Shown: positions 1-64,000 of the stretch, piece after piece
How positions within the stretch are numbered: position 1 is the first letter of the stretch
How the letters are laid out: each line of letters begins with the position of its first letter
Assembly: GCA_020440825.1 (NCBI GenBank)
Contig: JAGRNJ010000001.1
Coordinates: 1 to 64,000 of the forward strand
Direction of reading: 5' to 3'
DNA length: 64,000 bases
Source: Leptospiraceae bacterium
GTDB taxonomy: Bacteria; Spirochaetota; Leptospiria; Turneriellales; Turneriellaceae
Notes under the pieces: model-generated
Told to the model about the DNA's origin: nothing
What the model saw: only the letters and a program-made list of their open reading frames with translations
Database searches by the model: none
Program-made: the position numbers and the translations under genes

Positions 1-39
1 GGCCTGAGCCAAAAAGAAATTCATAAATTAAAAAAATAG
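1..39 (+). CDS. 3' end of an unidentified gene (partial)
   Basis: Frame 1 is open from the left edge and ends at TAG 37-39 after twelve codons, reading GLSQKEIHKLKK. The Lys-rich end is plausible for a cytoplasmic protein, and A-rich sequence follows. There is too little to assign a family, and a chance open frame of this length is quite possible. Confidence 0.25.
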   Translation, partial: GLSQKEIHKLKK

Positions 40-102
40 TCTCTTATCTCTGCAGATTTTTCATTTCATTTTAAAGAGGTCTCGGGGGTGGCGTAGGACA
101 AA

Positions 103-150
103 CAACTTGTTTACAAGTTGTATTGGCCGAAGCCAGGGGGCTTGCCCCCT
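103..150. repeat. Two adjacent inverted repeats in non-coding DNA
   Basis: Positions 103-110 and 113-120 are perfect 8-bp complementary arms with a 2-nt loop. Positions 135-140 (AGGGGG) and 145-150 (CCCCCT) form a second stem with loop CTTG. Neither is followed by a T-run, so they do not look like intrinsic terminators. They are the only other structure I see in the 300-base gap before the aldolase gene, apart from the direct repeat at 169-247. Confidence 0.5.
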
Positions 151-168
151 ACCATCCACTTGCCTTTA

Positions 169-247
169 GCTTGGCCTAAGCCCTCGTGGCTCTGGCAAGC
201 TACTACCCTCCTTGGCTCTCGCTTGGCCTAAGCCCTCGTGGCTCTGG
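169..247. repeat. 27-bp direct repeat, two identical copies
   Basis: Positions 169-195 and 221-247 are identical over 27 bases, starting GCTTGGCCTAAG and ending CGTGGCTCTGG, with a period of 52 bases. The copies are much richer in G+C than their flanks. No start codon or ribosome site gives the stretch a plausible protein. It could be a fragment of a dispersed repeat family or the residue of a duplication. Confidence 0.75.
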
Positions 248-317
248 TTTCCCAAACAATAACCAAAAATTTCTGGTTGCCAACTTGAAAACGATCCTTG
301 TCTATGAGTAATACAAC

Positions 318-323
318 GGGGGA
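318..323 (+). promoter_or_regulatory. Ribosome binding site that sets the aldolase start
   Basis: GGGGGA at 318-323 lies four bases before ATG 328. The earlier TTG 298 and ATG 304 lack such a site, and the protein from 328 (MSKLKLKPGILTG) aligns with the beginning of E. coli FbaA as I remember it. Confidence 0.6.
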
Positions 324-327
324 AACA

Positions 328-1401
328 ATGTCAAAACTTAAACTGAAACCGGGCATACTTACAGGGAATGCTGTGAATGAAGTCTTTGCCTACTGCAAAG
401 AAGCAGAGTGCGCACTACCGGCGGTCAATGTCATAGGCTCCCACTCGATCAATGCAGCACTGACAGCTGCGAGAGAAGCCAAAAGCCCGGTTATTATTCA
501 ATTTTCACACAGCGGAGGCCAGTTCACTGCAGGTAAATTTATCGATAATTCGAACCACCTTGCTTCAATTTCCGGTGCAATTGCCGGGGCTCTATTTGCC
601 CGAGCGATGGCCCCTGTGTATGGTGTACCGGTAATTCTGCACACCGATCATGCAGCGAAAAAGTTATTGCCTTGGATAGACGGATTGCTCGCGGCCAATC
701 AGGATTATTTTTCAAAAAATAATGAACCACTGTTCAGCTCGCATATGCTTGACCTTTCAGAAGAGCCCTTGGCTGAAAACCTGGAGATTTCTGCCCGGTA
801 TCTTGAAAAACTCAACAAACTTGGTATGCTGCTCGAAATTGAACTCGGGGTAACCGGCGGTGAAGAAGACGGGGTAGACAATACCGATATCGATAACTCA
901 AAATTATACACCCAGCCATCAGAAGTTCTTGCTGCCTACGATGCACTGAACTCAGTGGGAAGTTTTACTGTTGCGGCCTCTTTTGGCAACACCCATGGGG
1001 TCTACAAACCGGGCAATGTCAAATTGACGCCGGTCATCTTGAAAAACAGCCAGGAAGAAATTCAAAAACAGAGGTCGACATCTGCTAAGCCGGTTAACTT
1101 TGTCTTTCATGGTGGCTCTGGTTCAAGCCCTGCCGAGATAAAAGAAGCAGTCTCATACGGTGTAATCAAAATGAATATCGACACCGACACCCAATGGGCT
1201 TTTACTCACCCCATTCGAAAATACATGGAAGATAAGAAAGATTATCTGCAATCCCAGATCGGGAATCCCGAAGGTGATGATAAACCGAATAAAAAGTATA
1301 TTGATCCCCGCAGCTGGGTTCATCTGGGAGAGAAAGGAATGAGTGAACGTCTGGTTTCTGCCTTTAAAGATTTAAACGCTTATCAGAAATTTGACTTCTA
1401 A
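328..1401 (+). CDS. fbaA: Class II fructose-bisphosphate aldolase
   Basis: This enzyme reversibly cleaves fructose 1,6-bisphosphate to dihydroxyacetone phosphate and glyceraldehyde 3-phosphate in the cytoplasm, for glycolysis and gluconeogenesis. From ATG 328 it is 357 aa, against 359 in E. coli FbaA. Family landmarks are in order: the zinc/catalytic HTDHAAKKLLPW near residue 105, the acidic GCTGGEEDGVDN-type segment (here GVTGGEEDGVDN) near 175, ASFGNTHGVYKPGN, the phosphate-binding FVFHGGSGS, and MNIDTDTQWA near 290. All metal and phosphate ligands known for class IIA enzymes appear present. The open frame extends back to TTG 298, but the ribosome site and the homologous N-terminus favour 328. 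It is transcribed alone, and its end faces the opposite-strand muramidase gene only four bases away. Confidence 0.97.
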   Translation: MSKLKLKPGILTGNAVNEVFAYCKEAECALPAVNVIGSHSINAALTAAREAKSPVIIQFSHSGGQFTAGKFIDNSNHLASISGAIAGALFARAMAPVYGVPVILHTDHAAKKLLPWIDGLLAANQDYFSKNNEPLFSSHMLDLSEEPLAENLEISARYLEKLNKLGMLLEIELGVTGGEEDGVDNTDIDNSKLYTQPSEVLAAYDALNSVGSFTVAASFGNTHGVYKPGNVKLTPVILKNSQEEIQKQRSTSAKPVNFVFHGGSGSSPAEIKEAVSYGVIKMNIDTDTQWAFTHPIRKYMEDKKDYLQSQIGNPEGDDKPNKKYIDPRSWVHLGEKGMSERLVSAFKDLNAYQKFDF

Positions 1402-1405
1402 GAAG

Positions 1406-2638
1406 TCAGTAAAGTTCGCAACAGTCCATTTCTTTTTCGAATTTTTTTCGGGCAGCCGCATGGCTGTCATTCCACAGTTCATAGCTGGCACCATTTTCGA
1501 GTGCCAGCCGCATAGAATCTGAACCGGTCAGTAAATCAAGAGCATAATTGCCAGATGACCATTTTTTAAACCATTTTTTCTGAGGGTATTCTCTTAGAAT
1601 ATAGGCTATCAATTCATAACCCGATTTCATTGGGTCATATTTTTCGGGGTCATGAACTTCTATTCGAAAACCATTCAGCAAACGACCTCGAAACGGACCA
1701 TGCAGGGCGGGATAAGAAAACGGTTCATAAGACACTGCTTTGTTGCCCGGCGGGGCTTTCCCTGCCATAAAATCAGGATGGCCAACTGTGCAGAAAGGGT
1801 CTTTGCTGGCACGCCCTTCATCCATCTGTATTCCCTCTAAAAATATTCCGATCCAGTAGCATTCTATTGCACGAAAATCAGGCAAATTTGGTGAGGGCGG
1901 CAAATAAGAAGTGGAAGTAAACTGGTAATGCCGGCCAGGCTTGTAATCTTGCATTTCGATTATCTGTAAATAAAGACTCAGAGCATTCTTGTTCTTATAA
2001 TACAGGGCGAGCTCGCCATAAGTATAGTAGGGAAAAAACGGAATCTCTTCTTCTCCCAACACAGAAAAGTTCTCTCTGGCTACCACCGGCCCGGCAATCC
2101 CCAGGATCGTCGCAGGGTTAGGCGAATCAAGCAGAATAAAACGGCTTCCGCTTTGAGCAGCCGCCCGCATCGACATTGTCATAACTGAACGGTATGTGTA
2201 AGGCCGAACCCCGGCGTCGGGTAAATCAAATACCAGGGCATTGCATTCTCTGAAATGATCAACATAGCGCTCTTCATTTTGAGAGTGAGAATTATATATT
2301 GTAATGATTTCACTGCCCTTGATATACTGGTTCCCGGAATCTTCTTCCATTCCTGTAAGCCCATGTTCCGGAGTGAAAATTTTAGGCACATGAATATTTT
2401 CAGCTCTTAAAAGATCGAGCAGCAGGTTTTGATTCGCTGCAGATTTCCACAGCATATAACGGCCAAGGCCAGAAGCATTGGTAATAAAACAGACCGACTT
2501 GCCGCGATAATCAGCGAGGTGTTTTCGCAAAAAAATTTCACGGGTATCATATTTATGGGCTACTACTTCACGATAATAAGGAACCGTAGAGGAACAGGCA
2601 AACAGCAAAACCGGAAAAATAAAAATCAAAAACTTCAT
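1406..2638 (-). CDS. DUF1343 lipoprotein, NamZ-like exo-muramidase
   Basis: The 410-aa protein belongs to the DUF1343 family, whose characterised member NamZ is an exo-beta-N-acetylmuramidase acting on peptidoglycan fragments. The N-terminus MKFLIFIFPVLLFACSS is a lipoprotein signal with Cys15 as the likely lipidated residue, so it should act in the periplasm or on a membrane surface. Family motifs are FTPEHGLTGMEEDSGN near residue 90, YNSHS, LVFDLPDAGVRPYTY near 140, and LDSPNP followed by GPVV. It is the last gene of a minus-strand run and starts one base after the acyltransferase stop codon. A role in cell-wall turnover is known for the family; the exact substrate here is inferred. Confidence 0.85.
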   Translation of the reverse strand: MKFLIFIFPVLLFACSSTVPYYREVVAHKYDTREIFLRKHLADYRGKSVCFITNASGLGRYMLWKSAANQNLLLDLLRAENIHVPKIFTPEHGLTGMEEDSGNQYIKGSEIITIYNSHSQNEERYVDHFRECNALVFDLPDAGVRPYTYRSVMTMSMRAAAQSGSRFILLDSPNPATILGIAGPVVARENFSVLGEEEIPFFPYYTYGELALYYKNKNALSLYLQIIEMQDYKPGRHYQFTSTSYLPPSPNLPDFRAIECYWIGIFLEGIQMDEGRASKDPFCTVGHPDFMAGKAPPGNKAVSYEPFSYPALHGPFRGRLLNGFRIEVHDPEKYDPMKSGYELIAYILREYPQKKWFKKWSSGNYALDLLTGSDSMRLALENGASYELWNDSHAAARKKFEKEMDCCELY

Positions 2639-2639
2639 A

Positions 2640-3755
2640 TTATTTTTTTGTTTCGACAGTTTTTGGGGCCAGGCCCAGAACCGTCAGAATGATAGCGGCA
2701 AGCGGTAGTCTATAGATCAGAAATGCAAGGGCAAACGTTATCAGCGTGGTAAAAAAGCTTAGAAATAGAAATTGTGAATAAAAATTCTGCAGAAACCGCA
2801 AGATCCAGGTGTGAAAGATATAGACAAAAAATGACAGACCGGCAAGATTCGCCAGTAGATTGACCTTTTTTTGAGAGAGTTTTTCTAAGACCGGCTCTAA
2901 CCTCAAAACAAGCATTAGAATTGCAGCAGAATATAAGATTACCGATTGTCTGGTGAAATGATTATAATTCCCGGGATCGATTTGCCGTACAGCAAAAGAA
3001 AAATACTCGAACATTAAGATGAAAAAGCTGGCTGCCGCAAACAACATCACAAAACCGATATGCAGTCGTCTGATTTGCTTCATGATAAGTTCTCGATGCC
3101 ATGAGAAATAAATGCCTGCATAAAAATAAAAAACCCAGTAGATAAAAAATGCAGAAAAAAACCGCGGTCGCGGAATACCCAGTTCTGCAAACCAGATGTG
3201 TGCCGGTGCAGTAAACAAAATCTGAACCAGTAGAAAAAATAAAATCCACAGTTTACTTCTTAGCCTTAATAATAACGGATACAGAAAATAACACTGTATA
3301 ATGATTACGAAAAAATAGAAATGATAATCTGCACTGCGAACAGTCAGAAATTTTCCCAGTATTGTCGTATTGTTGATCAGGTTTTGCAGAAGCCCTGTAC
3401 CTTGATTCCAGCTAAATCCGTCTGAGCGAAAGAACAGCAGAAAAACAGTCCAGAATAGAAAGGGAATGAAAATCTTATCAAGCCGGGACTTAAAAAAATC
3501 TTTATAAGGAAAAGCTTGCCGTGAATCAGCAATAAAAAGCGTTTTTTTATATTTTTCAGTAAAACCATAACCCGAAAGCAAAATAAACAGTGGAACAGAG
3601 AATCGGGCCAGCTGATTCAACAAAACCCCGAGACCTTCAAGGCTTATTAGACTTAAGGATTTTTGAAACTGTAGTTCAGGGGTCGAGGTACTGTGAATAA
3701 TAATAACAAATACAATCGAAATAATTCTCAAAAAATCTGATGTCAATCTGTTCAT
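2640..3755 (-). CDS. Acyltransferase 3 family membrane protein
   Basis: The 371-aa protein is almost entirely hydrophobic, with about ten predicted membrane helices. It opens with SDFLRIISIVFVIIIHSTSTP, where the early RI/H pattern resembles the conserved Arg-His region of acyltransferase 3 (OafA/WecH type) enzymes. A second family feature is the LLSGYGF segment near residue 60. Members O-acylate sugars or other polar groups at the inner membrane, and the substrate here cannot be read from sequence. Its start overlaps the phosphodiesterase gene by four bases and the NamZ-like gene follows at once, so it is translated within the same operon. Envelope glycan modification is a reasonable inference from these neighbours. 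Confidence 0.8.
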   Translation of the reverse strand: MNRLTSDFLRIISIVFVIIIHSTSTPELQFQKSLSLISLEGLGVLLNQLARFSVPLFILLSGYGFTEKYKKTLFIADSRQAFPYKDFFKSRLDKIFIPFLFWTVFLLFFRSDGFSWNQGTGLLQNLINNTTILGKFLTVRSADYHFYFFVIIIQCYFLYPLLLRLRSKLWILFFLLVQILFTAPAHIWFAELGIPRPRFFSAFFIYWVFYFYAGIYFSWHRELIMKQIRRLHIGFVMLFAAASFFILMFEYFSFAVRQIDPGNYNHFTRQSVILYSAAILMLVLRLEPVLEKLSQKKVNLLANLAGLSFFVYIFHTWILRFLQNFYSQFLFLSFFTTLITFALAFLIYRLPLAAIILTVLGLAPKTVETKK

Positions 3756-4516
3756 AGCAAGTGTATCGCCGGGATATTGTCGGTTATTATTATATCGACC
3801 CCCCAGTCACAAAGCTGGCGAATTTTTGAAATATCATTCACAGTCCAGGTTGCTATTTTCAACCCTTTCGAGTGCCAGCGTCGTACTCTCTTACGTGTAA
3901 TATTTGAATAATGGGGGTGAATGGCCGCAAGTTTCAATTTACGAGAATTGAAAACTTCAAAGAAACCAAAAAAACGAGTCGGCTCAATCAATAATCCCAG
4001 AGGCAAAGAATGGTCGAGTTTTTGCATTCTCTTCAGGCAAAACGGATTAAAACTGCTCACAAAAACCCGCTCGATAGAGTCTGTTTTCTGTATTGCTTCG
4101 AGAACAGCCTCTTCAAGCCCCAGGCTTTTGTCTTGCTTGTCTCTTTTTATTTCAATGTTTGAAATTGTGTTTGTCCCCATTGCCCTTAAATACTCATCAA
4201 GTCGTGTAATGGGGGTAATTGTTTCTTGTGCAATATATTTAGCAAAATTCAGTTGTGAGACTTCTTCAAAGGTTTTTTCTTCAATACGACCATAACCGTT
4301 TGATGTTTTCTCAAGAAAGGGGCCGTGAAACAAGACGGCCACATTGTCTTTCGTTCGGCGAACATCCAGTTCATGTGCCTCAAACCCTTCTTTTTGTGCG
4401 GCAAGAAAAGCCGGCAATGTATTCTCTGCAATCGGCCCGAGTTTACCATAGCCACGGTGAGTGGCCAACAGGGGCGATTTGATTTGACTGAATTTCAGAC
4501 TCTTTTTATTCACCAA
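3752..4516 (-). CDS. Glycerophosphodiester phosphodiesterase family protein
   Basis: The 254-aa TIM-barrel protein shows GDPD motifs: THRGYGKLGPIAENTLPAF near residue 20, ELDVRRTKDNVAVLFHG near 50, NIEIKRD near 120, and WGVDIIITDNI at the end. The family hydrolyses glycerophosphodiesters to glycerol 3-phosphate plus an alcohol. The second catalytic motif, normally His-Asp, reads His-Gly here, so one otherwise near-invariant acid is missing although both catalytic histidines are present. There is no signal peptide, so it should be cytoplasmic. The start is uncertain: TTG 4516 or GTG 4513, neither with a clear ribosome site. It lies five bases after the pgi stop and is probably translationally coupled. 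Confidence 0.85.
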   Translation of the reverse strand: MVNKKSLKFSQIKSPLLATHRGYGKLGPIAENTLPAFLAAQKEGFEAHELDVRRTKDNVAVLFHGPFLEKTSNGYGRIEEKTFEEVSQLNFAKYIAQETITPITRLDEYLRAMGTNTISNIEIKRDKQDKSLGLEEAVLEAIQKTDSIERVFVSSFNPFCLKRMQKLDHSLPLGLLIEPTRFFGFFEVFNSRKLKLAAIHPHYSNITRKRVRRWHSKGLKIATWTVNDISKIRQLCDWGVDIIITDNIPAIHLL

Positions 4517-4521
4517 GAAGA

Positions 4522-5766
4522 TCAGAATTCAAGAACTTTGCTGACGGCTGGCTCAACGTCGCTGCCCGCAAGCAGTTTCTTGCAGTAAATTTTTCCCTTC
4601 TCAACCGCAGGTTGATCGAAAGGATTAATTTCGTAAAGGTAGCCCAGGTAAGTAACAACATACATCCACAATGCAAACCACCTGCCCATATTCTGCATTT
4701 CGAGACCAGGCAGAGTAAATTCAGATACCGGACGCAGATTTTCAGATAGGGCAAGACCAATACTTTTCTGCTGTGCCTGTAAAATTTCCCACAGAGTGTG
4801 ATTGCCGAATTCTCCCGGGAATTCCTGGGGAACCACAGTGTCATGAACCCCGTAACCGCCGACATGCACGAATGTGTGCATATAGGAGTTTGAAGCCTCA
4901 AGAAAAAACTGCAGCATCGAGTGCTGGTCTTCAGGACCCTGTGCCAGGTAAGGCAGCGCTGAAATATTCGATCTCTTGCCTAATGATTCTCCCCATAACT
5001 GTACAAGCCAGCGTCCCCAACCCATCATTTCTGCTGCATACACCCAGAAGACCACCCCTTCAAATCGATTTTCAAGCAGTGAGAAATACTGTGAGGCTAT
5101 CTGTTTGGCTGCATTGTTTTCACTAGGAATCGAAACATCCCATTGCTCAATTCCACTTTGAAAACTCTGTACAAAACCTTCCATGTCTGCACCAAGAAAA
5201 AAGCCGGGTATGATACCAACCGGTGAAACCATACTGAATCTACCACCCAGGTCTTCAGGAAATACAAAAATTTTATCTGCGGGGGGATTCAGATCTGCAA
5301 TTTTTTCAGGGTTGCTGGTAACAAAATACTCAGGAGTACCCGGGAAAAACTGCCGAAACAAAGCAAGATTTGTGCGCGTCTCTAAGGTGCTGCCCGATTT
5401 TGAAATCCACAGTAAGCCTACTTTACGGCTTTCTGCGGTTTTTCCCATATGGTAAAATGCCGAAGGGTGCGGCCCTTCCCAGAAAAAAATACGATCAGAG
5501 TAGGCATTGAAAAGATTGTGGATGGCTTTTCCCCCTAATGATGAACCACCGATACCAACAACCGCCAGAATTTCAATGCCGTCATTTTTCATCTGCTCTG
5601 CTACTTCTTTGTAGGGACCAAGGTCAGCGACTTTTGATGAATCTTTTACAAACGAAGGCGGATACATTTTATAACCAGAATGGAATAGCTCTTCATATCG
5701 TGCAGTATTGCCGGTATTCTGCCAGTTTTTCCAGATTCGGTTTGAGAAAAAATCAATGCTTGCCAT
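4522..5766 (-). CDS. pgi: Glucose-6-phosphate isomerase
   Basis: This 414-aa enzyme interconverts glucose 6-phosphate and fructose 6-phosphate in the cytoplasm. The length fits the shorter bacterial type rather than the 550-aa E. coli type. SIS-fold motifs are clear: VVGIGGSSLGGKAIHN near residue 70, WISKSGSTLETRTN near 120, EDLGGRFSMVSPVG near 170, EDQHSMLQFF near 280 (catalytic Glu/His region), and NPFDQPAVEKGK near the end. It starts at ATG 5766, directly after the lipase stop codon with no spacing. The same operon carries a lipase, a phosphodiesterase, an acyltransferase and a muramidase, an unusual setting for a glycolytic gene. Confidence 0.96.
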   Translation of the reverse strand: MASIDFFSNRIWKNWQNTGNTARYEELFHSGYKMYPPSFVKDSSKVADLGPYKEVAEQMKNDGIEILAVVGIGGSSLGGKAIHNLFNAYSDRIFFWEGPHPSAFYHMGKTAESRKVGLLWISKSGSTLETRTNLALFRQFFPGTPEYFVTSNPEKIADLNPPADKIFVFPEDLGGRFSMVSPVGIIPGFFLGADMEGFVQSFQSGIEQWDVSIPSENNAAKQIASQYFSLLENRFEGVVFWVYAAEMMGWGRWLVQLWGESLGKRSNISALPYLAQGPEDQHSMLQFFLEASNSYMHTFVHVGGYGVHDTVVPQEFPGEFGNHTLWEILQAQQKSIGLALSENLRPVSEFTLPGLEMQNMGRWFALWMYVVTYLGYLYEINPFDQPAVEKGKIYCKKLLAGSDVEPAVSKVLEF

Positions 5767-6657
5767 TTATTTACCTGCTTTATTATTTTTTATTTTCTGT
5801 TCGGGCTGCGTCGACGTTTCTGGTAAAGGGTCTTTTGCCTCTTCACCACGCACCAATTCGCTGAGACATTCAATTCCCAGAGGTCCCATGATTAAATTGA
5901 GGTGCCCCCATTCAGGAATCAGTACATCATCGAAACGACCCATGTGAGAACTGCTCTGTGGAAGCATAACCTCGTCATGTTTTGCAAAAATTGACTGAAC
6001 ATTTGAAATAGAATTGAAGACTATGCGAAAATTTTTAATAAAACGGGACTGGGGTATCATCTGTAAAGTAGCCGGGAAAATCGGCATAAGATAAGAAATA
6101 TATGTTCCTTTGAGCGGAGAGCCCACGGTATACAGTTTGCGAACCCGGTCTCTGCCTCGATAACCCATTGAAGAGGCAATGAGCCCTCCCATAGAATGCC
6201 CTATAATATAACAGTCTGTGATTTTGTGCTGGTCAAGAAATTTCTCAAGCTTCTGGCTTTTTGTGATAATATTGCCAACTTGAAAACCCAGCTGTATCAA
6301 ATAGACGGGATGTCCATTCTGGATCAATCGCTTTCGAAGCCGTCGAAAATTCCAGGTTCGACCTATTAAACCCGGCACAAGTACAACCGGACGTTTGGTC
6401 CCGCTGGTACGGGATGACAAATCAAAGAAGATTCCGAGAAAATACCCTGAAAAATACTCTAATTTATAAAGAAATTCAAATAGAATCTGTTTCCAGACCG
6501 GCCGGTTCGGTAATTCATCCGACACATATTTCAGGTACTCTGCCATATTCTCACCAATTTGTAGAGAACAATCGGGCTGACAAGAACTAAGAATAAATAA
6601 AAACAAACTTAACCCGAGCTTGAAGGAGCAGAATGTGCGGTGAATTTTGCGGCGCAA
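5767..6657 (-). CDS. Alpha/beta hydrolase (lipase-like) lipoprotein
   Basis: The 296-aa protein carries the nucleophile elbow GHSMGG in CYIIGHSMGGLIAS near residue 155, with PVVLVPGLIGRTWNF upstream as oxyanion-hole strand, typical of triacylglycerol lipase/PGAP1-like hydrolases. The N-terminal hydrophobic run ends LFILSSCQPDC, a good lipobox, so it is probably an exported lipoprotein. The start is unresolved. The longest frame begins at TTG 6657, which lies inside the T-run of the preceding terminator. The first ATG (6546) would remove the signal peptide. A non-ATG start between them is likely. It is the first gene of a five-gene minus-strand operon. Lipid-ester hydrolysis is inferred from the fold. 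Confidence 0.82.
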   Translation of the reverse strand: MRRKIHRTFCSFKLGLSLFLFILSSCQPDCSLQIGENMAEYLKYVSDELPNRPVWKQILFEFLYKLEYFSGYFLGIFFDLSSRTSGTKRPVVLVPGLIGRTWNFRRLRKRLIQNGHPVYLIQLGFQVGNIITKSQKLEKFLDQHKITDCYIIGHSMGGLIASSMGYRGRDRVRKLYTVGSPLKGTYISYLMPIFPATLQMIPQSRFIKNFRIVFNSISNVQSIFAKHDEVMLPQSSSHMGRFDDVLIPEWGHLNLIMGPLGIECLSELVRGEEAKDPLPETSTQPEQKIKNNKAGK

Positions 6658-6683
6658 AAAAAGCGGCCAGAGCCGCTTTTTTT
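6656..6683 (-). terminator. Intrinsic terminator after the beta-barrel gene
   Basis: Arms 6656-6667 and 6672-6683 pair perfectly over 12 bp around loop 6668-6671. The G+C core GCGGC/GCCGC is flanked by seven A/T pairs that provide the U-run on either strand. It lies 22 bases downstream of the stop at 6705 and separates that gene from the lipase operon. It overlaps the proposed TTG start of the lipase. Confidence 0.85.
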
Positions 6684-6704
6684 ATTAAGAAAAAATGTTT
6701 TTGA

Positions 6705-7469
6705 TTAGAATCTCAAACCAAAGACACCACCGATACCGAAACCACGATTGTCATCGAGCAGATCTGTTCCTAAAATATCGATATCAAATTTTAACTTTGA
6801 GTGATTTTTAAGAACGGCGATTCTCCAGCCGGTATTGAAGATACCGCGATTTGTGCTGGTACTTCTTGACCATGCATTCCAGCTGAAGTTACTGAAATCG
6901 TTGATCCAGTGAAGATAACCTTTGAATAAACTTGGGAAGAAATCAAGTTCAAAACCCATACCAAAGTCAATATCTCCGCTTCTTGTAAAATCACCGAAGC
7001 TCTTACCTAAAACCATTGTGCTTTCAGCAGACATGCCGAAGAACTGTCCACCGTAAGTGGTTGTAAAATAAAGCTGATGAGTAGTGCTTGAAGTAGTCAA
7101 GCCGTTATCCATTCTGTAACCAATTGCCAGTGCACTGTTTCCCTGACCGGTCCAGGGTAAAAAACGAAATTTTGTATTGAGACCGAAAGCGTTTGCGTTA
7201 TTCTGTCCCAGATACATACCACCCAGTTCCCAGCGATCAAACAACGTAATCAGCATTTTGGGTGCCATTGCCTCACCTTGAGACAGGTAGTGCATACCGG
7301 CATCAAGACCCATGCTGGTTGAACCAGACCCTTCCCAGGAAGTACGGGCACTGGGAATACCAATCAGGCCAGACGCGCCGCCCAGGCCAGGCCCTTTGAA
7401 AGCAGCGGCAAATGACGTTGATGACAGCAATGCACAACCTGCTAAGATAGATAAGATAATTTTTTTCAT
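6705..7469 (-). CDS. Exported beta-barrel outer-membrane protein
   Basis: The 254-aa protein has a clean Sec signal, MKKIILSILAGCALLSSTSFA, cleaved near residue 22. It continues with Gly/Ser-rich, amphipathic beta-strand-like sequence ending in the aromatic ...GVFGLRF, typical of outer-membrane barrels. The motif GASGLIGIPSAR just after cleavage recalls YjbH-type barrels, but I cannot confirm that. It starts at ATG 7469 with GGAGG at 7475-7479 as a strong ribosome site. It is monocistronic, closed by the hairpin at 6656-6683. Function is unknown; a structural or transport role in the outer membrane is inferred. Confidence 0.8.
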   Translation of the reverse strand: MKKIILSILAGCALLSSTSFAAAFKGPGLGGASGLIGIPSARTSWEGSGSTSMGLDAGMHYLSQGEAMAPKMLITLFDRWELGGMYLGQNNANAFGLNTKFRFLPWTGQGNSALAIGYRMDNGLTTSSTTHQLYFTTTYGGQFFGMSAESTMVLGKSFGDFTRSGDIDFGMGFELDFFPSLFKGYLHWINDFSNFSWNAWSRSTSTNRGIFNTGWRIAVLKNHSKLKFDIDILGTDLLDDNRGFGIGGVFGLRF

Positions 7470-7592
7470 AAAATCCTCCGTTCGATAAAATGATAAAACC
7501 TTAAAGTTTTAGTTCGATTTGAACATAAACCTAAGATTGAGACATATTGTCCTTAATTTTTTAACAGAATGAATTTTTGAAACTTTGTTAAG

Positions 7593-7961
7593 TTAATTAA
7601 TCAATCGATCTGAATATTTTTTGATAACGGCTCTCAAAATCAACGGACTCACCGGCTTAGTTAAATATTCTGAATTTTTAACCTTACTAGCTCTTTCTTT
7701 TAGCGAGACATCTTGATTGGCAGAAATAAATAAAATCGGCACACTAGAAAATTCGCGTATTAATTCTGCTGCGTTTATTCCGTTCCCATCATTGAGAAGA
7801 TAGATATCTAAGATTATCAAATCATAATTGTGAGATGAGGCTAAACGTATGGCATCTTGCTCTGTTTCACAAGCATCACAAACTTCGTGCCCCGATTTTG
7901 CGAGTATAACTTTATAGAGTTCTTGTAAAATTATCTCATCTTCAACAACCAATACTTTCAC
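7593..7961 (-). CDS. Stand-alone response-regulator receiver protein
   Basis: At 122 aa this is a single CheY-like receiver domain with no output domain. Key residues are all present: acidic pair Glu7-Asp8, phosphoacceptor Asp52 in LIILDIY, Ser80 in LFISAN, and Lys102 in YLTKPV. It is translated from ATG 7961, overlapping the upstream kinase-like gene by four bases, so the two are made together and almost certainly act together. A single-domain receiver either moves phosphate onward or binds a target protein; no partner beyond the upstream gene is visible. Confidence 0.93.
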   Translation of the reverse strand: MKVLVVEDEIILQELYKVILAKSGHEVCDACETEQDAIRLASSHNYDLIILDIYLLNDGNGINAAELIREFSSVPILFISANQDVSLKERASKVKNSEYLTKPVSPLILRAVIKKYSDRLIN

Positions 7962-8809
7962 AATGAATTCCCCGCATTTTTATTCTGTTGAATAAGACAT
8001 TCAAGATTCAGTATCAGAAGATTTTCCTGAATTTCGAGTTTTCCTTTCAAATTTTTCAGCAGCGGAGAAGTTATTCCGTTAACAAATAGTTTCTCAATTT
8101 GTTCATTCTCGTCAGTTTCAAAATTACATTCAATACGAACCAGAGGAACAACCACATTTAGTGTGAGTTTCTTAGTTTTAACAGATGCATCTTTAGAGTA
8201 GAGACACTCATTCAGAAGCAATGCCAGATGAATTGCATTCTCAAAGCTAATGTAGCTGTTTGAATTTATCGGTTCCGGGAATGAAGTCTCTATTTTGAAA
8301 GCAATTTCAAATTCATTTAAGAGTTTTTGAACAAAGGGTGTGAATTTCAGGGAATTATCAACTTGATTCTCATCGATAAAATCATAACATATGGATATAA
8401 CTCGAAGCATCCCCTGAATGTACGGAACCCCGGCTCTAGCATCAAAACCGTCATAAGAGAATTTAATTTCAAGTATTCCCGAAATTAAAGCCAGGTTATT
8501 TTTTTGACGATGACGAAGCAGGCGTAATAATTCGTGAATTTGTGTATTATAAAGTTCTAGCTCCCTTTCGTGTTTTTTTATTTTCAACAATGATTGGTAA
8601 ACCAGCAGGCAAATTAAACCTGCAGAAGCCAAGACAAATATTATGCCTTTAATAGTTTGAAACCAGGGATATTCCCCTGTTTTCGAGAAGAAAAAATCAA
8701 CCAGCCAATCAGTAATTATTATCCAGGAAACAGAGAATATTGCGTATTTGAGAGCAACCCGACCGGCTTCTTTATAAACCGGCTTCGTGGCGGTATGATG
8801 CACATACAT
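7958..8809 (-). CDS. Membrane HisKA_2-type transmitter with degenerate ATPase
   Basis: The 283-aa protein has two membrane helices near residues 20-41 and 53-75, and a dimerisation helix RLLRHRQKNNLALISGI with candidate phospho-His100, matching the HisKA_2 pattern HRxKNNLxxIS. The following region resembles an HATPase fold at the N box (LLLNECLYSKD, Asn200-Glu201). The second Asn is Ser, and no DxGxG ATP-lid motif appears before the end. It has no periplasmic or PAS sensor. It may be an inactive kinase that works as a histidine phosphotransferase, as ChpT does, or a kinase relying on a divergent ATP site. It overlaps the receiver gene by four bases. Start is ATG 8809. Confidence 0.75.
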   Translation of the reverse strand: MYVHHTATKPVYKEAGRVALKYAIFSVSWIIITDWLVDFFFSKTGEYPWFQTIKGIIFVLASAGLICLLVYQSLLKIKKHERELELYNTQIHELLRLLRHRQKNNLALISGILEIKFSYDGFDARAGVPYIQGMLRVISICYDFIDENQVDNSLKFTPFVQKLLNEFEIAFKIETSFPEPINSNSYISFENAIHLALLLNECLYSKDASVKTKKLTLNVVVPLVRIECNFETDENEQIEKLFVNGITSPLLKNLKGKLEIQENLLILNLECLIQQNKNAGNSL

Positions 8810-8922
8810 ATGTTAAATATTAATACAATTATGCAATCACAAATTTTTTTAACAATTAATTACCATTTATCATTTGAAAAGGAAGTTTCAAGACCGGGGC
8901 TGGCTACAATTCAAGATAATCG

Positions 8923-9240
8923 TTAAAACTGCCCTTTGGGACTATGCGATGAACTTTTCTCAATCGTACCGCGCATACATTCATCGAGAATTTCAGTGAA
9001 ATACTTGTTATTATCATATTCTATAAATTTCATTAGACTTCTTTTCGAAAGATTCATCTCATCTGCTACATAATCAAGATTCTCAGTATTGGTAAGCTGC
9101 TTGTAACAAAGTTCAATGCCCTGGGCTTTACCCAGCTCAATTACACGAATCAGGGCACTTCTTCCTGTCTCGTAGTCTAACGGTTTTGCACAATTTAACA
9201 CGATCAACGAGAATAGAAGTATTGCCCAGAATTTTTGCAT
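8923..9240 (-). CDS. Small lipoprotein of unknown function
   Basis: The 105-aa product begins MQKFWAILLFSLIVLNCAKP, a short lipoprotein signal with Cys17 as the likely acylation site. The mature part is mostly helical and charged (LIRVIELGKAQGIELCYKQL, then FIEYDNNKYFTEILDECM) with two further cysteines. I recognise no family. It is separated from the transmitter gene at 8809 by 113 bases, so it may be the first gene of the same minus-strand unit. Start is ATG 9240. Confidence 0.6.
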   Translation of the reverse strand: MQKFWAILLFSLIVLNCAKPLDYETGRSALIRVIELGKAQGIELCYKQLTNTENLDYVADEMNLSKRSLMKFIEYDNNKYFTEILDECMRGTIEKSSSHSPKGQF

Positions 9241-9291
9241 AAGATTTTATTTGATTTTAGCAAACAAGCCGTCAACGAAGTATCATAATTT

Positions 9292-9334
9292 CTGACATTC
9301 ACTCATAAAAAATATTTGCTATAATTAATGTCAG
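9292..9334 (+). promoter_or_regulatory. Promoter nested in an 8-bp inverted repeat
   Basis: A perfect -10 TATAAT is at 9320-9325, with a moderate -35 TTCACT at 9298-9303 (16-bp spacer). Perfect 8-bp arms CTGACATT (9292-9299) and AATGTCAG (9327-9334) flank the promoter, a geometry typical of a repressor operator. It would drive the leader at 9335-9549 and the exported protein at 9550. Confidence 0.5.
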
Positions 9335-9381
9335 ATATATTTGACGACCGCCTAAGAAACATCTTTTCACTAATTTTTATT

Positions 9382-9465
9382 GGAAATTGCGGGCAGCGCA
9401 GCGCTTTAGCAGAATTTTTTCCAAAGCAGTACTGCTTTGGAAAAAATTCGAGGCCTGCAATTTCC
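9382..9465. repeat. 38-bp perfect palindrome within a larger stem
   Basis: Positions 9412-9449 are a perfect 38-bp palindrome centred at 9430/9431. Outside it, 9382-9394 pairs with 9453-9465 over 13 positions, with one G-U pair if transcribed. The left interval holds a small hairpin AGCGCAGCGCT. Together this would fold as a branched RNA of about 84 nt. No U-run follows, so it is not a standard terminator. It lies in the 309-base gap between two genes and could be a REP/MITE-like element or a leader structure. Confidence 0.75.
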
Positions 9466-9509
9466 TGTCGTAATTGCCTACTAAAGTTGATTTATGGGCG
9501 GTTGTCAGA

Positions 9510-9543
9510 GTTTTAATTGACAGCGTAAAACCCCAATTAAAAC
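9510..9543 (+). promoter_or_regulatory. Stem-loop just before the 9550 start codon
   Basis: GTTTTAATTG (9510-9519) is perfectly complementary to CAATTAAAAC (9534-9543), leaving a 14-nt loop. The stem ends seven bases before ATG 9550 and covers the place where a ribosome site would lie, so it may limit initiation. Confidence 0.45.
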
Positions 9544-9549
9544 AAATGA

Positions 9550-10227
9550 ATGGCAATGAAATTGGCAATTCTGATATCTGGCTGGCTGTTTATTTTTACC
9601 TCTTTCAATGCTGTGATGGGTGCATCAAATTGCAATTACCAGAAGCTGAAAGTAAAATTAGAAAAAGTTTTCGATACTGCAAATGGAAAACTGAAAATAG
9701 CCACCTTGCAGGTCACAAAGAAAAATCAGGATCCAGTGATCGCATTTTTTCAAGATAACAGACAGGTATTTTGCCGGGCTGATTATGATACGACTCCTGT
9801 AGATGCTCGAGCAACGACGGCCATTTTATTCGAAGACCATGCGTTTATAGCATTCAGTACCGACGGGGGTTCAAACCAAAAAACGTCGTTTGCCCGTTTT
9901 ACAAAAAAGGGCTGGCAAAAAAGCTATGGTAAAGGCGGAGGGCCCAAAGCCAGTGTAATTTTGAAGATCGATTTAAAAAACGGGAATGTTTTAGCAGGAA
10001 CCTATTTGACTGCCCGAAAAAAAGACGGGAAAACAAACAGTCTTTCAGTTGAGGCTATTAAAAAATCAGGGAATAATCTATTGATTGAGGCGAAGTCATG
10101 GTATTCACCTCTCAAAACAAACGGCAAGCCTTTCAATTGCGCCGGAAAATCACCTTTTGATTATTCAGTAGAAATAGATTATGACCTGAACAAAGCAATT
10201 TCTGCCACTGCAAAAAACTGCAAATGA
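9550..10227 (+). CDS. Exported protein of unknown function
   Basis: The 225-aa product starts MAMKLAILISGWLFIFTSF, a Sec signal with likely cleavage near GASN. The mature part is Lys-rich with alternating hydrophobic residues and is probably beta-rich. It contains four cysteines (near residues 28, 75, 197 and 224) that could form disulfides in the periplasm. I recognise no family. The start may be ATG 9550 or ATG 9556. The gene is preceded by an unusually structured leader of about 215 bases, and the glutamate dehydrogenase promoter overlaps its stop codon. Confidence 0.65.
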   Translation: MAMKLAILISGWLFIFTSFNAVMGASNCNYQKLKVKLEKVFDTANGKLKIATLQVTKKNQDPVIAFFQDNRQVFCRADYDTTPVDARATTAILFEDHAFIAFSTDGGSNQKTSFARFTKKGWQKSYGKGGGPKASVILKIDLKNGNVLAGTYLTARKKDGKTNSLSVEAIKKSGNNLLIEAKSWYSPLKTNGKPFNCAGKSPFDYSVEIDYDLNKAISATAKNCK

Positions 10228-10252
10228 CAAGTTTTGCTTCGTGACGTATAAA
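10224..10252 (+). promoter_or_regulatory. Promoter for glutamate dehydrogenase
   Basis: ATGACA (10224-10229) and TATAAA (10247-10252) are 5/6 matches to the -35 and -10 boxes with the ideal 17-bp spacer. Transcription would begin near 10259, about 16 bases before ATG 10275. The -35 box overlaps the stop codon of the gene upstream. Confidence 0.5.
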
Positions 10253-10274
10253 CACTTTTTTTGATTATGGTCGC

Positions 10275-11675
10275 ATGGGATTTTTTGAAAACGTAAACCA
10301 ATACTTTGATCAGGCTGCACAATTCTCTGATCTTTCCCCTGGACTGCTTGAACAAATCAAGGCATGCAACTCTGTATATCGCATGCGATTCCCAATTAAG
10401 CGCGATAATGGTTCTATTCAGGTAATCGAGGCCTACCGGGTGCAACACAGTCACCACCGATTACCCTGCAAAGGGGGTATTCGATACAGTGAAATGGTCG
10501 ATCAAGATGAGGTAATGGCACTTGCTGCTCTCATGACTTACAAATGTGCACTGGTTGAAGTTCCATATGGGGGCGGCAAAGGCGGGGTCAAGATTAATCC
10601 CAGAAATTTCAGCGAAAATGAACTGGAGAGAATAACAAGACGCTACACATTTGAACTTGTTCAGAAAAATTTTATTGGCCCCTACTCTGATGTTCCTGCG
10701 CCAGACTATGGCACCGGTGAGCGTGAAATGGCATGGATTGCAAACACCTATATGGTCTTAAAGCAGAATGAACCCGACAGTTATGCCTGCGTCACCGGTA
10801 AGCCACTGAATCTTTATGGGGTACCGGGAAGAAAAGCAGCAACCGGGATGGGAGTCTTTTTCGGTCTGCGGGCTTTAGTAGATGTAAGTGAAGATATGAA
10901 AGCATTGGGTCTAAAAGCAGGTCTTGAAGGAAAAGAAGTCATTATTCAAGGGTTGGGCAATGTTGGCTACAACACTGGTGTCTTTTTGCAGAATGCCGGG
11001 GCAATTATTACCGGTATTTGTGAATTCAATGGTGCAATCTATAATAAAAAAGGTTTCGATATTGAAAAAGTTTTCAAAGAATTCAGAGAAACAGGTTCAT
11101 TGAGAAAAATTGAAGCCGACAAATTTATTGAAGACTCTTCAGCTGGATTAGAATGGCCCTGCGATATTCTTATACCTGCGGCTCTTGAGAACCAGATAAC
11201 CAAAGAGAATGCACCGAGAATATCAGCCAAAATAATTGCAGAAGCTGCGAATGGTCCTGTAACACCGGATGCTGAAAAAATTCTGTTGAGCAAGGGAATC
11301 TTGATCATCCCAGATTTATACTTAAATGCGGGTGGGGTTACTGTCAGTTTTTTTGAGTGGCTTCGAAATCTAAACCATGTTGCATTCGGGCGAATGGATA
11401 AACGGCAAGAAGCCTACCAGAGCAACTCAATTTTACAATTGATGCAAAAAATGACCGGCAAAAAGATTGATGAAAAAGTTTTTACAGACCTGACCAATGG
11501 CCCAGATGAACTTGACTACATCAACGGAGCACTTGAAGAAACAATGACCCGTTCATATCATGATATTCGCTCAAAATCCATTAAAAGCAAAACATCTGAT
11601 TTAAGAACGGCAGCCTATCTACTGGCAATTGAACGGGTTTCTGAATATTATACGACTGCGGGAATTTTCCCGTAG
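10275..11675 (+). CDS. Glu/Leu/Phe/Val dehydrogenase (glutamate dehydrogenase)
   Basis: The 466-aa enzyme interconverts glutamate and 2-oxoglutarate plus ammonium. Family signatures run in order: CKGGIRYSEMVDQDEVMALA near residue 65, catalytic Lys102 in VPYGGGKGGVKINP, the substrate loop SDVPAPDYGTGEREMAW near 145, a Rossmann nucleotide site GLGNVGYNTG near 225, and the C-terminal PDLYLNAGGVTVSFFEW. Cofactor choice (NAD or NADP) is not clear from the residues I can read. It appears to be transcribed alone from the promoter at 10224-10252. There is no strong ribosome site before ATG 10275. Confidence 0.93.
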   Translation: MGFFENVNQYFDQAAQFSDLSPGLLEQIKACNSVYRMRFPIKRDNGSIQVIEAYRVQHSHHRLPCKGGIRYSEMVDQDEVMALAALMTYKCALVEVPYGGGKGGVKINPRNFSENELERITRRYTFELVQKNFIGPYSDVPAPDYGTGEREMAWIANTYMVLKQNEPDSYACVTGKPLNLYGVPGRKAATGMGVFFGLRALVDVSEDMKALGLKAGLEGKEVIIQGLGNVGYNTGVFLQNAGAIITGICEFNGAIYNKKGFDIEKVFKEFRETGSLRKIEADKFIEDSSAGLEWPCDILIPAALENQITKENAPRISAKIIAEAANGPVTPDAEKILLSKGILIIPDLYLNAGGVTVSFFEWLRNLNHVAFGRMDKRQEAYQSNSILQLMQKMTGKKIDEKVFTDLTNGPDELDYINGALEETMTRSYHDIRSKSIKSKTSDLRTAAYLLAIERVSEYYTTAGIFP

Positions 11676-11735
11676 TCTATTTGTATTTATTTCGCATTTA
11701 AACCCAATTGCGCAAAAAGTGCTTATATTAACGTT

Positions 11736-12248
11736 ATGAACTTTTATTTTGCTACTATCCAACAAATGGCAGGCAGCTTGAAAAACCTGCTCGAAATTCT
11801 GAAAAAAACTGAAGAACATACAAAAACCTCGAATTATTCCGCTGATAATTTTCTGGGAATGAGAATGTTTCCCAATATGCTTCCTTTTTCTGCCCAGATT
11901 CGAATCGCATGCGATAGCGCAAAAAATGCAGCAGCCTATTTGACGCGCCAAGTTCCGCCGGTACATGAAGACAATGAACAAATTTGGACAGATTTCAAAG
12001 ATAGATTATTGAAAACGATAAACTATCTTGAATCTTTCAAAGAATCAGATTTTGAACAGGCTGATAACATTAAAATCGACCTTAAACAATTCAATGGAAA
12101 ATATATGAATGGTCATGATTATCTGATTTGCCGGCAGGTGCCGAATTTTTATTTTCATGTGGTTACGGCCTATAACCTGTTGAGAATGGGCGGGGTTGAT
12201 ATTGGCAAATCAGATTACCTGGGTAATCTTCCGATGAGAGACAATTAA
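11736..12248 (+). CDS. DUF1993 family protein
   Basis: The 170-aa protein matches DUF1993, a cytoplasmic DinB-like four-helix-bundle family. Visible hallmarks are the start MNFYFATIQQMAGSLKNLL, MFPNMLPFSAQIRIACDSAK near residue 45, and the C-terminal VPNFYFHVVTAYNLLRMGGVDIGKSDYLG. No member has a defined reaction that I know of. Its last four bases overlap the end of the outer-membrane protein gene on the other strand. Start is ATG 11736. Confidence 0.85.
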   Translation: MNFYFATIQQMAGSLKNLLEILKKTEEHTKTSNYSADNFLGMRMFPNMLPFSAQIRIACDSAKNAAAYLTRQVPPVHEDNEQIWTDFKDRLLKTINYLESFKESDFEQADNIKIDLKQFNGKYMNGHDYLICRQVPNFYFHVVTAYNLLRMGGVDIGKSDYLGNLPMRDN

Positions 12249-12874
12249 AGCTGATAACTGAAAACAGTTCCCGGAACAAAAATTGCACCGACCCCGCTTT
12301 CAAGTATAAAGTAAAAGCGGCCAAATATCTCTACATTCAAGTTCTCGGCAATTTCAACTGAGTAGCCGGTAAGAATGTTAAAGCCGGCTGCGTTATTGTA
12401 GGCAGCTGCCGGTACGACTGCAGAGCCGGTCGTTGTAACAGAAGTGCCTCCCTGGGCAAGCATCAGCCCTGCACCTGCCCCCAGATACAGATTTTGAACA
12501 GGAAAAAATCTCGCCTGCACCAAAACCGGAATATAACGCAAAGAATAATCATAGCTGGTTGTTACCCCGACCGTTCGACGGTCATCAAATTTTACACTGT
12601 AGAAAGGCAACCAAGCAGTGGCAGCACCAAAATCAAACATTTTACCATGATGCCATGCCTCGAGCCCGAATGCGAAACCACCGCTGGTTGAACTGCCATT
12701 TTGAGCATCGGCGAGAGAAATATTGTTCCTGATAGGTTCTGCGCCAAGGGCAACCGAGTATCCGCCCCAGGCGCCTGCAGAATGTTCACTTCTTTTTTTT
12801 CTTGCTTCGAGTTGAAAAGTCAAACTGACCAGCAATAACAAGGTGGCAAGGCGGATGGATTTCTGTACGTTCAT
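12245..12874 (-). CDS. Outer-membrane beta-barrel protein
   Basis: From ATG 12874 the product is about 209 aa. It begins MNVQKSIRLATLLLLVSLTF, a signal peptide, followed by a short basic patch (ARKKR) and then beta-barrel-like sequence rich in Gly, Ala and aromatics, such as AWGGYSVALGAEP, LYLGAGAGLMLAQGG and a final FSYQL. It resembles small porin-like or OmpA-barrel proteins without a recognisable family. An in-frame GTG lies 18 bases upstream, but GAGG three bases before ATG 12874 supports the shorter start. It converges with the DUF1993 gene, overlapping by four bases. Confidence 0.7.
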   Translation of the reverse strand: MNVQKSIRLATLLLLVSLTFQLEARKKRSEHSAGAWGGYSVALGAEPIRNNISLADAQNGSSTSGGFAFGLEAWHHGKMFDFGAATAWLPFYSVKFDDRRTVGVTTSYDYSLRYIPVLVQARFFPVQNLYLGAGAGLMLAQGGTSVTTTGSAVVPAAAYNNAAGFNILTGYSVEIAENLNVEIFGRFYFILESGVGAIFVPGTVFSYQL

Positions 12875-12917
12875 ATGCCTCACTGCAGACACTGTTCACA
12901 CGAACAATCAGAAAGTT

Positions 12918-13451
12918 TTACCTGATATATTTAACCATTGCAATTCTGTTTTTTAATCCTTTTGATGATTCAACTTGATGTATTTTCTGTATTTCTGGAA
13001 TGCAATCTTGAAAGGGAATTTGCAAAAACCCAAGGCGTTCATAGTAAGGTGCATTCCATGGAATATTTTCAAAAGTAGTTAACCAAATTGATTTAATCTC
13101 AGGCCGGATGGATACCATATACTGTATCATTTTCTCACCAATTCTGTTACCCGCGTATTCTGGCAAAACACTCATTTCTTCAATAAATAAGGTAGTCTCT
13201 GTATTGTCGGGAATCTTTTTAAAAACTAAAAATCCTGCGATAGAGATCTCAGATTTTTGAGAAATCTGGGAAATAATTAGAGAATTTTCTCTATAACGCG
13301 CTAGAAAATGATCGGCACTGAGAGTTTCACCAAACGCACATTCAGAATGAACGGTTTCTTGGAATCTTAATTGTGATTTTTTTTCAATTTCAGGAAGAAA
13401 TTGAAGTTGCTGAAGATCAGGAAATGAGATAACCAGATTACCGCTTCTCAT
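12918..13451 (-). CDS. GNAT family N-acetyltransferase
   Basis: The 177-aa protein has a GNAT fold. The acetyl-CoA binding motif A is in IEEMSVLPEYAGNRIGEKMIQYM near residues 95-118, and the late PYYERLGFLQIP strand is near 143. Acetyl-CoA-dependent transfer to an amine is known for the family; the acceptor is not deducible. It sits between the barrel protein and the RRM gene on the same strand with small gaps (44 bases each side). Start is ATG 13451. Confidence 0.85.
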   Translation of the reverse strand: MRSGNLVISFPDLQQLQFLPEIEKKSQLRFQETVHSECAFGETLSADHFLARYRENSLIISQISQKSEISIAGFLVFKKIPDNTETTLFIEEMSVLPEYAGNRIGEKMIQYMVSIRPEIKSIWLTTFENIPWNAPYYERLGFLQIPFQDCIPEIQKIHQVESSKGLKNRIAMVKYIR

Positions 13452-13495
13452 GAAACGGAATCTGGTTTATTGAAATTATTGGTAAAGAAAAATTC

Positions 13496-13777
13496 TTACC
13501 AGCGTCCGCCACCACGGTTTCCACCGCCACCTGCAGGTTTCTGCTGGGCTTCGTTAACCTTGATGTTACGACCGTTTAATTCCTGACCATTCAGATTTGA
13601 AATAGCTTTAATGCCTTCATTCTTGACTGCCATTTCAACAAAGCCGAAGCCTTTTGATCTTCCTGTTTCGCGATCCATGATAATCTTCGCACTGACGACT
13701 TCGCCATATTCAGCGAACAGATCCTTTAAAGATTGGTCAGTTGTACCATAATCGAGATTTCCTACGTAAAGTTGCAT
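13496..13777 (-). CDS. RRM-type RNA-binding protein
   Basis: The 93-aa protein is a single RNA-recognition motif: RNP2 LYVGNL at residues 3-8 and RNP1 KGFGFVEM around 42-49. It ends in a Gly/Arg tail (GGGGNRGGGRW). Such small bacterial RRM proteins bind single-stranded RNA and are often cold-induced. The start is ATG 13777, where AGGAGA precedes and the N-terminus MQLYVGNLDY fits the family; a longer frame to ATG 13801 is less likely. About 170 bases of non-coding sequence lie upstream before the TetR gene, long enough for a regulated 5' leader. Confidence 0.92.
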   Translation of the reverse strand: MQLYVGNLDYGTTDQSLKDLFAEYGEVVSAKIIMDRETGRSKGFGFVEMAVKNEGIKAISNLNGQELNGRNIKVNEAQQKPAGGGGNRGGGRW

Positions 13778-13945
13778 ATATTCTCCTAAACACTTTTTCA
13801 TTGCATGCCAAAGAAAATCTTCGGCAACGCATTATTGTCGTACTGATGATCTCAAAGAATAGAATCGTTGTGTTTAAGCTGAAAAAAACTTATACGTGGA
13901 CGGGAATATTCAAGACAAGCCAATATCGATCAATGGGAACAAGTG

Positions 13946-14542
13946 CTAATTTTTCAACATGTTGTCAAGACAATTAATGAATTTTTTTTCCATACTCTTT
14001 ATCACAGAGATATCACGGCAAAGCATCCAAATTGCAATACTCCCTTCATAAATGATTAGAATTTCTTTTGCGGTATTTTTATAAGCATTTACCTTCAGTT
14101 GGTCACCATATTCTTTTATCATGAATTGAATCAATAATTTTTCCCAGGCTTCTACAATAGATTTATTCGCATTAATTGTAATCGGCGATGAATCTACCGA
14201 CTGGTACGCAAATTTTATGAAAGGGCAGCCAAAATATTGCGAATTTGATATTTGATCAACCCTGAACTGTGTCCAAAGTTTCGTAAAGTTTTTTAGATTC
14301 TTACTTTTTCGATATAAGACTTTCAGGTCAAGAATCGATTTTCTTTTTTGCTGCTCGAGGTATGCTACAACAAGTTCCTCTTTTGATGAGAAATGATCGT
14401 AAAAACTGGCCGGAACAACCTTAGATTTTTTTAAGATTTCTCGAACACCGGTATTTGCAAACCCTTTTTCAGTAAATAGATCGTCGGCCGCTAATAACAA
14501 ACGATGCCGAACACCTTCTGACCGACCAGATCTTTTTTTCAC
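13946..14542 (-). CDS. TetR/AcrR family transcriptional regulator
   Basis: The 198-aa protein carries an N-terminal TetR helix-turn-helix: LLLAADDLFTEKGFANTGVR then ILKKSKVVPASFYDHFSSKE, residues about 15-55. The ligand-binding helical part follows. It is divergent from the thioesterase-like gene across an 81-base gap that contains a 10-bp palindrome resembling a TetR-type operator, so it probably represses itself and that gene. The ligand is unknown; an acyl or lipid signal would fit the neighbour, which is inference. Confidence 0.9.
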   Translation of the reverse strand: MKKRSGRSEGVRHRLLLAADDLFTEKGFANTGVREILKKSKVVPASFYDHFSSKEELVVAYLEQQKRKSILDLKVLYRKSKNLKNFTKLWTQFRVDQISNSQYFGCPFIKFAYQSVDSSPITINANKSIVEAWEKLLIQFMIKEYGDQLKVNAYKNTAKEILIIYEGSIAIWMLCRDISVIKSMEKKFINCLDNMLKN

Positions 14543-14601
14543 ATGATTAGTATAGTCATGATTCTTTCACTCTCCCATAAAAATTAAGGGTTTACATACA
14601 G

Positions 14602-14611
14602 AACGATCGTT
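14602..14611. promoter_or_regulatory. Likely TetR-family operator
   Basis: AACGATCGTT is a perfect 10-bp palindrome in GAACGATCGTTAC, placed between the divergent TetR and thioesterase genes and next to a TTTACA box at 14591-14596. AGAACGATCGTT-like palindromes are common TetR/AcrR sites. Confidence 0.5.
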
Positions 14612-14623
14612 ACGCCATGACAA

Positions 14624-15442
14624 ATGAGCCAGATAAGTAGAATAACTCGCTATTCAGATATCGACGTAAACCGTCATGTCACCAGCAGAACCTATGAGCA
14701 TTTTGCGAGTGATGCCCGCTATGAGATTCTTGTACAAAACGGGATTACTCTCAACGAATATTATGATAAGAATATTCGGCTTCACACAAAAAACAGTTTT
14801 GTTAAATTTATTCGTCAACAGGGACCTCTTGATACAATCAAGGTAAATACCAGAACATTTGCCTTTGGTAAGAATTCTTATCTGTTTGACCACCAGTTCG
14901 AACAACCCGATGGCAGCCCGGTTTGCCATTTACAGGTTTTGGCTGAATTGAACAATGCAGAAATTCAAACTTCAGAGAATTTACAAAATGAATTTGAAGT
15001 GCACATAAAAGAACTGGATGATTTTTCAGGAAAATGCGAACGAATAGAAAACAATCTTGTTCCTCTTTATTCAGATCGCGATGCATTTGGTGAATACAAT
15101 CTCAATTCATTCTGGAAATTTTTTGAAGATGGCAGGTGGATGTTCAGCAAAAAATTAGATCTTACCCTTGAAAAAATGCTCGAACATGATACGACATCGT
15201 TTTACATGTCTGGGCATTGTGAAATTTTTAATCAACCCGTTGCAGGTGAACCAATGAAACTATTCACCTGGATCGACCGCATCGATAAAATCAGATACTA
15301 TTTCAGACAAGATCTGCAGCAGGGTGAAGTTAAAATTGCCTCAATGATCGATGAGCAGCTGGTCGTCTCATTGAGCAGAGCACGACCACAAAAAGTACCG
15401 CAATATCTACGGGATGTCTTGCAACCGTTTACAGAACATTGA
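14624..15442 (+). CDS. Acyl-ACP/acyl-CoA thioesterase-like protein
   Basis: The 272-aa protein looks like a double-hotdog thioesterase. The N-terminal half has RYSDIDVNRHVTSRTYEHF, matching the 4HBT signature (D..gHvnn..Y), and later HQFEQPDGSPVCHLQVLAEL. The second half, with YNLNSFWKFFEDGRWMFSK and SGHCEIFNQPVAGEP, could be the partner hotdog domain. Hydrolysis of a fatty acyl thioester is inferred. It is divergently paired with a TetR regulator, and its 3' end overlaps the histone-deacetylase-like gene by 14 bases. Start is ATG 14624, with no clear ribosome site. Confidence 0.75.
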   Translation: MSQISRITRYSDIDVNRHVTSRTYEHFASDARYEILVQNGITLNEYYDKNIRLHTKNSFVKFIRQQGPLDTIKVNTRTFAFGKNSYLFDHQFEQPDGSPVCHLQVLAELNNAEIQTSENLQNEFEVHIKELDDFSGKCERIENNLVPLYSDRDAFGEYNLNSFWKFFEDGRWMFSKKLDLTLEKMLEHDTTSFYMSGHCEIFNQPVAGEPMKLFTWIDRIDKIRYYFRQDLQQGEVKIASMIDEQLVVSLSRARPQKVPQYLRDVLQPFTEH

Positions 15443-16334
15443 ACACTGAGTTGGCAGCTTCAAAAACAATGGAATGACGCCGTGCAAGTTCGTGTTCATC
15501 GGGGTCATAGCCTCCGCCGATAACACTGGCAATGGGAATACCCGCCTGTTTGAATTTTTCAAAAACTAACTTATCGCGTTCAAAAATGCCCTGCCAGCTG
15601 ATATTCAATAAACCCAGTTTATCATGTTCCCAGATATCGACTCCTGCATCATACAGAACAATATCAGGGGAGAACCGGCTTATAGATTCATTCAAGGTAG
15701 ATTCTACTATGGTCAGATATTCATCGTCTGACATACCGGCATATAAACCAACGTCAACTGTGCTTGTTTCTTTACGATATGGAAAATTTTTCTCACAGTG
15801 CACTGAAACCGTATAAATATTTTTTTCATTTTTCAAGATCGATGCCGTTCCATCACCCTGGTGAACATCCAGATCGAAGATTAAAATCTTAAGATCAGGC
15901 TTCATTTGATTCAGGGCAAGCGACGAGAAAGCCAGATCATTGAGCAGGCAAAAACCCGAACCGAAGCTGTAGTGTGCATGGTGGGTCCCTCCGCCTATAT
16001 GACAAGCCACCCCGTGCTCTAAAGCCAATTTACTGGCAAGAAGGGTACCGGCCGGAGCGATCAGCGTTCTGTGTATCAACTGCTCACTAAAGGGTAACCC
16101 GATTCTGCGCCATGCCTTCTCATCAAGGGTATTCTTGCAAAGAGCTTTGACATAGCCCGGGTCGTGCGCAAGATGAAATTGTTCAATTTCGGGCTTTTCA
16201 GGGGTAAACAGGTTATTATGCACAAGACCATAGCGAACAAGATTTTCATATGTCAGCTTGAATTTAGACATGGTAAAACGATGATCACGGGGAAATGCAA
16301 AAGAATAATCAGGATGATATACAAGAGGTACCAT
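15429..16334 (-). CDS. Histone deacetylase family (acetylpolyamine-type) hydrolase
   Basis: The 301-aa protein is a zinc amidohydrolase of the arginase/deacetylase fold. Catalytic His118-His119 are in GGGTHHAHYSFGSGFCLLND, zinc ligands Asp156 and His158 in FDLDVHQGDGT, and the third metal-site Asp in YDAGVDIWEHDKLG near 235. The C-terminal GGGY with Tyr is also present. Bacterial members remove acetyl groups from polyamines or small acetylated amines. Start is ATG 16334. It converges on the thioesterase gene with a 14-base overlap of coding ends. Confidence 0.93.
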   Translation of the reverse strand: MVPLVYHPDYSFAFPRDHRFTMSKFKLTYENLVRYGLVHNNLFTPEKPEIEQFHLAHDPGYVKALCKNTLDEKAWRRIGLPFSEQLIHRTLIAPAGTLLASKLALEHGVACHIGGGTHHAHYSFGSGFCLLNDLAFSSLALNQMKPDLKILIFDLDVHQGDGTASILKNEKNIYTVSVHCEKNFPYRKETSTVDVGLYAGMSDDEYLTIVESTLNESISRFSPDIVLYDAGVDIWEHDKLGLLNISWQGIFERDKLVFEKFKQAGIPIASVIGGGYDPDEHELARRHSIVFEAANSVFNVL

Positions 16335-16414
16335 GCAGGCAGATACTTCTCAATTGCGAGACATGATTTCAATCTTTACATTGTGTTTCAGACCAGAAAA
16401 CAAGATTCGTAAAC

Positions 16415-17908
16415 ATGAGGGCACTAAGACAAACTATTTTTTTATCATTGATGACCAGTGCTGTCTTGCTTTCTCAATGCCGCTTTGTTCATACGCCAGA
16501 GATAGACTTCCCAATAGAGTATCAACCTCACAACATTTTCCCAAAAAAAATGATCTTAGTCAATGATACCGAGTTTCCCCTGTATGTTGATCAAACCCCG
16601 ATAACCTATGAAGAATATAAAATTTACCGAAAGTATGGCGGCCCGATTTCTCATTATTGGCATTATGATTCATACAATCGACCACAGCAACCGGTAACCG
16701 GCATAACCTACAATCAGGCTGCCGCTTTTTGCAACTGGCGCAGCAGTTTGCAAAAGTTTGAACCGGTTTATACCTTGAGCGAGAATCCCGATTCATGGGG
16801 GTACCATATTTATCAACCCACCTCAGGTTCCGGGTACCGATTGCCAACCTCACAGGAATTTGAAGTTGTTGCCAGGGGCGAGCAAACATACAAAAAATAT
16901 CCGTGGGGTAATGAGTTCTCGAGAAAATGGGCCAACTATGACACCGACAGGGGTTTAACGAAAAGCGAGAAATGGTGGCGTTTGGCCAATGTCAATGAAA
17001 TGAAGCCAAATGCCTCAGGCATTTATAATTTGTCAGGAAACATCTGGCAATGGACCCAGACAAAACCGCATTCTGCAAAGCTGAACAACAAAAAATCAAT
17101 GCGCACCTTAAAAGGCGGTTCATGGGGCTCTTTGTCTCCCGATGAATTGCAGATTTCAAATGAAAGTATTGCAGCTGCCGATTTGTATAATTATGATATA
17201 GGGTTTCGCTGTGTGCTGCCTGCCTCGGTCAAACTATTTGAAAATGGTAAACCCGTTGCCCAAATTCAAACCGGAGTACCGCAGATTGATCGAAATTCAG
17301 ATTATTATTCTTTTGATGCTCTTGAATACAATAACAGTACTGAGTTTTATTCGAGCAGAGAATTTAAGCAAAAATTCACAAGCTATATTGAAGAGCGTTT
17401 TCAAGAGAGTATCTATTTCAAAATTTCAATTGATCAACAACCAAAACTCAATGCGAGTGAACTGGCAGAACTGACGATTGAATCATCTTTGAAGTACAGA
17501 ATAAACCCTGTTTTTTTGCTGGGTATCATGAAATCAGAGAGCGGGGTTGGTACTGTATCTTTTCCCCGCTGGTTTAATAACCCGATGGCATACCACTGGG
17601 GCAATACTCATATGGCAAAAGGTGCTCCCATTTACAATGCACCACTCGGCTGGAACAGAAAATACAGAGATCTGAAAGAAGCTTTTGAAACTTTTGCCTC
17701 GGGTATGCATCGCCAGATTTATAGAAATATTTCGAGAGGCAGTCTTTGGGATTTTCATATGGTGTATGTCGGCTATCAAGCCAACGAATGGATGCTTTCT
17801 CTAGCCAGGGTTTACCGCGATCTTCTGCAGGTAGAAATAACACCCAATAAACCGCAGCGGGATATTGGTCGTTATATTTATCTTGAAGATACAAAGGCTA
17901 CTCAGTAA
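16415..17908 (+). CDS. FGE-sulfatase domain plus glucosaminidase-like lipoprotein
   Basis: The 497-aa protein begins with a lipoprotein signal, MRALRQTIFLSLMTSAVLLSQC. Residues about 45-270 form an FGE-sulfatase (SUMF1) domain, with QTPITYEEYKIYRKYGG, GYRLPTSQEFEVVARG, GIYNLSGNIWQWTQ, LKGGSWGS and GFRCVLP. Residues about 350-480 look like a lysozyme-fold glucosaminidase, with INPVFLLGIMKSESGVGT (Glu of ESG as candidate acid) and NNPMAYHWGN. The first domain is probably a binding module in this setting, as it lacks a formylglycine substrate context. A cell-wall-cleaving lipoprotein is the likeliest role. Its end overlaps the decayed ATP-grasp gene by 11 bases. Confidence 0.85.
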   Translation: MRALRQTIFLSLMTSAVLLSQCRFVHTPEIDFPIEYQPHNIFPKKMILVNDTEFPLYVDQTPITYEEYKIYRKYGGPISHYWHYDSYNRPQQPVTGITYNQAAAFCNWRSSLQKFEPVYTLSENPDSWGYHIYQPTSGSGYRLPTSQEFEVVARGEQTYKKYPWGNEFSRKWANYDTDRGLTKSEKWWRLANVNEMKPNASGIYNLSGNIWQWTQTKPHSAKLNNKKSMRTLKGGSWGSLSPDELQISNESIAAADLYNYDIGFRCVLPASVKLFENGKPVAQIQTGVPQIDRNSDYYSFDALEYNNSTEFYSSREFKQKFTSYIEERFQESIYFKISIDQQPKLNASELAELTIESSLKYRINPVFLLGIMKSESGVGTVSFPRWFNNPMAYHWGNTHMAKGAPIYNAPLGWNRKYRDLKEAFETFASGMHRQIYRNISRGSLWDFHMVYVGYQANEWMLSLARVYRDLLQVEITPNKPQRDIGRYIYLEDTKATQ

Positions 17909-18773
17909 AGAGCCCGCGCAAATTCGCAATTTGAATATCGAGTCCGGGGCGCGCATTTATTTCAAGAATCTTTGGCCCTGATTTATCGTCGAGAGCAAGA
18001 TCAATGCCCGTGTAACCAAGCCCGCTAACCTGTGCGGCCTTTTTTGCAATACTAACCAGATCTCTCCAGCTCGGTACTCTAATGCCGACTACATTTTTGC
18101 CGTGATCGGGGTGTGTGGCACAGGCTTTACCATCTTGAACCGCACTCAGAGTTTCGCCAGTTTCGATATCAACCCCAATCCCTACTGCGCCTTGGTGCAG
18201 GTTGGCCCTGCCACCTGAGGCTTTGGTCGCAATACGCATCATCGCAAGTAAGGGTTTCCCCCGGTGAACAACTATTCTTATGTCGGGCAGACCAGAACAA
18301 AGTTCACCGGTTATATCCCGGGACGTAACTAGCCTTTCTTCGATCTACGCCAGGTCACGATTTCTGCCTTCGCGCGAGTATGCACCGTCAAGAATATCAA
18401 TCAGATGAAATCGTAAGTTAGTGTAATTTATTAAAGTTCCAGATGCGGCTTTAAATTGTTTTTTATTTTTAATTGCCTCAGTGATGTGCCTTTCTAGTAC
18501 AATTAGAATTCCGCACCCTCTACCACCACCCGCCGGTTTAACGGCAAACGAATCGGGTATTGAATCAAAGTCAAAGGCGCGAACCTGTTCGTGTCGATCA
18601 AATGAAGCAAAAGTTTAAGGTACAGGCAACCCTGCATCGGCAAGTATTTTCTTGGAGTAAAGTTTGTTATGGGCAACTTTTTGAATCAGGTAACGTGAAT
18701 TCTCAGGACTAATGAAGTCTATCTCTCTTCGATTAAGACCGATTACCTGTTTAGCGGCAAGTCGTGTAAACAT
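17898..18773 (-). pseudogene. RimK-like ATP-grasp ligase with two in-frame stops
   Basis: One continuous minus-strand frame from ATG 18773 to the stop at 17898 encodes a recognisable alpha-L-glutamate-ligase-like ATP-grasp protein of about 291 codons. It has VIGLNRREIDFI, the glycine loop FAVKPAGGGRGCGILIV, RATKASGGRANLHQG-type sequence and the metal-binding end GPKILEINARPGLDIQIAN. It is broken by TAA at 18615-18617 (after GLPVP) and TAG at 18345-18347 (after GRNRDLA). Sequence on both sides of each stop stays in frame and in family, so these are point nonsense changes rather than frameshifts. Such ligases normally sit beside a 7TM transglutaminase-like protein, whose remnant lies just upstream. 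Confidence 0.85.
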
Positions 18774-19266
18774 TAGAAGAACTCTCCTGCACCGAATCAA
18801 TTTTTCTAAATCGCCATAGCTCGGTGAGGCGTAAACCAGTGTAACGACCCATAAACAGAATCAGTAAAGGGAAAAAGAGAACAGTGTCGGGATAGAGTTG
18901 AATAAAATTACCAAGAACAGACCAACTGAGCAGAAAGTACAGTGCAACCGAGGCAATGATCGTGTGTATGGAAAGCTTGATTGCTTCTTTCAAACTTTGA
19001 TCTATCTGGGCCGAAACAAAACGATCAATAATACCTGCTAATAGAAAAAGAGGCAAGCCCAAGTTAGCAAAGCCGCCATCCGTTGAACCAATTTTCAAAC
19101 TCCATGCGGCTAGAAAAACGATAGTGGTGACTGAGACAATTACCCCGGTGCGTGCGATGTTCAGCAATGCCAGTCTATCCAGGAAAAGTCGCAAAGGCAC
19201 GAAAAGCAATAGGCGGGACGAAGCCAGTTTATGGCAGATTACCAACACAAATAAATATTTTCGCAC
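18751..19266 (-). pseudogene. Truncated 7TM transglutaminase-type membrane protein
   Basis: The 171-codon frame has at least four hydrophobic helices (around TGVIVSVTTIVFLAAW, LGLPLFLLAGIIDRF, LSIHTIIASVALYFLLSW, TVLFFPLLILFMGRYTGL) and ends RLTELWRFRK. This fits the C-terminal membrane half of the 7TM proteins that precede RimK-like ATP-grasp ligases. The normal partner has several hundred residues before this, including an inactive transglutaminase domain; here it is missing and the formate ligase gene begins 27 bases away on the other strand. The 3' end overlaps the ligase start by 23 bases, as in intact pairs. I read it as a 5'-truncated relic. Confidence 0.65.
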
Positions 19267-19292
19267 TGATCTGGTTTTATTTTTTATCTTAA

Positions 19293-20921
19293 ATGCAAAA
19301 CCTGAAACCTATTACAGAAATTGCGGTAGAGAACGGTCTACCAGTCGATGAGCTTGAACTCTATGGCAAATACAAGGCAAAGGTACCCTATACTTTAATT
19401 AATCAAGATAAAGCAAATAATTCAAAACTCATTCTCATGACCTCAACCACCCCCAATAAAGCAGGTGCGGGTAAAACAACGACCTCGATAGCCCTCGCAC
19501 AGGGCTTAAAGAAACTGGGCAAAAAAGCCACCCTTGCCTTGCGCGAACCCTCCCTGGGCCCTGTGTTCGGTATGAAAGGCGGGGCAACCGGGGGCGGCCT
19601 CAGTTCTGTGCACCCGTCTAATGATATCAATCTTCATTTTAACGGTGATTTTCATGCGATTACTGCAGCCAATAATCTGATCGCAGCACTGGTTGATAAC
19701 TACCGGTACTACAACAAAAAGAATAACCCTCTGACTAAAATTTACTGGAAACGTGCATTAGATATGAACGATCGCTCATTAAGGTCAATGATCGCAGGGC
19801 TCGAAGGCAACGGGCTGCCTACAGAAACCGGTTTTGATATCACAGCTGCCTCAGAGATAATGGCCATCTTTTGCCTTGCCGAGAGCCTGGTAGACCTCGA
19901 GCATAGAATCAATAACATTAGAATAGGCAAAAGGGCGGATGGATCTGCTTTCTATTTTGGCGAACTGGAATCAACCGGTGCGGTAATTGCATTGCTGCAG
20001 CAGGCCATCCACCCGAATCTTGTTCAAACCACCGAAGGGGTACCGGCTTTTATTCACGGTGGGCCGTTTGCCAATATTGCTCACGGCTGTAACAGTGTAC
20101 TGGCAACACGCATGGCAATGACCTACGGTGACTATGCCATTACCGAGGCGGGTTTTGGTGCAGACCTCGGGGCAGAAAAATTCATGAATATTAAATGTCG
20201 TGCAGCTCACCTGCAGCCAGCAGCAACTGTAATTGTCACCAACTCGATGTCATTGAAATTGCACGGCGGTCTTGCAGAACAGGCGATGAAAAAACCAGCC
20301 GAGCAGGAGCTCCGGTTGGGATTAAAAAACCTGGAAAGGCATGTTGAGAATATGCAGAGCTTTAATCAGAAAGTTATTGTCGCCTATAACAAATTTCCGT
20401 TTGATTCTGAAAACGAAATCGGTATCGTTGAGCAATGGTGCAAAGACAGGAATATCCCGTTTGCAGAACATGAAGGTTTCGCGAAAGGTTCTGCCGGCTG
20501 TAAAAAGCTTGCTCAGACAGTTATTGAAAGTACTCTTGATAAAAATGAAAAACCAATTACGTTTACTTACTCTGAGAATGACAGCATTGAAGATAAACTG
20601 AAGAAAATTGTTCAGAAAATTTATCGCGGCAGTTCTATTTCTTTTTCAAGCCAGGCTCTGGCAAACCTGAAAAAACTTTCAGCAGACGAACAAAAGCTTC
20701 CCATTTGCATCGCAAAAACCCAGTACTCTTTCACCCAGGATGCCGGCATCTCTGGCGCCCCAGAGAATTTTGAAATAAACTTTAAAGAACTGATTGTCAA
20801 TCGTGGGGCCGGGTTTCTGGTAGCGGTTGCGGGAGAGATGCTGCGCATGCCGGGCCTGCCTAAGATTCCACAGGCAACCAAGATCAAAATTGAAAACGGA
20901 GAGATTGCCGGTTTACTGTAA
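19293..20921 (+). CDS. fhs: Formate--tetrahydrofolate ligase
   Basis: The 542-aa enzyme makes 10-formyl-tetrahydrofolate from formate, ATP and THF for one-carbon metabolism. Signature segments: STTPNKAGAGKTTTSIALAQ (P-loop) near residue 50, LREPSLGPVFGMKGGATGGG near 83, DINLHFNGDFHAITAANNL near 110, and the C-terminal PGLPKIPQA. Length is close to the usual 550-560 aa. It lies divergent from the decayed 7TM gene, and its last nine bases overlap the end of the membrane-protein gene on the minus strand. Start is ATG 19293. Confidence 0.96.
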   Translation: MQNLKPITEIAVENGLPVDELELYGKYKAKVPYTLINQDKANNSKLILMTSTTPNKAGAGKTTTSIALAQGLKKLGKKATLALREPSLGPVFGMKGGATGGGLSSVHPSNDINLHFNGDFHAITAANNLIAALVDNYRYYNKKNNPLTKIYWKRALDMNDRSLRSMIAGLEGNGLPTETGFDITAASEIMAIFCLAESLVDLEHRINNIRIGKRADGSAFYFGELESTGAVIALLQQAIHPNLVQTTEGVPAFIHGGPFANIAHGCNSVLATRMAMTYGDYAITEAGFGADLGAEKFMNIKCRAAHLQPAATVIVTNSMSLKLHGGLAEQAMKKPAEQELRLGLKNLERHVENMQSFNQKVIVAYNKFPFDSENEIGIVEQWCKDRNIPFAEHEGFAKGSAGCKKLAQTVIESTLDKNEKPITFTYSENDSIEDKLKKIVQKIYRGSSISFSSQALANLKKLSADEQKLPICIAKTQYSFTQDAGISGAPENFEINFKELIVNRGAGFLVAVAGEMLRMPGLPKIPQATKIKIENGEIAGLL

Positions 20922-21452
20922 TTTTTTGACAGAAAGCAAAGATTTATTTGATCTCGCATAGAAAAAGCGGTAACGGGCATTATTTTCAAATATATCTTTG
21001 AGGTAGGCATTTACATTATTAAACTGAAAATCTTTCGCTTTTAAGTAAGGCATATAGGCCCGGCCTTTTACTCCGTAATCAATTTCAGAGCCGGGAACTT
21101 CCAGGTTCTCAACGATATCTGCTTTGTTTACCGATAGAAAATTTGTGACTGCCTGAAAAGCCAACCAGTTAAAGAGTATCGAAAGCCCTCCGCCGAAAAT
21201 ACCCAGCCCCAGAAGCAGGTAAGGAGAAACTCTTTCACCAGTTTTGCTGAGCACCGAATAATCAGTGAAGAACCAGTATAAATTCAAGACAGAGATCGTT
21301 GTAAAGACTGCAATTAAAATTGCAGCCATGATGATTTTAAGCCTTTCTCTGGAACGAATATTTTTCTTTTGTGATTCAGAGATTGCCCCCTGCTCGTTTA
21401 ACTTCATATCTTCTGAATTGAAATTAAAAACGGTCATCAATTTGTCCTGCAT
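20913..21452 (-). CDS. Membrane protein of unknown function, two helices
   Basis: The 179-aa product has two membrane segments, IIMAAILIAVFTTISVLNLYW near residue 40 and YLLLGLGIFGGGLSILFNWLA near 75. It continues with a soluble C-terminal part (DYGVKGRAYMPYLKAKDFQF...). I recognise no family. It lies 49 bases after the stop of the large zinc-ribbon membrane protein (ends 21502) and may be co-transcribed with it. Start is ATG 21452. Confidence 0.65.
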   Translation of the reverse strand: MQDKLMTVFNFNSEDMKLNEQGAISESQKKNIRSRERLKIIMAAILIAVFTTISVLNLYWFFTDYSVLSKTGERVSPYLLLGLGIFGGGLSILFNWLAFQAVTNFLSVNKADIVENLEVPGSEIDYGVKGRAYMPYLKAKDFQFNNVNAYLKDIFENNARYRFFYARSNKSLLSVKKLQ

Positions 21453-21501
21453 TTCAAGAGAAAAGTCAAACCGTTTTTTTTTCAGACAGTCAATTGAATT
21501 C

Positions 21502-24216
21502 TTAACTGATTTTCACTTCATAGAGCAGCCAGTCTGGCATTTTTTCTGGAATATCTGAGCCGCAATACTGACATTTTGACGAATCAGTTTGAGGTAAAGG
21601 ACCCCCACAGTTTTGGCAGCCCAGATCTGCAAACCCGTGAGCGATACCATTGTGGAATTCCTGATCAAGCCCCAAAGCCAGAACTGCATCATGATTTTCT
21701 GGTCTCTTCCCGGGTGCATCTGCGGCACTGTAACGAATTTTCACCCAGGCAAATAACCGACCGCTTTTTGCAAAGGCTGATGAGGTCGTATCTGATTTCC
21801 CCACTACCGGAATGTAAACCGGTTCAGGGGGCAAACCTTGTATTTCCTGATAAAACTTTGGTACACTGTTGCGCAGCAGAGCATGTGACGAAATGCCGTC
21901 CCGAGCAGCTAAGTAATTCCAGAAAAGGTAAGAAGCACGGTCTTCGAGCTTTTGAGTTCCCGACGGTACCTGAGGTTTCTTTTGCTCGTTAGCCGAACTC
22001 CATTCACTCTCTTGTGTGATTTCTGTTAAAACCCAGTCATATTCACCCGAAGCAAACAGACTTCCGCAAGACTCGCATTTGTTTGATTCGCTTAAACGAC
22101 GGGCAGCTGCCCCGCAAGCAGGGCAGGTCCCATTCAACACACCCTGACCGCTTCTGGTTTTGGCAGATGATTTTCTTGTGAATGAGTAGATTTCAGTAAA
22201 CTTTTCAAGTCGGGCAGATTTTACTGCCTTTAATGCCGATGATTCATCTAAAGATGCTGGCAGATCTTTGCTGCGAATTTGAGCAAACATTCGCATATGA
22301 ACTGTTTGATAACCATCTTTCGTCACAGGCTCCCCTGCAGGCAGAAACTTTAAAACCCTGAAGTCTGTGATACGGTTTCGCAATTTTTCGTTTTGAACCA
22401 TCATTTTTATCTGTAGGTCTAATCTGCGCACCATTCCCTGAGACAGATAACTGCGTACACTTTCCATCTGATTGCCAGACCATGCGGTCTGTAATTTTTC
22501 TGCAATTAGAGTAGCGAGTTGCACAAAACCAGACCAGTCAAATGCAGTATCCTGCTTGTGAATTTTATTCGTAAACTCAACAATCAAATTTTCTTCAGCC
22601 AGTTTTTTCTTTTTACGGCTAGAGGTAACTCCATAAAAAATCAATGATGTTAAAAAAATTAAAATTATCGGTCCCGGGTATTTTGCTACAGTCAAAAAAT
22701 GATATCCGCCGGGTGAGTGTATAATCGATTGAATTGCAAAGAAATATTTACTTAAAGCAGAGTAAAAATTACCTGTACATGTATCGGGTAGAGCGAAGGC
22801 CAGATTCACATTTTCGGATACATAAATGGGAAAATTTATTTTGAGGGCGGATGACTCACTGCTCAAGTTTTGAAATTTTTCAGGCAACAGGTTGCCTATA
22901 TTCAGATAATTCCCGCTTAATGCTGAATACTCACTTCCTGAAACCTTCACATAAGTCTGTAATCTTAAATTATCAAGATTGCAATCCTGATCTTGTTGTA
23001 TCTGCAGCTCAATACCACTTTGATGTATTGCGTTTCTATCTGGTTTTAAAAGAGTAAGCCATTGAAAGTCCTGTTCGTCTTTTTGAAATACAGAACCAGA
23101 GACTGCATAGCCACCGTTTATTTTTTTGTTAGATGATTTTCTTTCAATGTCAAGAGAATTTCCAGACCAGAATCTGGAGTCAAAGTCACCCTGCTGTTTG
23201 CCAATAAAGATATCAGGAAATGCCTGCGCTTCTGAATTGTCAGAATGGTCAGGAAAATGGTAAAAAGACTCTAAAAAGAAGTGGGAAGTGTCTAAAAAGC
23301 GCTTTTCTGTATTTGCAAGCTCAAAATTAACATTCCAGTATTGAATTGAGCTTGAACCCAAGTCAAGATTATAGTGAGAGCGAGTAACAGGCAAAATATT
23401 CGAGTAACGTTTTTCACCAAAAGTCAATTTCTGGATGCTCTCTGCCTGGCGTTCACCAATGAACACTACAGATACCAGTGAATGGTTTTGATTAGATTGG
23501 TATGTACATTCTTTTAAATCACAAATTTTTTGAGAGAGATCATAGATGGTAAGCGCACTAGGGTTATCATATTCTTGCCAGAACACTGCTGCACGAAAGC
23601 CATCCGCATTTCGAATAATTAATTCTTTTTTCGCAGAATCAGCGAGTCGAAGGTTAACAATGATTAGTTGGTTCTTTTGTTCAGCCGTGATATCTTTGGG
23701 GGCTGTGACCAGTTTTAGTTTTAATTCATCTACATATTTTTCAGACGATTTAGAAATATTGATCAAGCCGTTCTCAGAATAAGACAGGTTCGTTCCGAAC
23801 CCTGATGCACTGGAAGAGACAACACGAATACCAGAAGCAAAATTATCAACGCTATAGGGTATCTCGATGCCCAAAACCTTTGGATTCTTGTATTGTTTTA
23901 GAGCATCATCAGAGTTTGCAAGTTTCAACTCTATACCCGTTGTTATTTCCAGATTATTATTCAACTCAACAGTTATTTGTGCAGATTCCGTTTTCCAGAA
24001 TTTAGTATAGTAAGGGGAATTATTTGTGGTTGAATAGGAACTTGACGAAGTCGATTTACTCGAAGAAGAGCTGGATCCTGAATATCCCTTGTATCCCGAG
24101 CTGCCGCCAAAACTCGAAGACCCTCCGCTGCTGTAACTGCCGCCACGGCCGGCACGGCCTTGAGTTGCCTGGGAAAACGCAAGGGAGATAAGCAGCAGTA
24201 TAAGTATTCTCTTCAC
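21502..24216 (-). CDS. Tim44-like membrane protein with two zinc ribbons
   Basis: The 904-aa protein starts with a signal peptide (MKRILILLLISLAFSQATQG) and a Gly/Ser-rich stretch to about residue 65. A large beta-rich extracytoplasmic part follows to about 505. One membrane helix (PIILIFLTSLIFYGV, about 512-530) is followed by a basic RKKKK stop-transfer. The C-terminal part contains a Tim44-like region near 570-690 (LATLIAEKLQTAWSGNQ, then MRMFAQIRSKDL), a zinc ribbon CPACG...CESCG near 695-717, and a second CQNCG...CQYCG near 867-885. N-terminal outside and Tim44/zinc ribbons inside is the inferred topology. Function is unknown. Confidence 0.7.
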   Translation of the reverse strand: MKRILILLLISLAFSQATQGRAGRGGSYSSGGSSSFGGSSGYKGYSGSSSSSSKSTSSSSYSTTNNSPYYTKFWKTESAQITVELNNNLEITTGIELKLANSDDALKQYKNPKVLGIEIPYSVDNFASGIRVVSSSASGFGTNLSYSENGLINISKSSEKYVDELKLKLVTAPKDITAEQKNQLIIVNLRLADSAKKELIIRNADGFRAAVFWQEYDNPSALTIYDLSQKICDLKECTYQSNQNHSLVSVVFIGERQAESIQKLTFGEKRYSNILPVTRSHYNLDLGSSSIQYWNVNFELANTEKRFLDTSHFFLESFYHFPDHSDNSEAQAFPDIFIGKQQGDFDSRFWSGNSLDIERKSSNKKINGGYAVSGSVFQKDEQDFQWLTLLKPDRNAIHQSGIELQIQQDQDCNLDNLRLQTYVKVSGSEYSALSGNYLNIGNLLPEKFQNLSSESSALKINFPIYVSENVNLAFALPDTCTGNFYSALSKYFFAIQSIIHSPGGYHFLTVAKYPGPIILIFLTSLIFYGVTSSRKKKKLAEENLIVEFTNKIHKQDTAFDWSGFVQLATLIAEKLQTAWSGNQMESVRSYLSQGMVRRLDLQIKMMVQNEKLRNRITDFRVLKFLPAGEPVTKDGYQTVHMRMFAQIRSKDLPASLDESSALKAVKSARLEKFTEIYSFTRKSSAKTRSGQGVLNGTCPACGAAARRLSESNKCESCGSLFASGEYDWVLTEITQESEWSSANEQKKPQVPSGTQKLEDRASYLFWNYLAARDGISSHALLRNSVPKFYQEIQGLPPEPVYIPVVGKSDTTSSAFAKSGRLFAWVKIRYSAADAPGKRPENHDAVLALGLDQEFHNGIAHGFADLGCQNCGGPLPQTDSSKCQYCGSDIPEKMPDWLLYEVKIS

Positions 24217-24218
24217 GA

Positions 24219-24256
24219 AATTCTTGTTTCCTATGCGGGGTAAATTGACAAGAATT
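24219..24256. repeat. 9-bp inverted repeat before the Tim44-like gene
   Basis: AATTCTTGT (24219-24227) and ACAAGAATT (24248-24256) are perfect arms 20 bases apart, directly upstream of the start at 24216 and after the PAP2 stop. It could be an operator or an mRNA stem-loop; no T-run follows on either strand. Confidence 0.4.
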
Positions 24257-24267
24257 ATTGAAGGTCT

Positions 24268-25146
24268 TTAAAAAAAGCCGGTGACACTGGCCTGCAGCCC
24301 GCCTTCTGCGGGAAAAACGGAGAAGCCGATATTATGAATTTTATCCTGTCTAGAGTTAAGGGAATATTCATCTGTCGCAAGCGAGTCTCTGCGAAAGTTA
24401 CTGCCAATTGTATAGCCAATGACATGCCCAAGCAAAGCGCCGGCGATAATGTCAGATGTCCAGTGTGCATCATAATCTACCATTGCCAGCCCCATAAACG
24501 CAGATGCCGGGTATCCGACCAGTTTTAGCCACCAGTTATCAGGATAATATGCCACCATGGCCGAGACAAATGCAAAGGTTGAACTGGTGTGTCCGCTTGG
24601 CCAGGCGATTCTCACAGATTCATTTGCAATATTATAGTTGAAGAATTGAAAATCATCGGCCCGGGATGAACGCTTATGACCACTGGGCCCATAGAATTCA
24701 AATTCTCCGTTTTTAAGGGGCTGACGCCTGCCACTGGCATATTTCATGGTCATTGTAATGGCCCCCACCACTGCAACAGCCTGCAACCCAGCAGACCCGG
24801 CAGACATGATCTCTGAGGAGTCATAATTATAGCCGTACAAGTACATTACCCCTGCAGGAAGCACCTGCCAGAACCAGCCTGCAACGACCATCGCATAACC
24901 AATATCATCACCAATAGGATTTTCACGCTGGAACCAGGTCTGCGCAGAGCGATCAGCTCCGCTGCCCACCATTGTGATGGTCGCAGCAACCCCGCCTAAA
25001 TGATAGAAAGAATTTGTCCCGGTATACGAGTCGGCAATATTTCCCCAGAGATTGTGCCAGGGATGAAGTCCCGCACCCCACAGGCTGCCTCCAAAACCGG
25101 AAGATGTCATAATGATTACAAACAAGAATCTGCGGAACTGTAACAT
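24268..25146 (-). CDS. PAP2 superfamily phosphatase
   Basis: The 292-aa protein is an exported or membrane PAP2 (type 2 phosphatidic acid phosphatase/vanadium-haloperoxidase fold) enzyme. The three catalytic blocks are visible: KYASGRRQP near residue 130, WPSGHTSS near 180 (catalytic His), and YDAHWTSDIIAG near 220 with the nucleophile His. It has an N-terminal signal-like helix (FRRFLFVIIMTSSGFGG) and several hydrophobic stretches. It probably dephosphorylates a lipid phosphate such as phosphatidate or undecaprenyl diphosphate; the substrate is inferred. Start is ATG 25146, divergent from the methyltransferase. Confidence 0.9.
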   Translation of the reverse strand: MLQFRRFLFVIIMTSSGFGGSLWGAGLHPWHNLWGNIADSYTGTNSFYHLGGVAATITMVGSGADRSAQTWFQRENPIGDDIGYAMVVAGWFWQVLPAGVMYLYGYNYDSSEIMSAGSAGLQAVAVVGAITMTMKYASGRRQPLKNGEFEFYGPSGHKRSSRADDFQFFNYNIANESVRIAWPSGHTSSTFAFVSAMVAYYPDNWWLKLVGYPASAFMGLAMVDYDAHWTSDIIAGALLGHVIGYTIGSNFRRDSLATDEYSLNSRQDKIHNIGFSVFPAEGGLQASVTGFF

Positions 25147-25217
25147 AGCAAATGATTACTGAAATTTACAACAATCGAAAAATATTATTTTCAGAAAAGA
25201 GTTTATTTTACAAATCC

Positions 25218-25246
25218 TTGACAAATTAAACCGTCGAAATATTAAT
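25218..25246 (+). promoter_or_regulatory. Promoter for the methyltransferase gene
   Basis: A consensus -35 TTGACA (25218-25223) is followed after 17 bases by ATTAAT (25241-25246), a 4/6 match to the -10 box. It lies in the 141-base gap between divergent genes, about 40 bases before ATG 25288. Confidence 0.45.
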
Positions 25247-25287
25247 TGCATTGGAACTAAGTTGTTTAAGTTCTCGGGATGTGAGTC

Positions 25288-26064
25288 ATGAAAAGCTATT
25301 TTGAAGAGCAGAGTTCACACTACCATGTTTTTCGGCCAGATTACCCAACGGAGCTATATACTGAAATTTATAGTCATGTATCTGCATTTGAACTCGGTGT
25401 AGACGTTGCATGCGGGTCTGGGCAGGCAACCAGATCTCTCGCACAGAAATTCGCCAAGATAATTGCTATCGACAACAGCAAAAACCAGCTCGAACAGATG
25501 GCAGCCTTAAGCAATGTACAAAAATTACATTTGCAGGCAGAAGAAATCTCTCAACAGATAGAACCAGATTCTGTGGATTTACTGGTGGTGGCGCAGGCTT
25601 TTCATTGGTTCAGACACATAGACTTTTTTAAGGCACTTCTGACAGTTTTGAAAAAAAACTCAACTTTTGCAGTCTGGGGTTACAATAAAAATTCAATTCT
25701 ATTCACCGATGAGAAACCAGATTCACAAAGTCAGGCTGTATTCGAAGACTTCTACTCAAATATTGTTGGCAGCTACTGGCCCCCTGAGAGAGTTCACATT
25801 GAGTCTCAATACAAAAATATTGTTTTTCCGAATTTTCTGACCGAAATACCGGTTCAAAAGAAGTTTCAGATCGAGCGAAGAATGTCCCGGGCAGATTTTC
25901 TGGGATATTTGTCAAGCTGGTCGGCAACGACTCTGTATACAAAAGACAGGGGAGTTTCGCCCATTGAGAGTTGCAATAAAACTCTATCTCAATACTGGCC
26001 AGACAATGAAGCTCGAATGATTGTCTGGCCGATCTTTATTAGAACCTTCAAAAACTCGGGCTAA
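25288..26064 (+). CDS. Class I SAM-dependent methyltransferase
   Basis: The 258-aa protein has a class I Rossmann methyltransferase domain: motif I FELGVDVACGSGQATRSLA near residue 38, the acidic loop IAIDNS near 60, and motif IV DLLVVAQAFHWF near 98, the pattern of Methyltransf_11-type enzymes of the yeast TMT1/UbiE-like group. The acceptor is unknown. It appears to be monocistronic, with two hairpins following its stop. Start is ATG 25288. Confidence 0.88.
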   Translation: MKSYFEEQSSHYHVFRPDYPTELYTEIYSHVSAFELGVDVACGSGQATRSLAQKFAKIIAIDNSKNQLEQMAALSNVQKLHLQAEEISQQIEPDSVDLLVVAQAFHWFRHIDFFKALLTVLKKNSTFAVWGYNKNSILFTDEKPDSQSQAVFEDFYSNIVGSYWPPERVHIESQYKNIVFPNFLTEIPVQKKFQIERRMSRADFLGYLSSWSATTLYTKDRGVSPIESCNKTLSQYWPDNEARMIVWPIFIRTFKNSG

Positions 26065-26080
26065 AATATAGAATTTCAGT

Positions 26081-26131
26081 GCTATGGAAATCCATAGCTA
26101 CACCAAACCAACCGCTATGGAAAACCGTAGC
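26081..26131 (+). repeat. Tandem related hairpins after the methyltransferase
   Basis: GCTATGGA/TCCATAGC (26081-26088 and 26091-26098) form a perfect 8-bp stem. GCTATGG/CCGTAGC (26114-26120 and 26125-26131) form a second 7-bp stem with one mismatch that is G-U in RNA. The two left arms share GCTATGGAAA, spaced 33 bases apart. No U-run follows, so they may be processing or factor-dependent termination signals. Confidence 0.5.
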
Positions 26132-26205
26132 AAAAAATTCAGAAAAATCGAAAAAAAATTCTAATTTCGTGAAACAAAACCCGGCTTTAGGGGTATACCC
26201 TTAAT

Positions 26206-28998
26206 ATGAAAGCCATTAGCACACAAAAAACGTTGCATATATTGCTGCTTGGGTTTATCTTATTCAACTTTTCCCAGTGCAACAATTCGCAACCGGCTCC
26301 TGACTCTAATATTGAACAGGTTGTTGCCCCACCACAAAACCCCAACGATCCGGGTACATTGCCGTTGTTTCCTGAACCCGAGCAGACGCAACCGCCAGAA
26401 GAGCAAGACAATGAGCCAGAGGTTTCACCAGAACTGACAGCTCCAGAGAATCCTGAGAGCACTGCTCCCCAAGATCAGATTCCTGAAATTGAACAAGAGA
26501 ATACTGAGCCATCGATCAACGACGAAACGAGCTCAGAAGAACCATCTACACCAGAACCGGATGAGACAAGTACTGAACCAGAAGAGCCCCTCATAAAAGA
26601 AGAATCAACCACGCTTCTACCAATAGATGCTGCGCCGGTAGCTGCACGAGGGGCTTATCTACCAGCCCAGGTGAGTTCACCATTGAGAGGGAAACTGATC
26701 GCTTTAGGTGCAGGCCACGGCTATCGAGGTCGTTTACATTCAGGTCAGAATCCGGGAAAAACCCTGCAACGCCCCTGGGTTTGGCGCAGTGGAAATAAGG
26801 TCCTCGACTCTAGAAAAAGCAACAACATCGCAGATTTTGCAGTAGTCGAAGATTTTATCAATTCTGAAATTACCCATTATCTCAACGAATATCTGTTAAA
26901 TGCCGGGGCCAAAACGACCCTCGTCAGAGAACTGTCTCGACAGCATCGGGAAATCATTCTATGTCCGAATGCAGAGGGATATTCTGAAAGTGGACCTTCA
27001 GTTTTCGAAAGCCAGAATCTCTCTGCCCAGGCAGGAGTCTCCTGCTCAAACAATGCGCATTATAATTTTGTCTACGGAAATCCATCCACCCCATCGACTG
27101 CCCGGTATTCTTTTCAGGTTCCTGCCAGCGGAATGTACCCTCTGTACTTTCATTTTCGCGACGGTATTGACCGCGCACAAAATATACCGGTCTCTATTCA
27201 ACATGCCGGCGGCACTACGAGAACTCACATAGACCAGAGTATGCGTTCTACATCGAGTGATGCCTACGGTTTTCCCGGACTGCGTAATCGGGTGTTATAC
27301 CTGGGCACTTTTTTCTTCAAAGAAAATGAACCGGCTGCAGTAACTGTTTCCAATAACTTTACTTCTGATAAAATAGTGGTGTTCGATACCTTGAGAGTCG
27401 GTGGGGGGATGGACTTAATCCCAATTGATGGCCAGTTGACCGGGCTTGAAAAATTCAAGAGCAGTGCATTTCAGTATCAAAAGTTCCTCAACCGGGATGC
27501 TACCGTAGCCCGTTTATCGGGCAGTTTCAATGAAGATGTAACGACCCGACCTCATGCTGCAAATTATGAAGCTGCAGATGCATTTATTTCTGTGCATAAC
27601 AATGCTACAGGTCAAAATGTATATCCCTATACTGACAGCTCAGGGCGCGGCAGCATGGTCATATATCAATACGGGGACGAATCTACCTTCAAGCCACTCG
27701 ACAAAGAACATCGTGACCTCGGCTTGAAAATGAAATATCGTCTCATTGATCACCTTCGGGAGTACTGGGATCCAGATTGGCGCAATTTTGCCTGGGGTGA
27801 TGAAGGTTTCAATGGCAATTATGGTGAAACCCGGGTCGCACAAGTGCCCTCAGCTCTTATTGAGGTTGCGTTCTTTACAAGTCCCACTGAGTTACTGGCC
27901 CTGAGCAATGAAAAATTTTACCGTACTGCTGCACGGGGAATTTACCAGGGAATAGCACAGTACTTCGGGGCGGGTTGGTCTCCTCTCGAGGTAACCAATG
28001 TTCGGGTTACCCATTCTGAAAACTCTGAAATCAGACTTGAGTGGGATACTCAGGATTTCGGTCCCCAAGCTACATATTTTCTGGTACAAACTTCGAAAGA
28101 TGGTTTATCGTTTGATTCGGGAAGAATTGCGACTACCAACTCTGCAACATTCTGGAATGTTGTCCCGGGTACTCTGTACAGTTTTAAGATCAGTGCAGCG
28201 AATGCACATGGCATGAGTCTGCCTTCTGCAGTTGTCAGCATTAAAGCAGCTGCAAGCTACGACCGCCGGGCTCTCATTGTCAATGGCTTTGATCGTCTGG
28301 ACAGCAGAGTAAATTTCAGTTCAAGTTTTGATCGCTCTGGTGCTCCCGTAACGATAAAGCGCGGCAATGAATTTTCTTACACACCAATTTATGCGCAAGC
28401 CATTGCCGATTCTATGCTCGACTGGTCTGTTGATTCATGTGATAATGAATCGGTTATTGACGGCAAAGTAGAATTACAGGATTATGATCTGATTATCTGG
28501 TACACGGGCAGAGAATCCTGGGCAGATGAGACTTTTTCAGAACAGGAACAGAATTTGCTGCAAGATTATTTGGCTTCGGGAGGCAACCTGATTGTCAGCG
28601 GTTCTGAAATCGGCTGGGATCTCGCAAGCCAGCAAATAGGAAACCGATCTGCAAATGATCTATTTTTTCTTGAAAATTACCTGCGGTCCAGGTACACCGG
28701 GGATGATGCCGGAACAAATCAACTGTTGCCGGGAATTTCTGTTTTGAATAAGGTGGATGCCTTTTCTCTCGATGAAGGTTATTCAGGAACATATCAAAAC
28801 CAGTATCCTGATTATTATTCCCCGGTGAACGGTTCTGTTTGTGTGCTGGAATATGCAATTGCAAATCGCTGTGCTGCCCTGTGGTATAGTGGAGACTACA
28901 AACTGTTCTCACTGGGCTTCCCTTTTGAGATTGTCAACTCTCGGGCAGGTCGAGCATCCTTAATGTCGAATATGTTAAAAGCGCTGGAGGTAAATTAA
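26206..28998 (+). CDS. Multidomain N-acetylmuramoyl-L-alanine amidase lipoprotein
   Basis: The 930-aa product starts with a lipoprotein signal (LLLGFILFNFSQCNNSQ) and an acidic Pro/Glu linker to about residue 145. An amidase_3-type zinc domain opens with IALGAGHGYRG near 168. It is interrupted at about 250-405 by a golvesin/xanthan-lyase-like beta domain (SARYSFQVPASGMYPLYFHF-type) and resumes with DAFISVHNNA near 460 and the catalytic-acid segment ALIEVAFFTSP near 550. An FN3 domain follows at about 595-680. The C-terminal part (about 685-925) resembles a ThuA/GATase-like flavodoxin fold, with YDLIIWYTGRESW and ASGGNLIVSGSE. Peptidoglycan cleavage at the cell surface is the likely role. A perfect palindrome GGGTATACCC lies just before ATG 26206. 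Confidence 0.85.
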   Translation: MKAISTQKTLHILLLGFILFNFSQCNNSQPAPDSNIEQVVAPPQNPNDPGTLPLFPEPEQTQPPEEQDNEPEVSPELTAPENPESTAPQDQIPEIEQENTEPSINDETSSEEPSTPEPDETSTEPEEPLIKEESTTLLPIDAAPVAARGAYLPAQVSSPLRGKLIALGAGHGYRGRLHSGQNPGKTLQRPWVWRSGNKVLDSRKSNNIADFAVVEDFINSEITHYLNEYLLNAGAKTTLVRELSRQHREIILCPNAEGYSESGPSVFESQNLSAQAGVSCSNNAHYNFVYGNPSTPSTARYSFQVPASGMYPLYFHFRDGIDRAQNIPVSIQHAGGTTRTHIDQSMRSTSSDAYGFPGLRNRVLYLGTFFFKENEPAAVTVSNNFTSDKIVVFDTLRVGGGMDLIPIDGQLTGLEKFKSSAFQYQKFLNRDATVARLSGSFNEDVTTRPHAANYEAADAFISVHNNATGQNVYPYTDSSGRGSMVIYQYGDESTFKPLDKEHRDLGLKMKYRLIDHLREYWDPDWRNFAWGDEGFNGNYGETRVAQVPSALIEVAFFTSPTELLALSNEKFYRTAARGIYQGIAQYFGAGWSPLEVTNVRVTHSENSEIRLEWDTQDFGPQATYFLVQTSKDGLSFDSGRIATTNSATFWNVVPGTLYSFKISAANAHGMSLPSAVVSIKAAASYDRRALIVNGFDRLDSRVNFSSSFDRSGAPVTIKRGNEFSYTPIYAQAIADSMLDWSVDSCDNESVIDGKVELQDYDLIIWYTGRESWADETFSEQEQNLLQDYLASGGNLIVSGSEIGWDLASQQIGNRSANDLFFLENYLRSRYTGDDAGTNQLLPGISVLNKVDAFSLDEGYSGTYQNQYPDYYSPVNGSVCVLEYAIANRCAALWYSGDYKLFSLGFPFEIVNSRAGRASLMSNMLKALEVN

Positions 28999-29676
28999 GT
29001 GAGCTTGCCATTTCATCTTTCGAAAAAAATAATCCGCATTCTTGAACTCACATTCGGAATATGCTCCATCGGTTTAATCGTGGTTCTTTGGCCCGATGCG
29101 TCTTCTGCTCGAGATCATGTTCAAGAACAGAGTCCCACAGTTAAATCTTTACATGAATACCATAAGGAGTTTGCAGCTTCAAATACTTCAATAACTGAAC
29201 AAGAAACCTTACAGATTTTACTTGCCAAAGGCATTCCATTTGAATTCAACCCCAAACTTTATTCTGAGAACAGTCAAATTCAACCTGAACAGACTTTTCA
29301 ACTTAGATTTAAGAACAATGGGAACTTAAGTGAACCTGAATTCAATGTTTTAAAAATGCGATTATCAAGCGTTCTCTCGAGCCACTTTTCAGGCACAGTT
29401 TTTTCTGAGGAAGAAATTACCATTGAATTGAATAGCAGTAACATCTTAATCATGCAAATGTCGACAAATGTTTTCTCAGTTCTCAAAAGTGAAGAAGAAC
29501 TGACCGACTTCTCTGAAAGTTTACACTTTTTGGGCAGCTTAAATATAAGGGGCTTACAGATTTTTATAGACGGGACCCCTCTAGGTGCAATCATGCAGCA
29601 AAAAGACAGATTCAACGATCTTGAAATGCTCAGAATATGCGGGACGAAATGCCAACAAACCCATAATGCCAGATAA
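28999..29676 (+). CDS. Exported or membrane-anchored protein of unknown function
   Basis: The 225-aa product starts at GTG 28999, directly after the amidase stop, with GGAGG within the amidase 3' end as ribosome site, so it is translationally coupled. A hydrophobic segment (FGICSIGLIVVLWPDA) near residue 20 is a signal or anchor. The rest is polar, and two cysteines lie near the C-terminus (ICGTKCQQ). No family is recognised. Coupling suggests it helps the amidase or shares its location. Confidence 0.65.
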   Translation: MSLPFHLSKKIIRILELTFGICSIGLIVVLWPDASSARDHVQEQSPTVKSLHEYHKEFAASNTSITEQETLQILLAKGIPFEFNPKLYSENSQIQPEQTFQLRFKNNGNLSEPEFNVLKMRLSSVLSSHFSGTVFSEEEITIELNSSNILIMQMSTNVFSVLKSEEELTDFSESLHFLGSLNIRGLQIFIDGTPLGAIMQQKDRFNDLEMLRICGTKCQQTHNAR

Positions 29677-29724
29677 AGACAGACTAGCATAGAGAATATT
29701 TTGGCAAAGGTTCGATCAAAAGAT

Positions 29725-29753
29725 TTGACAAAAGAGAGCACGTTTGTTATATT
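29725..29753 (+). promoter_or_regulatory. Near-consensus promoter giving a leaderless mRNA
   Basis: TTGACA (29725-29730), a 17-bp spacer and TATATT (29748-29753) match the housekeeping consensus at 11 of 12 positions. The expected start of transcription, six to seven bases after the -10 box, falls on GTG 29760, the start codon required by the MerR domain that follows. Confidence 0.7.
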
Positions 29754-29759
29754 CTTACT

Positions 29760-30557
29760 GTGCAGTACCTGATAAAAGATCTATCGAGGCTAACCGGAAT
29801 CTCTGGTGCAAGAATACGCAAATGGCAAGAGAGGTTCGGGATATTCAGCCCCCAACAGGGAGACAACGGATACTGGTATTATGACAGTGACGATTATCTG
29901 CTGCTGCGCAGTATCGGGAAACGTTTAAGTGAAGGTGAGAAGCTTTCTCACATTATACAGCTTGGTTCAACAAAGCTGCTGCAATCACCCGATGAAGACA
30001 AATTCAATGCTGAAAACTGGGAATTGATCAAGATTATACAAAAAAACAGCCTTCATACCTTGCGCAGAACGTTTGAAGCCCAGTTCCAGAACTCTGGCAT
30101 GAAACCGTTTCTCAAAGATTACCTGCGTCAAAAAATAATTATGGTCGGCGAGGCCTGGAGCCTCGGGCACTTGAGTGTGGCCGAAGAACACTCTTTCACT
30201 CGCTTTATATTCTCGTTTTTATCTGAGAAAATCGCAGATTTACAAACAGATGATACACCGCGCTGGCTGGTTGCCACATTTCCCGATGACCCTCATGAAT
30301 TGGGCGCGTTTATGCATTATTGCCTGCTCTTGCACAAAAAAATTCCGGCAAAATATTGCGGTTCTTTACCCGAAAAATACCTTATCAAAGAGATTGCTTC
30401 TCCCAACTACCAGGTAGTAAGTCTTTCACTGGTTGTTCCCCAGGAGCCTCAAAAGATCCTGGAGCTCAAACAGACAATTATGAAACACCTGCATGTTCGC
30501 AAAGTGATTTTCGGAGGCTACGGGTATACAAAAGTATCCCAGCAGACTGATTTATGA
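29760..30557 (+). CDS. CarH/LitR-type MerR regulator with B12-binding motifs
   Basis: The 265-aa protein has a MerR helix-turn-helix at residues 1-70 (IKDLSRLTGISGARIRKWQE). Its C-terminal half has the CarH cap motif W-x9-EH (Trp133, Glu143, His144) and the cobalamin lower-ligand motif DPHELG (His179). All four sit exactly two residues after the Thermus CarH positions I recall (131, 141, 142, 177). CarH proteins bind adenosylcobalamin as repressor tetramers and release DNA in light. The residue after Trp133 is Ser, where Thermus CarH has His132, the upper ligand of its light-exposed state. It overlaps the amine oxidase gene by four bases and probably controls its own operon. Confidence 0.85.
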   Translation: MQYLIKDLSRLTGISGARIRKWQERFGIFSPQQGDNGYWYYDSDDYLLLRSIGKRLSEGEKLSHIIQLGSTKLLQSPDEDKFNAENWELIKIIQKNSLHTLRRTFEAQFQNSGMKPFLKDYLRQKIIMVGEAWSLGHLSVAEEHSFTRFIFSFLSEKIADLQTDDTPRWLVATFPDDPHELGAFMHYCLLLHKKIPAKYCGSLPEKYLIKEIASPNYQVVSLSLVVPQEPQKILELKQTIMKHLHVRKVIFGGYGYTKVSQQTDL

Positions 30558-31780
30558 AAAAACTGGCAATCATCGGCAGCGGTATCTCAGGAATGGGTAC
30601 CGCATGGCTCCTTAGAGATAAATATGACATTACAGTTTTTGAAAAAAATAATTATGCCGGTGGTCACACCAACACTGTCACAGTTAACGATGAAGGCGGC
30701 GATTTACCGATCGATACAGGCTTTATAGTCTTTAACGATATAACCTATCCCACTCTAATTCGAACCTTTGCAGAGCTCAATGTGACTGTTGAAAACAGTG
30801 ATATGTCTTTCGCCGTACACTCATTAGATTCTGGTTTGCAATTTAATGGATCAAGCCTGAATGGTCTTTTTGCTCAAAGAAAAAATATCTTCAAACCATC
30901 TTACCTGAAATTTTTACTGGCTATCAACAAATTCAATAAGACAGCCCCAAAGCATCTTGAAAACAATCAGGCGAATATGAGGCTTGCTGAATATGTAACC
31001 AAGTTCAACTATCCCGAAAGTTTTATGCAAGATTTTCTGGTGCCTATGGCCTCAGCTGTCTGGTCTACCCCTATAGAGAAAATGGCAGATTTTCCTACCG
31101 CCACCTTGATTCGCTTTTTCCTGAACCATGGTTTCCTGGGGCTCGACACACAATATCAATGGAAAACTGTGTCGGGTGGTTCAATTAACTATATGAACAA
31201 GATTCGTGCAGCATTAAAGAAAGATGTTATCATAAACACACCGGTTAAAAAGATAGTGCGCAAAAATGAAGGTGTGACAATTGTCACACAAGAAGGGGAG
31301 CAGCATTTCGATCTGGCAGTAAGTGCAGTACATGGCGATCAGGTTTTGCCTTTACTCGAAAACCCTACTCCTCTTGAAAAAGAATTGATATCTCCTTTTC
31401 GTTATGAAAAAAATATTGCGATCTTGCACACCGATGAAAGTGTAATGCCGCCCTTAAAAAAAGTATGGTCTGCCTGGAACTACATCAAGCAGGGAAATCT
31501 TTCAACTACAGCATACTTGATGAATAAACTGCAGAACCTGAAAACTAGAAATAATTACTTTGTCTCTATTAACGAATTCAGGAAAATCGATACATCAAAA
31601 ATCATCCGTACAATAGAATATGAACATCCTCTTTTTGACAGAGCAACAGAAGAGGCACAGAAAAGACTGCATGAATTGAACTCATCGGGGCCACTATACT
31701 TTGCAGGAGCCTGGACAAGATACGGTTTTCATGAAGACGGTATGCTCTCTGCAGACAACGTTGCAAAGAGGTTATTATGA
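30554..31780 (+). CDS. FAD-dependent amine oxidase-like oxidoreductase
   Basis: The 408-aa protein has an N-terminal dinucleotide site (KLAIIGSGISGMGTAWLL, residues 2-20), an FAD-contact region GGHTNTV near 38, and a C-terminal FAD segment with PLYFAGAWTRYGFHEDGM near 380. It is the type found beside DUF1365 and cyclopropane-fatty-acid synthase genes in many bacteria, where it is thought to oxidise or desaturate lipid acyl chains. Its start overlaps the regulator gene (ATGA), and its end overlaps DUF1365 in the same way, so the three are translationally coupled. Confidence 0.9.
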   Translation: MKKLAIIGSGISGMGTAWLLRDKYDITVFEKNNYAGGHTNTVTVNDEGGDLPIDTGFIVFNDITYPTLIRTFAELNVTVENSDMSFAVHSLDSGLQFNGSSLNGLFAQRKNIFKPSYLKFLLAINKFNKTAPKHLENNQANMRLAEYVTKFNYPESFMQDFLVPMASAVWSTPIEKMADFPTATLIRFFLNHGFLGLDTQYQWKTVSGGSINYMNKIRAALKKDVIINTPVKKIVRKNEGVTIVTQEGEQHFDLAVSAVHGDQVLPLLENPTPLEKELISPFRYEKNIAILHTDESVMPPLKKVWSAWNYIKQGNLSTTAYLMNKLQNLKTRNNYFVSINEFRKIDTSKIIRTIEYEHPLFDRATEEAQKRLHELNSSGPLYFAGAWTRYGFHEDGMLSADNVAKRLL

Positions 31781-32577
31781 ATTCTTGTCTGTATTCCTGC
31801 GATGTCTTTCACTCCCGCGCAGTAATTAAGAAGAATTCATTTCGCTATAAAATATTTAACTGGTGTATTGATCTTGATGAGCTTGATCTGCTGGGAAAAT
31901 TTTTTCCATTTATAGGAATAAATAAACGCGGATTGTTCTCATTCAAAAATAAAGATTTTTTCAAAGTAAATCCATCCGCCACTACTCTCAAAACTAAAAT
32001 TATTCAATATCTGCGCGAGAATGGCATTAAGAGCAAAGTTGAACAAATTTTTTTAATCACAAATTTGCGGGTCGCAGGCTATACATTCAACCCTGTGAGC
32101 TTTTACTTTTGCTATGGTGCTGACCGTAGACCTTTGGCACTGTTGACAGAAGTAAATAATACCTTTCATGAACAGAAACATTACCTTTTCAAACTCAATA
32201 ACAAGGACGACAGATTTCATTTTCGAACTGCAAAAGAGTTTTATGTTTCTCCGTTTGTAGACATCGATACTGATTTTGAATTCAACGTACGACTGCCAGA
32301 AGATCATTTGTTCATACAAATCGACTCTATGCGGGGTAAACAGCTCGAATTGCATGCAGTAATCAGAGGAGAAAAGCGGAAAATCAGTATTCCAAGAGTG
32401 CTGTGGTTTTTTGTCAGTATGCCTTTTGTAACCTTCAAGATAATCGCCGCCATACATTGGCAGGCATTCAAATTATACCTGAAACAGGTGCCGTTTTTCA
32501 AAAAAGATGAAGCTGACACCAGACTCAGATCCCTTGAATTTAATAATAAACTCAATAATAATCTCAGGAGAAAATAA
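31777..32577 (+). CDS. DUF1365 family protein
   Basis: The 266-aa protein matches DUF1365. It opens with YSCDVFHSRAVIKKNSFRYK, and typical segments are RVAGYTFNPVSFYFCYG near residue 105, LLTEVNNTFHEQKHYLF near 125, and FYVSPFVDIDTDFEF near 160. No biochemical activity is established. It is nearly always encoded between an amine-oxidase-like flavoprotein and a cyclopropane-fatty-acid synthase, as here, so it presumably acts in the same lipid modification. It overlaps both neighbours (four bases and one base). Confidence 0.92.
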   Translation: MNSCLYSCDVFHSRAVIKKNSFRYKIFNWCIDLDELDLLGKFFPFIGINKRGLFSFKNKDFFKVNPSATTLKTKIIQYLRENGIKSKVEQIFLITNLRVAGYTFNPVSFYFCYGADRRPLALLTEVNNTFHEQKHYLFKLNNKDDRFHFRTAKEFYVSPFVDIDTDFEFNVRLPEDHLFIQIDSMRGKQLELHAVIRGEKRKISIPRVLWFFVSMPFVTFKIIAAIHWQAFKLYLKQVPFFKKDEADTRLRSLEFNNKLNNNLRRK

Positions 32578-33887
32578 TGAAAACAACCAATAACGAAACG
32601 ACGGCTATAGATTCCGGATCTGTTTCACTGCAGACAACAGAAGCAAAATCAGGATTTTATGAGTCCCTGTTCAGAAAAGCGATGGGCAATGCGAAAGAGG
32701 GACAAATGAGTGTGCTGATACCCGGCGGGCGCAGCTTTACCCTGGGAGAAGCAAAGCCCGGCAAACAGAATGCAGTTCTCGAAGTAAAAGACGTGCACTT
32801 TTTTCAACATGCGGTATTATACGGGGAAATTGGTTTCGGCGAGACCTACATTGAAGGGATGATCGATTCACCAGATATGCTGAGGGTTTTACGCTGGTTT
32901 GTTGATAACGCAGTCGCAACCCCTGGTTTTGCAGCGGCGGGCAAGAAACTCTTTGTGAACATACTGGGTATCGCCAATAAAATTCGTCACACCTTACGTC
33001 CGAACACTGTCAAAATTGCCCGTAAAAATATAGCCGAACACTATGACTTGAGTAATGAGATGTATGAATATATGCTCGGCTCAAGTATGGCATATTCTTC
33101 GGGATTGTTTTTAACGGGAAAAGAAGACCTTAAAACTGCACAAGAAAACAAATTTGAAAGTCTTTGTCAAAAGCTGCAGCTAAAGCCCGGCCTGCATATG
33201 CTTGAGATTGGTTCAGGTTGGGCAGGTTTTGCAATTTATGCAGCTAAAAAATATGGTGTAAAAATAACTACGATCACAATTTCTGAGAAACAGTTTGATT
33301 ATTGCAAGAAGAGAATTGAAGAAGAAAATCTGCAATCTCTTATCGAGCTAAAGCTGATTGATTATCGGCACATTGATGGTCAATATGACAGAATCGTATC
33401 TATTGAAATGGTTGAGGCACTGGGCTTTCGTTATTTCGATACGTATTTTGGTAAAATGGCATCTTTACTCAAGAAAGACGGGCTAATGGCCATACAGGCA
33501 ATTACAATGCCTGACACCAGATTTTCGAATTACATAAAGGGCGAGTCAGATTTTATTCAAAAACATATTTTCCCGGGCTCTTGTCTACTTTCTCAAAATG
33601 AGATTACAAGGTCTCTTTTGCGAACCAGTGATCTGAATATTTACCATTCAGAATCAATGGCTATGAGCTATACCCGTACTCTGGCAGAATGGCGAAAAAA
33701 TTTCAATGAAAATATTGAAGAGATTAGAAAAATGGGATTCAGTGAGCGGTTCATTCGAAAATGGAATTACTACCTGCTGTATTGCGAAGCAGGGTTTGGT
33801 TCTCGCTATATCAATGTAATACAGTTATTGTTCTCAAGACCGCAAAATACTCAATTACAGGATTTTCATGGGCTTAAAAATCAGTAA
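32577..33887 (+). CDS. Cyclopropane-fatty-acyl-phospholipid synthase family
   Basis: The 436-aa SAM-dependent enzyme modifies unsaturated acyl chains of membrane phospholipids. It shows the motif-I loop LHMLEIGSGWAGFAIYAAKK near residue 205, NIAEHYDLSNEMYEYML near 150, the catalytic-region FIQKHIFPGSCLLS near 320, and YYLLYCEAGFGSRYINVIQ at the C-terminus, all typical of Cfa proteins. Whether it makes cyclopropane rings or methylated acyl chains cannot be told; some relatives in such clusters lead to methylated or furan fatty acids. It begins on the last base of the DUF1365 stop and overlaps the next gene by 20 bases. Confidence 0.93.
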   Translation: MKTTNNETTAIDSGSVSLQTTEAKSGFYESLFRKAMGNAKEGQMSVLIPGGRSFTLGEAKPGKQNAVLEVKDVHFFQHAVLYGEIGFGETYIEGMIDSPDMLRVLRWFVDNAVATPGFAAAGKKLFVNILGIANKIRHTLRPNTVKIARKNIAEHYDLSNEMYEYMLGSSMAYSSGLFLTGKEDLKTAQENKFESLCQKLQLKPGLHMLEIGSGWAGFAIYAAKKYGVKITTITISEKQFDYCKKRIEEENLQSLIELKLIDYRHIDGQYDRIVSIEMVEALGFRYFDTYFGKMASLLKKDGLMAIQAITMPDTRFSNYIKGESDFIQKHIFPGSCLLSQNEITRSLLRTSDLNIYHSESMAMSYTRTLAEWRKNFNENIEEIRKMGFSERFIRKWNYYLLYCEAGFGSRYINVIQLLFSRPQNTQLQDFHGLKNQ

Positions 33888-34617
33888 AAAAAGGTTTACA
33901 TTTACTGCAGCCCTTGCTTTGCTTATCGTTTCGGGCTTTCTCTATGCTCAGGCCCAGGAGCGAAAATTCGTGCAAGGCGTTGCAGTAGATGCGAAAACAA
34001 ATAAAATTGCCTACTACGAAAACCACAATGAAGTATACAAAGACGGTTCGCATATTTATTCTAATGTTTTTTATAAATCTGCAACCGGCGATCTGATTTC
34101 TAAGAAATACATTTCTTTTACTAAATCAAGAATAGCACCCGACTACATTAAAAATAATGTTGTAACCGGAGGTTTTGAAAGTTCAACAAACCTTGGAAAC
34201 GGTAAGTTTTTGTTTAAAAACCAGGACAGTAAAGAAGATTCCCTCGAACAAAAGGTTGTGCAGATTTCTGGCACAACCGTAGTAGACGGAGGGTTTGATT
34301 TTTTTGTGCGGGACAACTGGCAAGAACTGATGAGCGGCAAGAAAATGATTGTAAATTTTGCAATTCCGGCACGTCTCGATTATTACAGCTTCAGAATCTA
34401 TAAAAGCGCGACCTCTACTCATCGGGGTCGCCCGTGCGCAGTGATCACTGTTGATATCAACAGTGCCGTATTGCGGCTTGTTGCAGATGGCCTCACAATT
34501 AAATATGATCTCGAAACTAAAAGACTGCTCAACTATAAAGGTGTTTCGAATATTGCCTCAAATAGTGGAAAAAATTATGTCGCCGATATCTCTTTTGACC
34601 CGAAATACTATAAATAG
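33868..34617 (+). CDS. Exported protein linked to the lipid-modification operon
   Basis: The 249-aa product starts MGLKISKKRFTFTAALALLIVSG, a signal peptide ending near AQAQE. The mature part looks beta-rich (YYENHNEVYKDGSHIYSNVF, RKFVQGVAVDAKTN). I recognise no named family with confidence. It overlaps the 3' end of the cyclopropane synthase gene by 20 bases, which ties it to that operon. A periplasmic lipid-handling or binding role is a guess. Confidence 0.65.
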   Translation: MGLKISKKRFTFTAALALLIVSGFLYAQAQERKFVQGVAVDAKTNKIAYYENHNEVYKDGSHIYSNVFYKSATGDLISKKYISFTKSRIAPDYIKNNVVTGGFESSTNLGNGKFLFKNQDSKEDSLEQKVVQISGTTVVDGGFDFFVRDNWQELMSGKKMIVNFAIPARLDYYSFRIYKSATSTHRGRPCAVITVDINSAVLRLVADGLTIKYDLETKRLLNYKGVSNIASNSGKNYVADISFDPKYYK

Positions 34618-34629
34618 ACTACTAAAACT

Positions 34630-35346
34630 ATGAGAAAAACCGTATTAACCGCTTTTATTTTATGCATGGGTATGATGTTGATGCTTCATTGTGCGTCAGT
34701 ACCTTCAGGAGCTGCCGGCCCTCAGGCTGAAGAATTGACAGATAAAATGCTTGAAGCAGCGGGAATGCAACAGTGGAAACAGACTGCCGCGGTATCATTT
34801 ACATTCAGCAATGGAGACCAGATCTTTTGGGATAAAAACCGGGATCTCGTTGAAGTAATTTCTGATGAAATCAAAGTACAGTTAAGAAAGTCTGACTTTA
34901 AAGCAATCGCTCTCTCTGGTGAAGAGATCTTGCAGGGCGAAAAACGAAAAGAGGCAATTGATGATGCATGGGCAAAATTTATCAATCATACCTTTTGGCT
35001 TTCTCCCATGTTTCATGCAAGATCTCCCGGGGCTGTTCGAGAATACCAAGATGGTCAATTGATCGTAAAGTTCAGTTCGGGAGGGGTTACTCCGGGCGAT
35101 ACATACCTGTTCATGCCTAAATCTGATTTCAAAATAGACAAAATGCAAATGTGGGTCGATGTCATCCCGATAAAGGGTGCTGTTGCAGAATTCTTAAATT
35201 ACACCGTAACCGAGACTGGCGTACCCATTGCACTCACCAGAGAAATGAGTTTGGTCAATATCAATATTGAAAATCTAAAGATGTTTGCCAAGTATCCTGT
35301 CTCTGCTGAAACAGACAGATTCAGTGCTTTGTTGTCTGACAATTGA
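34630..35346 (+). CDS. Lipoprotein of unknown function
   Basis: The 238-aa product has a lipoprotein signal, MRKTVLTAFILCMGMMLMLHCAS, with lipidation at Cys21. The mature protein, with FTFSNGDQIFWDKNRDLVEV, YQDGQLIVKFSSGG and DTYLFMPKSDFKIDKMQMWV, has the look of a LolA/LolB-like antiparallel sheet that could carry a lipid, but this is only a resemblance. It follows the previous gene by 12 bases and closes the operon. It converges on uppS across a 22-base gap. Confidence 0.65.
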   Translation: MRKTVLTAFILCMGMMLMLHCASVPSGAAGPQAEELTDKMLEAAGMQQWKQTAAVSFTFSNGDQIFWDKNRDLVEVISDEIKVQLRKSDFKAIALSGEEILQGEKRKEAIDDAWAKFINHTFWLSPMFHARSPGAVREYQDGQLIVKFSSGGVTPGDTYLFMPKSDFKIDKMQMWVDVIPIKGAVAEFLNYTVTETGVPIALTREMSLVNINIENLKMFAKYPVSAETDRFSALLSDN

Positions 35347-35368
35347 TGAACATCTCTTAAGAGTCACA

Positions 35369-36121
35369 CTAATTGTCGGCTATTGCACCAAATTTTCGAA
35401 TTCTAGACTGGTAATCGACAATTGCTGCTAACAGATCTTTCTTCGAAAAATCTGGCCATAGCGTATCTGTAAAATAAAGTTCAGCATAGGCAGATTGCCA
35501 GAGCAAAAAATTAGACAGACGCTTTTCGCCGGCAGTGCGTATCAGTAAATCTATGTCAGGGAGTCCTGCGGTATCCAGATTTTGTGAGAACATCTTCTCT
35601 GAGATTCGTGAAATCTTTTTCAGCTGCATCTGCTGGTAGCACAACATTGCTGCCCGCAGAATTTCGTCTTTAGAGCCATAATTCAGACAAAAATTCGCAG
35701 TCAAATTCTTTCCTTTTGCTGTGCTGTTCTGTACATTTTCAATTTTGATTCTGACTTTTGCGGGAATTCGACTCAAATCACCCGAAATATGCAGCTTGAT
35801 TCCTTTTTGTAACATTCTCTCTTCACGTTTGGTAATAAACTCATCAAGCAGTTTGAACAGACCAGTAATTTCAGTGCGTGGTCTTTTCCAGTTCTCGGTC
35901 GAGAAAACATACAGAGATACAAATTTTATTTTAAGTTCAAGAAGAGTGTCCAGCAGGTTATCGACTGCCTCTGCACCCTTACGATGGCCATCCAGCCGTT
36001 TAAGTCCCTTAGATTTTGCCCATCTGCCATTGCCATCGAGAATTACCGCAATATGTGCAGGTATTTGTTTCAGGTTCAGTCCCGCAGGTAGAGCTGTCTT
36101 ATTCTTTAATTTTGAGGTCAA
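35369..36121 (-). CDS. uppS: Isoprenyl transferase (undecaprenyl diphosphate synthase)
   Basis: The 250-aa enzyme extends farnesyl diphosphate with isopentenyl units to the C55 carrier used for peptidoglycan and O-antigen. The P-loop-like HIAVILDGNGRWAKSKG (catalytic Asp29), GHRKGAEAV near 45, LYVFSTENWKRP near 70, and DLLIRTAGEKRLSNFLLWQ near 190 are diagnostic. It begins two bases after the frr stop, ending the translation-factor operon. The usual next genes of spirochaetes, cdsA and dxr, are not present downstream. Confidence 0.96.
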   Translation of the reverse strand: MTSKLKNKTALPAGLNLKQIPAHIAVILDGNGRWAKSKGLKRLDGHRKGAEAVDNLLDTLLELKIKFVSLYVFSTENWKRPRTEITGLFKLLDEFITKREERMLQKGIKLHISGDLSRIPAKVRIKIENVQNSTAKGKNLTANFCLNYGSKDEILRAAMLCYQQMQLKKISRISEKMFSQNLDTAGLPDIDLLIRTAGEKRLSNFLLWQSAYAELYFTDTLWPDFSKKDLLAAIVDYQSRIRKFGAIADN

Positions 36122-36123
36122 AT

Positions 36124-36693
36124 TCAGACGCTCATAATTTCTTTTTCTTTTGCAGCCATTGAATCATCCATTTTTTTGATGAATGAATCAGTAAGTTTTT
36201 GTACTTCATCAGTGCCTTCGCGAATTGCATCTTCTGAAACTCCTTCACTTTTGAGTTTCTTCAGGTCTTCATTTGCGTCGCGCCGAATATTTCGAATTGC
36301 AATTTTGCTGTCTTCTACTTTTGTACGAGCCAATTTGACCATTTCGCGGCGGGTTTCTTCTGACATATCTGGCAGCGGAATTCGAATAATAGAACCGTCA
36401 CTCTGGGGGTTTAAATTTCTACCGCTTTTTTGAATACCTTTCTCAATATTCTGAATCTGAGATTTATCAAAAGGATCAACAAGTATCAAGCGGGCTTCGG
36501 GAATAGAAATATTTGCCAACTGGTTCAAGGGCATCACATCGCCATAAGCCTCAATGCGAATATCTTCGACGAGAGATGGCGTTGCCCGGCCACTTCGTAC
36601 CTGCAATAAAGAGGTGTGCATGCCATCAAAAGATTTGCCCATACGCTCTTTGGCATCTTCGAGTATCAATTCAATATTTTCATTCGGTTCCAT
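36124..36693 (-). CDS. frr: Ribosome recycling factor
   Basis: The 189-aa protein splits post-termination ribosomes together with EF-G. It shows LLQVRSGRATPSLVEDI near residue 30, YGDVMPLNQLANISIPEARL near 50, IRIPLPDMSEETRREMVKLA near 105, and the long charged C-terminal helix. Length matches the family (about 185). Its start overlaps the pyrH gene by 14 bases, so both are translationally coupled. Confidence 0.97.
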   Translation of the reverse strand: MEPNENIELILEDAKERMGKSFDGMHTSLLQVRSGRATPSLVEDIRIEAYGDVMPLNQLANISIPEARLILVDPFDKSQIQNIEKGIQKSGRNLNPQSDGSIIRIPLPDMSEETRREMVKLARTKVEDSKIAIRNIRRDANEDLKKLKSEGVSEDAIREGTDEVQKLTDSFIKKMDDSMAAKEKEIMSV

Positions 36694-37447
36694 AGTACAC
36701 AGATCCTTCCTGGCGGTTTATTATTGTACCAACCAACTCACCTTCTGCCGCCTTGCGCAGATTACCCTCTTTTCTTATATCAAAAACCTGAATCGGCATG
36801 GCATTGTCCATACATAAAGAAAATGCTGTTGAATCCATCACTTTTAATTGTTTCATCATGGCATCCTGGTATGAAAGATAGCTGAACCGCCGGGCAGCCG
36901 GGTTCTTTTTGGGGTCATCATCATAGACCCCATCAATCATGGTCGCTTTAAAGATTATTTCGGCATTCAATTCAATTGCCCGCAAGGCCGCTGTGGTATC
37001 GGTGGTAAAATAGGGATTTCCTGTACCGGCAGATAAAATAATAATACGTTTTTTTTCGAGATGGCGGATGGCCTTTCTTCGAATAAAGGACTCTGCCACA
37101 GATTTGATTTCAATTGCTGTCTGAAGCCGGGTCGTCAACCCTTCCTTTTCGAGAAAATCTTGCAGAGCCAGGCCATTGATTACAGTGGCCATCATGCCCA
37201 TATAATCGGCAGTTACCCGGTCCATACCTTTGCTGGCCGCAGACATGCCTCGAAAAATGTTGCCCCCGCCGATAACAATGGCCAATTCTACACCGAGGCG
37301 ATGAATTTCCAGAATCTGCAAAGCCAGAGATCGAATAACTTCTACATTGATACCGGTTTTATCTTCACCAGCTAAGACTTCACCAGAAAGTTTTAAAAGT
37401 ATCCGCCGGTATTTCTTGCCAACATAATTTTTTGAGTCAGCTTCCAT
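36680..37447 (-). CDS. pyrH: UMP kinase
   Basis: The 255-aa enzyme of the amino-acid-kinase fold phosphorylates UMP to UDP. Landmarks are ILLKLSGEVLAG near residue 15, VIGGGNIFRG near 60, TADYMGMMATVINGLAL near 78, TGNPYFTTDTTAALRA near 142, and DGVYDDDPKKNP near 170. It is 16 bases after tsf and overlaps frr, the usual order in this operon. Confidence 0.97.
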   Translation of the reverse strand: MEADSKNYVGKKYRRILLKLSGEVLAGEDKTGINVEVIRSLALQILEIHRLGVELAIVIGGGNIFRGMSAASKGMDRVTADYMGMMATVINGLALQDFLEKEGLTTRLQTAIEIKSVAESFIRRKAIRHLEKKRIIILSAGTGNPYFTTDTTAALRAIELNAEIIFKATMIDGVYDDDPKKNPAARRFSYLSYQDAMMKQLKVMDSTAFSLCMDNAMPIQVFDIRKEGNLRKAAEGELVGTIINRQEGSVYYGTE

Positions 37448-37462
37448 ACCGGCCAGACCTCT

Positions 37463-38056
37463 TTAGCTTTTCATCGCATAGCGAATGAATTTTGCTACGC
37501 TGATATTTTCCCCAAGTTGCGATATCGCTTCTTTGATCAATTCACCAATTGTCAATTTTGGCTCTTTTACATACGCCTGTTCTAAAAGACATATTTCACT
37601 GGCATACTTTGCAATCTTGCCTTCGAGAATTTTGTCGATTACGTTATCTGGTTTTCCTTCGTCTTTTAAGGCCTGGCGCTGTACTTCTCTTTCTTTTTCA
37701 ATTTCTTCTGCCGGCACCTGCTCTTTCATAACATACAACGGGTTCGAAGCAGCAATATGCATTGCAATGTTCTTACCGAGCTCCATGAATTTCTCGTTTC
37801 TTGCAACGAAGTCGGTTTCACAGTTCAATTCGAGCAGAACCCCTAATTTCCCGTTATGGTGAATATAAGAAAATATTGAACCTTCTGAGGCATCACGATC
37901 CATCTTTTTGACCGCCTTAACAATGCCTTTTTCCCTTAAAATATCTGCTGCTTTTTCAAGATCACCATTCGACTCTTCAAGAGCCTTTTTACAATCCATC
38001 ATACCTGCTGAGGTCATTTCACGCAGGGTTTTCAGTTTTTCTGAATCTATAGCCAT
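37463..38056 (-). CDS. tsf: Elongation factor Ts
   Basis: The 197-aa protein is the nucleotide-exchange factor for EF-Tu. The N-terminal UBA-like domain (KLKTLREMTSAGMMDCKKAL) and the EF-Tu-contact motif NCETDFVARNEKF near residue 78 are clear. At 197 aa it is the short form, lacking one of the core subdomains found in the 280-aa E. coli protein. It lies 33 bases after rpsB. Confidence 0.96.
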   Translation of the reverse strand: MAIDSEKLKTLREMTSAGMMDCKKALEESNGDLEKAADILREKGIVKAVKKMDRDASEGSIFSYIHHNGKLGVLLELNCETDFVARNEKFMELGKNIAMHIAASNPLYVMKEQVPAEEIEKEREVQRQALKDEGKPDNVIDKILEGKIAKYASEICLLEQAYVKEPKLTIGELIKEAISQLGENISVAKFIRYAMKS

Positions 38057-38089
38057 TTTTTCTCCAGTATTAATTCGTGATCATCAATC

Positions 38090-38911
38090 TCAGTCGCGAG
38101 TATAATCGCCTACTTCATATTTGCTTTCGATCTCTTCTAAATCTTTCATTTTGCTCATGCTAGTATCGATATCATTTTCATCCATATCGCCTTCACTGTC
38201 AATTTCTACTGAAGTGAACTCTCCGCCTTCATTGCCTTCTTCAATCGCATTTGCCATAATCTCTAAGAAAAGTGAAATAGAACGAATTGCATCGTCATTG
38301 CCAGGCACCGGATAATCAATCAAATCAGGGTCACAGTTGGTATCTACTAAGGCAAATACCGGTATATTCAGACGTCGGGCCTCTTGTACTGCAATTGTCT
38401 CACGAGCGGGGTCTATGATAAACAGAGCATCGGGCAAATCGACCATATCGCGAATACCCGCCAGATCTTTTCTTAATCTTTCAAGCTCTCTTTCAAGAGT
38501 CAATACTTCTTTCTTAGTCTTGGCCAATTCATGTACGGTTTTTTTCTCAAAGGCTTCTTCCAGCTTGCGATAACGATTGATAGATTGTTTAACAGTCCTG
38601 AAATTGGTAAGTAACCCACCCAGCCAGCGATTGTTAATATAGAACATACCGCATCTTTGCGCAGCTTTTTCAATATCAACCTGTGCCTGTTTTTTGGTGC
38701 CAACAAACAGTACTTTACCGCCCTGGGCCGCAAGTTCGCGCATTGCCTCATAGGCATTTTTGGCCATTACAATCGTTTTTTGCAGATTGATAATGTGGAT
38801 GCCATTACGCGCAGTAAAAATAAAGCGCTTCATTTTCGGGTTCCAGCGACGTGTCTGGTGCCCAAAGTGTACGCCTGACTCGAGCAGGCTTTTCATAGAA
38901 ATAGTTGCCAT
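38090..38911 (-). CDS. rpsB: 30S ribosomal protein S2
   Basis: The 273-aa small-subunit protein shows [20 protein letters not shown] at the start, [13 protein letters not shown]-type sequence ([15 protein letters not shown]), [14 protein letters not shown] near residue 93, and [20 protein letters not shown] near 187. A C-terminal tail of about 45 residues is strongly acidic ([20 protein letters not shown]), longer than in E. coli S2 and worth noting. ATG 38911 is preceded by AAGGAG. It heads the rpsB-tsf-pyrH-frr-uppS operon. Confidence 0.97.
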
Positions 38912-38967
38912 GGTATCTCCTTAATATCTTGCATATACAGAAATTATCTGCAATGCTACCATTTATA

Positions 38968-39038
38968 TCCCAAATGGGAGATTTCTGTGCCCGCGGGTAC
39001 AGATTAAGGTTAGACAAAATCGTTACAACACGTTGTAA
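38968..39038 (-). promoter_or_regulatory. Putative rpsB leader with two inverted repeats
   Basis: The 275-base gap upstream of rpsB holds TCCCA/TGGGA (38968-38979) and TTACAAC/GTTGTAA (39023-39029 and 39032-39038). Either could be an RNA stem or an operator. Ribosomal protein S2 regulates its own leader in some bacteria, so an autoregulatory role is possible but unproven. I see no convincing promoter boxes. Confidence 0.35.
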
Positions 39039-39154
39039 AGCTCAATTTTATTTGATCCCTGATATATGATCTAGAGGTCGTGCCAGATTATTGCGCTTGA
39101 CAGTGAGTAAAAATATGTTTCATTGGCAATTCGTCGCATACCGAACGTATTAAT

Positions 39155-39171
39155 CCAGGTTATCAACCTGG
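39155..39171 (+). promoter_or_regulatory. Leader hairpin before the Cys-rich protein gene
   Basis: CCAGGTT (39155-39161) pairs with AACCTGG (39165-39171) around a 3-nt loop. It ends five bases before the ribosome site AGGAG (39177-39181) of the gene at 39187. It could influence ribosome access or mRNA stability. Confidence 0.4.
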
Positions 39172-39186
39172 TATACAGGAGTCCCA

Positions 39187-39468
39187 ATGAGAGAAAAAGT
39201 TTATTGCGCTAATTGTGAGCACTGCCAGGTGGTGCGGGTGTTCGAACCCGACAACACAAAATATGTGCTGCGCGTAAAATGTTCTAAAAAACGCTGGGCG
39301 AAACGCAGTGGTGAAGAAAAACAATATAAATATTTCACTGTTGCCCGCCGCGTACAAACCAATTGCCCTGATTACTCGCCTATGGGTGATCCCAATCCCT
39401 TTATTAAAAATCTGAGACGGGAACTGCCCGTTAAAGACGAGATTTACACGATTAAAGAAGCAGAATAA
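39187..39468 (+). CDS. Small Cys-containing protein, possible zinc binder
   Basis: The 93-aa basic protein has cysteines arranged as CANCEHC near residues 7-13, VKCSKKRW near 35, and TNCPDY near 60, an arrangement that could bind zinc. No membrane or signal segment is present. The family is unknown to me. It is preceded by a good ribosome site (AGGAG, 39177-39181) and followed after 11 bases by the EIIA-like gene, so the two are likely co-expressed. Start is ATG 39187. Confidence 0.75.
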   Translation: MREKVYCANCEHCQVVRVFEPDNTKYVLRVKCSKKRWAKRSGEEKQYKYFTVARRVQTNCPDYSPMGDPNPFIKNLRRELPVKDEIYTIKEAE

Positions 39469-39479
39469 AAAAGTAAAAT

Positions 39480-39959
39480 ATGAAACTTTCCCAACTGGTA
39501 GCTCCTGAACGTATCACTATCGGTTGGCCTGCTAATAAATCACAAGGCGAATCTGATAAATGGCATCTCATTCGAGATGCTGTTTTTTTTATATCAGAAC
39601 AGATCGGCTTTACAAATGCTGAAAGAGATGAAGCGCTTAAACTGGTTTTAGAGCGTGAAGAATCTATGACAACCGGGATTGGTGAAGGGGTTGCCCTGCC
39701 TCACGCATCTTTGCCCTTTTTAAAGAATATGGTTGCCTCAATGAGCATTTTCTCTGAGGGAATCCAGTTTGACAGTATTGACCGCAAACCCGCTTATATT
39801 TTCATTCTTATTCTGGTGCCGAAAAACCAGTTTCAGCGCCACATTCGAACCCTGGCCAGTATAGCCAGGCTAATGAACGAACCTGATTTTAGAAGTGAGC
39901 TGATCACACAGATTGACCCTCAGGCAATTTTCGACCTGATTCAATCGAGAGAATCGTAA
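39480..39959 (+). CDS. PTS EIIA (nitrogen-type/fructose-type) domain protein
   Basis: The 159-aa protein is a single EIIA domain of the PtsN/fructose class. The phosphorylatable His75 lies in TTGIGEGVALPHASLPF, and the family segment HIRTLASIARLMNEPDFR is near residue 120. It has no membrane EIIB/C partner nearby, so a regulatory role as in the Ntr branch of the PTS is more likely than sugar uptake. It follows the Cys-rich gene by 11 bases. Start is ATG 39480. Confidence 0.9.
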   Translation: MKLSQLVAPERITIGWPANKSQGESDKWHLIRDAVFFISEQIGFTNAERDEALKLVLEREESMTTGIGEGVALPHASLPFLKNMVASMSIFSEGIQFDSIDRKPAYIFILILVPKNQFQRHIRTLASIARLMNEPDFRSELITQIDPQAIFDLIQSRES

Positions 39960-39975
39960 TTCCCAAAAGTCAGTG

Positions 39976-40095
39976 TTAAATGGCCAGATATTTCTGAGCC
40001 AGATGTCTGCCGGTCTTTACAACGACCCAGGCAATCATACCGAACAGAATTAAATCCAGTGAATTTCCACTTTGTGCTACAATACAAGAAGACAT
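39976..40095 (-). CDS. Possible 39-aa single-helix membrane protein
   Basis: In the gap after the HAD gene, a minus-strand frame from ATG 40095 to TAA 39976-39978 encodes 39 aa. It has one hydrophobic segment (LDLILFGMIAWVVV) and a basic C-terminal side (KTGRHLAQKYLAI), fitting a small inner-membrane protein. The frame can be extended to TTG 40128 (50 aa), which starts 13 bases past the HAD stop and would suit co-translation. No strong ribosome site supports either start, so it may be a chance frame. Confidence 0.4.
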   Translation of the reverse strand: MSSCIVAQSGNSLDLILFGMIAWVVVKTGRHLAQKYLAI

Positions 40096-40140
40096 GCTGC
40101 ATTCAGCACTGGTTTGATAAACGGTCAACTTTAAAAAATC

Positions 40141-40806
40141 TTATCTGAAGTTGTGGCTCCAGTTTTGAATTGCCCAACCCTCTTTTTGTGCAAGTGCATA
40201 TAAGGCAGATTCAGGATTCACACAATGGGCATTTCCCACCGCCGCGAGAATAAAGCGGTCGGCCAAAGCATCGCCATAATAACTGCACTCCTGCAAATCT
40301 ACCCCGGCTTTCTCACAATAAGCGCGAGCTGCAATTTCTTTCTGTTCAGCATAGACAAAAGGGCCATCCAGTTTACCATTCAACTTATTCTCTATCAACG
40401 CAACCCGGGTACAGAGTACAGAATGCATCCCCAAATGATTGCCAATTAAATCACAGACGAATTGTGTTGAAGCAGACAGCATCACCACTTCTCCCTCTTG
40501 TTTTCGTTTTTCTATTTCGTCAATTGCCTTTGGGCGGATGGCTTTTTTGCCAGAGACTTCAAACCAGTCATTGGTCAATTCGACAAATTTTTCCTGGCTC
40601 CAGCCCGTATGACGTTGTAACCAGTAGTTAACCAGATTCAGGGGATCGATCAGGCCCATTTTGTAAATAAGCCCAGATGCCCCTGCGATCAGCATATCGG
40701 CAAGATTATAGACTTTTTTATCGTAGCACCATTGAAAGAACATTCGTCCGCTACTGCCCTCAAGAATTGTATCATCGAGATCAAAAAATGAAACTGGTCT
40801 TGGCAT
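40141..40806 (-). CDS. HAD-IB family hydrolase (SerB-like)
   Basis: The 221-aa protein is a HAD phosphatase of the IB subclass: motif I FFDLDDTILEGSSG with nucleophile Asp9 and acid Asp11, motif II VVMLSASTQF near residue 114, motif III Lys in the YAEQKEIAARAY region, and motif IV YYGDALADRFIL near 178. Relatives act on phosphoserine or phospholipid-like phosphomonoesters. It is preceded by the DUF2505 gene with a gap of only four bases and is probably co-transcribed. Start is ATG 40806. Confidence 0.9.
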   Translation of the reverse strand: MPRPVSFFDLDDTILEGSSGRMFFQWCYDKKVYNLADMLIAGASGLIYKMGLIDPLNLVNYWLQRHTGWSQEKFVELTNDWFEVSGKKAIRPKAIDEIEKRKQEGEVVMLSASTQFVCDLIGNHLGMHSVLCTRVALIENKLNGKLDGPFVYAEQKEIAARAYCEKAGVDLQECSYYGDALADRFILAAVGNAHCVNPESALYALAQKEGWAIQNWSHNFR

Positions 40807-40810
40807 ACTG

Positions 40811-41308
40811 TTAGAACCCCTCTTGTGTACGCAACTTGATAATTATCTCGCGATCTATATCACTGCGCTTTTTGAATTCACTGGCTAAAATTGATTCAAT
40901 CGCTTTACCAACTAATGGAATACTGGCAGTAGCTCGAATATCAATGGTTCTGCCTGAACTGTTTTCATCAATTGCATAGTACAGACTTTCTTCGTGAAAA
41001 TCAATATTGCCATTAAATAGATTCATGCGCGCGATGACTTTAAGCCGGGTCAAATCTAATGTCTGCCAGGTTTCTTCACTTGCCTGTAAGGTACGCATGT
41101 TCAATACCTTATCTGCAGGAGATGGCAGGGAATTTTTCATGGTGATCACTCTGATACGGTGAATCTCTGACTGATTCTGCTCAAAAAACGTTTCTTCTAC
41201 TGTATCAACTTCGGGAAATAAATCGGGAAAATTATACCGTGCTTCCCGGGTTCGAATTAGACTGGCAATACCAAAATCAAATGTGTGCTCAATTCTCAAT
41301 TCTTTCAT
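40811..41308 (-). CDS. DUF2505-like START/SRPBCC fold protein
   Basis: The 165-aa protein resembles DUF2505. It begins MKELRIEHTFDFGIASLIRTR, which resembles the family's early helix-grip strand. It continues with YNFPDLFPEVDTVEETFFEQ and ends RATASIPLVGKAIESILASEF, a long terminal helix as in START/SRPBCC folds that bind hydrophobic ligands. There is no signal peptide. It is divergent from the cyclic-nucleotide-binding gene across 96 bases and lies four bases before the HAD gene. Start is ATG 41308. Confidence 0.7.
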   Translation of the reverse strand: MKELRIEHTFDFGIASLIRTREARYNFPDLFPEVDTVEETFFEQNQSEIHRIRVITMKNSLPSPADKVLNMRTLQASEETWQTLDLTRLKVIARMNLFNGNIDFHEESLYYAIDENSSGRTIDIRATASIPLVGKAIESILASEFKKRSDIDREIIIKLRTQEGF

Positions 41309-41404
41309 AAACCCGGGTTACCAGAGAATCATCTGCAGCCCTGAAAACAATTAAAATATATCTTGACATTAGGGGTAAACTTGCCGAAAATTAATACTAA
41401 GAAG

Positions 41405-42622
41405 ATGTCTGCACCGAACTTCCAGATAGCCAATTTTCAAGCAAATGCGTTTGTGATTGTAGAGGGAAAAGCTGCACCAGGGTTCTTTATTATAAGACAG
41501 GGAAAGGTGCGTCTCTCGCCAGAGATGCCTATTCCGGGTGAAGACCCAAGCCAGATTTTAGGTCCGGGAGACTTTTTCGGCGTCGTCTCTTGTATGAGCA
41601 TACATCCGCATATTGAAACTGCGCAGACTCTGGCACCAACATCTATGATTGCAGTCGGTCGCGACCAGTTCGGGGTACTTATTCAGAAAAACGCCCCGAT
41701 CGCCATGAAGATTATCCGCTATTTTTCACAGCGGTTACGAATTATTGACAAAGCTATTACGAAATTAACATTTCACAGCACTGTTGAAGAAAACCCCGAA
41801 TTAATGTTTCAGATCGGGGAATTTTATCTCGGCAAACAGGAATATCGCCATGCGGCCTATGCCTACCAGAGATACTTGCAGTATTTTCCCAACGGCGGTC
41901 ACTCCGCACAAGCCAAACAAAGATTGCAATCGATGAATGCTCCCATGCAGGGGCCGGTAGCTTCAGCTGCCAACTTAGCGCGCAGTTTTCCGGATGGCAG
42001 TATGATTATGGTTGAACATGAACCCGGCACTGAGCTGTACATAATTCAACAGGGAAGAGTAAAAATCACAAAAGTTGTCAATGAAAACGAAGTGCTGCTT
42101 GCCGTTTTAAATCCTGGGGATATTTTCGGTGAAATGGCTTTGCTTGAAAATAAACCCCGCAGTGCATCTGCAATCGCACATGGCAATGTGGCAACTCTCG
42201 CAATCAACAAACAGAACTTCGAGGGTATGGTTCAGGCCCAACCGCAACTTGCAGTAAAACTGATTACGCTGCTTAGCGAAAGAATCTGGCTGGCATATCG
42301 ACAATTGGCCAACCTGTTGATTACCGATCCCGCTGGTCGGGTTTATGATCATCTGCTTACCCAGGTGCACAAGAAAAAAGTTCAAATTCAACCCAAAATG
42401 CCCTATACATTCGATCTTGGTACTGCAGATGTCATCAAAATGCTTGGTTTTGTACCTCAAAAAGGGGAACAGATCATGATTCAGGTTCTCGAAGACCGCA
42501 ATATGAAGCTCGATCAGGGAAAACTCATCTGCAATGATCTTGCCGAACTTGAAAAACAGGTACAGTTTCACAGAAAACGCAGTGCAATGGAGCGTAAGCG
42601 TGAGACAGCTAAAGGAATGTAG
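41405..42622 (+). CDS. Double cyclic-nucleotide-binding domain protein
   Basis: From ATG 41405 the product is 405 aa. Two cNMP-binding domains are visible: residues about 5-115 (APGFFIIRQGKVRLSPEM then LGPGDFFGVVSCMS) and about 190-300 (GTELYIIQQGRVKITKVV then LNPGDIFGEMALLENKPRSA). The second has a good phosphate-binding cassette with Glu and Arg; the first lacks the Arg. A TPR-like repeat lies between (QEYRHAAYAYQRYLQYFPN). The C-terminal part (DPAGRVYDHLLTQVHKK then ADVIKMLGF) recalls a Crp-type DNA-binding region but is not conclusive. The frame opens 14 codons earlier at TTG 41363, a less likely start. It is coupled to the next gene by overlapping stop and start codons. Confidence 0.88.
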   Translation: MSAPNFQIANFQANAFVIVEGKAAPGFFIIRQGKVRLSPEMPIPGEDPSQILGPGDFFGVVSCMSIHPHIETAQTLAPTSMIAVGRDQFGVLIQKNAPIAMKIIRYFSQRLRIIDKAITKLTFHSTVEENPELMFQIGEFYLGKQEYRHAAYAYQRYLQYFPNGGHSAQAKQRLQSMNAPMQGPVASAANLARSFPDGSMIMVEHEPGTELYIIQQGRVKITKVVNENEVLLAVLNPGDIFGEMALLENKPRSASAIAHGNVATLAINKQNFEGMVQAQPQLAVKLITLLSERIWLAYRQLANLLITDPAGRVYDHLLTQVHKKKVQIQPKMPYTFDLGTADVIKMLGFVPQKGEQIMIQVLEDRNMKLDQGKLICNDLAELEKQVQFHRKRSAMERKRETAKGM

Positions 42623-43266
42623 TGCGACCACCCAACTGGCTTGATAAGGCCGAAAAAAAAATTGGTTTCATAGCCCTGCCAAATCTGTATCTGTATGTAC
42701 TTGTGCTGCAGATTTTCGGATTTCTAACTTTAAATCTCAACCCGAATGCCTTTAGCCGTTTGATCTTGCTTCCTGAAGCCGTATTACAGGGTGAAATCTG
42801 GCGACTCTTGACCTTTACGGCGATTCCTTTATCGGGCGGCATTTTCATGCTGTTCGTGCTTTGGTTTTTATACTTTATTCTCAAGATTCTGGAACAGGAA
42901 TGGGGAGAATTTAAACTTACTTTCTATCTGGCATCAACAATTCTGCTTACAATTGCCTATTCATTTCTGTTTAATTACCCGGTAGTGACTTTTCGCCATA
43001 TTGAAATCACACTTTTCCTGGCGGCTGCATTATTGTTCCCCGATGAAGAAATCATGCTGTTTATGATTATTCCCGTTAAAATGATCTATATGGCGATATT
43101 GCCGGCCATTTTTATCGTCTGGGATTTTTATTCTGGCAGCTGGCTTGATCGAGGCTACCTTGTGGCTGTTTTCACTATGTTTTTTATATTCTTCTACCCA
43201 TCTTTTATTGAAAGAGTAAAAGGTTACTACCGCCGTCAAAAGAATAAAAATATTTTTCGTCGATGA
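42622..43266 (+). CDS. Rhomboid/Derlin-like membrane protein, no catalytic motif
   Basis: The 214-aa protein has about five to six membrane helices. Its beginning (PPNWLDKAEKKIGFIALPNLYLY) and GEIWRLLTFTAIPLSG resemble the first part of rhomboid-fold proteins (the conserved W-R region). No GxSG serine site or catalytic His is visible, so it is a pseudo-protease or only fold-related. It starts at GTG 42622, sharing one base with the upstream stop, and overlaps thiE by four bases. The start codon is set by this coupling. Confidence 0.7.
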   Translation: MRPPNWLDKAEKKIGFIALPNLYLYVLVLQIFGFLTLNLNPNAFSRLILLPEAVLQGEIWRLLTFTAIPLSGGIFMLFVLWFLYFILKILEQEWGEFKLTFYLASTILLTIAYSFLFNYPVVTFRHIEITLFLAAALLFPDEEIMLFMIIPVKMIYMAILPAIFIVWDFYSGSWLDRGYLVAVFTMFFIFFYPSFIERVKGYYRRQKNKNIFRR

Positions 43267-43976
43267 GCCTGCTGAAAAATTTTTTAGTGCGACAATCTGC
43301 ACGCAGTCTTTACATCATTCTTGATCAAGAGACTTGTAAACAATATTCAATTTCTATGATTGATGTGTATAAGATTTGCTGCGCAGAGGGCATTCGCCTG
43401 TTCCAATACCGTGATAAGCGCAGCAAAGGCACAGAAAAAGATGAATTTACTGAAAAATTTTTTGAGCAGGTTTCGCTAATTGATCGTGCCAGTGAGACCA
43501 TGGTTATTTTGAATGACGATCTACAGCTCGCAGTAAAATTGGGGGTACCGGTCCATTTAGGCCAGCAAGATCTTCCCTTCAAATTTGGTCTTTCGAACCA
43601 GAATGGTATTGCAAGTCTCGGTTACGGAGCCTCTTCTCACAATGCCTCTGAATTAGAACGTCTGCAATATTTATCAGAGTATGACATTGGCCCCGACTAT
43701 TCTGCATTTGGGGCCGTGTTTCCCAGTCCCAGTAAACCCGATGTCGAAGTTCATTTTTCAGAGCTAGAATTATTCTTCAAGATGAATCCCTCTTTGTATT
43801 CTGTACTTATCGGGGGAATTACTCCCACCAACATTGAAAGACTCAATACAATGATCGATAAACTAGCAGGCAGCGGTAAAACTTTTTATGCAGTCATCTC
43901 AGGAATTTTTCTCAACGGGAGCACAGAAGCAGCCATACGAAAAACAATCCGCCAGTATTTAAATGTATTGTCGTAG
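43263..43976 (+). CDS. thiE: Thiamine phosphate synthase-like protein
   Basis: The 237-aa protein joins the pyrimidine and thiazole halves of thiamine, if the assignment holds. TIM-barrel ThiE landmarks are IRLFQYRDKRSKGTEKDEF near residue 40, ILNDDLQLAVKLGVPVHLGQQD near 82, GPDYSAFGAVFPSPSKPD near 142, and VLIGGITPTNIERL near 183. Conserved Gln/Arg/Lys of the phosphate and pyrimidine sites are largely kept. It sits in an operon with a cNMP-binding protein and a rhomboid-like protein rather than with other thi genes. Its end overlaps the CapD-like gene on the other strand by 18 bases. Confidence 0.85.
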   Translation: MSLLKNFLVRQSARSLYIILDQETCKQYSISMIDVYKICCAEGIRLFQYRDKRSKGTEKDEFTEKFFEQVSLIDRASETMVILNDDLQLAVKLGVPVHLGQQDLPFKFGLSNQNGIASLGYGASSHNASELERLQYLSEYDIGPDYSAFGAVFPSPSKPDVEVHFSELELFFKMNPSLYSVLIGGITPTNIERLNTMIDKLAGSGKTFYAVISGIFLNGSTEAAIRKTIRQYLNVLS

Positions 43977-45744
43977 ATAATCTTTGAACCAGCCGAGCGA
44001 CTTATTGTTTTCGAGAGCTTCTACGGTTTTATCAATAAACTCTTCGACATTGAGTACTTTTAAATCTTTTTCAGAGCGAAAAATGTAAGGATTATCAGTT
44101 CGTACTGAATCTTTTTCCCAGAAAAGTTCTTCTTTCATTTTTTCACCAGGGCGGATGCCGGTAAACTCAATTTTAATGTCTTTATGTGGAATATACCCCG
44201 AGAGCAGAATGATACGCTCTGCCAGCTCAAGTATTTTCACCGATTTACCCATATCGAGAGCAAGAATATCCTGGCCGCTCGAAACGGTTAAGGCATGCAA
44301 CACAAGATTCACCGCCTCTGGGATCGTCATAAAAAATCTCTCCATATCGGGATGCGTGACAGTCAATGGCAAACCTTTGTGAATCTGCTCAAGAAAAAGC
44401 GGAACCACAGAACCCGAAGATCCCAGCACATTCCCAAAGCGTACAGAAACTGTCTGCAAGTCTTGACTGCCAAACTCTCTGGCGACATTGTACACCAGCA
44501 GCTCTGAAATTCTTTTCGAAAGCCCCATTATGTTTTCAGGTTCAACTGCCTTGTCTGTTGATATGTTTACCAGTTTGACCGGGCCGACGGTTTTTCCCAG
44601 GCTAAGCCAATGCACAATAGATTTTAAAAGAGTGGCAGTACCGAGAATATTTGTCTTAAGTGCCTCAATAAAATTTGTTTCGAGTAAAGGAACATGCTTA
44701 TAAGCCGCAGCATGAAAAATGATTTCAGGCTTTTCATTTTCCATAATACTCAGCAGGCGTTCTTCATCTCGAATATCACCGAGAACACAATGAACATTCT
44801 CAAAATTATAATGCTGATTCAACTGGTATACACCATACTCCCACTGGTCAAACAAAACAACACGTACAGGTTTGTATTGCAGAACCTGTCTGACAATTTC
44901 CTGGCCTATACTGCCGGCTGCACCCGTAATAAGAACTCTTTTATTGTTTATCAAGGTTTCAACAGCATCTGTAGAAAGGCGAATCTCAGGCCGTTGAATA
45001 AGATCTTCGAGACGTAAACTTCGAATATCTGGCAGCAGCTGCTGTATTTTTCGGGGAACCATTTTATACTGCAAAGGGAAATTCTGCAGCTGGTGCAAGA
45101 CTTCTGTCATAAACTCTGGCTTGCCTGGCATGGTGAACCAGATTTCAGATGCGGTAAATGTCTCAACCAGTTCGGCTATTCTTTGCCCGTCAAAAATTCT
45201 ATAGGGACCAATACGGGTTCCGATCTTATTCGGGTCATTGTCTACAAAAGCTGCAATGCGATAGCGTCCATTAATATCTTCTCTGGTGATATCCTGCAAA
45301 AGATGTACCGCAACTGTGCCTGCACCATAAATAATAACCGGAATTTCTCCCGATTTTTTTTTTACGGGATTCAGGGTTCAACCGATAAAACCAGAATAGA
45401 CGATGAAACAATAAGATGGGGAAAGTTATGAGAGTCAACTGCATGAGCTGTAACAACAGTTTAACATCTATTGTGTACTCTCTGTAAAAAATCAGATAAA
45501 GACCCAGAACACCCACAGCTATAAACAGTGAGCCCGCAGATACAATCAGATCCCACAGATTCAAAAAACGCCAATTGCTGCGGTAGTTGCCTATTGATAA
45601 CAGCAAGATACCTGTCGCAACAGGAATCACCAGTGAGTCTGCAAATTGTGAATTACCAGATACATCTGCCAGAAAAACAGCAGCCCACAAACAGACAAAG
45701 TCAACTGCCAGTCTGGAAATACGACCGAAGGGCAACGATGGCAC
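43959..45744 (-). pseudogene. CapD-like nucleotide-sugar epimerase/dehydratase, frameshifted
   Basis: Two overlapping frames together make one FlaA1/CapD-type protein of nearly 600 residues. The first (from GTG 45744) has four membrane helices (VDFVCLWAAVFLADV to LITFPILLFHRLFWFY). The second gives the NAD-binding parts (VLITGAAGSIGQEIVRQVL, KHVPLLETNFIEALKTN, STDKAVEPENIMGLSK with Lys, VRFGNVLGSSGSVVPLF). The switch point is an A10 run on the coding strand at 45354-45363. With nine A the sequence reads on as RKKKSGEIPVIIYGAGTVAV and joins the domains perfectly. It may be a true frameshift, a sequencing error, or a slippage site. The family acts on UDP-sugars for surface polysaccharide. Confidence 0.8.
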
Positions 45745-45783
45745 CCGTCAAAATCTGTTGATTGAGTATAACTAAAAGCGTTT

Positions 45784-47883
45784 TTATGCCGCTTTCTTGA
45801 GCAAACCGTGATGGCGAAGCAAAGCTTCTGTTGTTGCATCCCGGCCTCTGAACTCACGATAGATCTCGAGGGGATGCCGCGCTCCGCCTTGAGAGAGAAC
45901 TGTATCTCGATATCGCTGACCAAGCTCTTTAATCGCAGCTTCATTGCTGAGTCCGGCTTCTTCAAACGCAGCAAAGGCATCTGCACTCAATACTTCTGCC
46001 CATTTGTAACTGTAGTAACCGGCTGCGTACCCTCCGGCAAAAATATGCGAAAAAGAACACAAAAAGGCATCATTGGCAAGCGGAGGGATTACAGTGAAGT
46101 CTTTTGCTATCGCTTTCTGGATATCGCGAACCCGTTCACCGGCATTTTTATTCAAATGGAGTTCGAGATCGAGAATACTGAAATACAGCTGGCGCAGCAT
46201 CATCGATCCGCTCATATAATTTCGAGCGGCGATAATTTTCTTAAAATAAGAATCTGGCAGGGTTTCGCCAGTTTCAAAGTGCCCAGAAATTTCATCCATC
46301 ACATCTCGTTCGAGTACCCAGTTTTCCATGAATTGGCTGGGCAATTCGACCGCATCCCATTCAACATTGGCAATGCCCGAGGCCTCATATTCATCAACTT
46401 GTGTCAGCATATGCTGTAGGCCATGGCCAAACTCATGAAACAATGTTTCTACCTCTGAAAAAGTCATTAGCGAAGGTCGATCTTTCAGGGCGGGAGTTCC
46501 ATTGCACACAAGATAGGCAACCGGCAGTTGTACTTTGCCTTCAGGCAGTTTTTCCCGCTGCCGGCAGACATCCATCCACGCACCACCCCGTTTTTCACCG
46601 GAACGTGAATATGGGTCAAGAAAGAACGAAGCTATTTTTTTGTTTTCAGAATTAAAAACGTCATAAAAACGTACATCTGAGTGCCAGACTTTTACTTCCT
46701 GATTGCTTGCAGAGATTGAAACGTTAAACAGTCTATGGGCAAGCTTGAATAAGCCCGATAAAACTTTATCGATAGGAAAATACGGTCGTAACTGTTCATC
46801 GGTATAGTCAAACAGAGATTCCCGTTGACGTTCTGCATAAAAAGATACATCCCATAACTGTAATTTATCAGCTAAACCATTCTGATTGGCAAATTCTTGT
46901 AACGTTTCAACTTCTGCTTTGGCAGCAGGTCTTGCAACTTCTGCCAGTTCATGAATCATACTTTGAATGTGACCCGGGCTCGGAGCCATTTTTGAAGCTA
47001 ATGATACCTCTGCAAAGTTCTCAAAACCAAGTAAGGTCGCTTCTTCCTGCCTTAAATTCAAGATCTGTTTAATGATCTCCCAGTTATTCCATGCTGCAGA
47101 GAAATCTTCACCAGAGGCTTTGAGGTTACTGGCTTTATACACCTTCTCTCGCAAAGAACGATTGCGACAGTGTTGCAAAAATGGAAAATACACCGGAAAA
47201 TCTAATGTTACAACCCAGGGACCTTTTTCAGGTGTTGCATCTTTAAAACCTTTCTCTATTGCTTTTTGTGCTGCAAGCTGCAACCAGCTTTCTGGCATAC
47301 CTTGAATATCCTGCGGTTCAAAAATTTCGAGCTGAAACTCTTTAGTTGAGTCCAAAACATTGTTAGAAAATCTGGTTGATAGTGCAGCAAGATCCCGCTG
47401 TATTTCATTAAACCTTTCTTTTTGTTTGCCTTCAAGGGCTACCCCTGAAAGTCGTGCATCGCGAAGTGATGACTGAATAATTCTCTTGCGCGCACTGGTA
47501 TTCACTTCGGCTGTGTTTTTCTCCAGTTTTTCCCAGATTTCAAAAAGCTTTCTGCTTTGACCCATACGAATGAAAAACTCTACCACTTTGGGCTGCATTT
47601 CTTCATGTGCTTTTCTTAACTCAGGAGAATTTTTCACTCCCAGTAAATGATTAACACAACCCCAGACTTTTTCTACCGAGCGGGAAATTTCTCTCAGAGC
47701 AATAACCGTAGTTTCCCAGGTAATATTGTTCTCAGATTCAATGTTGGTCAGTATCTGTTCTGCTTTGGCAAGAGTATGCTCAACTGCAGGTACGACATGT
47801 TCTGGCAGAATTGAAGAGAAATCTGGTAATTCGAACTGGTTAAGAAGAGCATTGCTCTGTAATTCTGAAGATAGGCTTTCCAT
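45784..47883 (-). CDS. M3 family oligopeptidase A-like metallopeptidase
   Basis: The 699-aa zinc peptidase of the thimet/oligopeptidase A family degrades short peptides in the cytoplasm. The metal site is FSEVETLFHEFGHGLQHML near residue 480, with the HExxH histidines and the distal Glu in the DAVELPSQFMENW region. The C-terminal FAGGYAAGYYSYKWAEVLSADAF is also diagnostic. There is no signal peptide, and the length matches PrlC (680). It follows pyrB by 52 bases and precedes the CapD-like gene by 39 bases. Start is ATG 47883. Confidence 0.95.
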   Translation of the reverse strand: MESLSSELQSNALLNQFELPDFSSILPEHVVPAVEHTLAKAEQILTNIESENNITWETTVIALREISRSVEKVWGCVNHLLGVKNSPELRKAHEEMQPKVVEFFIRMGQSRKLFEIWEKLEKNTAEVNTSARKRIIQSSLRDARLSGVALEGKQKERFNEIQRDLAALSTRFSNNVLDSTKEFQLEIFEPQDIQGMPESWLQLAAQKAIEKGFKDATPEKGPWVVTLDFPVYFPFLQHCRNRSLREKVYKASNLKASGEDFSAAWNNWEIIKQILNLRQEEATLLGFENFAEVSLASKMAPSPGHIQSMIHELAEVARPAAKAEVETLQEFANQNGLADKLQLWDVSFYAERQRESLFDYTDEQLRPYFPIDKVLSGLFKLAHRLFNVSISASNQEVKVWHSDVRFYDVFNSENKKIASFFLDPYSRSGEKRGGAWMDVCRQREKLPEGKVQLPVAYLVCNGTPALKDRPSLMTFSEVETLFHEFGHGLQHMLTQVDEYEASGIANVEWDAVELPSQFMENWVLERDVMDEISGHFETGETLPDSYFKKIIAARNYMSGSMMLRQLYFSILDLELHLNKNAGERVRDIQKAIAKDFTVIPPLANDAFLCSFSHIFAGGYAAGYYSYKWAEVLSADAFAAFEEAGLSNEAAIKELGQRYRDTVLSQGGARHPLEIYREFRGRDATTEALLRHHGLLKKAA

Positions 47884-47935
47884 TTTTTAATAATAATCAA
47901 AAGTAAATTCTACGACTACTGCTTTTGCTCAAAAG

Positions 47936-48865
47936 TCAGCCGACGAATGGTACATCCAGCAGGTCAAGCAGCAGAGACATTCGGGTGTAAAGCCCATTCT
48001 CTGCCTGTTCAAAGTACACAGCATTTGGCAGGTCATCTACATCGAGAGATATTTCTGACAATCGGGGCAAAGGGTGCATAACGATCAAATCTGGCCTGCA
48101 TTTTCCCACCATTTCACGGTCAATAATATAAGAATCTTTGAATTTTTCGAATTCACGTGGGTCTGGAAACCTCTCTTCCTGGATTCTGGTTACATAGGCA
48201 ACCTGTGCCTCACGCAACGCTGCAATATCTTCGGTCTCAACAATTTTTATTTTTTTATTTTTTAGAAAATCGCGATATTTATCTGGCAAACCAATTTCGA
48301 CCGGAGAAATAAAAATCATTTCAACCGGAAAATTTGCCAGCATCTGTAAAAGTGAGTGTATTGTTCTTCCATAGCGAATGTCACCCACAAAGGCGACAGT
48401 TACAGGCTTCTCTGCCAGAGAGTGATGTTTGCGTATAGTGTATAGATCGAGCAACGCCTGGGTAGGGTGTTCACCGGCCCCGTCTCCCGCATTGATGACA
48501 GGAATAGAAATATTGCGGGCAGCAATTGCCGATGCCCCCTCAACAGGATGTCGAATAGCGCAAATGTCTGCGTAAGCTTCAATCATTTTGAGAGTGTCAT
48601 ACAGAGACTCGCCTTTGGCTAGAGATGAGAATTGAACACCGACCGTACTGATGATTCGGCCCGCCAGTCTGTGCATTGCCGACTCGAAAGACAGCCTGGT
48701 TCGAGTCGAGGGTTCGAAGAACAGAGTAGCGAGAACATACTCTTCGAGCAGCGGCAGTTGCCGATGATTCTGTAAATGTGCTTCAATTCGAGCAGAAGTT
48801 TCGAGTAATTTTTCAAGCTGTTCTTTAGAAAACTGGCCTGCAGAAAGTACTGATCGCGAGCGCAT
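47936..48865 (-). CDS. pyrB: Aspartate carbamoyltransferase catalytic subunit
   Basis: The 309-aa enzyme makes carbamoyl-aspartate in pyrimidine synthesis. The carbamoyl-phosphate motif FFEPSTRTRLSFESA is near residue 50, the HPTQALLDLYTI segment near 132, and the aspartate-binding HPLPR near 263. Length is as in E. coli PyrB (311). No pyrI or pyrC is adjacent. It lies 41 bases after the receiver-cyclase gene and ahead of prlC on the same strand. Start is ATG 48865. Confidence 0.96.
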   Translation of the reverse strand: MRSRSVLSAGQFSKEQLEKLLETSARIEAHLQNHRQLPLLEEYVLATLFFEPSTRTRLSFESAMHRLAGRIISTVGVQFSSLAKGESLYDTLKMIEAYADICAIRHPVEGASAIAARNISIPVINAGDGAGEHPTQALLDLYTIRKHHSLAEKPVTVAFVGDIRYGRTIHSLLQMLANFPVEMIFISPVEIGLPDKYRDFLKNKKIKIVETEDIAALREAQVAYVTRIQEERFPDPREFEKFKDSYIIDREMVGKCRPDLIVMHPLPRLSEISLDVDDLPNAVYFEQAENGLYTRMSLLLDLLDVPFVG

Positions 48866-48906
48866 GAGGAAGGTTTCTAAAGCTTACTTCAAGCCGTGAA
48901 GAATTT

Positions 48907-49980
48907 TTATTCTACACGATATACTGTTTTCAAGCCGAAAATTCGTATGCGCTTTGAGCGCCCGCGAATTGAATCAATTTGAAGTTTTTCAGTTTCTGCC
49001 TCTCCTTTTATTTGCCGGTTTGTTTCATTATCGATGAGAATATCTGTCTTCAATTCTTTGGTCAACGCCTCCAGACGAGCGGCCAAATTGACCGCATCAC
49101 CAAGCACCGTATAATCTAGTCGGTGTGTAGAACCAATGTTCCCGACAAAAACTTTTCCCGTTGCAACCCCGACCCCCATATGTACAGGCAAGGGAATAAA
49201 AGCTGGTCTGTACTGATTAAAGAATTCCAGATGACGTCGAATTTTAAATGCAGTACTGACTGCGGCGAGTGCCGGCTGTTTTATTTTTGAGGGAACACCA
49301 AATGTAGCAAGTAATCCGTCACCACGAAAATTAGTAATGGAACCGCCTTCACTGCTGATAAGGTCACCCAATCCTGCAAATAGATCACTCAGGAATAAAG
49401 CAAATTTTTTGGCTGACAATTTCTCTGATAAACCAACTGAGTTTCTCAAATCACAGATTAGAATACTTGCTTCTCGAACTGTTCCGCCAATATCTGTGTT
49501 GATAGAACCATCTAATATACGGGCAACAAGTTCATTAGAGAAAAATCGACCGAGTTTGTCTCGCTGTAATTTGATTTTTTCATTCAATTCTAAATTTGTA
49601 GTCAAAGTTTTCCGCAGTGTTATCATATTTTCAAGTCTAATCGCAAACTCGGCAAAATTGTACGGTTTAACCATAAAATCATGGGCCCCATTTGCCAGAC
49701 TCTCTAACATAACGCCGGGATCATTAACAGAAGTAAGTACCATAATGAATGGTTTGGGTTCATCAGCTTTTTCGATCATGTCTTGCATTAATGAGGTGTC
49801 CTGAACATTACCGAAAACAAAATCAAGAATAACAATTTCAGGTTTAAATGTTTTGAGGCTGTTAATAGCAGATTGACGGGAAATTGCTCTGCGAATGTTG
49901 TATCCACTTTGTTTTAATGAGTATTCTATAAGTGCAGAATCTTCTACATCAGGGTCGACCAATAATATTTTCATATTCAC
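48907..49980 (-). CDS. Receiver-class III nucleotide cyclase fusion
   Basis: The 357-aa protein has an N-terminal receiver (residues 1-125; phosphoacceptor Asp in IVILDFVFGN, Lys in FMVKPY) and a C-terminal class III cyclase domain (about 165-350). Both metal Asp are present (ASILICDLRNS and FRGDGLLATFG), as are the transition-state Asn and Arg in VLGDAVNLAARLEAL. The Lys that normally selects ATP is Asn here (TNFRGDG), so purine preference is uncertain. It probably makes cAMP in response to phosphorylation. It heads a minus-strand group with pyrB, prlC and the CapD-like gene. Start is ATG 49980 or ATG 49974. Confidence 0.9.
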   Translation of the reverse strand: MNMKILLVDPDVEDSALIEYSLKQSGYNIRRAISRQSAINSLKTFKPEIVILDFVFGNVQDTSLMQDMIEKADEPKPFIMVLTSVNDPGVMLESLANGAHDFMVKPYNFAEFAIRLENMITLRKTLTTNLELNEKIKLQRDKLGRFFSNELVARILDGSINTDIGGTVREASILICDLRNSVGLSEKLSAKKFALFLSDLFAGLGDLISSEGGSITNFRGDGLLATFGVPSKIKQPALAAVSTAFKIRRHLEFFNQYRPAFIPLPVHMGVGVATGKVFVGNIGSTHRLDYTVLGDAVNLAARLEALTKELKTDILIDNETNRQIKGEAETEKLQIDSIRGRSKRIRIFGLKTVYRVE

Positions 49981-50011
49981 CTATTCATAAAATCTGAAAA
50001 TGGCGTACTGA

Positions 50012-52954
<2,943 letters not shown>

Positions 52955-52971
<17 letters not shown>

Positions 52972-53860
52972 ATCAAATCTCTGGTTTTCGGTATTGCTGA
53001 GCATGACCCTGGGGTTCATCGCTCCTGGTTGGGGAGTCTATCTTGCACCTTATGTAAAGGTAACTCTTATGGTTCTCATTTTCTTTGGCAGCCTCGATCT
53101 TGATTTCGAAATAATTTTAAACCAGCTCAAAAAACCATATCGCACCTTAGCTCTTATGAGTCTTATACATTTAGGAACACCAGCGCTGCTCTATCCTTTT
53201 CGGGATTTTTTCAGTCCCGATATATTTATAGGCTTTCTGGTAATCGGAGCTTCGGCAACTGGCATGAGCAATATTTTTCTTTCCCATGAATTGAGGGGTT
53301 CCCCATCCCATGCGCTGGTGATTGTCAGTTTGACGAATCTGGCTGCTCCCTTTGTGATACCGATGACAATGGCGGTTTATGCCGGTGCTCAGGCACAAAT
53401 TAATTTTCTCTCAGTCATCACTACAATGATGGTACTGATCTTTATACCCCTTATTCTTGCCAGAGTTTGTGTCGCTTTCGGGTTAAAAGAAAAAATCAAA
53501 CGACCTGCCCCTTACCTCTCACAGTTAAATATCGGTATTCTTATTTATTCGGTAATCGCCCCGCTTCGAGATGATATGCTGAACAATGTCAAACTCTCAC
53601 TCACGTTGCTGGCAATTGTGTGGCTTATTACCACCATGAACTACATCATTGGCTGGACACTGGGAGAAAACCGTCATGCAAAACGTACTTTTGCATTAGG
53701 TGCAGCTTTCAGGAACTTTACAATGGCTATTGTTGTTTGCAATGAATTCTTCACACCCACAGCAGCCCTTCCTGCCATTATTTATGCGGTTGTGGGAAAC
53801 TTTCTAATTGTACCTCTGCAGTTATTTGCGCCTGGCAGGCTCGCTAACAGTTCTGAATAA
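52955..53860 (+). CDS. BASS-type (bile acid:sodium symporter-like) transporter
   Basis: From ATG 52955, preceded by GGAG, the product is 301 aa with eight to ten membrane helices. Features such as FIGFLVIGASATGMSNIFLS and LSLTLLAIVWLITTMNYIIGW fit the bile acid/sodium symporter superfamily, and HAKRTFALGAAFRNFTMAIV resembles its conserved helix near the C-terminal end. The substrate is unknown; many bacterial members move organic anions or metabolites. It overlaps the rarA gene by 17 bases. Its stop abuts the giant protein's stop with no gap. The frame can be extended to TTG 52937. Confidence 0.75.
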
Positions 53861-56800
53861 TTATTTTATCACTGCAATTTTGACTGTTTTCTTGTAACCT
53901 CCGGCCTCCATGACCAGATAATAGATGCCGCTGGCAACGGTCATACCCGCATCATTTCGGCCATCCCAGAACACACGTTGACGGGAAATAATTTCACTTT
54001 CTTTGAAAGCTTTGACCAGAACCCCTGAGACGGTATAGATATGCAGGGTAATCCCTCCGTCATGACCGACCAGATCAAACCTGATTTCTGTTTTCTGACC
54101 AATTGCGGGGTTAAAAGGATTCGGGAAATTCTGATACAGCTGAATGCCTTTGCCAACCGTAAAGATACCCATATTGCCGAGATCTGTAACTGAATCATTT
54201 CTCGCGATCATATCACCATTGGCTGTGAGTCCCGATATTTCAACATAGTCACCTACTTTAGAAACATTCGTACCGGTCACAGTTGCTGAAACCTGACAGG
54301 CTCCTGTCGCATCACAGTTTATCGGTGTTTGAATATTGAACTGTTCTTTATCGCTGACCTCTGCCCCCGGGGTCTTGCGGCTTTCAACCCGCAATATTCT
54401 CAGATTCAAAGGTGAAATTGCAGAAGGCACCAGAGTTCCATTGAAAGCAGTACCATCAGCATACCCAAGCCGAAGATTAAAACGTATGGTTTCACCTAAA
54501 GACACCACAGGGGGATCAATCGAAACAAATTTTGCAAGCAGATTTGCCTGCAGCACAGAAAACTGGTAGTTGCTCAGAGGTGAAAGAGCCGGCAGATGGT
54601 TTAAGATATCTGTCTCTGCATTTGTATGATCAAATGGTGAGACGGCAGAGCCCTTTGCTATACCGATCGAATACCCGCCCTGCAGGTTCGCCATCGCAAG
54701 AGCAGTTACCTTGACTGACCAGCAGGTAGCCACACCGCCACAAAGTGAGCTGTCATTGATCAGCTGCGGCACAGTCGTATTGAAATTTGAACTTTGTGAT
54801 GCATTCACGGGGTCATCATACAATACTCTAAATGAGTGATTTGCAGCTTCAGCCGAATTGAGATCAACATCAGTACCATTAGGATACATGAGGCTGTAAT
54901 AATAGTCTGTACCCACCCCGTCATGGCGGGCAACTGATGCCAGAGATCGACCATGTATTCTTACATTCAATACGGCAGGAATCACCTCAAATACGCCGTT
55001 GATATTTCCCAGTCCTGATTGCGTATTGAAATTGGGTGCCGTCGGGGTATCAACATTGATATTTGATTCAATTTCAATCATGCGGCCCAAAGAACCGGCG
55101 GCAACCAGATCTTTCTGCACACTTATGTAGTAGCCTGTTGTTCTATTTGTATCTTTCGTGGACGTTATAGTAACTGCCCAGCACGATCCTGCCGCCTGGC
55201 AGCCGGCATCTGCCCCATACACAGGATCAGCAACGGAAAACTCTTGCGTTGATGGTAAAGTACCGGTAGGAGTAAACGTATCACCCCGCCATGCCACGGG
55301 ATTTCCGGCCGAATTTTTTACGGTTATCCAATGCAAACCTGAGGTTGCCTGATCATCTTCAAGTGCTGCCGCATTTATGCTGCCGGCATCTCTTGCGGTT
55401 TTCCAGTTGAATATTCTGTAATAGTATGTGGTCGATAACGTTCTCTGTACCTGTGACGTTGAACGTGATAGGAATTCAATGCGCAATATAAATTCTACAA
55501 CCTCGAATTCACCTTCATTGACACCTAATCCCGTATTTAGAGCCTGATTGCAATTCTGGTTTTGCGCATCGGTACATGCTGCATCAAAATAATTTGAGGC
55601 TAGTGGGGCAAGGGTATCCGCACCTGCAGCACTGCGGGAGATTCTTACATGTACCGGTTCGTTGGGAGAGGCATTCGTTAATGCATCTAAGCCAAAAGTC
55701 CACTCGCCTGCAACATATGTTGGCACATCAACATTGAAGAAAGAGGTTTCATCGGCCAGACTGCCGCTCAATCGAATCTGTACGTTATATGTTCCACTGG
55801 TTTCTTCAGTACCATCGGGATAAAACATCCGGAACGTATAAATGCTTCGCACAGGCGGGGCCGAATCTTTTTCAATTCTGGCCTCTCCCCGTGTGAGAAA
55901 TTGAGCGTGCAATGCTGCATACTGAACTTCAAAACTGCCGTTGCCGGCTCCTAAGCCGCTGGCAAGACCTATATTGCCATTGACCGGCGCGACGGGGGCG
56001 TCAGACAAATAGGCCGGCAACACATCTGGCCGGGTAACATTGCCTGTTTTTGCAATTTTTAAAGCAAAGTCATTCGCCGGAATGCGCGTTGAAACAGCCT
56101 TTATTTCTGTAAACCAGGCACCATTGCCAGAATCGGCCGCAGCATCATACTGGGCATTGGCAAATTGAAAGTCACTGCTGACATCAATGTTTCCCGGTCG
56201 CTCAATATTGAACACAAAGTCGGTAGGGTCGATTTCAGCAGCAAGGGCCTGGGTAACGTTATCAGGATACAGTACTCTAAAATTATAACGCATTCGCTGC
56301 ACATCATTGGTGCCGCGATAAATCGCTGTGGCAGAAGGTAAGGCGGATGCATTTTCTCGCGATAAATATACAATGCGCAGAGTTGCCGGGGTTATCTCAA
56401 ATTCACCGCCTGCAATTCCTGCACCGAGAGCACCATCGGTTGCGGTACCAATTGGTTCATTCGAGATTTTTGCATTGGCAGCAAGAATTCTGTCTCCATC
56501 GGTTCCTGCCAGTTTGTGAACTGAAATTCGATAGTCATTGGCAGTCGTTGTCGCTTTACTAGCCGTGATATCAACCGACCAGGTCTGGGTGGTAGTTTCA
56601 TACACCGGGGTGGCAACAGTAAAGTTAGAAGTGGTATTTGCATCCGTACTGTCACTGGAATTCAATACTGTTATTTGAAGATCGGTTGCTGTAACACCAG
56701 CGTCAGTTTTGACTGCCCCGTCTTCATAATATAGCTGAAAATAGTAGGTAATTCCGGTTCCGTCCTGGCGTTCAAAAACATTGTCTTGCGTTAAATCATC

Positions 56801-59800
56801 AAAACTGGTTTTTACATATTTAACGTTGAGCAAAGCACCCTGCACTTCAAATTCCCCCTGTGCCGGGGCAAGTCCGGTTCCCAGACCTGTATTGCCTTCA
56901 CTGTCGGGGGTAGTAGAGGCGTTTGAATTATATGAAGGCAGTGAATCACCAGTGTTGCCCGCAGTTTTTTCTATCTCAACAAAATATCCGGGTTCAATCA
57001 CTGCATTGTTCAAAGCATAAAAATCAATTATATAAGCATCTGTATCATAGGTCACTGCAAGGGGATTCGAAAAATCAGATGAGCGGTCTTGCACTGCCGC
57101 ATTTCGAATTATCGGGTTAAATGAGGCCGCATCCGTTTCTTCTGCCGGGGTCAGCTCTGTACCGTCAGGGTAATACACATTAAAGCGGATCACTGTATTG
57201 CTCGCAGAAGTTCCCCGTGATAAGGAAGCATTCGATCGACTCGCATAGACAATATGCAAAGCCGCATTGGTTACTTCAAAGTCTCCCTGGTCTGGACCAA
57301 TTCCCAACCCTGCTCCTAACCCCTGGTTTCCATTCACATCGGGGGTTGTAGAAGAACGTGCTGCGTATCCGTTCATTAAATCGGGGTCTGCTGGTATTCC
57401 GGATTTAATTATTTCTACACTGTAATCATTGGCAACGTCAGTGAGTACTCCGCCCGTATTTTTTACCCTTGCTCGTATATCGACAGACCATTTCGCAGTG
57501 GCATCATACACAGGATTCGATACTGTAAAAAATGGCGATACATCAGTATTGCTGCCGTCTATTATTCGTGCCGAGTAATTTGCTGAATTGGTATTGGTAT
57601 TGGTCGCCTCAGTCGTCAAGTCAGGGTACATGAGTCGATACCGGTATTGAATCGCTTCAGAGGCAGCAGTACCGCGCTCAATGGATGAGGTAGAGGCAGT
57701 AGTCGAACGACCCAGCCATACGATTCGAAGTGTGGCCGGTTGAACTTCAAACTCTCCGTTTAAATTGTGTGTGGCCAGGTCTTCACCGAGACCCCCTTGC
57801 CAGGTATCCACACTCGGTGCCACTGAACTGCGGGGAGTTGCAACAGTATCCCCGTCACTGCCGGCTGCTTTTGTAAGATCTACTCGATAACCATTAGCCA
57901 CTGGTGTATCGAACCGGGAGCGTAAGGTTATGCGCCAGCAATCGGTCAGGGTTCCTCCACAGCTGGCTGCCCCATAATTACCATACTCCAGAACCGGAGC
58001 TTCAAAATCGCCAGTCACATCTGCATTTGCGATACTCAAAACTCTGACATTAAAGCCATCTACCGTTCCACCTGAAGTATCAGTTTTCACATCAAATGAC
58101 GGTGAATCATTATAATGCAAGGTCAGATAATAGAGAATCCCTGTACCATCTTGTCTCTCAAATCGATTGGCAGCGGGAACTGCCGAGAACGAAGTTCCGT
58201 GATATTTGACCAGCAACTCTGCGCCCAGTATTTCAAATGTACCACCGGGATCACCAAGGCCAGCATTCCCGGTAACCGGCACGGTCGGGGCATTCGAGGC
58301 ATAATCTGGTAGAATGTCAGGAACGTTTGTATCAGCCGTTCTGTTTACTTCTATATAATAGCCGTTTTGAACTATTGCACCGCCAGAGGGTCGCAGTCTT
58401 ACTTCCCAAAAACCGGAATCATACCTCAAATGATCTGCAGCACTGAAACCTGTCGCGGTTTCAAACTGTGAATCTGCCCAGCGATAAAACTGCATTCCTG
58501 AAGTTACATCAACTGCAGAACGCAATACTCTCAGTGAATAACTTGTACGATCGGCTGCACTGGTTTCTTCAGAGCCGTTTTTATAGTTCACCTTCCAGCG
58601 ATAAATAATTGTATCACCCACATTATTCTCGAGCTTGGCAACCTGGCGCGATACCGGGTTCAAAGACGAATAGACGATCGCAAGGGTAGCCGGGTTAACC
58701 CTGAAATCACCGCCGGTAAGATCAACCAGGCCGGGGTTCAAACCGATGTGATAGTCAGGTAAACTGCCTGATGGCACATTAGAATTGTGTGAAGAAAATG
58801 TCGCAGGCGAAGTACCGGCCGCAGATTTTGCCAACCGCAAATAATATGTATCTTCAGGGGTAGAGTAAGCCGCTGAAACAGAAGTCTCCCAGAGAGTAGA
58901 CCCCGCATTCCAAAGAGTAGTTACACCTGCAAAATCTGTCGTTGCATCGGAATTGTCTGAAGTTCTATGAACACTGGCATTAAAATTAGAAGGATCTTCA
59001 TCACTGCCAACCTCAAATTCATGCAATGCAGCATTTGCATCTTCATTGATGTCATAGGCAAGTCTGAATTGATACACGATCTGAGCTGTATCTGCACGCT
59101 CGATTTCAAATGAAGTCCGCTGCACAAATTTGATATTCAAGGTTGCTTCGGTTATTGCGAAGAGGGACGCACTTTCATCGGCACCAACGGCAAGGCCTCG
59201 ATGAAATGTGTTTGCCGGAGCATCAGAGCCATCGGCCTGCAATTTAGCCGAAACATTCGCTACTGTATCTCCTTCGCCTCCCACTGCTTTTGCAATTCGA
59301 ACTGAATAACCTGCCGCCGCAGTCGAAGCTTTTCGGGGAATCAGTGTAAAACGGTAGCGATCTGTATCATATAGCAGACCCGATACAGAGAAGAGATTAT
59401 TGCTTCCCACTTGATCTGCACCCGTTAAGCTAAACGATTCGATAACGGTATCTGTTGAATCAATTACCTCGAGGGAATAGCCCGAGTCATCGGTCTCCCG
59501 GGTGGCAGTGGCCTCACCAACTACATTAACATCATCATAGAATGCGATAAACTCATATTCAGGAGCCAGTGCCCGGGCTGCACCTTTTTCTGCCGATGCA
59601 TTATTTCGCTGTACAAAGCGAATATTTAATGTGGCAGGCAATACATCAAATTCACCACCTGTATTGATGCCAGTATCGAGGCCTCCCGCAACAGGGGTAC
59701 CCGTAGCTGCATCAGAGTAGGCTCTATTCGCAGGCAGTATAATATCGCCATCGGTGCCATTTCCTTTTTCGATTCCCAGACGATAATTTACACTAAAATC

Positions 59801-62800
59801 AGCTGTATCTGTTGCCAGCACTCTCGCCTGCCAGAACCCGCCTGCCGTAAATACGATATTGTCAATCGTAAAACCGGTGGCAGAAGTAGTCTGACCGACT
59901 GCAAAGGCGGCATTATTAAAACCATCGAGAGTGGGGTTCCAGTCATCCCGTTCGAGCCCATCGGGATAAAACAGTCGATACTGATACGTTATCCCGATGC
60001 CATCTGCGCGCTCAAACTGATTTTGAGTAGTTGCATTGGTAATATCAAAACTTGTATTCAAATATTTCACAGTCAGGTTTGCACCCGAGACTTCAAAAGT
60101 TCCATTTGCTCCCAAACCGATATTGCCGAGCACATCTGGCGTTGTCGCAGCATTGCTTGCAATTGGGTTTAGATAATCTGCCATTGCATAGGTCGGATGA
60201 CTTACTACATTTGCAGTTGCACGCTCAATGGTCACATAGATTCCGCTGCCCAGTACTGCATCTCTTCGAGGTCGAAATGCAATCTGCCAGCGGGTCGAGC
60301 CGTTATCAAATCTCAAATGATCTGTCGGGTTAAACGACTGGTGAGGCAGGTGAGCACCATCACTTTCAAAAGCTGTTGTGGTCCAGTTATAAAAATCAAA
60401 GCTTGAAGTAATTTCAGTATTGGCAGAATCAAAAATTCGAATACCATAATCATTTCTATTTGCTGTGACAGCTTCTTCAGAACCATTTTTATAGAAAACA
60501 TTAAAACTGACAGTAATTGCATCAGCAAGATCTGGTTCTTTTCTCTGCACGATTCTGGCAGTGTTTTCAAGAGGTGCATATACAATATTCAATTGAGCAG
60601 GCAAAATTTCAAAAATGCCGTTGACTAACCCCAGACCGAAACTGCCGGGAGTCAAAGTATCAACACTCGGGGTTATCGAGGCTTTTGATGAATATTCTAC
60701 CAGCTCTGAAAAAGTGGAACCGGCTGATTTTTCAATTGTTACATAATATCCCGGTTCAGGTATCGCATTGAGACTTGTACGAATCGTAACCGACCAGCCG
60801 GTGGCCGCAGCAAAACTGAAGGTTGGTTCATTGTCTGCAAGAAATGAATTGGATGCAGTTGAGCGTAGGGTATCTGTTGAGTCGAATAAATTAATTTTGA
60901 GCGAGGTCTCTCCGTCTGGATGCATAAACTCCAGATTATTCTTGTAGAACATTCGAAAGCGAAAAGTAATACCGACTGTATCTCCCTTCTCTGACTGATC
61001 AGGAGTACGCGAAGCATATTCTATTCTCAGCACAGCATTTTTAACATCAAAGCGTCCGTTGACTGCCCCCAGACCTGTCGAACCAAACGCATCGGGACCT
61101 GTATCTTTACTGGTAAAAGCAGGATCAATCGTGTCACGGTTGCCAGTCGTAGAATTTTTTGTGATCCCAAGATATCGATCTGCCCCGGCATCGACAGAGA
61201 TTCCCGCCAACATGGTTAACCCCCAGCAAGGGTTCCCATCGGTACATTCTGTTGTACCATGTGCGAGATAAGTGGGGTTGCCGCCATCAATTGCAAAGCC
61301 GCTGGTTGTTATATCATTATCGGTATTATCAAAGATGCGATACGAAATTCCTGTCGCATTAAATGAGGCTAGACCAGGCTCGAACTGGGTACCATCATCA
61401 TAGAAAATGCGGTAATAATATTGTACGCCTATTACATCTCCTTTTTCTATCTCATTATTGATACGGTTTAAATAAACTATACGCAAAGAAGCATCTGTAA
61501 CTTCGAATTCCCGGTCTGTTTTAGAAGAAAATGGAATCATCGCTGCCCCGGTTCCCCAGGAAGCATATTCAATCGTAACATAAAAAGCAGGACCGGTCGA
61601 AGAGGTATGCAATGCCCGTAGATCAACGCTGTACTCATCACCGGTCAAATTGACAGTGATCGGTTCAAATTCTGATGTTACATCTACATCAGGAGTTGCC
61701 GTTCTAAACACACGAACTGTAAACAGTGCCGGGTCAACTGCTGGGCTCGATACATCTGTCAATGCGGTAGCAGAGTCATTATTGAATACATTAAAGACAA
61801 ATCTGGTTCTGTCAGAATCTGCCGCTCGCTGCTCCATAACCGGGTTTACGACACTGATACTTGCTAGATCGATTCTCAGGTTTGTTACATCAAAATTCCC
61901 ATCGGTGAGAGCACCGGCAGGATCATTCTGTGAGGCAACCGGTGTCTGTATCTTATCAATTGCTCCATTTTTACGAATCGAGATATAATAATCCTGCGCA
62001 ACCCCCGCGTTATTCAAGGCAGATACATTGACTGACCATTTTGAGACCGCATTGTATACCGGGTCAGAAATGTTCCAGTCTGCCGAGCCAAGGGTCATTG
62101 AGTATGATGTTCCGTTTCCTGTTTTAGTGGCAACAATTGTTGAATCAGATGCATGTACATTGATTTCATAATCAAGGTCATCTGTTTCTTCTGTCACTGT
62201 ATCTGCGTATGTGACCAGGTAATTGAACGTAATTCCTGTACTATCATTTCTTCTCTGAGATTCGCGATCTTTTGCAGAATATTCTAATGTAAGATTATTC
62301 TCATAATTTACCTCAAAAATACCGTCTGTCGCGCCTAAGGCAGCAAATGGAATCCCGCCTACATTTTCATTCACAGATTTTGATTTGTAAGGTGTATCAC
62401 TTAAGCCGGCAAACGACGGGTTTAAGATATCTTCTCGCCCTGCCCCAACCCCGGTTGTTTTTTCAACTACAGTATAGAAGAAAACAGGGTCTGTAACATC
62501 ATTAGCCCGAATATTCCACTGGTAACAGGATCCTGCTCCCCCGCAATTGGCTGCTCCATGATTTCCAAATACCGGGTTTGCAAGAATGAACTGGCTGGTC
62601 GCAGAAGTATCATCAGCATTTCGTGCAACATTGATAGACAGATTGTCATCCGATACTGCTGAATTAAACTCTGTACCATTCTTGTAAAATAACCTGAAAA
62701 AGAAATTTGTACCTACACCATCGGCCCTTCGTATTTGTGCTGTATCGCGCAGAGTATATTGAATATAAAGATTGGCGGGGGTTACTGCAAATGTACCGGC

Positions 62801-64000
62801 TGCCCCTAAATTTGAAGCATCATTAGAATTACGGGCTGCATTCGTATTTTCAATATAATCAGATGCCGGTGCTGCAGGGTTCCCTCGAGAGACTCTCACC
62901 AGATAATTGGCTGCTATACGGGCATAATTTGTCGCTGAATCAATAATTGATTTAGCCCGTACCTTAACCCGCCACCTTGAATTGACTGCATCCCAGGCTG
63001 CGACCGGTGCAGCAACTTCGCCATCAGCTGCATCCAGACCGTTAAACCACACACTTCGGTTTGTACCTCCCTGCCGAATTTGAATAGCAATCTGGGTTCC
63101 ACCGATATTGGCATTGGTAAGCTTATAGACAGGATTCGGATACAAAATTTCGAACGGAAATTCAGTAAGATTCGCAGTTAAATCTTTTCTCTCCATAGTC
63201 GGGTTAACCGGAGGTAAGAAAGAAACAGTCAAAGGAGCATACGTTACGGTAAAACGGCCTGCAGTTCCGAGATCGACATTCGAAAATTCTGGCAGCAGGG
63301 TATCCCCACTGGTTCCTCCATTTGATTTTCGAATTTCAACCCGATAAAATTGCGAGCCGGTTGTTACCGGGGTGTCGGGGCGCGCCGCAATTTCTACCCG
63401 CCAGTTATTATTTACAGAATCCCAGGTAATTCCGGTGGGAGGGGAAATATCAAACAATGCAGTATGATTGGCAATATCTGAAACTCCTGAATTGAGCCAG
63501 ATCGCAACGGAGTACTCATTTGCATCTACATTTTGCTCTTCACCGGTCAGATCTGCAACATTATTGTCGTAGCGAACTGAAAACCTGTATTCAATATTGC
63601 TGGCTAAAGCATTTCCCCGGGTAATCGTTCGGGTTGCGGCGTTATCGAGATTATTAAGACTCAATGATACCAGATTTAGCGTTGCATTGCTGACCCCGAA
63701 ACGCCGACGGGTTGTATTTGCATCGACTGCCTCAACAATATTGTCCTGTGAAGTTGAACCGGCATTTTTCGACAGGGCAATGTAGTAATCACCAATATCA
63801 GTCTCTTTGAGGGTTCTGAGGTAAAAAGTATACTGATGATCAGGTGCACCTGAATGGGTAATGGATGTTATTGAAAACTGTGTGCCTGTTGAAGGAAAAG
63901 TAGTAAATGACTCCACAACACTGTCATCTGATACTCGGCGTACATCGACCTGCATTCCTGTCATGTCTCCGCCTGTAAAAAGCGTATTCAATGCATCCGG
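53861..64000 (-). CDS. Giant repetitive exported protein, N-terminus off window
   Basis: One uninterrupted frame runs from the right edge to the stop at 53861, more than 3,370 residues. It consists of about 20 tandem beta-rich units of some 150 residues. Each opens with a pattern like GEFEVxPATLxIxY, followed by a short acidic/Arg stretch and FRxFYxDGTE, and closes near GYYVxIxK. The last 100 residues are an FlgD-Ig/T9SS-type sorting-like domain (LYQNFPNPFNP, then LHIYTVSGVLVKAF and ASGIYYLVMEAGG). Some units carry a short Cys pair before a conserved Trp. It is most likely a secreted or surface-anchored fibre or adhesin. The start lies outside the window. Confidence 0.85.
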   Translation of the reverse strand, partial: PDALNTLFTGGDMTGMQVDVRRVSDDSVVESFTTFPSTGTQFSITSITHSGAPDHQYTFYLRTLKETDIGDYYIALSKNAGSTSQDNIVEAVDANTTRRRFGVSNATLNLVSLSLNNLDNAATRTITRGNALASNIEYRFSVRYDNNVADLTGEEQNVDANEYSVAIWLNSGVSDIANHTALFDISPPTGITWDSVNNNWRVEIAARPDTPVTTGSQFYRVEIRKSNGGTSGDTLLPEFSNVDLGTAGRFTVTYAPLTVSFLPPVNPTMERKDLTANLTEFPFEILYPNPVYKLTNANIGGTQIAIQIRQGGTNRSVWFNGLDAADGEVAAPVAAWDAVNSRWRVKVRAKSIIDSATNYARIAANYLVRVSRGNPAAPASDYIENTNAARNSNDASNLGAAGTFAVTPANLYIQYTLRDTAQIRRADGVGTNFFFRLFYKNGTEFNSAVSDDNLSINVARNADDTSATSQFILANPVFGNHGAANCGGAGSCYQWNIRANDVTDPVFFYTVVEKTTGVGAGREDILNPSFAGLSDTPYKSKSVNENVGGIPFAALGATDGIFEVNYENNLTLEYSAKDRESQRRNDSTGITFNYLVTYADTVTEETDDLDYEINVHASDSTIVATKTGNGTSYSMTLGSADWNISDPVYNAVSKWSVNVSALNNAGVAQDYYISIRKNGAIDKIQTPVASQNDPAGALTDGNFDVTNLRIDLASISVVNPVMEQRAADSDRTRFVFNVFNNDSATALTDVSSPAVDPALFTVRVFRTATPDVDVTSEFEPITVNLTGDEYSVDLRALHTSSTGPAFYVTIEYASWGTGAAMIPFSSKTDREFEVTDASLRIVYLNRINNEIEKGDVIGVQYYYRIFYDDGTQFEPGLASFNATGISYRIFDNTDNDITTSGFAIDGGNPTYLAHGTTECTDGNPCWGLTMLAGISVDAGADRYLGITKNSTTGNRDTIDPAFTSKDTGPDAFGSTGLGAVNGRFDVKNAVLRIEYASRTPDQSEKGDTVGITFRFRMFYKNNLEFMHPDGETSLKINLFDSTDTLRSTASNSFLADNEPTFSFAAATGWSVTIRTSLNAIPEPGYYVTIEKSAGSTFSELVEYSSKASITPSVDTLTPGSFGLGLVNGIFEILPAQLNIVYAPLENTARIVQRKEPDLADAITVSFNVFYKNGSEEAVTANRNDYGIRIFDSANTEITSSFDFYNWTTTAFESDGAHLPHQSFNPTDHLRFDNGSTRWQIAFRPRRDAVLGSGIYVTIERATANVVSHPTYAMADYLNPIASNAATTPDVLGNIGLGANGTFEVSGANLTVKYLNTSFDITNATTQNQFERADGIGITYQYRLFYPDGLERDDWNPTLDGFNNAAFAVGQTTSATGFTIDNIVFTAGGFWQARVLATDTADFSVNYRLGIEKGNGTDGDIILPANRAYSDAATGTPVAGGLDTGINTGGEFDVLPATLNIRFVQRNNASAEKGAARALAPEYEFIAFYDDVNVVGEATATRETDDSGYSLEVIDSTDTVIESFSLTGADQVGSNNLFSVSGLLYDTDRYRFTLIPRKASTAAAGYSVRIAKAVGGEGDTVANVSAKLQADGSDAPANTFHRGLAVGADESASLFAITEATLNIKFVQRTSFEIERADTAQIVYQFRLAYDINEDANAALHEFEVGSDEDPSNFNASVHRTSDNSDATTDFAGVTTLWNAGSTLWETSVSAAYSTPEDTYYLRLAKSAAGTSPATFSSHNSNVPSGSLPDYHIGLNPGLVDLTGGDFRVNPATLAIVYSSLNPVSRQVAKLENNVGDTIIYRWKVNYKNGSEETSAADRTSYSLRVLRSAVDVTSGMQFYRWADSQFETATGFSAADHLRYDSGFWEVRLRPSGGAIVQNGYYIEVNRTADTNVPDILPDYASNAPTVPVTGNAGLGDPGGTFEILGAELLVKYHGTSFSAVPAANRFERQDGTGILYYLTLHYNDSPSFDVKTDTSGGTVDGFNVRVLSIANADVTGDFEAPVLEYGNYGAASCGGTLTDCWRITLRSRFDTPVANGYRVDLTKAAGSDGDTVATPRSSVAPSVDTWQGGLGEDLATHNLNGEFEVQPATLRIVWLGRSTTASTSSIERGTAASEAIQYRYRLMYPDLTTEATNTNTNSANYSARIIDGSNTDVSPFFTVSNPVYDATAKWSVDIRARVKNTGGVLTDVANDYSVEIIKSGIPADPDLMNGYAARSSTTPDVNGNQGLGAGLGIGPDQGDFEVTNAALHIVYASRSNASLSRGTSASNTVIRFNVYYPDGTELTPAEETDAASFNPIIRNAAVQDRSSDFSNPLAVTYDTDAYIIDFYALNNAVIEPGYFVEIEKTAGNTGDSLPSYNSNASTTPDSEGNTGLGTGLAPAQGEFEVQGALLNVKYVKTSFDDLTQDNVFERQDGTGITYYFQLYYEDGAVKTDAGVTATDLQITVLNSSDSTDANTTSNFTVATPVYETTTQTWSVDITASKATTTANDYRISVHKLAGTDGDRILAANAKISNEPIGTATDGALGAGIAGGEFEITPATLRIVYLSRENASALPSATAIYRGTNDVQRMRYNFRVLYPDNVTQALAAEIDPTDFVFNIERPGNIDVSSDFQFANAQYDAAADSGNGAWFTEIKAVSTRIPANDFALKIAKTGNVTRPDVLPAYLSDAPVAPVNGNIGLASGLGAGNGSFEVQYAALHAQFLTRGEARIEKDSAPPVRSIYTFRMFYPDGTEETSGTYNVQIRLSGSLADETSFFNVDVPTYVAGEWTFGLDALTNASPNEPVHVRISRSAAGADTLAPLASNYFDAACTDAQNQNCNQALNTGLGVNEGEFEVVEFILRIEFLSRSTSQVQRTLSTTYYYRIFNWKTARDAGSINAAALEDDQATSGLHWITVKNSAGNPVAWRGDTFTPTGTLPSTQEFSVADPVYGADAGCQAAGSCWAVTITSTKDTNRTTGYYISVQKDLVAAGSLGRMIEIESNINVDTPTAPNFNTQSGLGNINGVFEVIPAVLNVRIHGRSLASVARHDGVGTDYYYSLMYPNGTDVDLNSAEAANHSFRVLYDDPVNASQSSNFNTTVPQLINDSSLCGGVATCWSVKVTALAMANLQGGYSIGIAKGSAVSPFDHTNAETDILNHLPALSPLSNYQFSVLQANLLAKFVSIDPPVVSLGETIRFNLRLGYADGTAFNGTLVPSAISPLNLRILRVESRKTPGAEVSDKEQFNIQTPINCDATGACQVSATVTGTNVSKVGDYVEISGLTANGDMIARNDSVTDLGNMGIFTVGKGIQLYQNFPNPFNPAIGQKTEIRFDLVGHDGGITLHIYTVSGVLVKAFKESEIISRQRVFWDGRNDAGMTVASGIYYLVMEAGGYKKTVKIAVIK
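54160..63260 (-). repeat. Array of about 20 tandem protein repeats
   Basis: Unit openings of the type G-x-F-E-V-x-x-A-x-L appear at about 63250, 62795, 62318, 61890, 61505, 61040, 60612, 60097, 59648, 59153, 58707, 58232, 57753, 57282, 56858, 56402, 55932, 55507, 54993 and 54558, with the final one near 54162 leading into the C-terminal domain. Mean spacing is about 454 bases. The units are divergent at DNA level, so the array is old and stable rather than a recent expansion. Units near 60097, 58232 and 56858 share a VKY..TSF..FER.DG.GI opening, which hints at a three-unit higher-order period. Confidence 0.7.

Follow-up and report, generated by a model that had tools for sequence, protein, structure and literature searches.

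CarA acts without B12, and the CarH operator consists of tandem 11-bp direct repeats, nnnnTnnACAn, which overlap the -35 box. In Thermus CarH (TtCarH), His132 is the light-state cobalt ligand, and this ligation couples photochemistry to conformational change (PMC10442372). Light-responsive cobalamin domains are recognized by the signature motifs GxxW, EH, GxxH, and GxxxP (PMC11796333). Class II LitR acts without B12, and LitR controls the light-induced ufaM gene in P. putida (PMC9758184); light induction of ufa genes under LitR has already been described in Pseudomonas, where it does not involve B12. UfaM, UfaD, and UfaO suffice for furan fatty acid formation in Rhodobacter, where singlet oxygen induces the ufa genes through RpoE/ChrR, and RPA2571-2569 of R. 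palustris, with the gene order D-O-M, have been proven for furan fatty acids (PMC7380195). A first-pass annotation of the locus described here had stated that related proteobacterial gene sets are controlled by light or singlet oxygen, which agrees with the light-inducible ufa genes of Pseudomonas and the singlet-oxygen-inducible ones of Rhodobacter.

The locus lies in a 64-kb window, the whole stretch of DNA that was analysed. The closest relatives of the host are Leptospiraceae/Turneriella-type genomes, in keeping with its earlier description as spirochaete-like. All six annotated ORFs were found again as a same-strand run with the MerR regulator gene in the first place, and the amine oxidase, DUF1365, and Cfa-type assignments were backed by Pfam matches (E-values of 1e-10 for MerR_1, 1e-21 for Amino_oxidase, 2e-69 (1.8e-69) for DUF1365, and 7e-81 for CMAS). 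The last two products, X1 and X2, had no Pfam match, and X2 had no NCBIfam match either; their N-termini suggest that both are exported, as had been proposed. X1 homologues adjoining the operon in relatives shared 28-35% identity, and the X1 model (pLDDT 84.9) gave only a weak fold match to DUF1849.

Features of the regulator-ufa locus and its predicted control region
Feature	Coordinates	Strand	Remarks
33-bp inverted repeat TTTGGCAAAGG-N11-GATTTGACAAA, predicted operator	29700..29732	+	best whole-genome match, 1 mismatch
sigma-70 promoter TTGACA-N17-TATATT, extended -10	29725..29753	+	11/12 consensus matches
MerR-type LitR/CarH-family regulator	29760..30557	+	265 aa, GTG start
UfaD-like flavoprotein, FAD 'amine oxidase'/desaturase type	30554..31780	+	PF01593, weak CrtD/HpnE similarity
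UfaO-like DUF1365 protein, candidate O2-dependent furan-forming enzyme	31777..32577	+	PF07103; function by family (PMC7380195)
UfaM-like Cfa-family S-adenosylmethionine fatty-acyl methyltransferase	32577..33887	+	PF02353 E 7.4e-81
X1, predicted exported beta-rich protein	33868..34617	+	signal-peptide-like start; conserved with operon in several relatives
X2, predicted lipoprotein, final gene	34630..35346	+	lipobox-like N-terminus (MLHC); operon membership by spacing and strand only

The genes overlap by 4 nt (ATGA) at 30554 and 31777 and by 1 nt at 32577, so the annotated overlaps of four bases or fewer hold for the first three junctions, but not for the later ones, where a 20-nt ufaM/X1 overlap (33868-33887) is followed by a 12-nt gap between X1 and X2. 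The arrangement is that of translational coupling, not of the fusion that had been claimed. The regulator-ufaD neighbourhood was found again in most regulator-bearing Leptospiria genomes, indicating that the gene arrangement is not due to chance, and the regulator-ufaDOM block, usually contiguous, occurred across the class Leptospiria.

With contiguous genes for a flavoprotein, a DUF1365 protein, and a Cfa-type enzyme, the locus carries a Ufa-type gene set. The earlier label of lipid modification was therefore right but imprecise, and the trio is best read as ufaD-ufaO-ufaM of the furan-fatty-acid pathway, an assignment made by family, gene order, and neighbourhood. Similarities to the proteins of proteobacterial ufa clusters, some of which have RpoE/ChrR-type genes at their head, were 41-43% for the UfaD-like flavoprotein and 35-37% for the UfaM-like Cfa-type enzyme. 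It appears unlikely that the products are ordinary cyclopropane or methyl-branched acids and that the flavoprotein and the DUF1365 protein have other roles. The closest NCBIfam equivalog is indeed a cyclopropane synthase, although the match scored 265 bits against a cut-off of 400, and the UfaD/O/M orthology is indirect as described; however, both the trio and its D-O-M order match the proven R. palustris genes, and the UfaD/O/M reading replaced that of cyclopropane synthesis.

The regulator is a full-length CarH homologue (PDB 5c8d, E 3.5e-17) with the MerR HTH, four-helix bundle, and Rossmann domain of the LitR/CarH family; a Pfam B12-binding domain was not detected in it at E 0.001. Its AlphaFold2 model (mean pLDDT 89.6) had TtCarH as the best PDB fold matches (E 1.4e-12), with a TM of ~0.7 and an rmsd of 2.5-3 A for the cobalamin-binding domain; the predicted fold thus matches Thermus CarH in the structural comparison that had been suggested. 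The previously noted Trp133, Glu143, His144, and His179, and with them the W-x9-EH and DxHxxG motifs, were confirmed by alignment with W131, E141, H142, and H177 of TtCarH, for which a translation from a Thermus plasmid record served as the reference here and in the clade comparison. Among 19 aligned sequences, W133, E143, H179, and G130 were invariant and H144 was nearly so. GxxW and EH of the light-responsive signature are present (GEAW and EEH), and the DxHxxG and GG motifs are kept. GxxH is altered (DDPH in the regulator, GDxH in most relatives), as is GxxxP (G-SLP, one residue short), and the position of His132 is occupied by Ser134 here and by other non-His residues in relatives. One homologue, in genome G048, lacks the Trp, yet G048 still has operators (the TtCarH reference was approximate in that comparison). 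The annotated B12 photoreceptor is therefore supported by the CarH fold, the axial and adenosyl-contact residues, and the adenosyltransferase gene of this genome, whereas His132, GxxH, and GxxxP differ from their TtCarH forms, and the relatives of the regulator include LitR and CarA proteins that act without B12; direct B12 sensing by the regulator is plausible but unproven.

Position 29725, the first base of the region first annotated, is the exact start of a -35 box, which is formed by the right arm of the 33-bp repeat. The repeat was the sole match within the 64-kb window, where 0.25 would be expected by chance. Transcription is predicted to start at ~29760, which would give a leaderless GTG start. 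A second site serving a gene start was found on the same contig, 28 bp before a DUF1295-methyltransferase operon; there, and at most regulator promoters of relatives, the right arm again coincides with the -35 box. The remaining dyad matches examined in this genome (2-3 mismatches) fell within ORFs and were regarded as chance matches. Each arm carries a TnnACA-like sequence, but the element is an inverted 33-bp repeat, and a CarH-type tandem arrangement was rejected, as was the class II LitR repeat TGTACA-N12-TGTACA, which differs in sequence.

To search the relatives, we trained the dyad model on regulator promoters only, holding out their light-related genes. The model gave dozens of matches in 736 kb and none in the same sequence reversed. 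The predicted operator preceded 10 of the 21 BLUF-cyclase genes but none of the 21 adenosyltransferase genes (p 5e-4), and it also stood before photolyase genes (6/23) and, in genome-wide matches, before one gene each of photoactive yellow protein (PYP), UvrA, a fatty-acid desaturase, and a lipocalin. Matches at coding or repeat-like positions (e.g. G048 C26, G055 2658692, and G202 C315) were not counted as targets. In most relatives searched for the dyad, it lay before the regulator gene or the operon containing that gene, and strict sites (0 mismatches) were seen in 8/28 regulator-bearing genomes versus 0/20 others. It is thus very improbable that the dyad belongs to another regulator and the MerR protein is a mere passenger in the operon: although some regulator-bearing genomes have no strict dyad, the distribution of sites and the resemblance of the TnnACA half-sites to the CarH element argue for the predicted pairing of the two.

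Gene content points in the same direction. With kinship ignored, BLUF genes were present in 19/28 regulator-bearing genomes versus 1/20 others (p 1.5e-5), photolyase genes in 19/28 versus 3/20 (p 4e-4), and cob(I)alamin adenosyltransferase genes in 27/28 versus 13/20. Our genome, which is 88% complete, has the cob(I)alamin adenosyltransferase gene; no BLUF gene was found in it. Its own photolyase and adenosyltransferase were rejected as regulon members, for neither gene is preceded by an operator. With no BLUF gene found here and no operator before the photolyase gene, the light link in this genome rests on relatives. Because the operator precedes light-related genes there, the light interpretation is supported independently of the protein motifs, and the proposal that the ufa operon is switched on by light, as first annotated, is very probably right and well supported by this comparative evidence of a predicted operator common to photoreceptor and photorepair genes.

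Two other signals may be considered. The regulator might answer the AdoCbl level or the oxidative/redox state, with furan-lipid and repair genes switched on when B12 is scarce or reactive oxygen is present, given that the Rhodobacter ufa genes answer singlet oxygen via ChrR (PMC7380195) and that cobalamin ligation is redox-sensitive (PMC10442372). We regard this as decidedly unlikely, since photolyase, BLUF cyclase, and PYP are specifically light genes. Somewhat unlikely, too, is light control without B12, in which a class II LitR/BluR-like repressor with a vestigial B12 pocket would be relieved by a BLUF, LOV, or PYP-type partner photoreceptor. Such relief is known from the class II LitR PmlR2 and its inactivator, a short LOV protein (PMC9758184); the operators at BLUF and PYP genes, the altered His132, GxxH, and GxxxP, and the Trp-less homologue would also fit. 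However, the invariance of G130, W133, E143, and H179 is unexpected for a vestigial pocket, the adenosyltransferase co-occurs with the regulator, and a BLUF partner is not general, because this genome yielded no BLUF gene.

From the gene set, the homology, and the operator with its position and shared use in relatives, all read from sequence, we infer the repression, light response, B12 chromophore, and product chemistry as follows. In the dark, the regulator, probably loaded with adenosylcobalamin through His179, would sit on the 33-bp repeat over its own -35 box and block RNA polymerase. Light would break the Co-C bond and loosen the repressor assembly, and a transcript from at or near the GTG start would then supply the regulator, UfaD, UfaO, UfaM, and the two envelope proteins. 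UfaM would methylate an unsaturated phospholipid acyl chain, UfaD would desaturate the methylated chain, and UfaO would insert O2, yielding an oxidant-scavenging furan fatty acid; the second operator on the contig may add the DUF1295 protein and a further Cfa-family methyltransferase. A self-regulated, light-responsive CarH/LitR-type repressor switch over the furan-lipid operon, probably AdoCbl-based, is the reading we favour with reasonable though not high confidence. The wider proposal of a spirochaete clade of direct AdoCbl photoreceptors, without the His132 switch but with an inverted operator and a lineage-wide regulon of furan lipids, photorepair, BLUF cyclase, and PYP, is put forward tentatively.

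The new element is the predicted 33-bp inverted-repeat operator common to the ufa operon and the light-response genes of relatives. In the open-access literature, we found neither a description of light-controlled ufa/lipid modification in spirochaetes nor a report of furan fatty acids, which are antioxidant lipids, from these bacteria. A transcriptional light response tied to such lipids is predicted across Leptospiria, where the light effects described in the literature consulted concern adenylyl cyclases and motility. The explicit operator and target list could be tested in Turneriella parva, a non-pathogenic species in culture, whose photoactivated cyclase has already been studied, and a CarH-like sensor without His132 would offer a natural test of the coupling between cobalamin photochemistry and DNA release. 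If the AdoCbl-photoreceptor regulon is true, one photoreceptor would control the supply of others (BLUF cyclase and PYP).

Compared with known systems, the regulator resembles TtCarH and class I LitR in its MerR DNA-binding domain, four-helix bundle, and Rossmann cobalamin domain, in the W, E, H, and axial H residues, and in the -35 box within the operator; the Thermus CarH gene lies near a photolyase. However, the two fall into separate, strongly supported clades, TtCarH has His132 and three tandem 11-bp operator repeats instead of the inverted repeat, and CarH targets carotenoid genes rather than lipid genes. Class II LitR of Pseudomonas (PplR/PmlR2) is likewise a LitR-type repressor whose light-induced targets include ufaM and photolyase, but it needs no B12, has a short LOV protein as partner, and is defined by the TGTACA-N12-TGTACA operator and a degenerate second cobalamin domain, a combination not found here. 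The Rhodobacter/Rhodopseudomonas pathway (UfaM, UfaD, UfaO, and FufM) shares the three enzyme families, the D-O-M order in R. palustris, and a second, distant Cfa-type methyltransferase, here a candidate FufM counterpart, whereas Rhodobacter controls ufa by singlet oxygen via RpoE/ChrR. In Azoarcus, a MerR gene is divergent from ufaD-ufaO-ufaM, but its product belongs to another LitR clade. Burkholderia anthina keeps DUF1295, a methyltransferase 51% identical to that of this genome, and ufaDOM together, although its ufa cluster is accompanied by a sigma/anti-sigma pair.

All six open reading frames that the first-pass annotation had placed at 29725-35346 were borne out by ORF and domain analysis. 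Its description of the junctions as overlaps of 4 bases or less holds for the first three (4, 4, and 1 nt) but not for the fourth, which is 20 nt; X2, encoding a predicted lipoprotein, starts 12 nt after the preceding gene. Sequence search and predicted fold both identified the regulator as a CarH homologue, and its Trp133, Glu143, His144, and His179, as claimed earlier, were present in the alignment. The proposed structural comparison was run: the AlphaFold2 model (mean pLDDT 89.6) had Thermus thermophilus CarH (TtCarH, 5c8e) as its top Foldseek match (E 1.4e-12), with the cobalamin-binding domains superposing at a TM of about 0.7 and an rmsd of 2.5-3 Å.

Conserved contact residues, the fold, and an adenosyltransferase in 27/28 regulator-carrying genomes make direct AdoCbl sensing by the regulator somewhat favored. 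Against this stand a Ser at the position of TtCarH His132, the lack of the GxxH and GxxxP motifs, a short C-terminus, the absence of a Pfam B12 domain at threshold, and an operator architecture that is not CarH-like. Since TtCarH H132A still binds AdoCbl with an altered light response (PMC10442372), loss of His132 is compatible with sensing and implies a different coupling. Light control of the operon is quite probable.

A 33-bp dyad, with the consensus TTTGTC(A/C)AANG-N11-CNTT(T/G)GACAAA, was common to the regulator upstream regions. A matrix trained on ten regulator promoters was used to scan 736 kb drawn from the surroundings of regulator, BLUF, photolyase, and related genes. Matches of at least 18 bits lay mostly 26-32 bp upstream of start codons, before regulator, photolyase, BLUF-cyclase, DUF1295/Cfa2 (a second Cfa-family gene), MFS, or X1 genes, whereas the reversed sequence of these loci gave none. 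BLUF, MFS, DUF1295, Cfa2, and X1 sites were outside the training set, except those shared with a divergent regulator gene; because several loci share species with training sites, not all matches are independent. In per-gene tests, the dyad preceded 10/21 BLUF genes, 6/23 photolyases (at five of them a divergent regulator gene has the same site), and 0/21 adenosyltransferase genes, against a background, real sites included, of 20/1500 random 350-bp windows drawn from these loci. Whole-genome scans added few sites. Within the class, strict sites occurred in 8 of the 28 regulator carriers and in none of the 20 non-carriers (p 0.014), and sites at one mismatch in 15/28 versus 5/20 (p 0.07). The p-values for co-occurrence of BLUF and photolyase genes with the regulator take no account of phylogeny.

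Coordinates of operator sites and other features
Feature	Genome or position	Strand	Detail
Dyad, window copy	29700-29732		Upstream of regulator gene
Second dyad, own genome	C85:84754-84786 (same coordinate line as window)		2 mismatches; 28 bp before DUF1295
DUF1295 gene	83932-84726	minus	Behind second dyad
Cfa-family methyltransferase gene	82880-83914		In DUF1295 operon behind second dyad
Dyad before UvrA	G085		Whole-genome scan
Dyad before fatty-acid desaturase	G048		Whole-genome scan
Photoactive yellow protein (PYP) gene and adjoining AMP-binding enzyme gene, in one operon with an upstream 85-aa ORF, behind dyad	G048:C37, 2766-3509 (L223)		Whole-genome scan; PYP matches PDB at E 6.6e-32
Dyad at second photolyase-family gene	G090		Whole-genome scan; overlaps ORF start
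Dyad before lipocalin	G172		Whole-genome scan
Dyad-like site	G196:C421:9128-9160 (L241)		32 bp upstream of predicted lipoprotein resembling SOUL haem-binding proteins (by eye)
Photolyase and cob(I)alamin adenosyltransferase genes, own genome	C77:56351-57447 (L132)		Head-to-head, about 25-45 bp between
Repetitive protein, 3376 aa	Window 53861-63991	minus	C-terminal segment like secretion/sorting signal

Among the relatives, G048 carries a regulator homologue without the Trp131 equivalent (L014) and retains several operator sites. Downstream of the ufa operon at L061 and L062 lie genes for an AMP-binding enzyme and an aromatic amino acid lyase, the enzyme kinds that make the PYP chromophore; no PYP gene was found there.

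The window site was the top match of its own genome (one mismatch), and the remaining next-best matches examined, apart from the second dyad, fall within ORFs. At both own sites, the -35 hexamer lies within the right arm of the dyad, so that an occupied site is predicted to occlude RNA polymerase. The -10 (TATATT, TATTTT) follows after 17 bp and the start codon about 7-9 nt further, which predicts a leaderless or nearly leaderless mRNA. Several relatives share this geometry, whereas in Turneriella-type Cfa2-first operons the dyad extends into the start codon. The gap between the head-to-head photolyase and adenosyltransferase genes contains no dyad; in G048 and in G055, a genome from the window's own family, these genes are far apart.

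The regulator was found in 28/296 genomes of the phylum, all in the window's class, and DUF1365 in 40/296; the window's own genome (3.78 Mb, 173 contigs) is 88% complete. Named matches in a second collection were mostly Leptospiraceae/Leptospirales assemblies. ufaD adjoins the regulator gene in nearly all carriers, usually followed by ufaO and ufaM, and some Leptospira-family genomes have ufaDOM without the regulator. In a tree with TtCarH, Polyangiaceae sequences, and proteobacterial LitR (none of them Pseudomonas class II), these regulators formed a single clade of their own, with 100/100 support and a long stem.

In the open-access literature (subscription journals were mostly outside the scope), no report of a spirochaete CarH/LitR regulon or furan fatty acids was found. 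PMC9043183 cites photoactivated cyclases from Turneriella parva and Leptonema illini and reports that light controls motility in Leptospira kobayashii. Light induction of Pseudomonas ufaM under LitR (PMC9758184) and singlet-oxygen induction of Rhodobacter ufa genes (PMC7380195) are already known. The Rhodobacter sphaeroides pathway starts with methylation of cis-vaccenate by UfaM; UfaD, a flavoprotein akin to phytoene desaturases, then yields a methylated diene, to which the DUF1365 protein UfaO adds O2 to give the furan fatty acid (PMC7380195). In another spirochaete family (L031-L036, L038), ufaD is followed by a single open frame, some 660-720 aa long, in which DUF1365 and the Cfa-type methyltransferase appear joined as a natural UfaO-UfaM fusion. 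FufM of R. palustris, a distant (26%) UfaM relative, adds a second methyl to the furan (PMC7380195). The second-site methyltransferase, 27% identical to the window's UfaM, might be a FufM; the Burkholderia anthina ufa cluster also has a DUF1295-methyltransferase pair, its methyltransferase being 51% identical to that of our genome. Compared with their counterparts in Burkholderia and Azoarcus ufa clusters, the window enzymes show 31-43% identity, and the operon has the same enzyme families in the same D-O-M order as R. palustris RPA2571-2570-2569 (PMC7380195).
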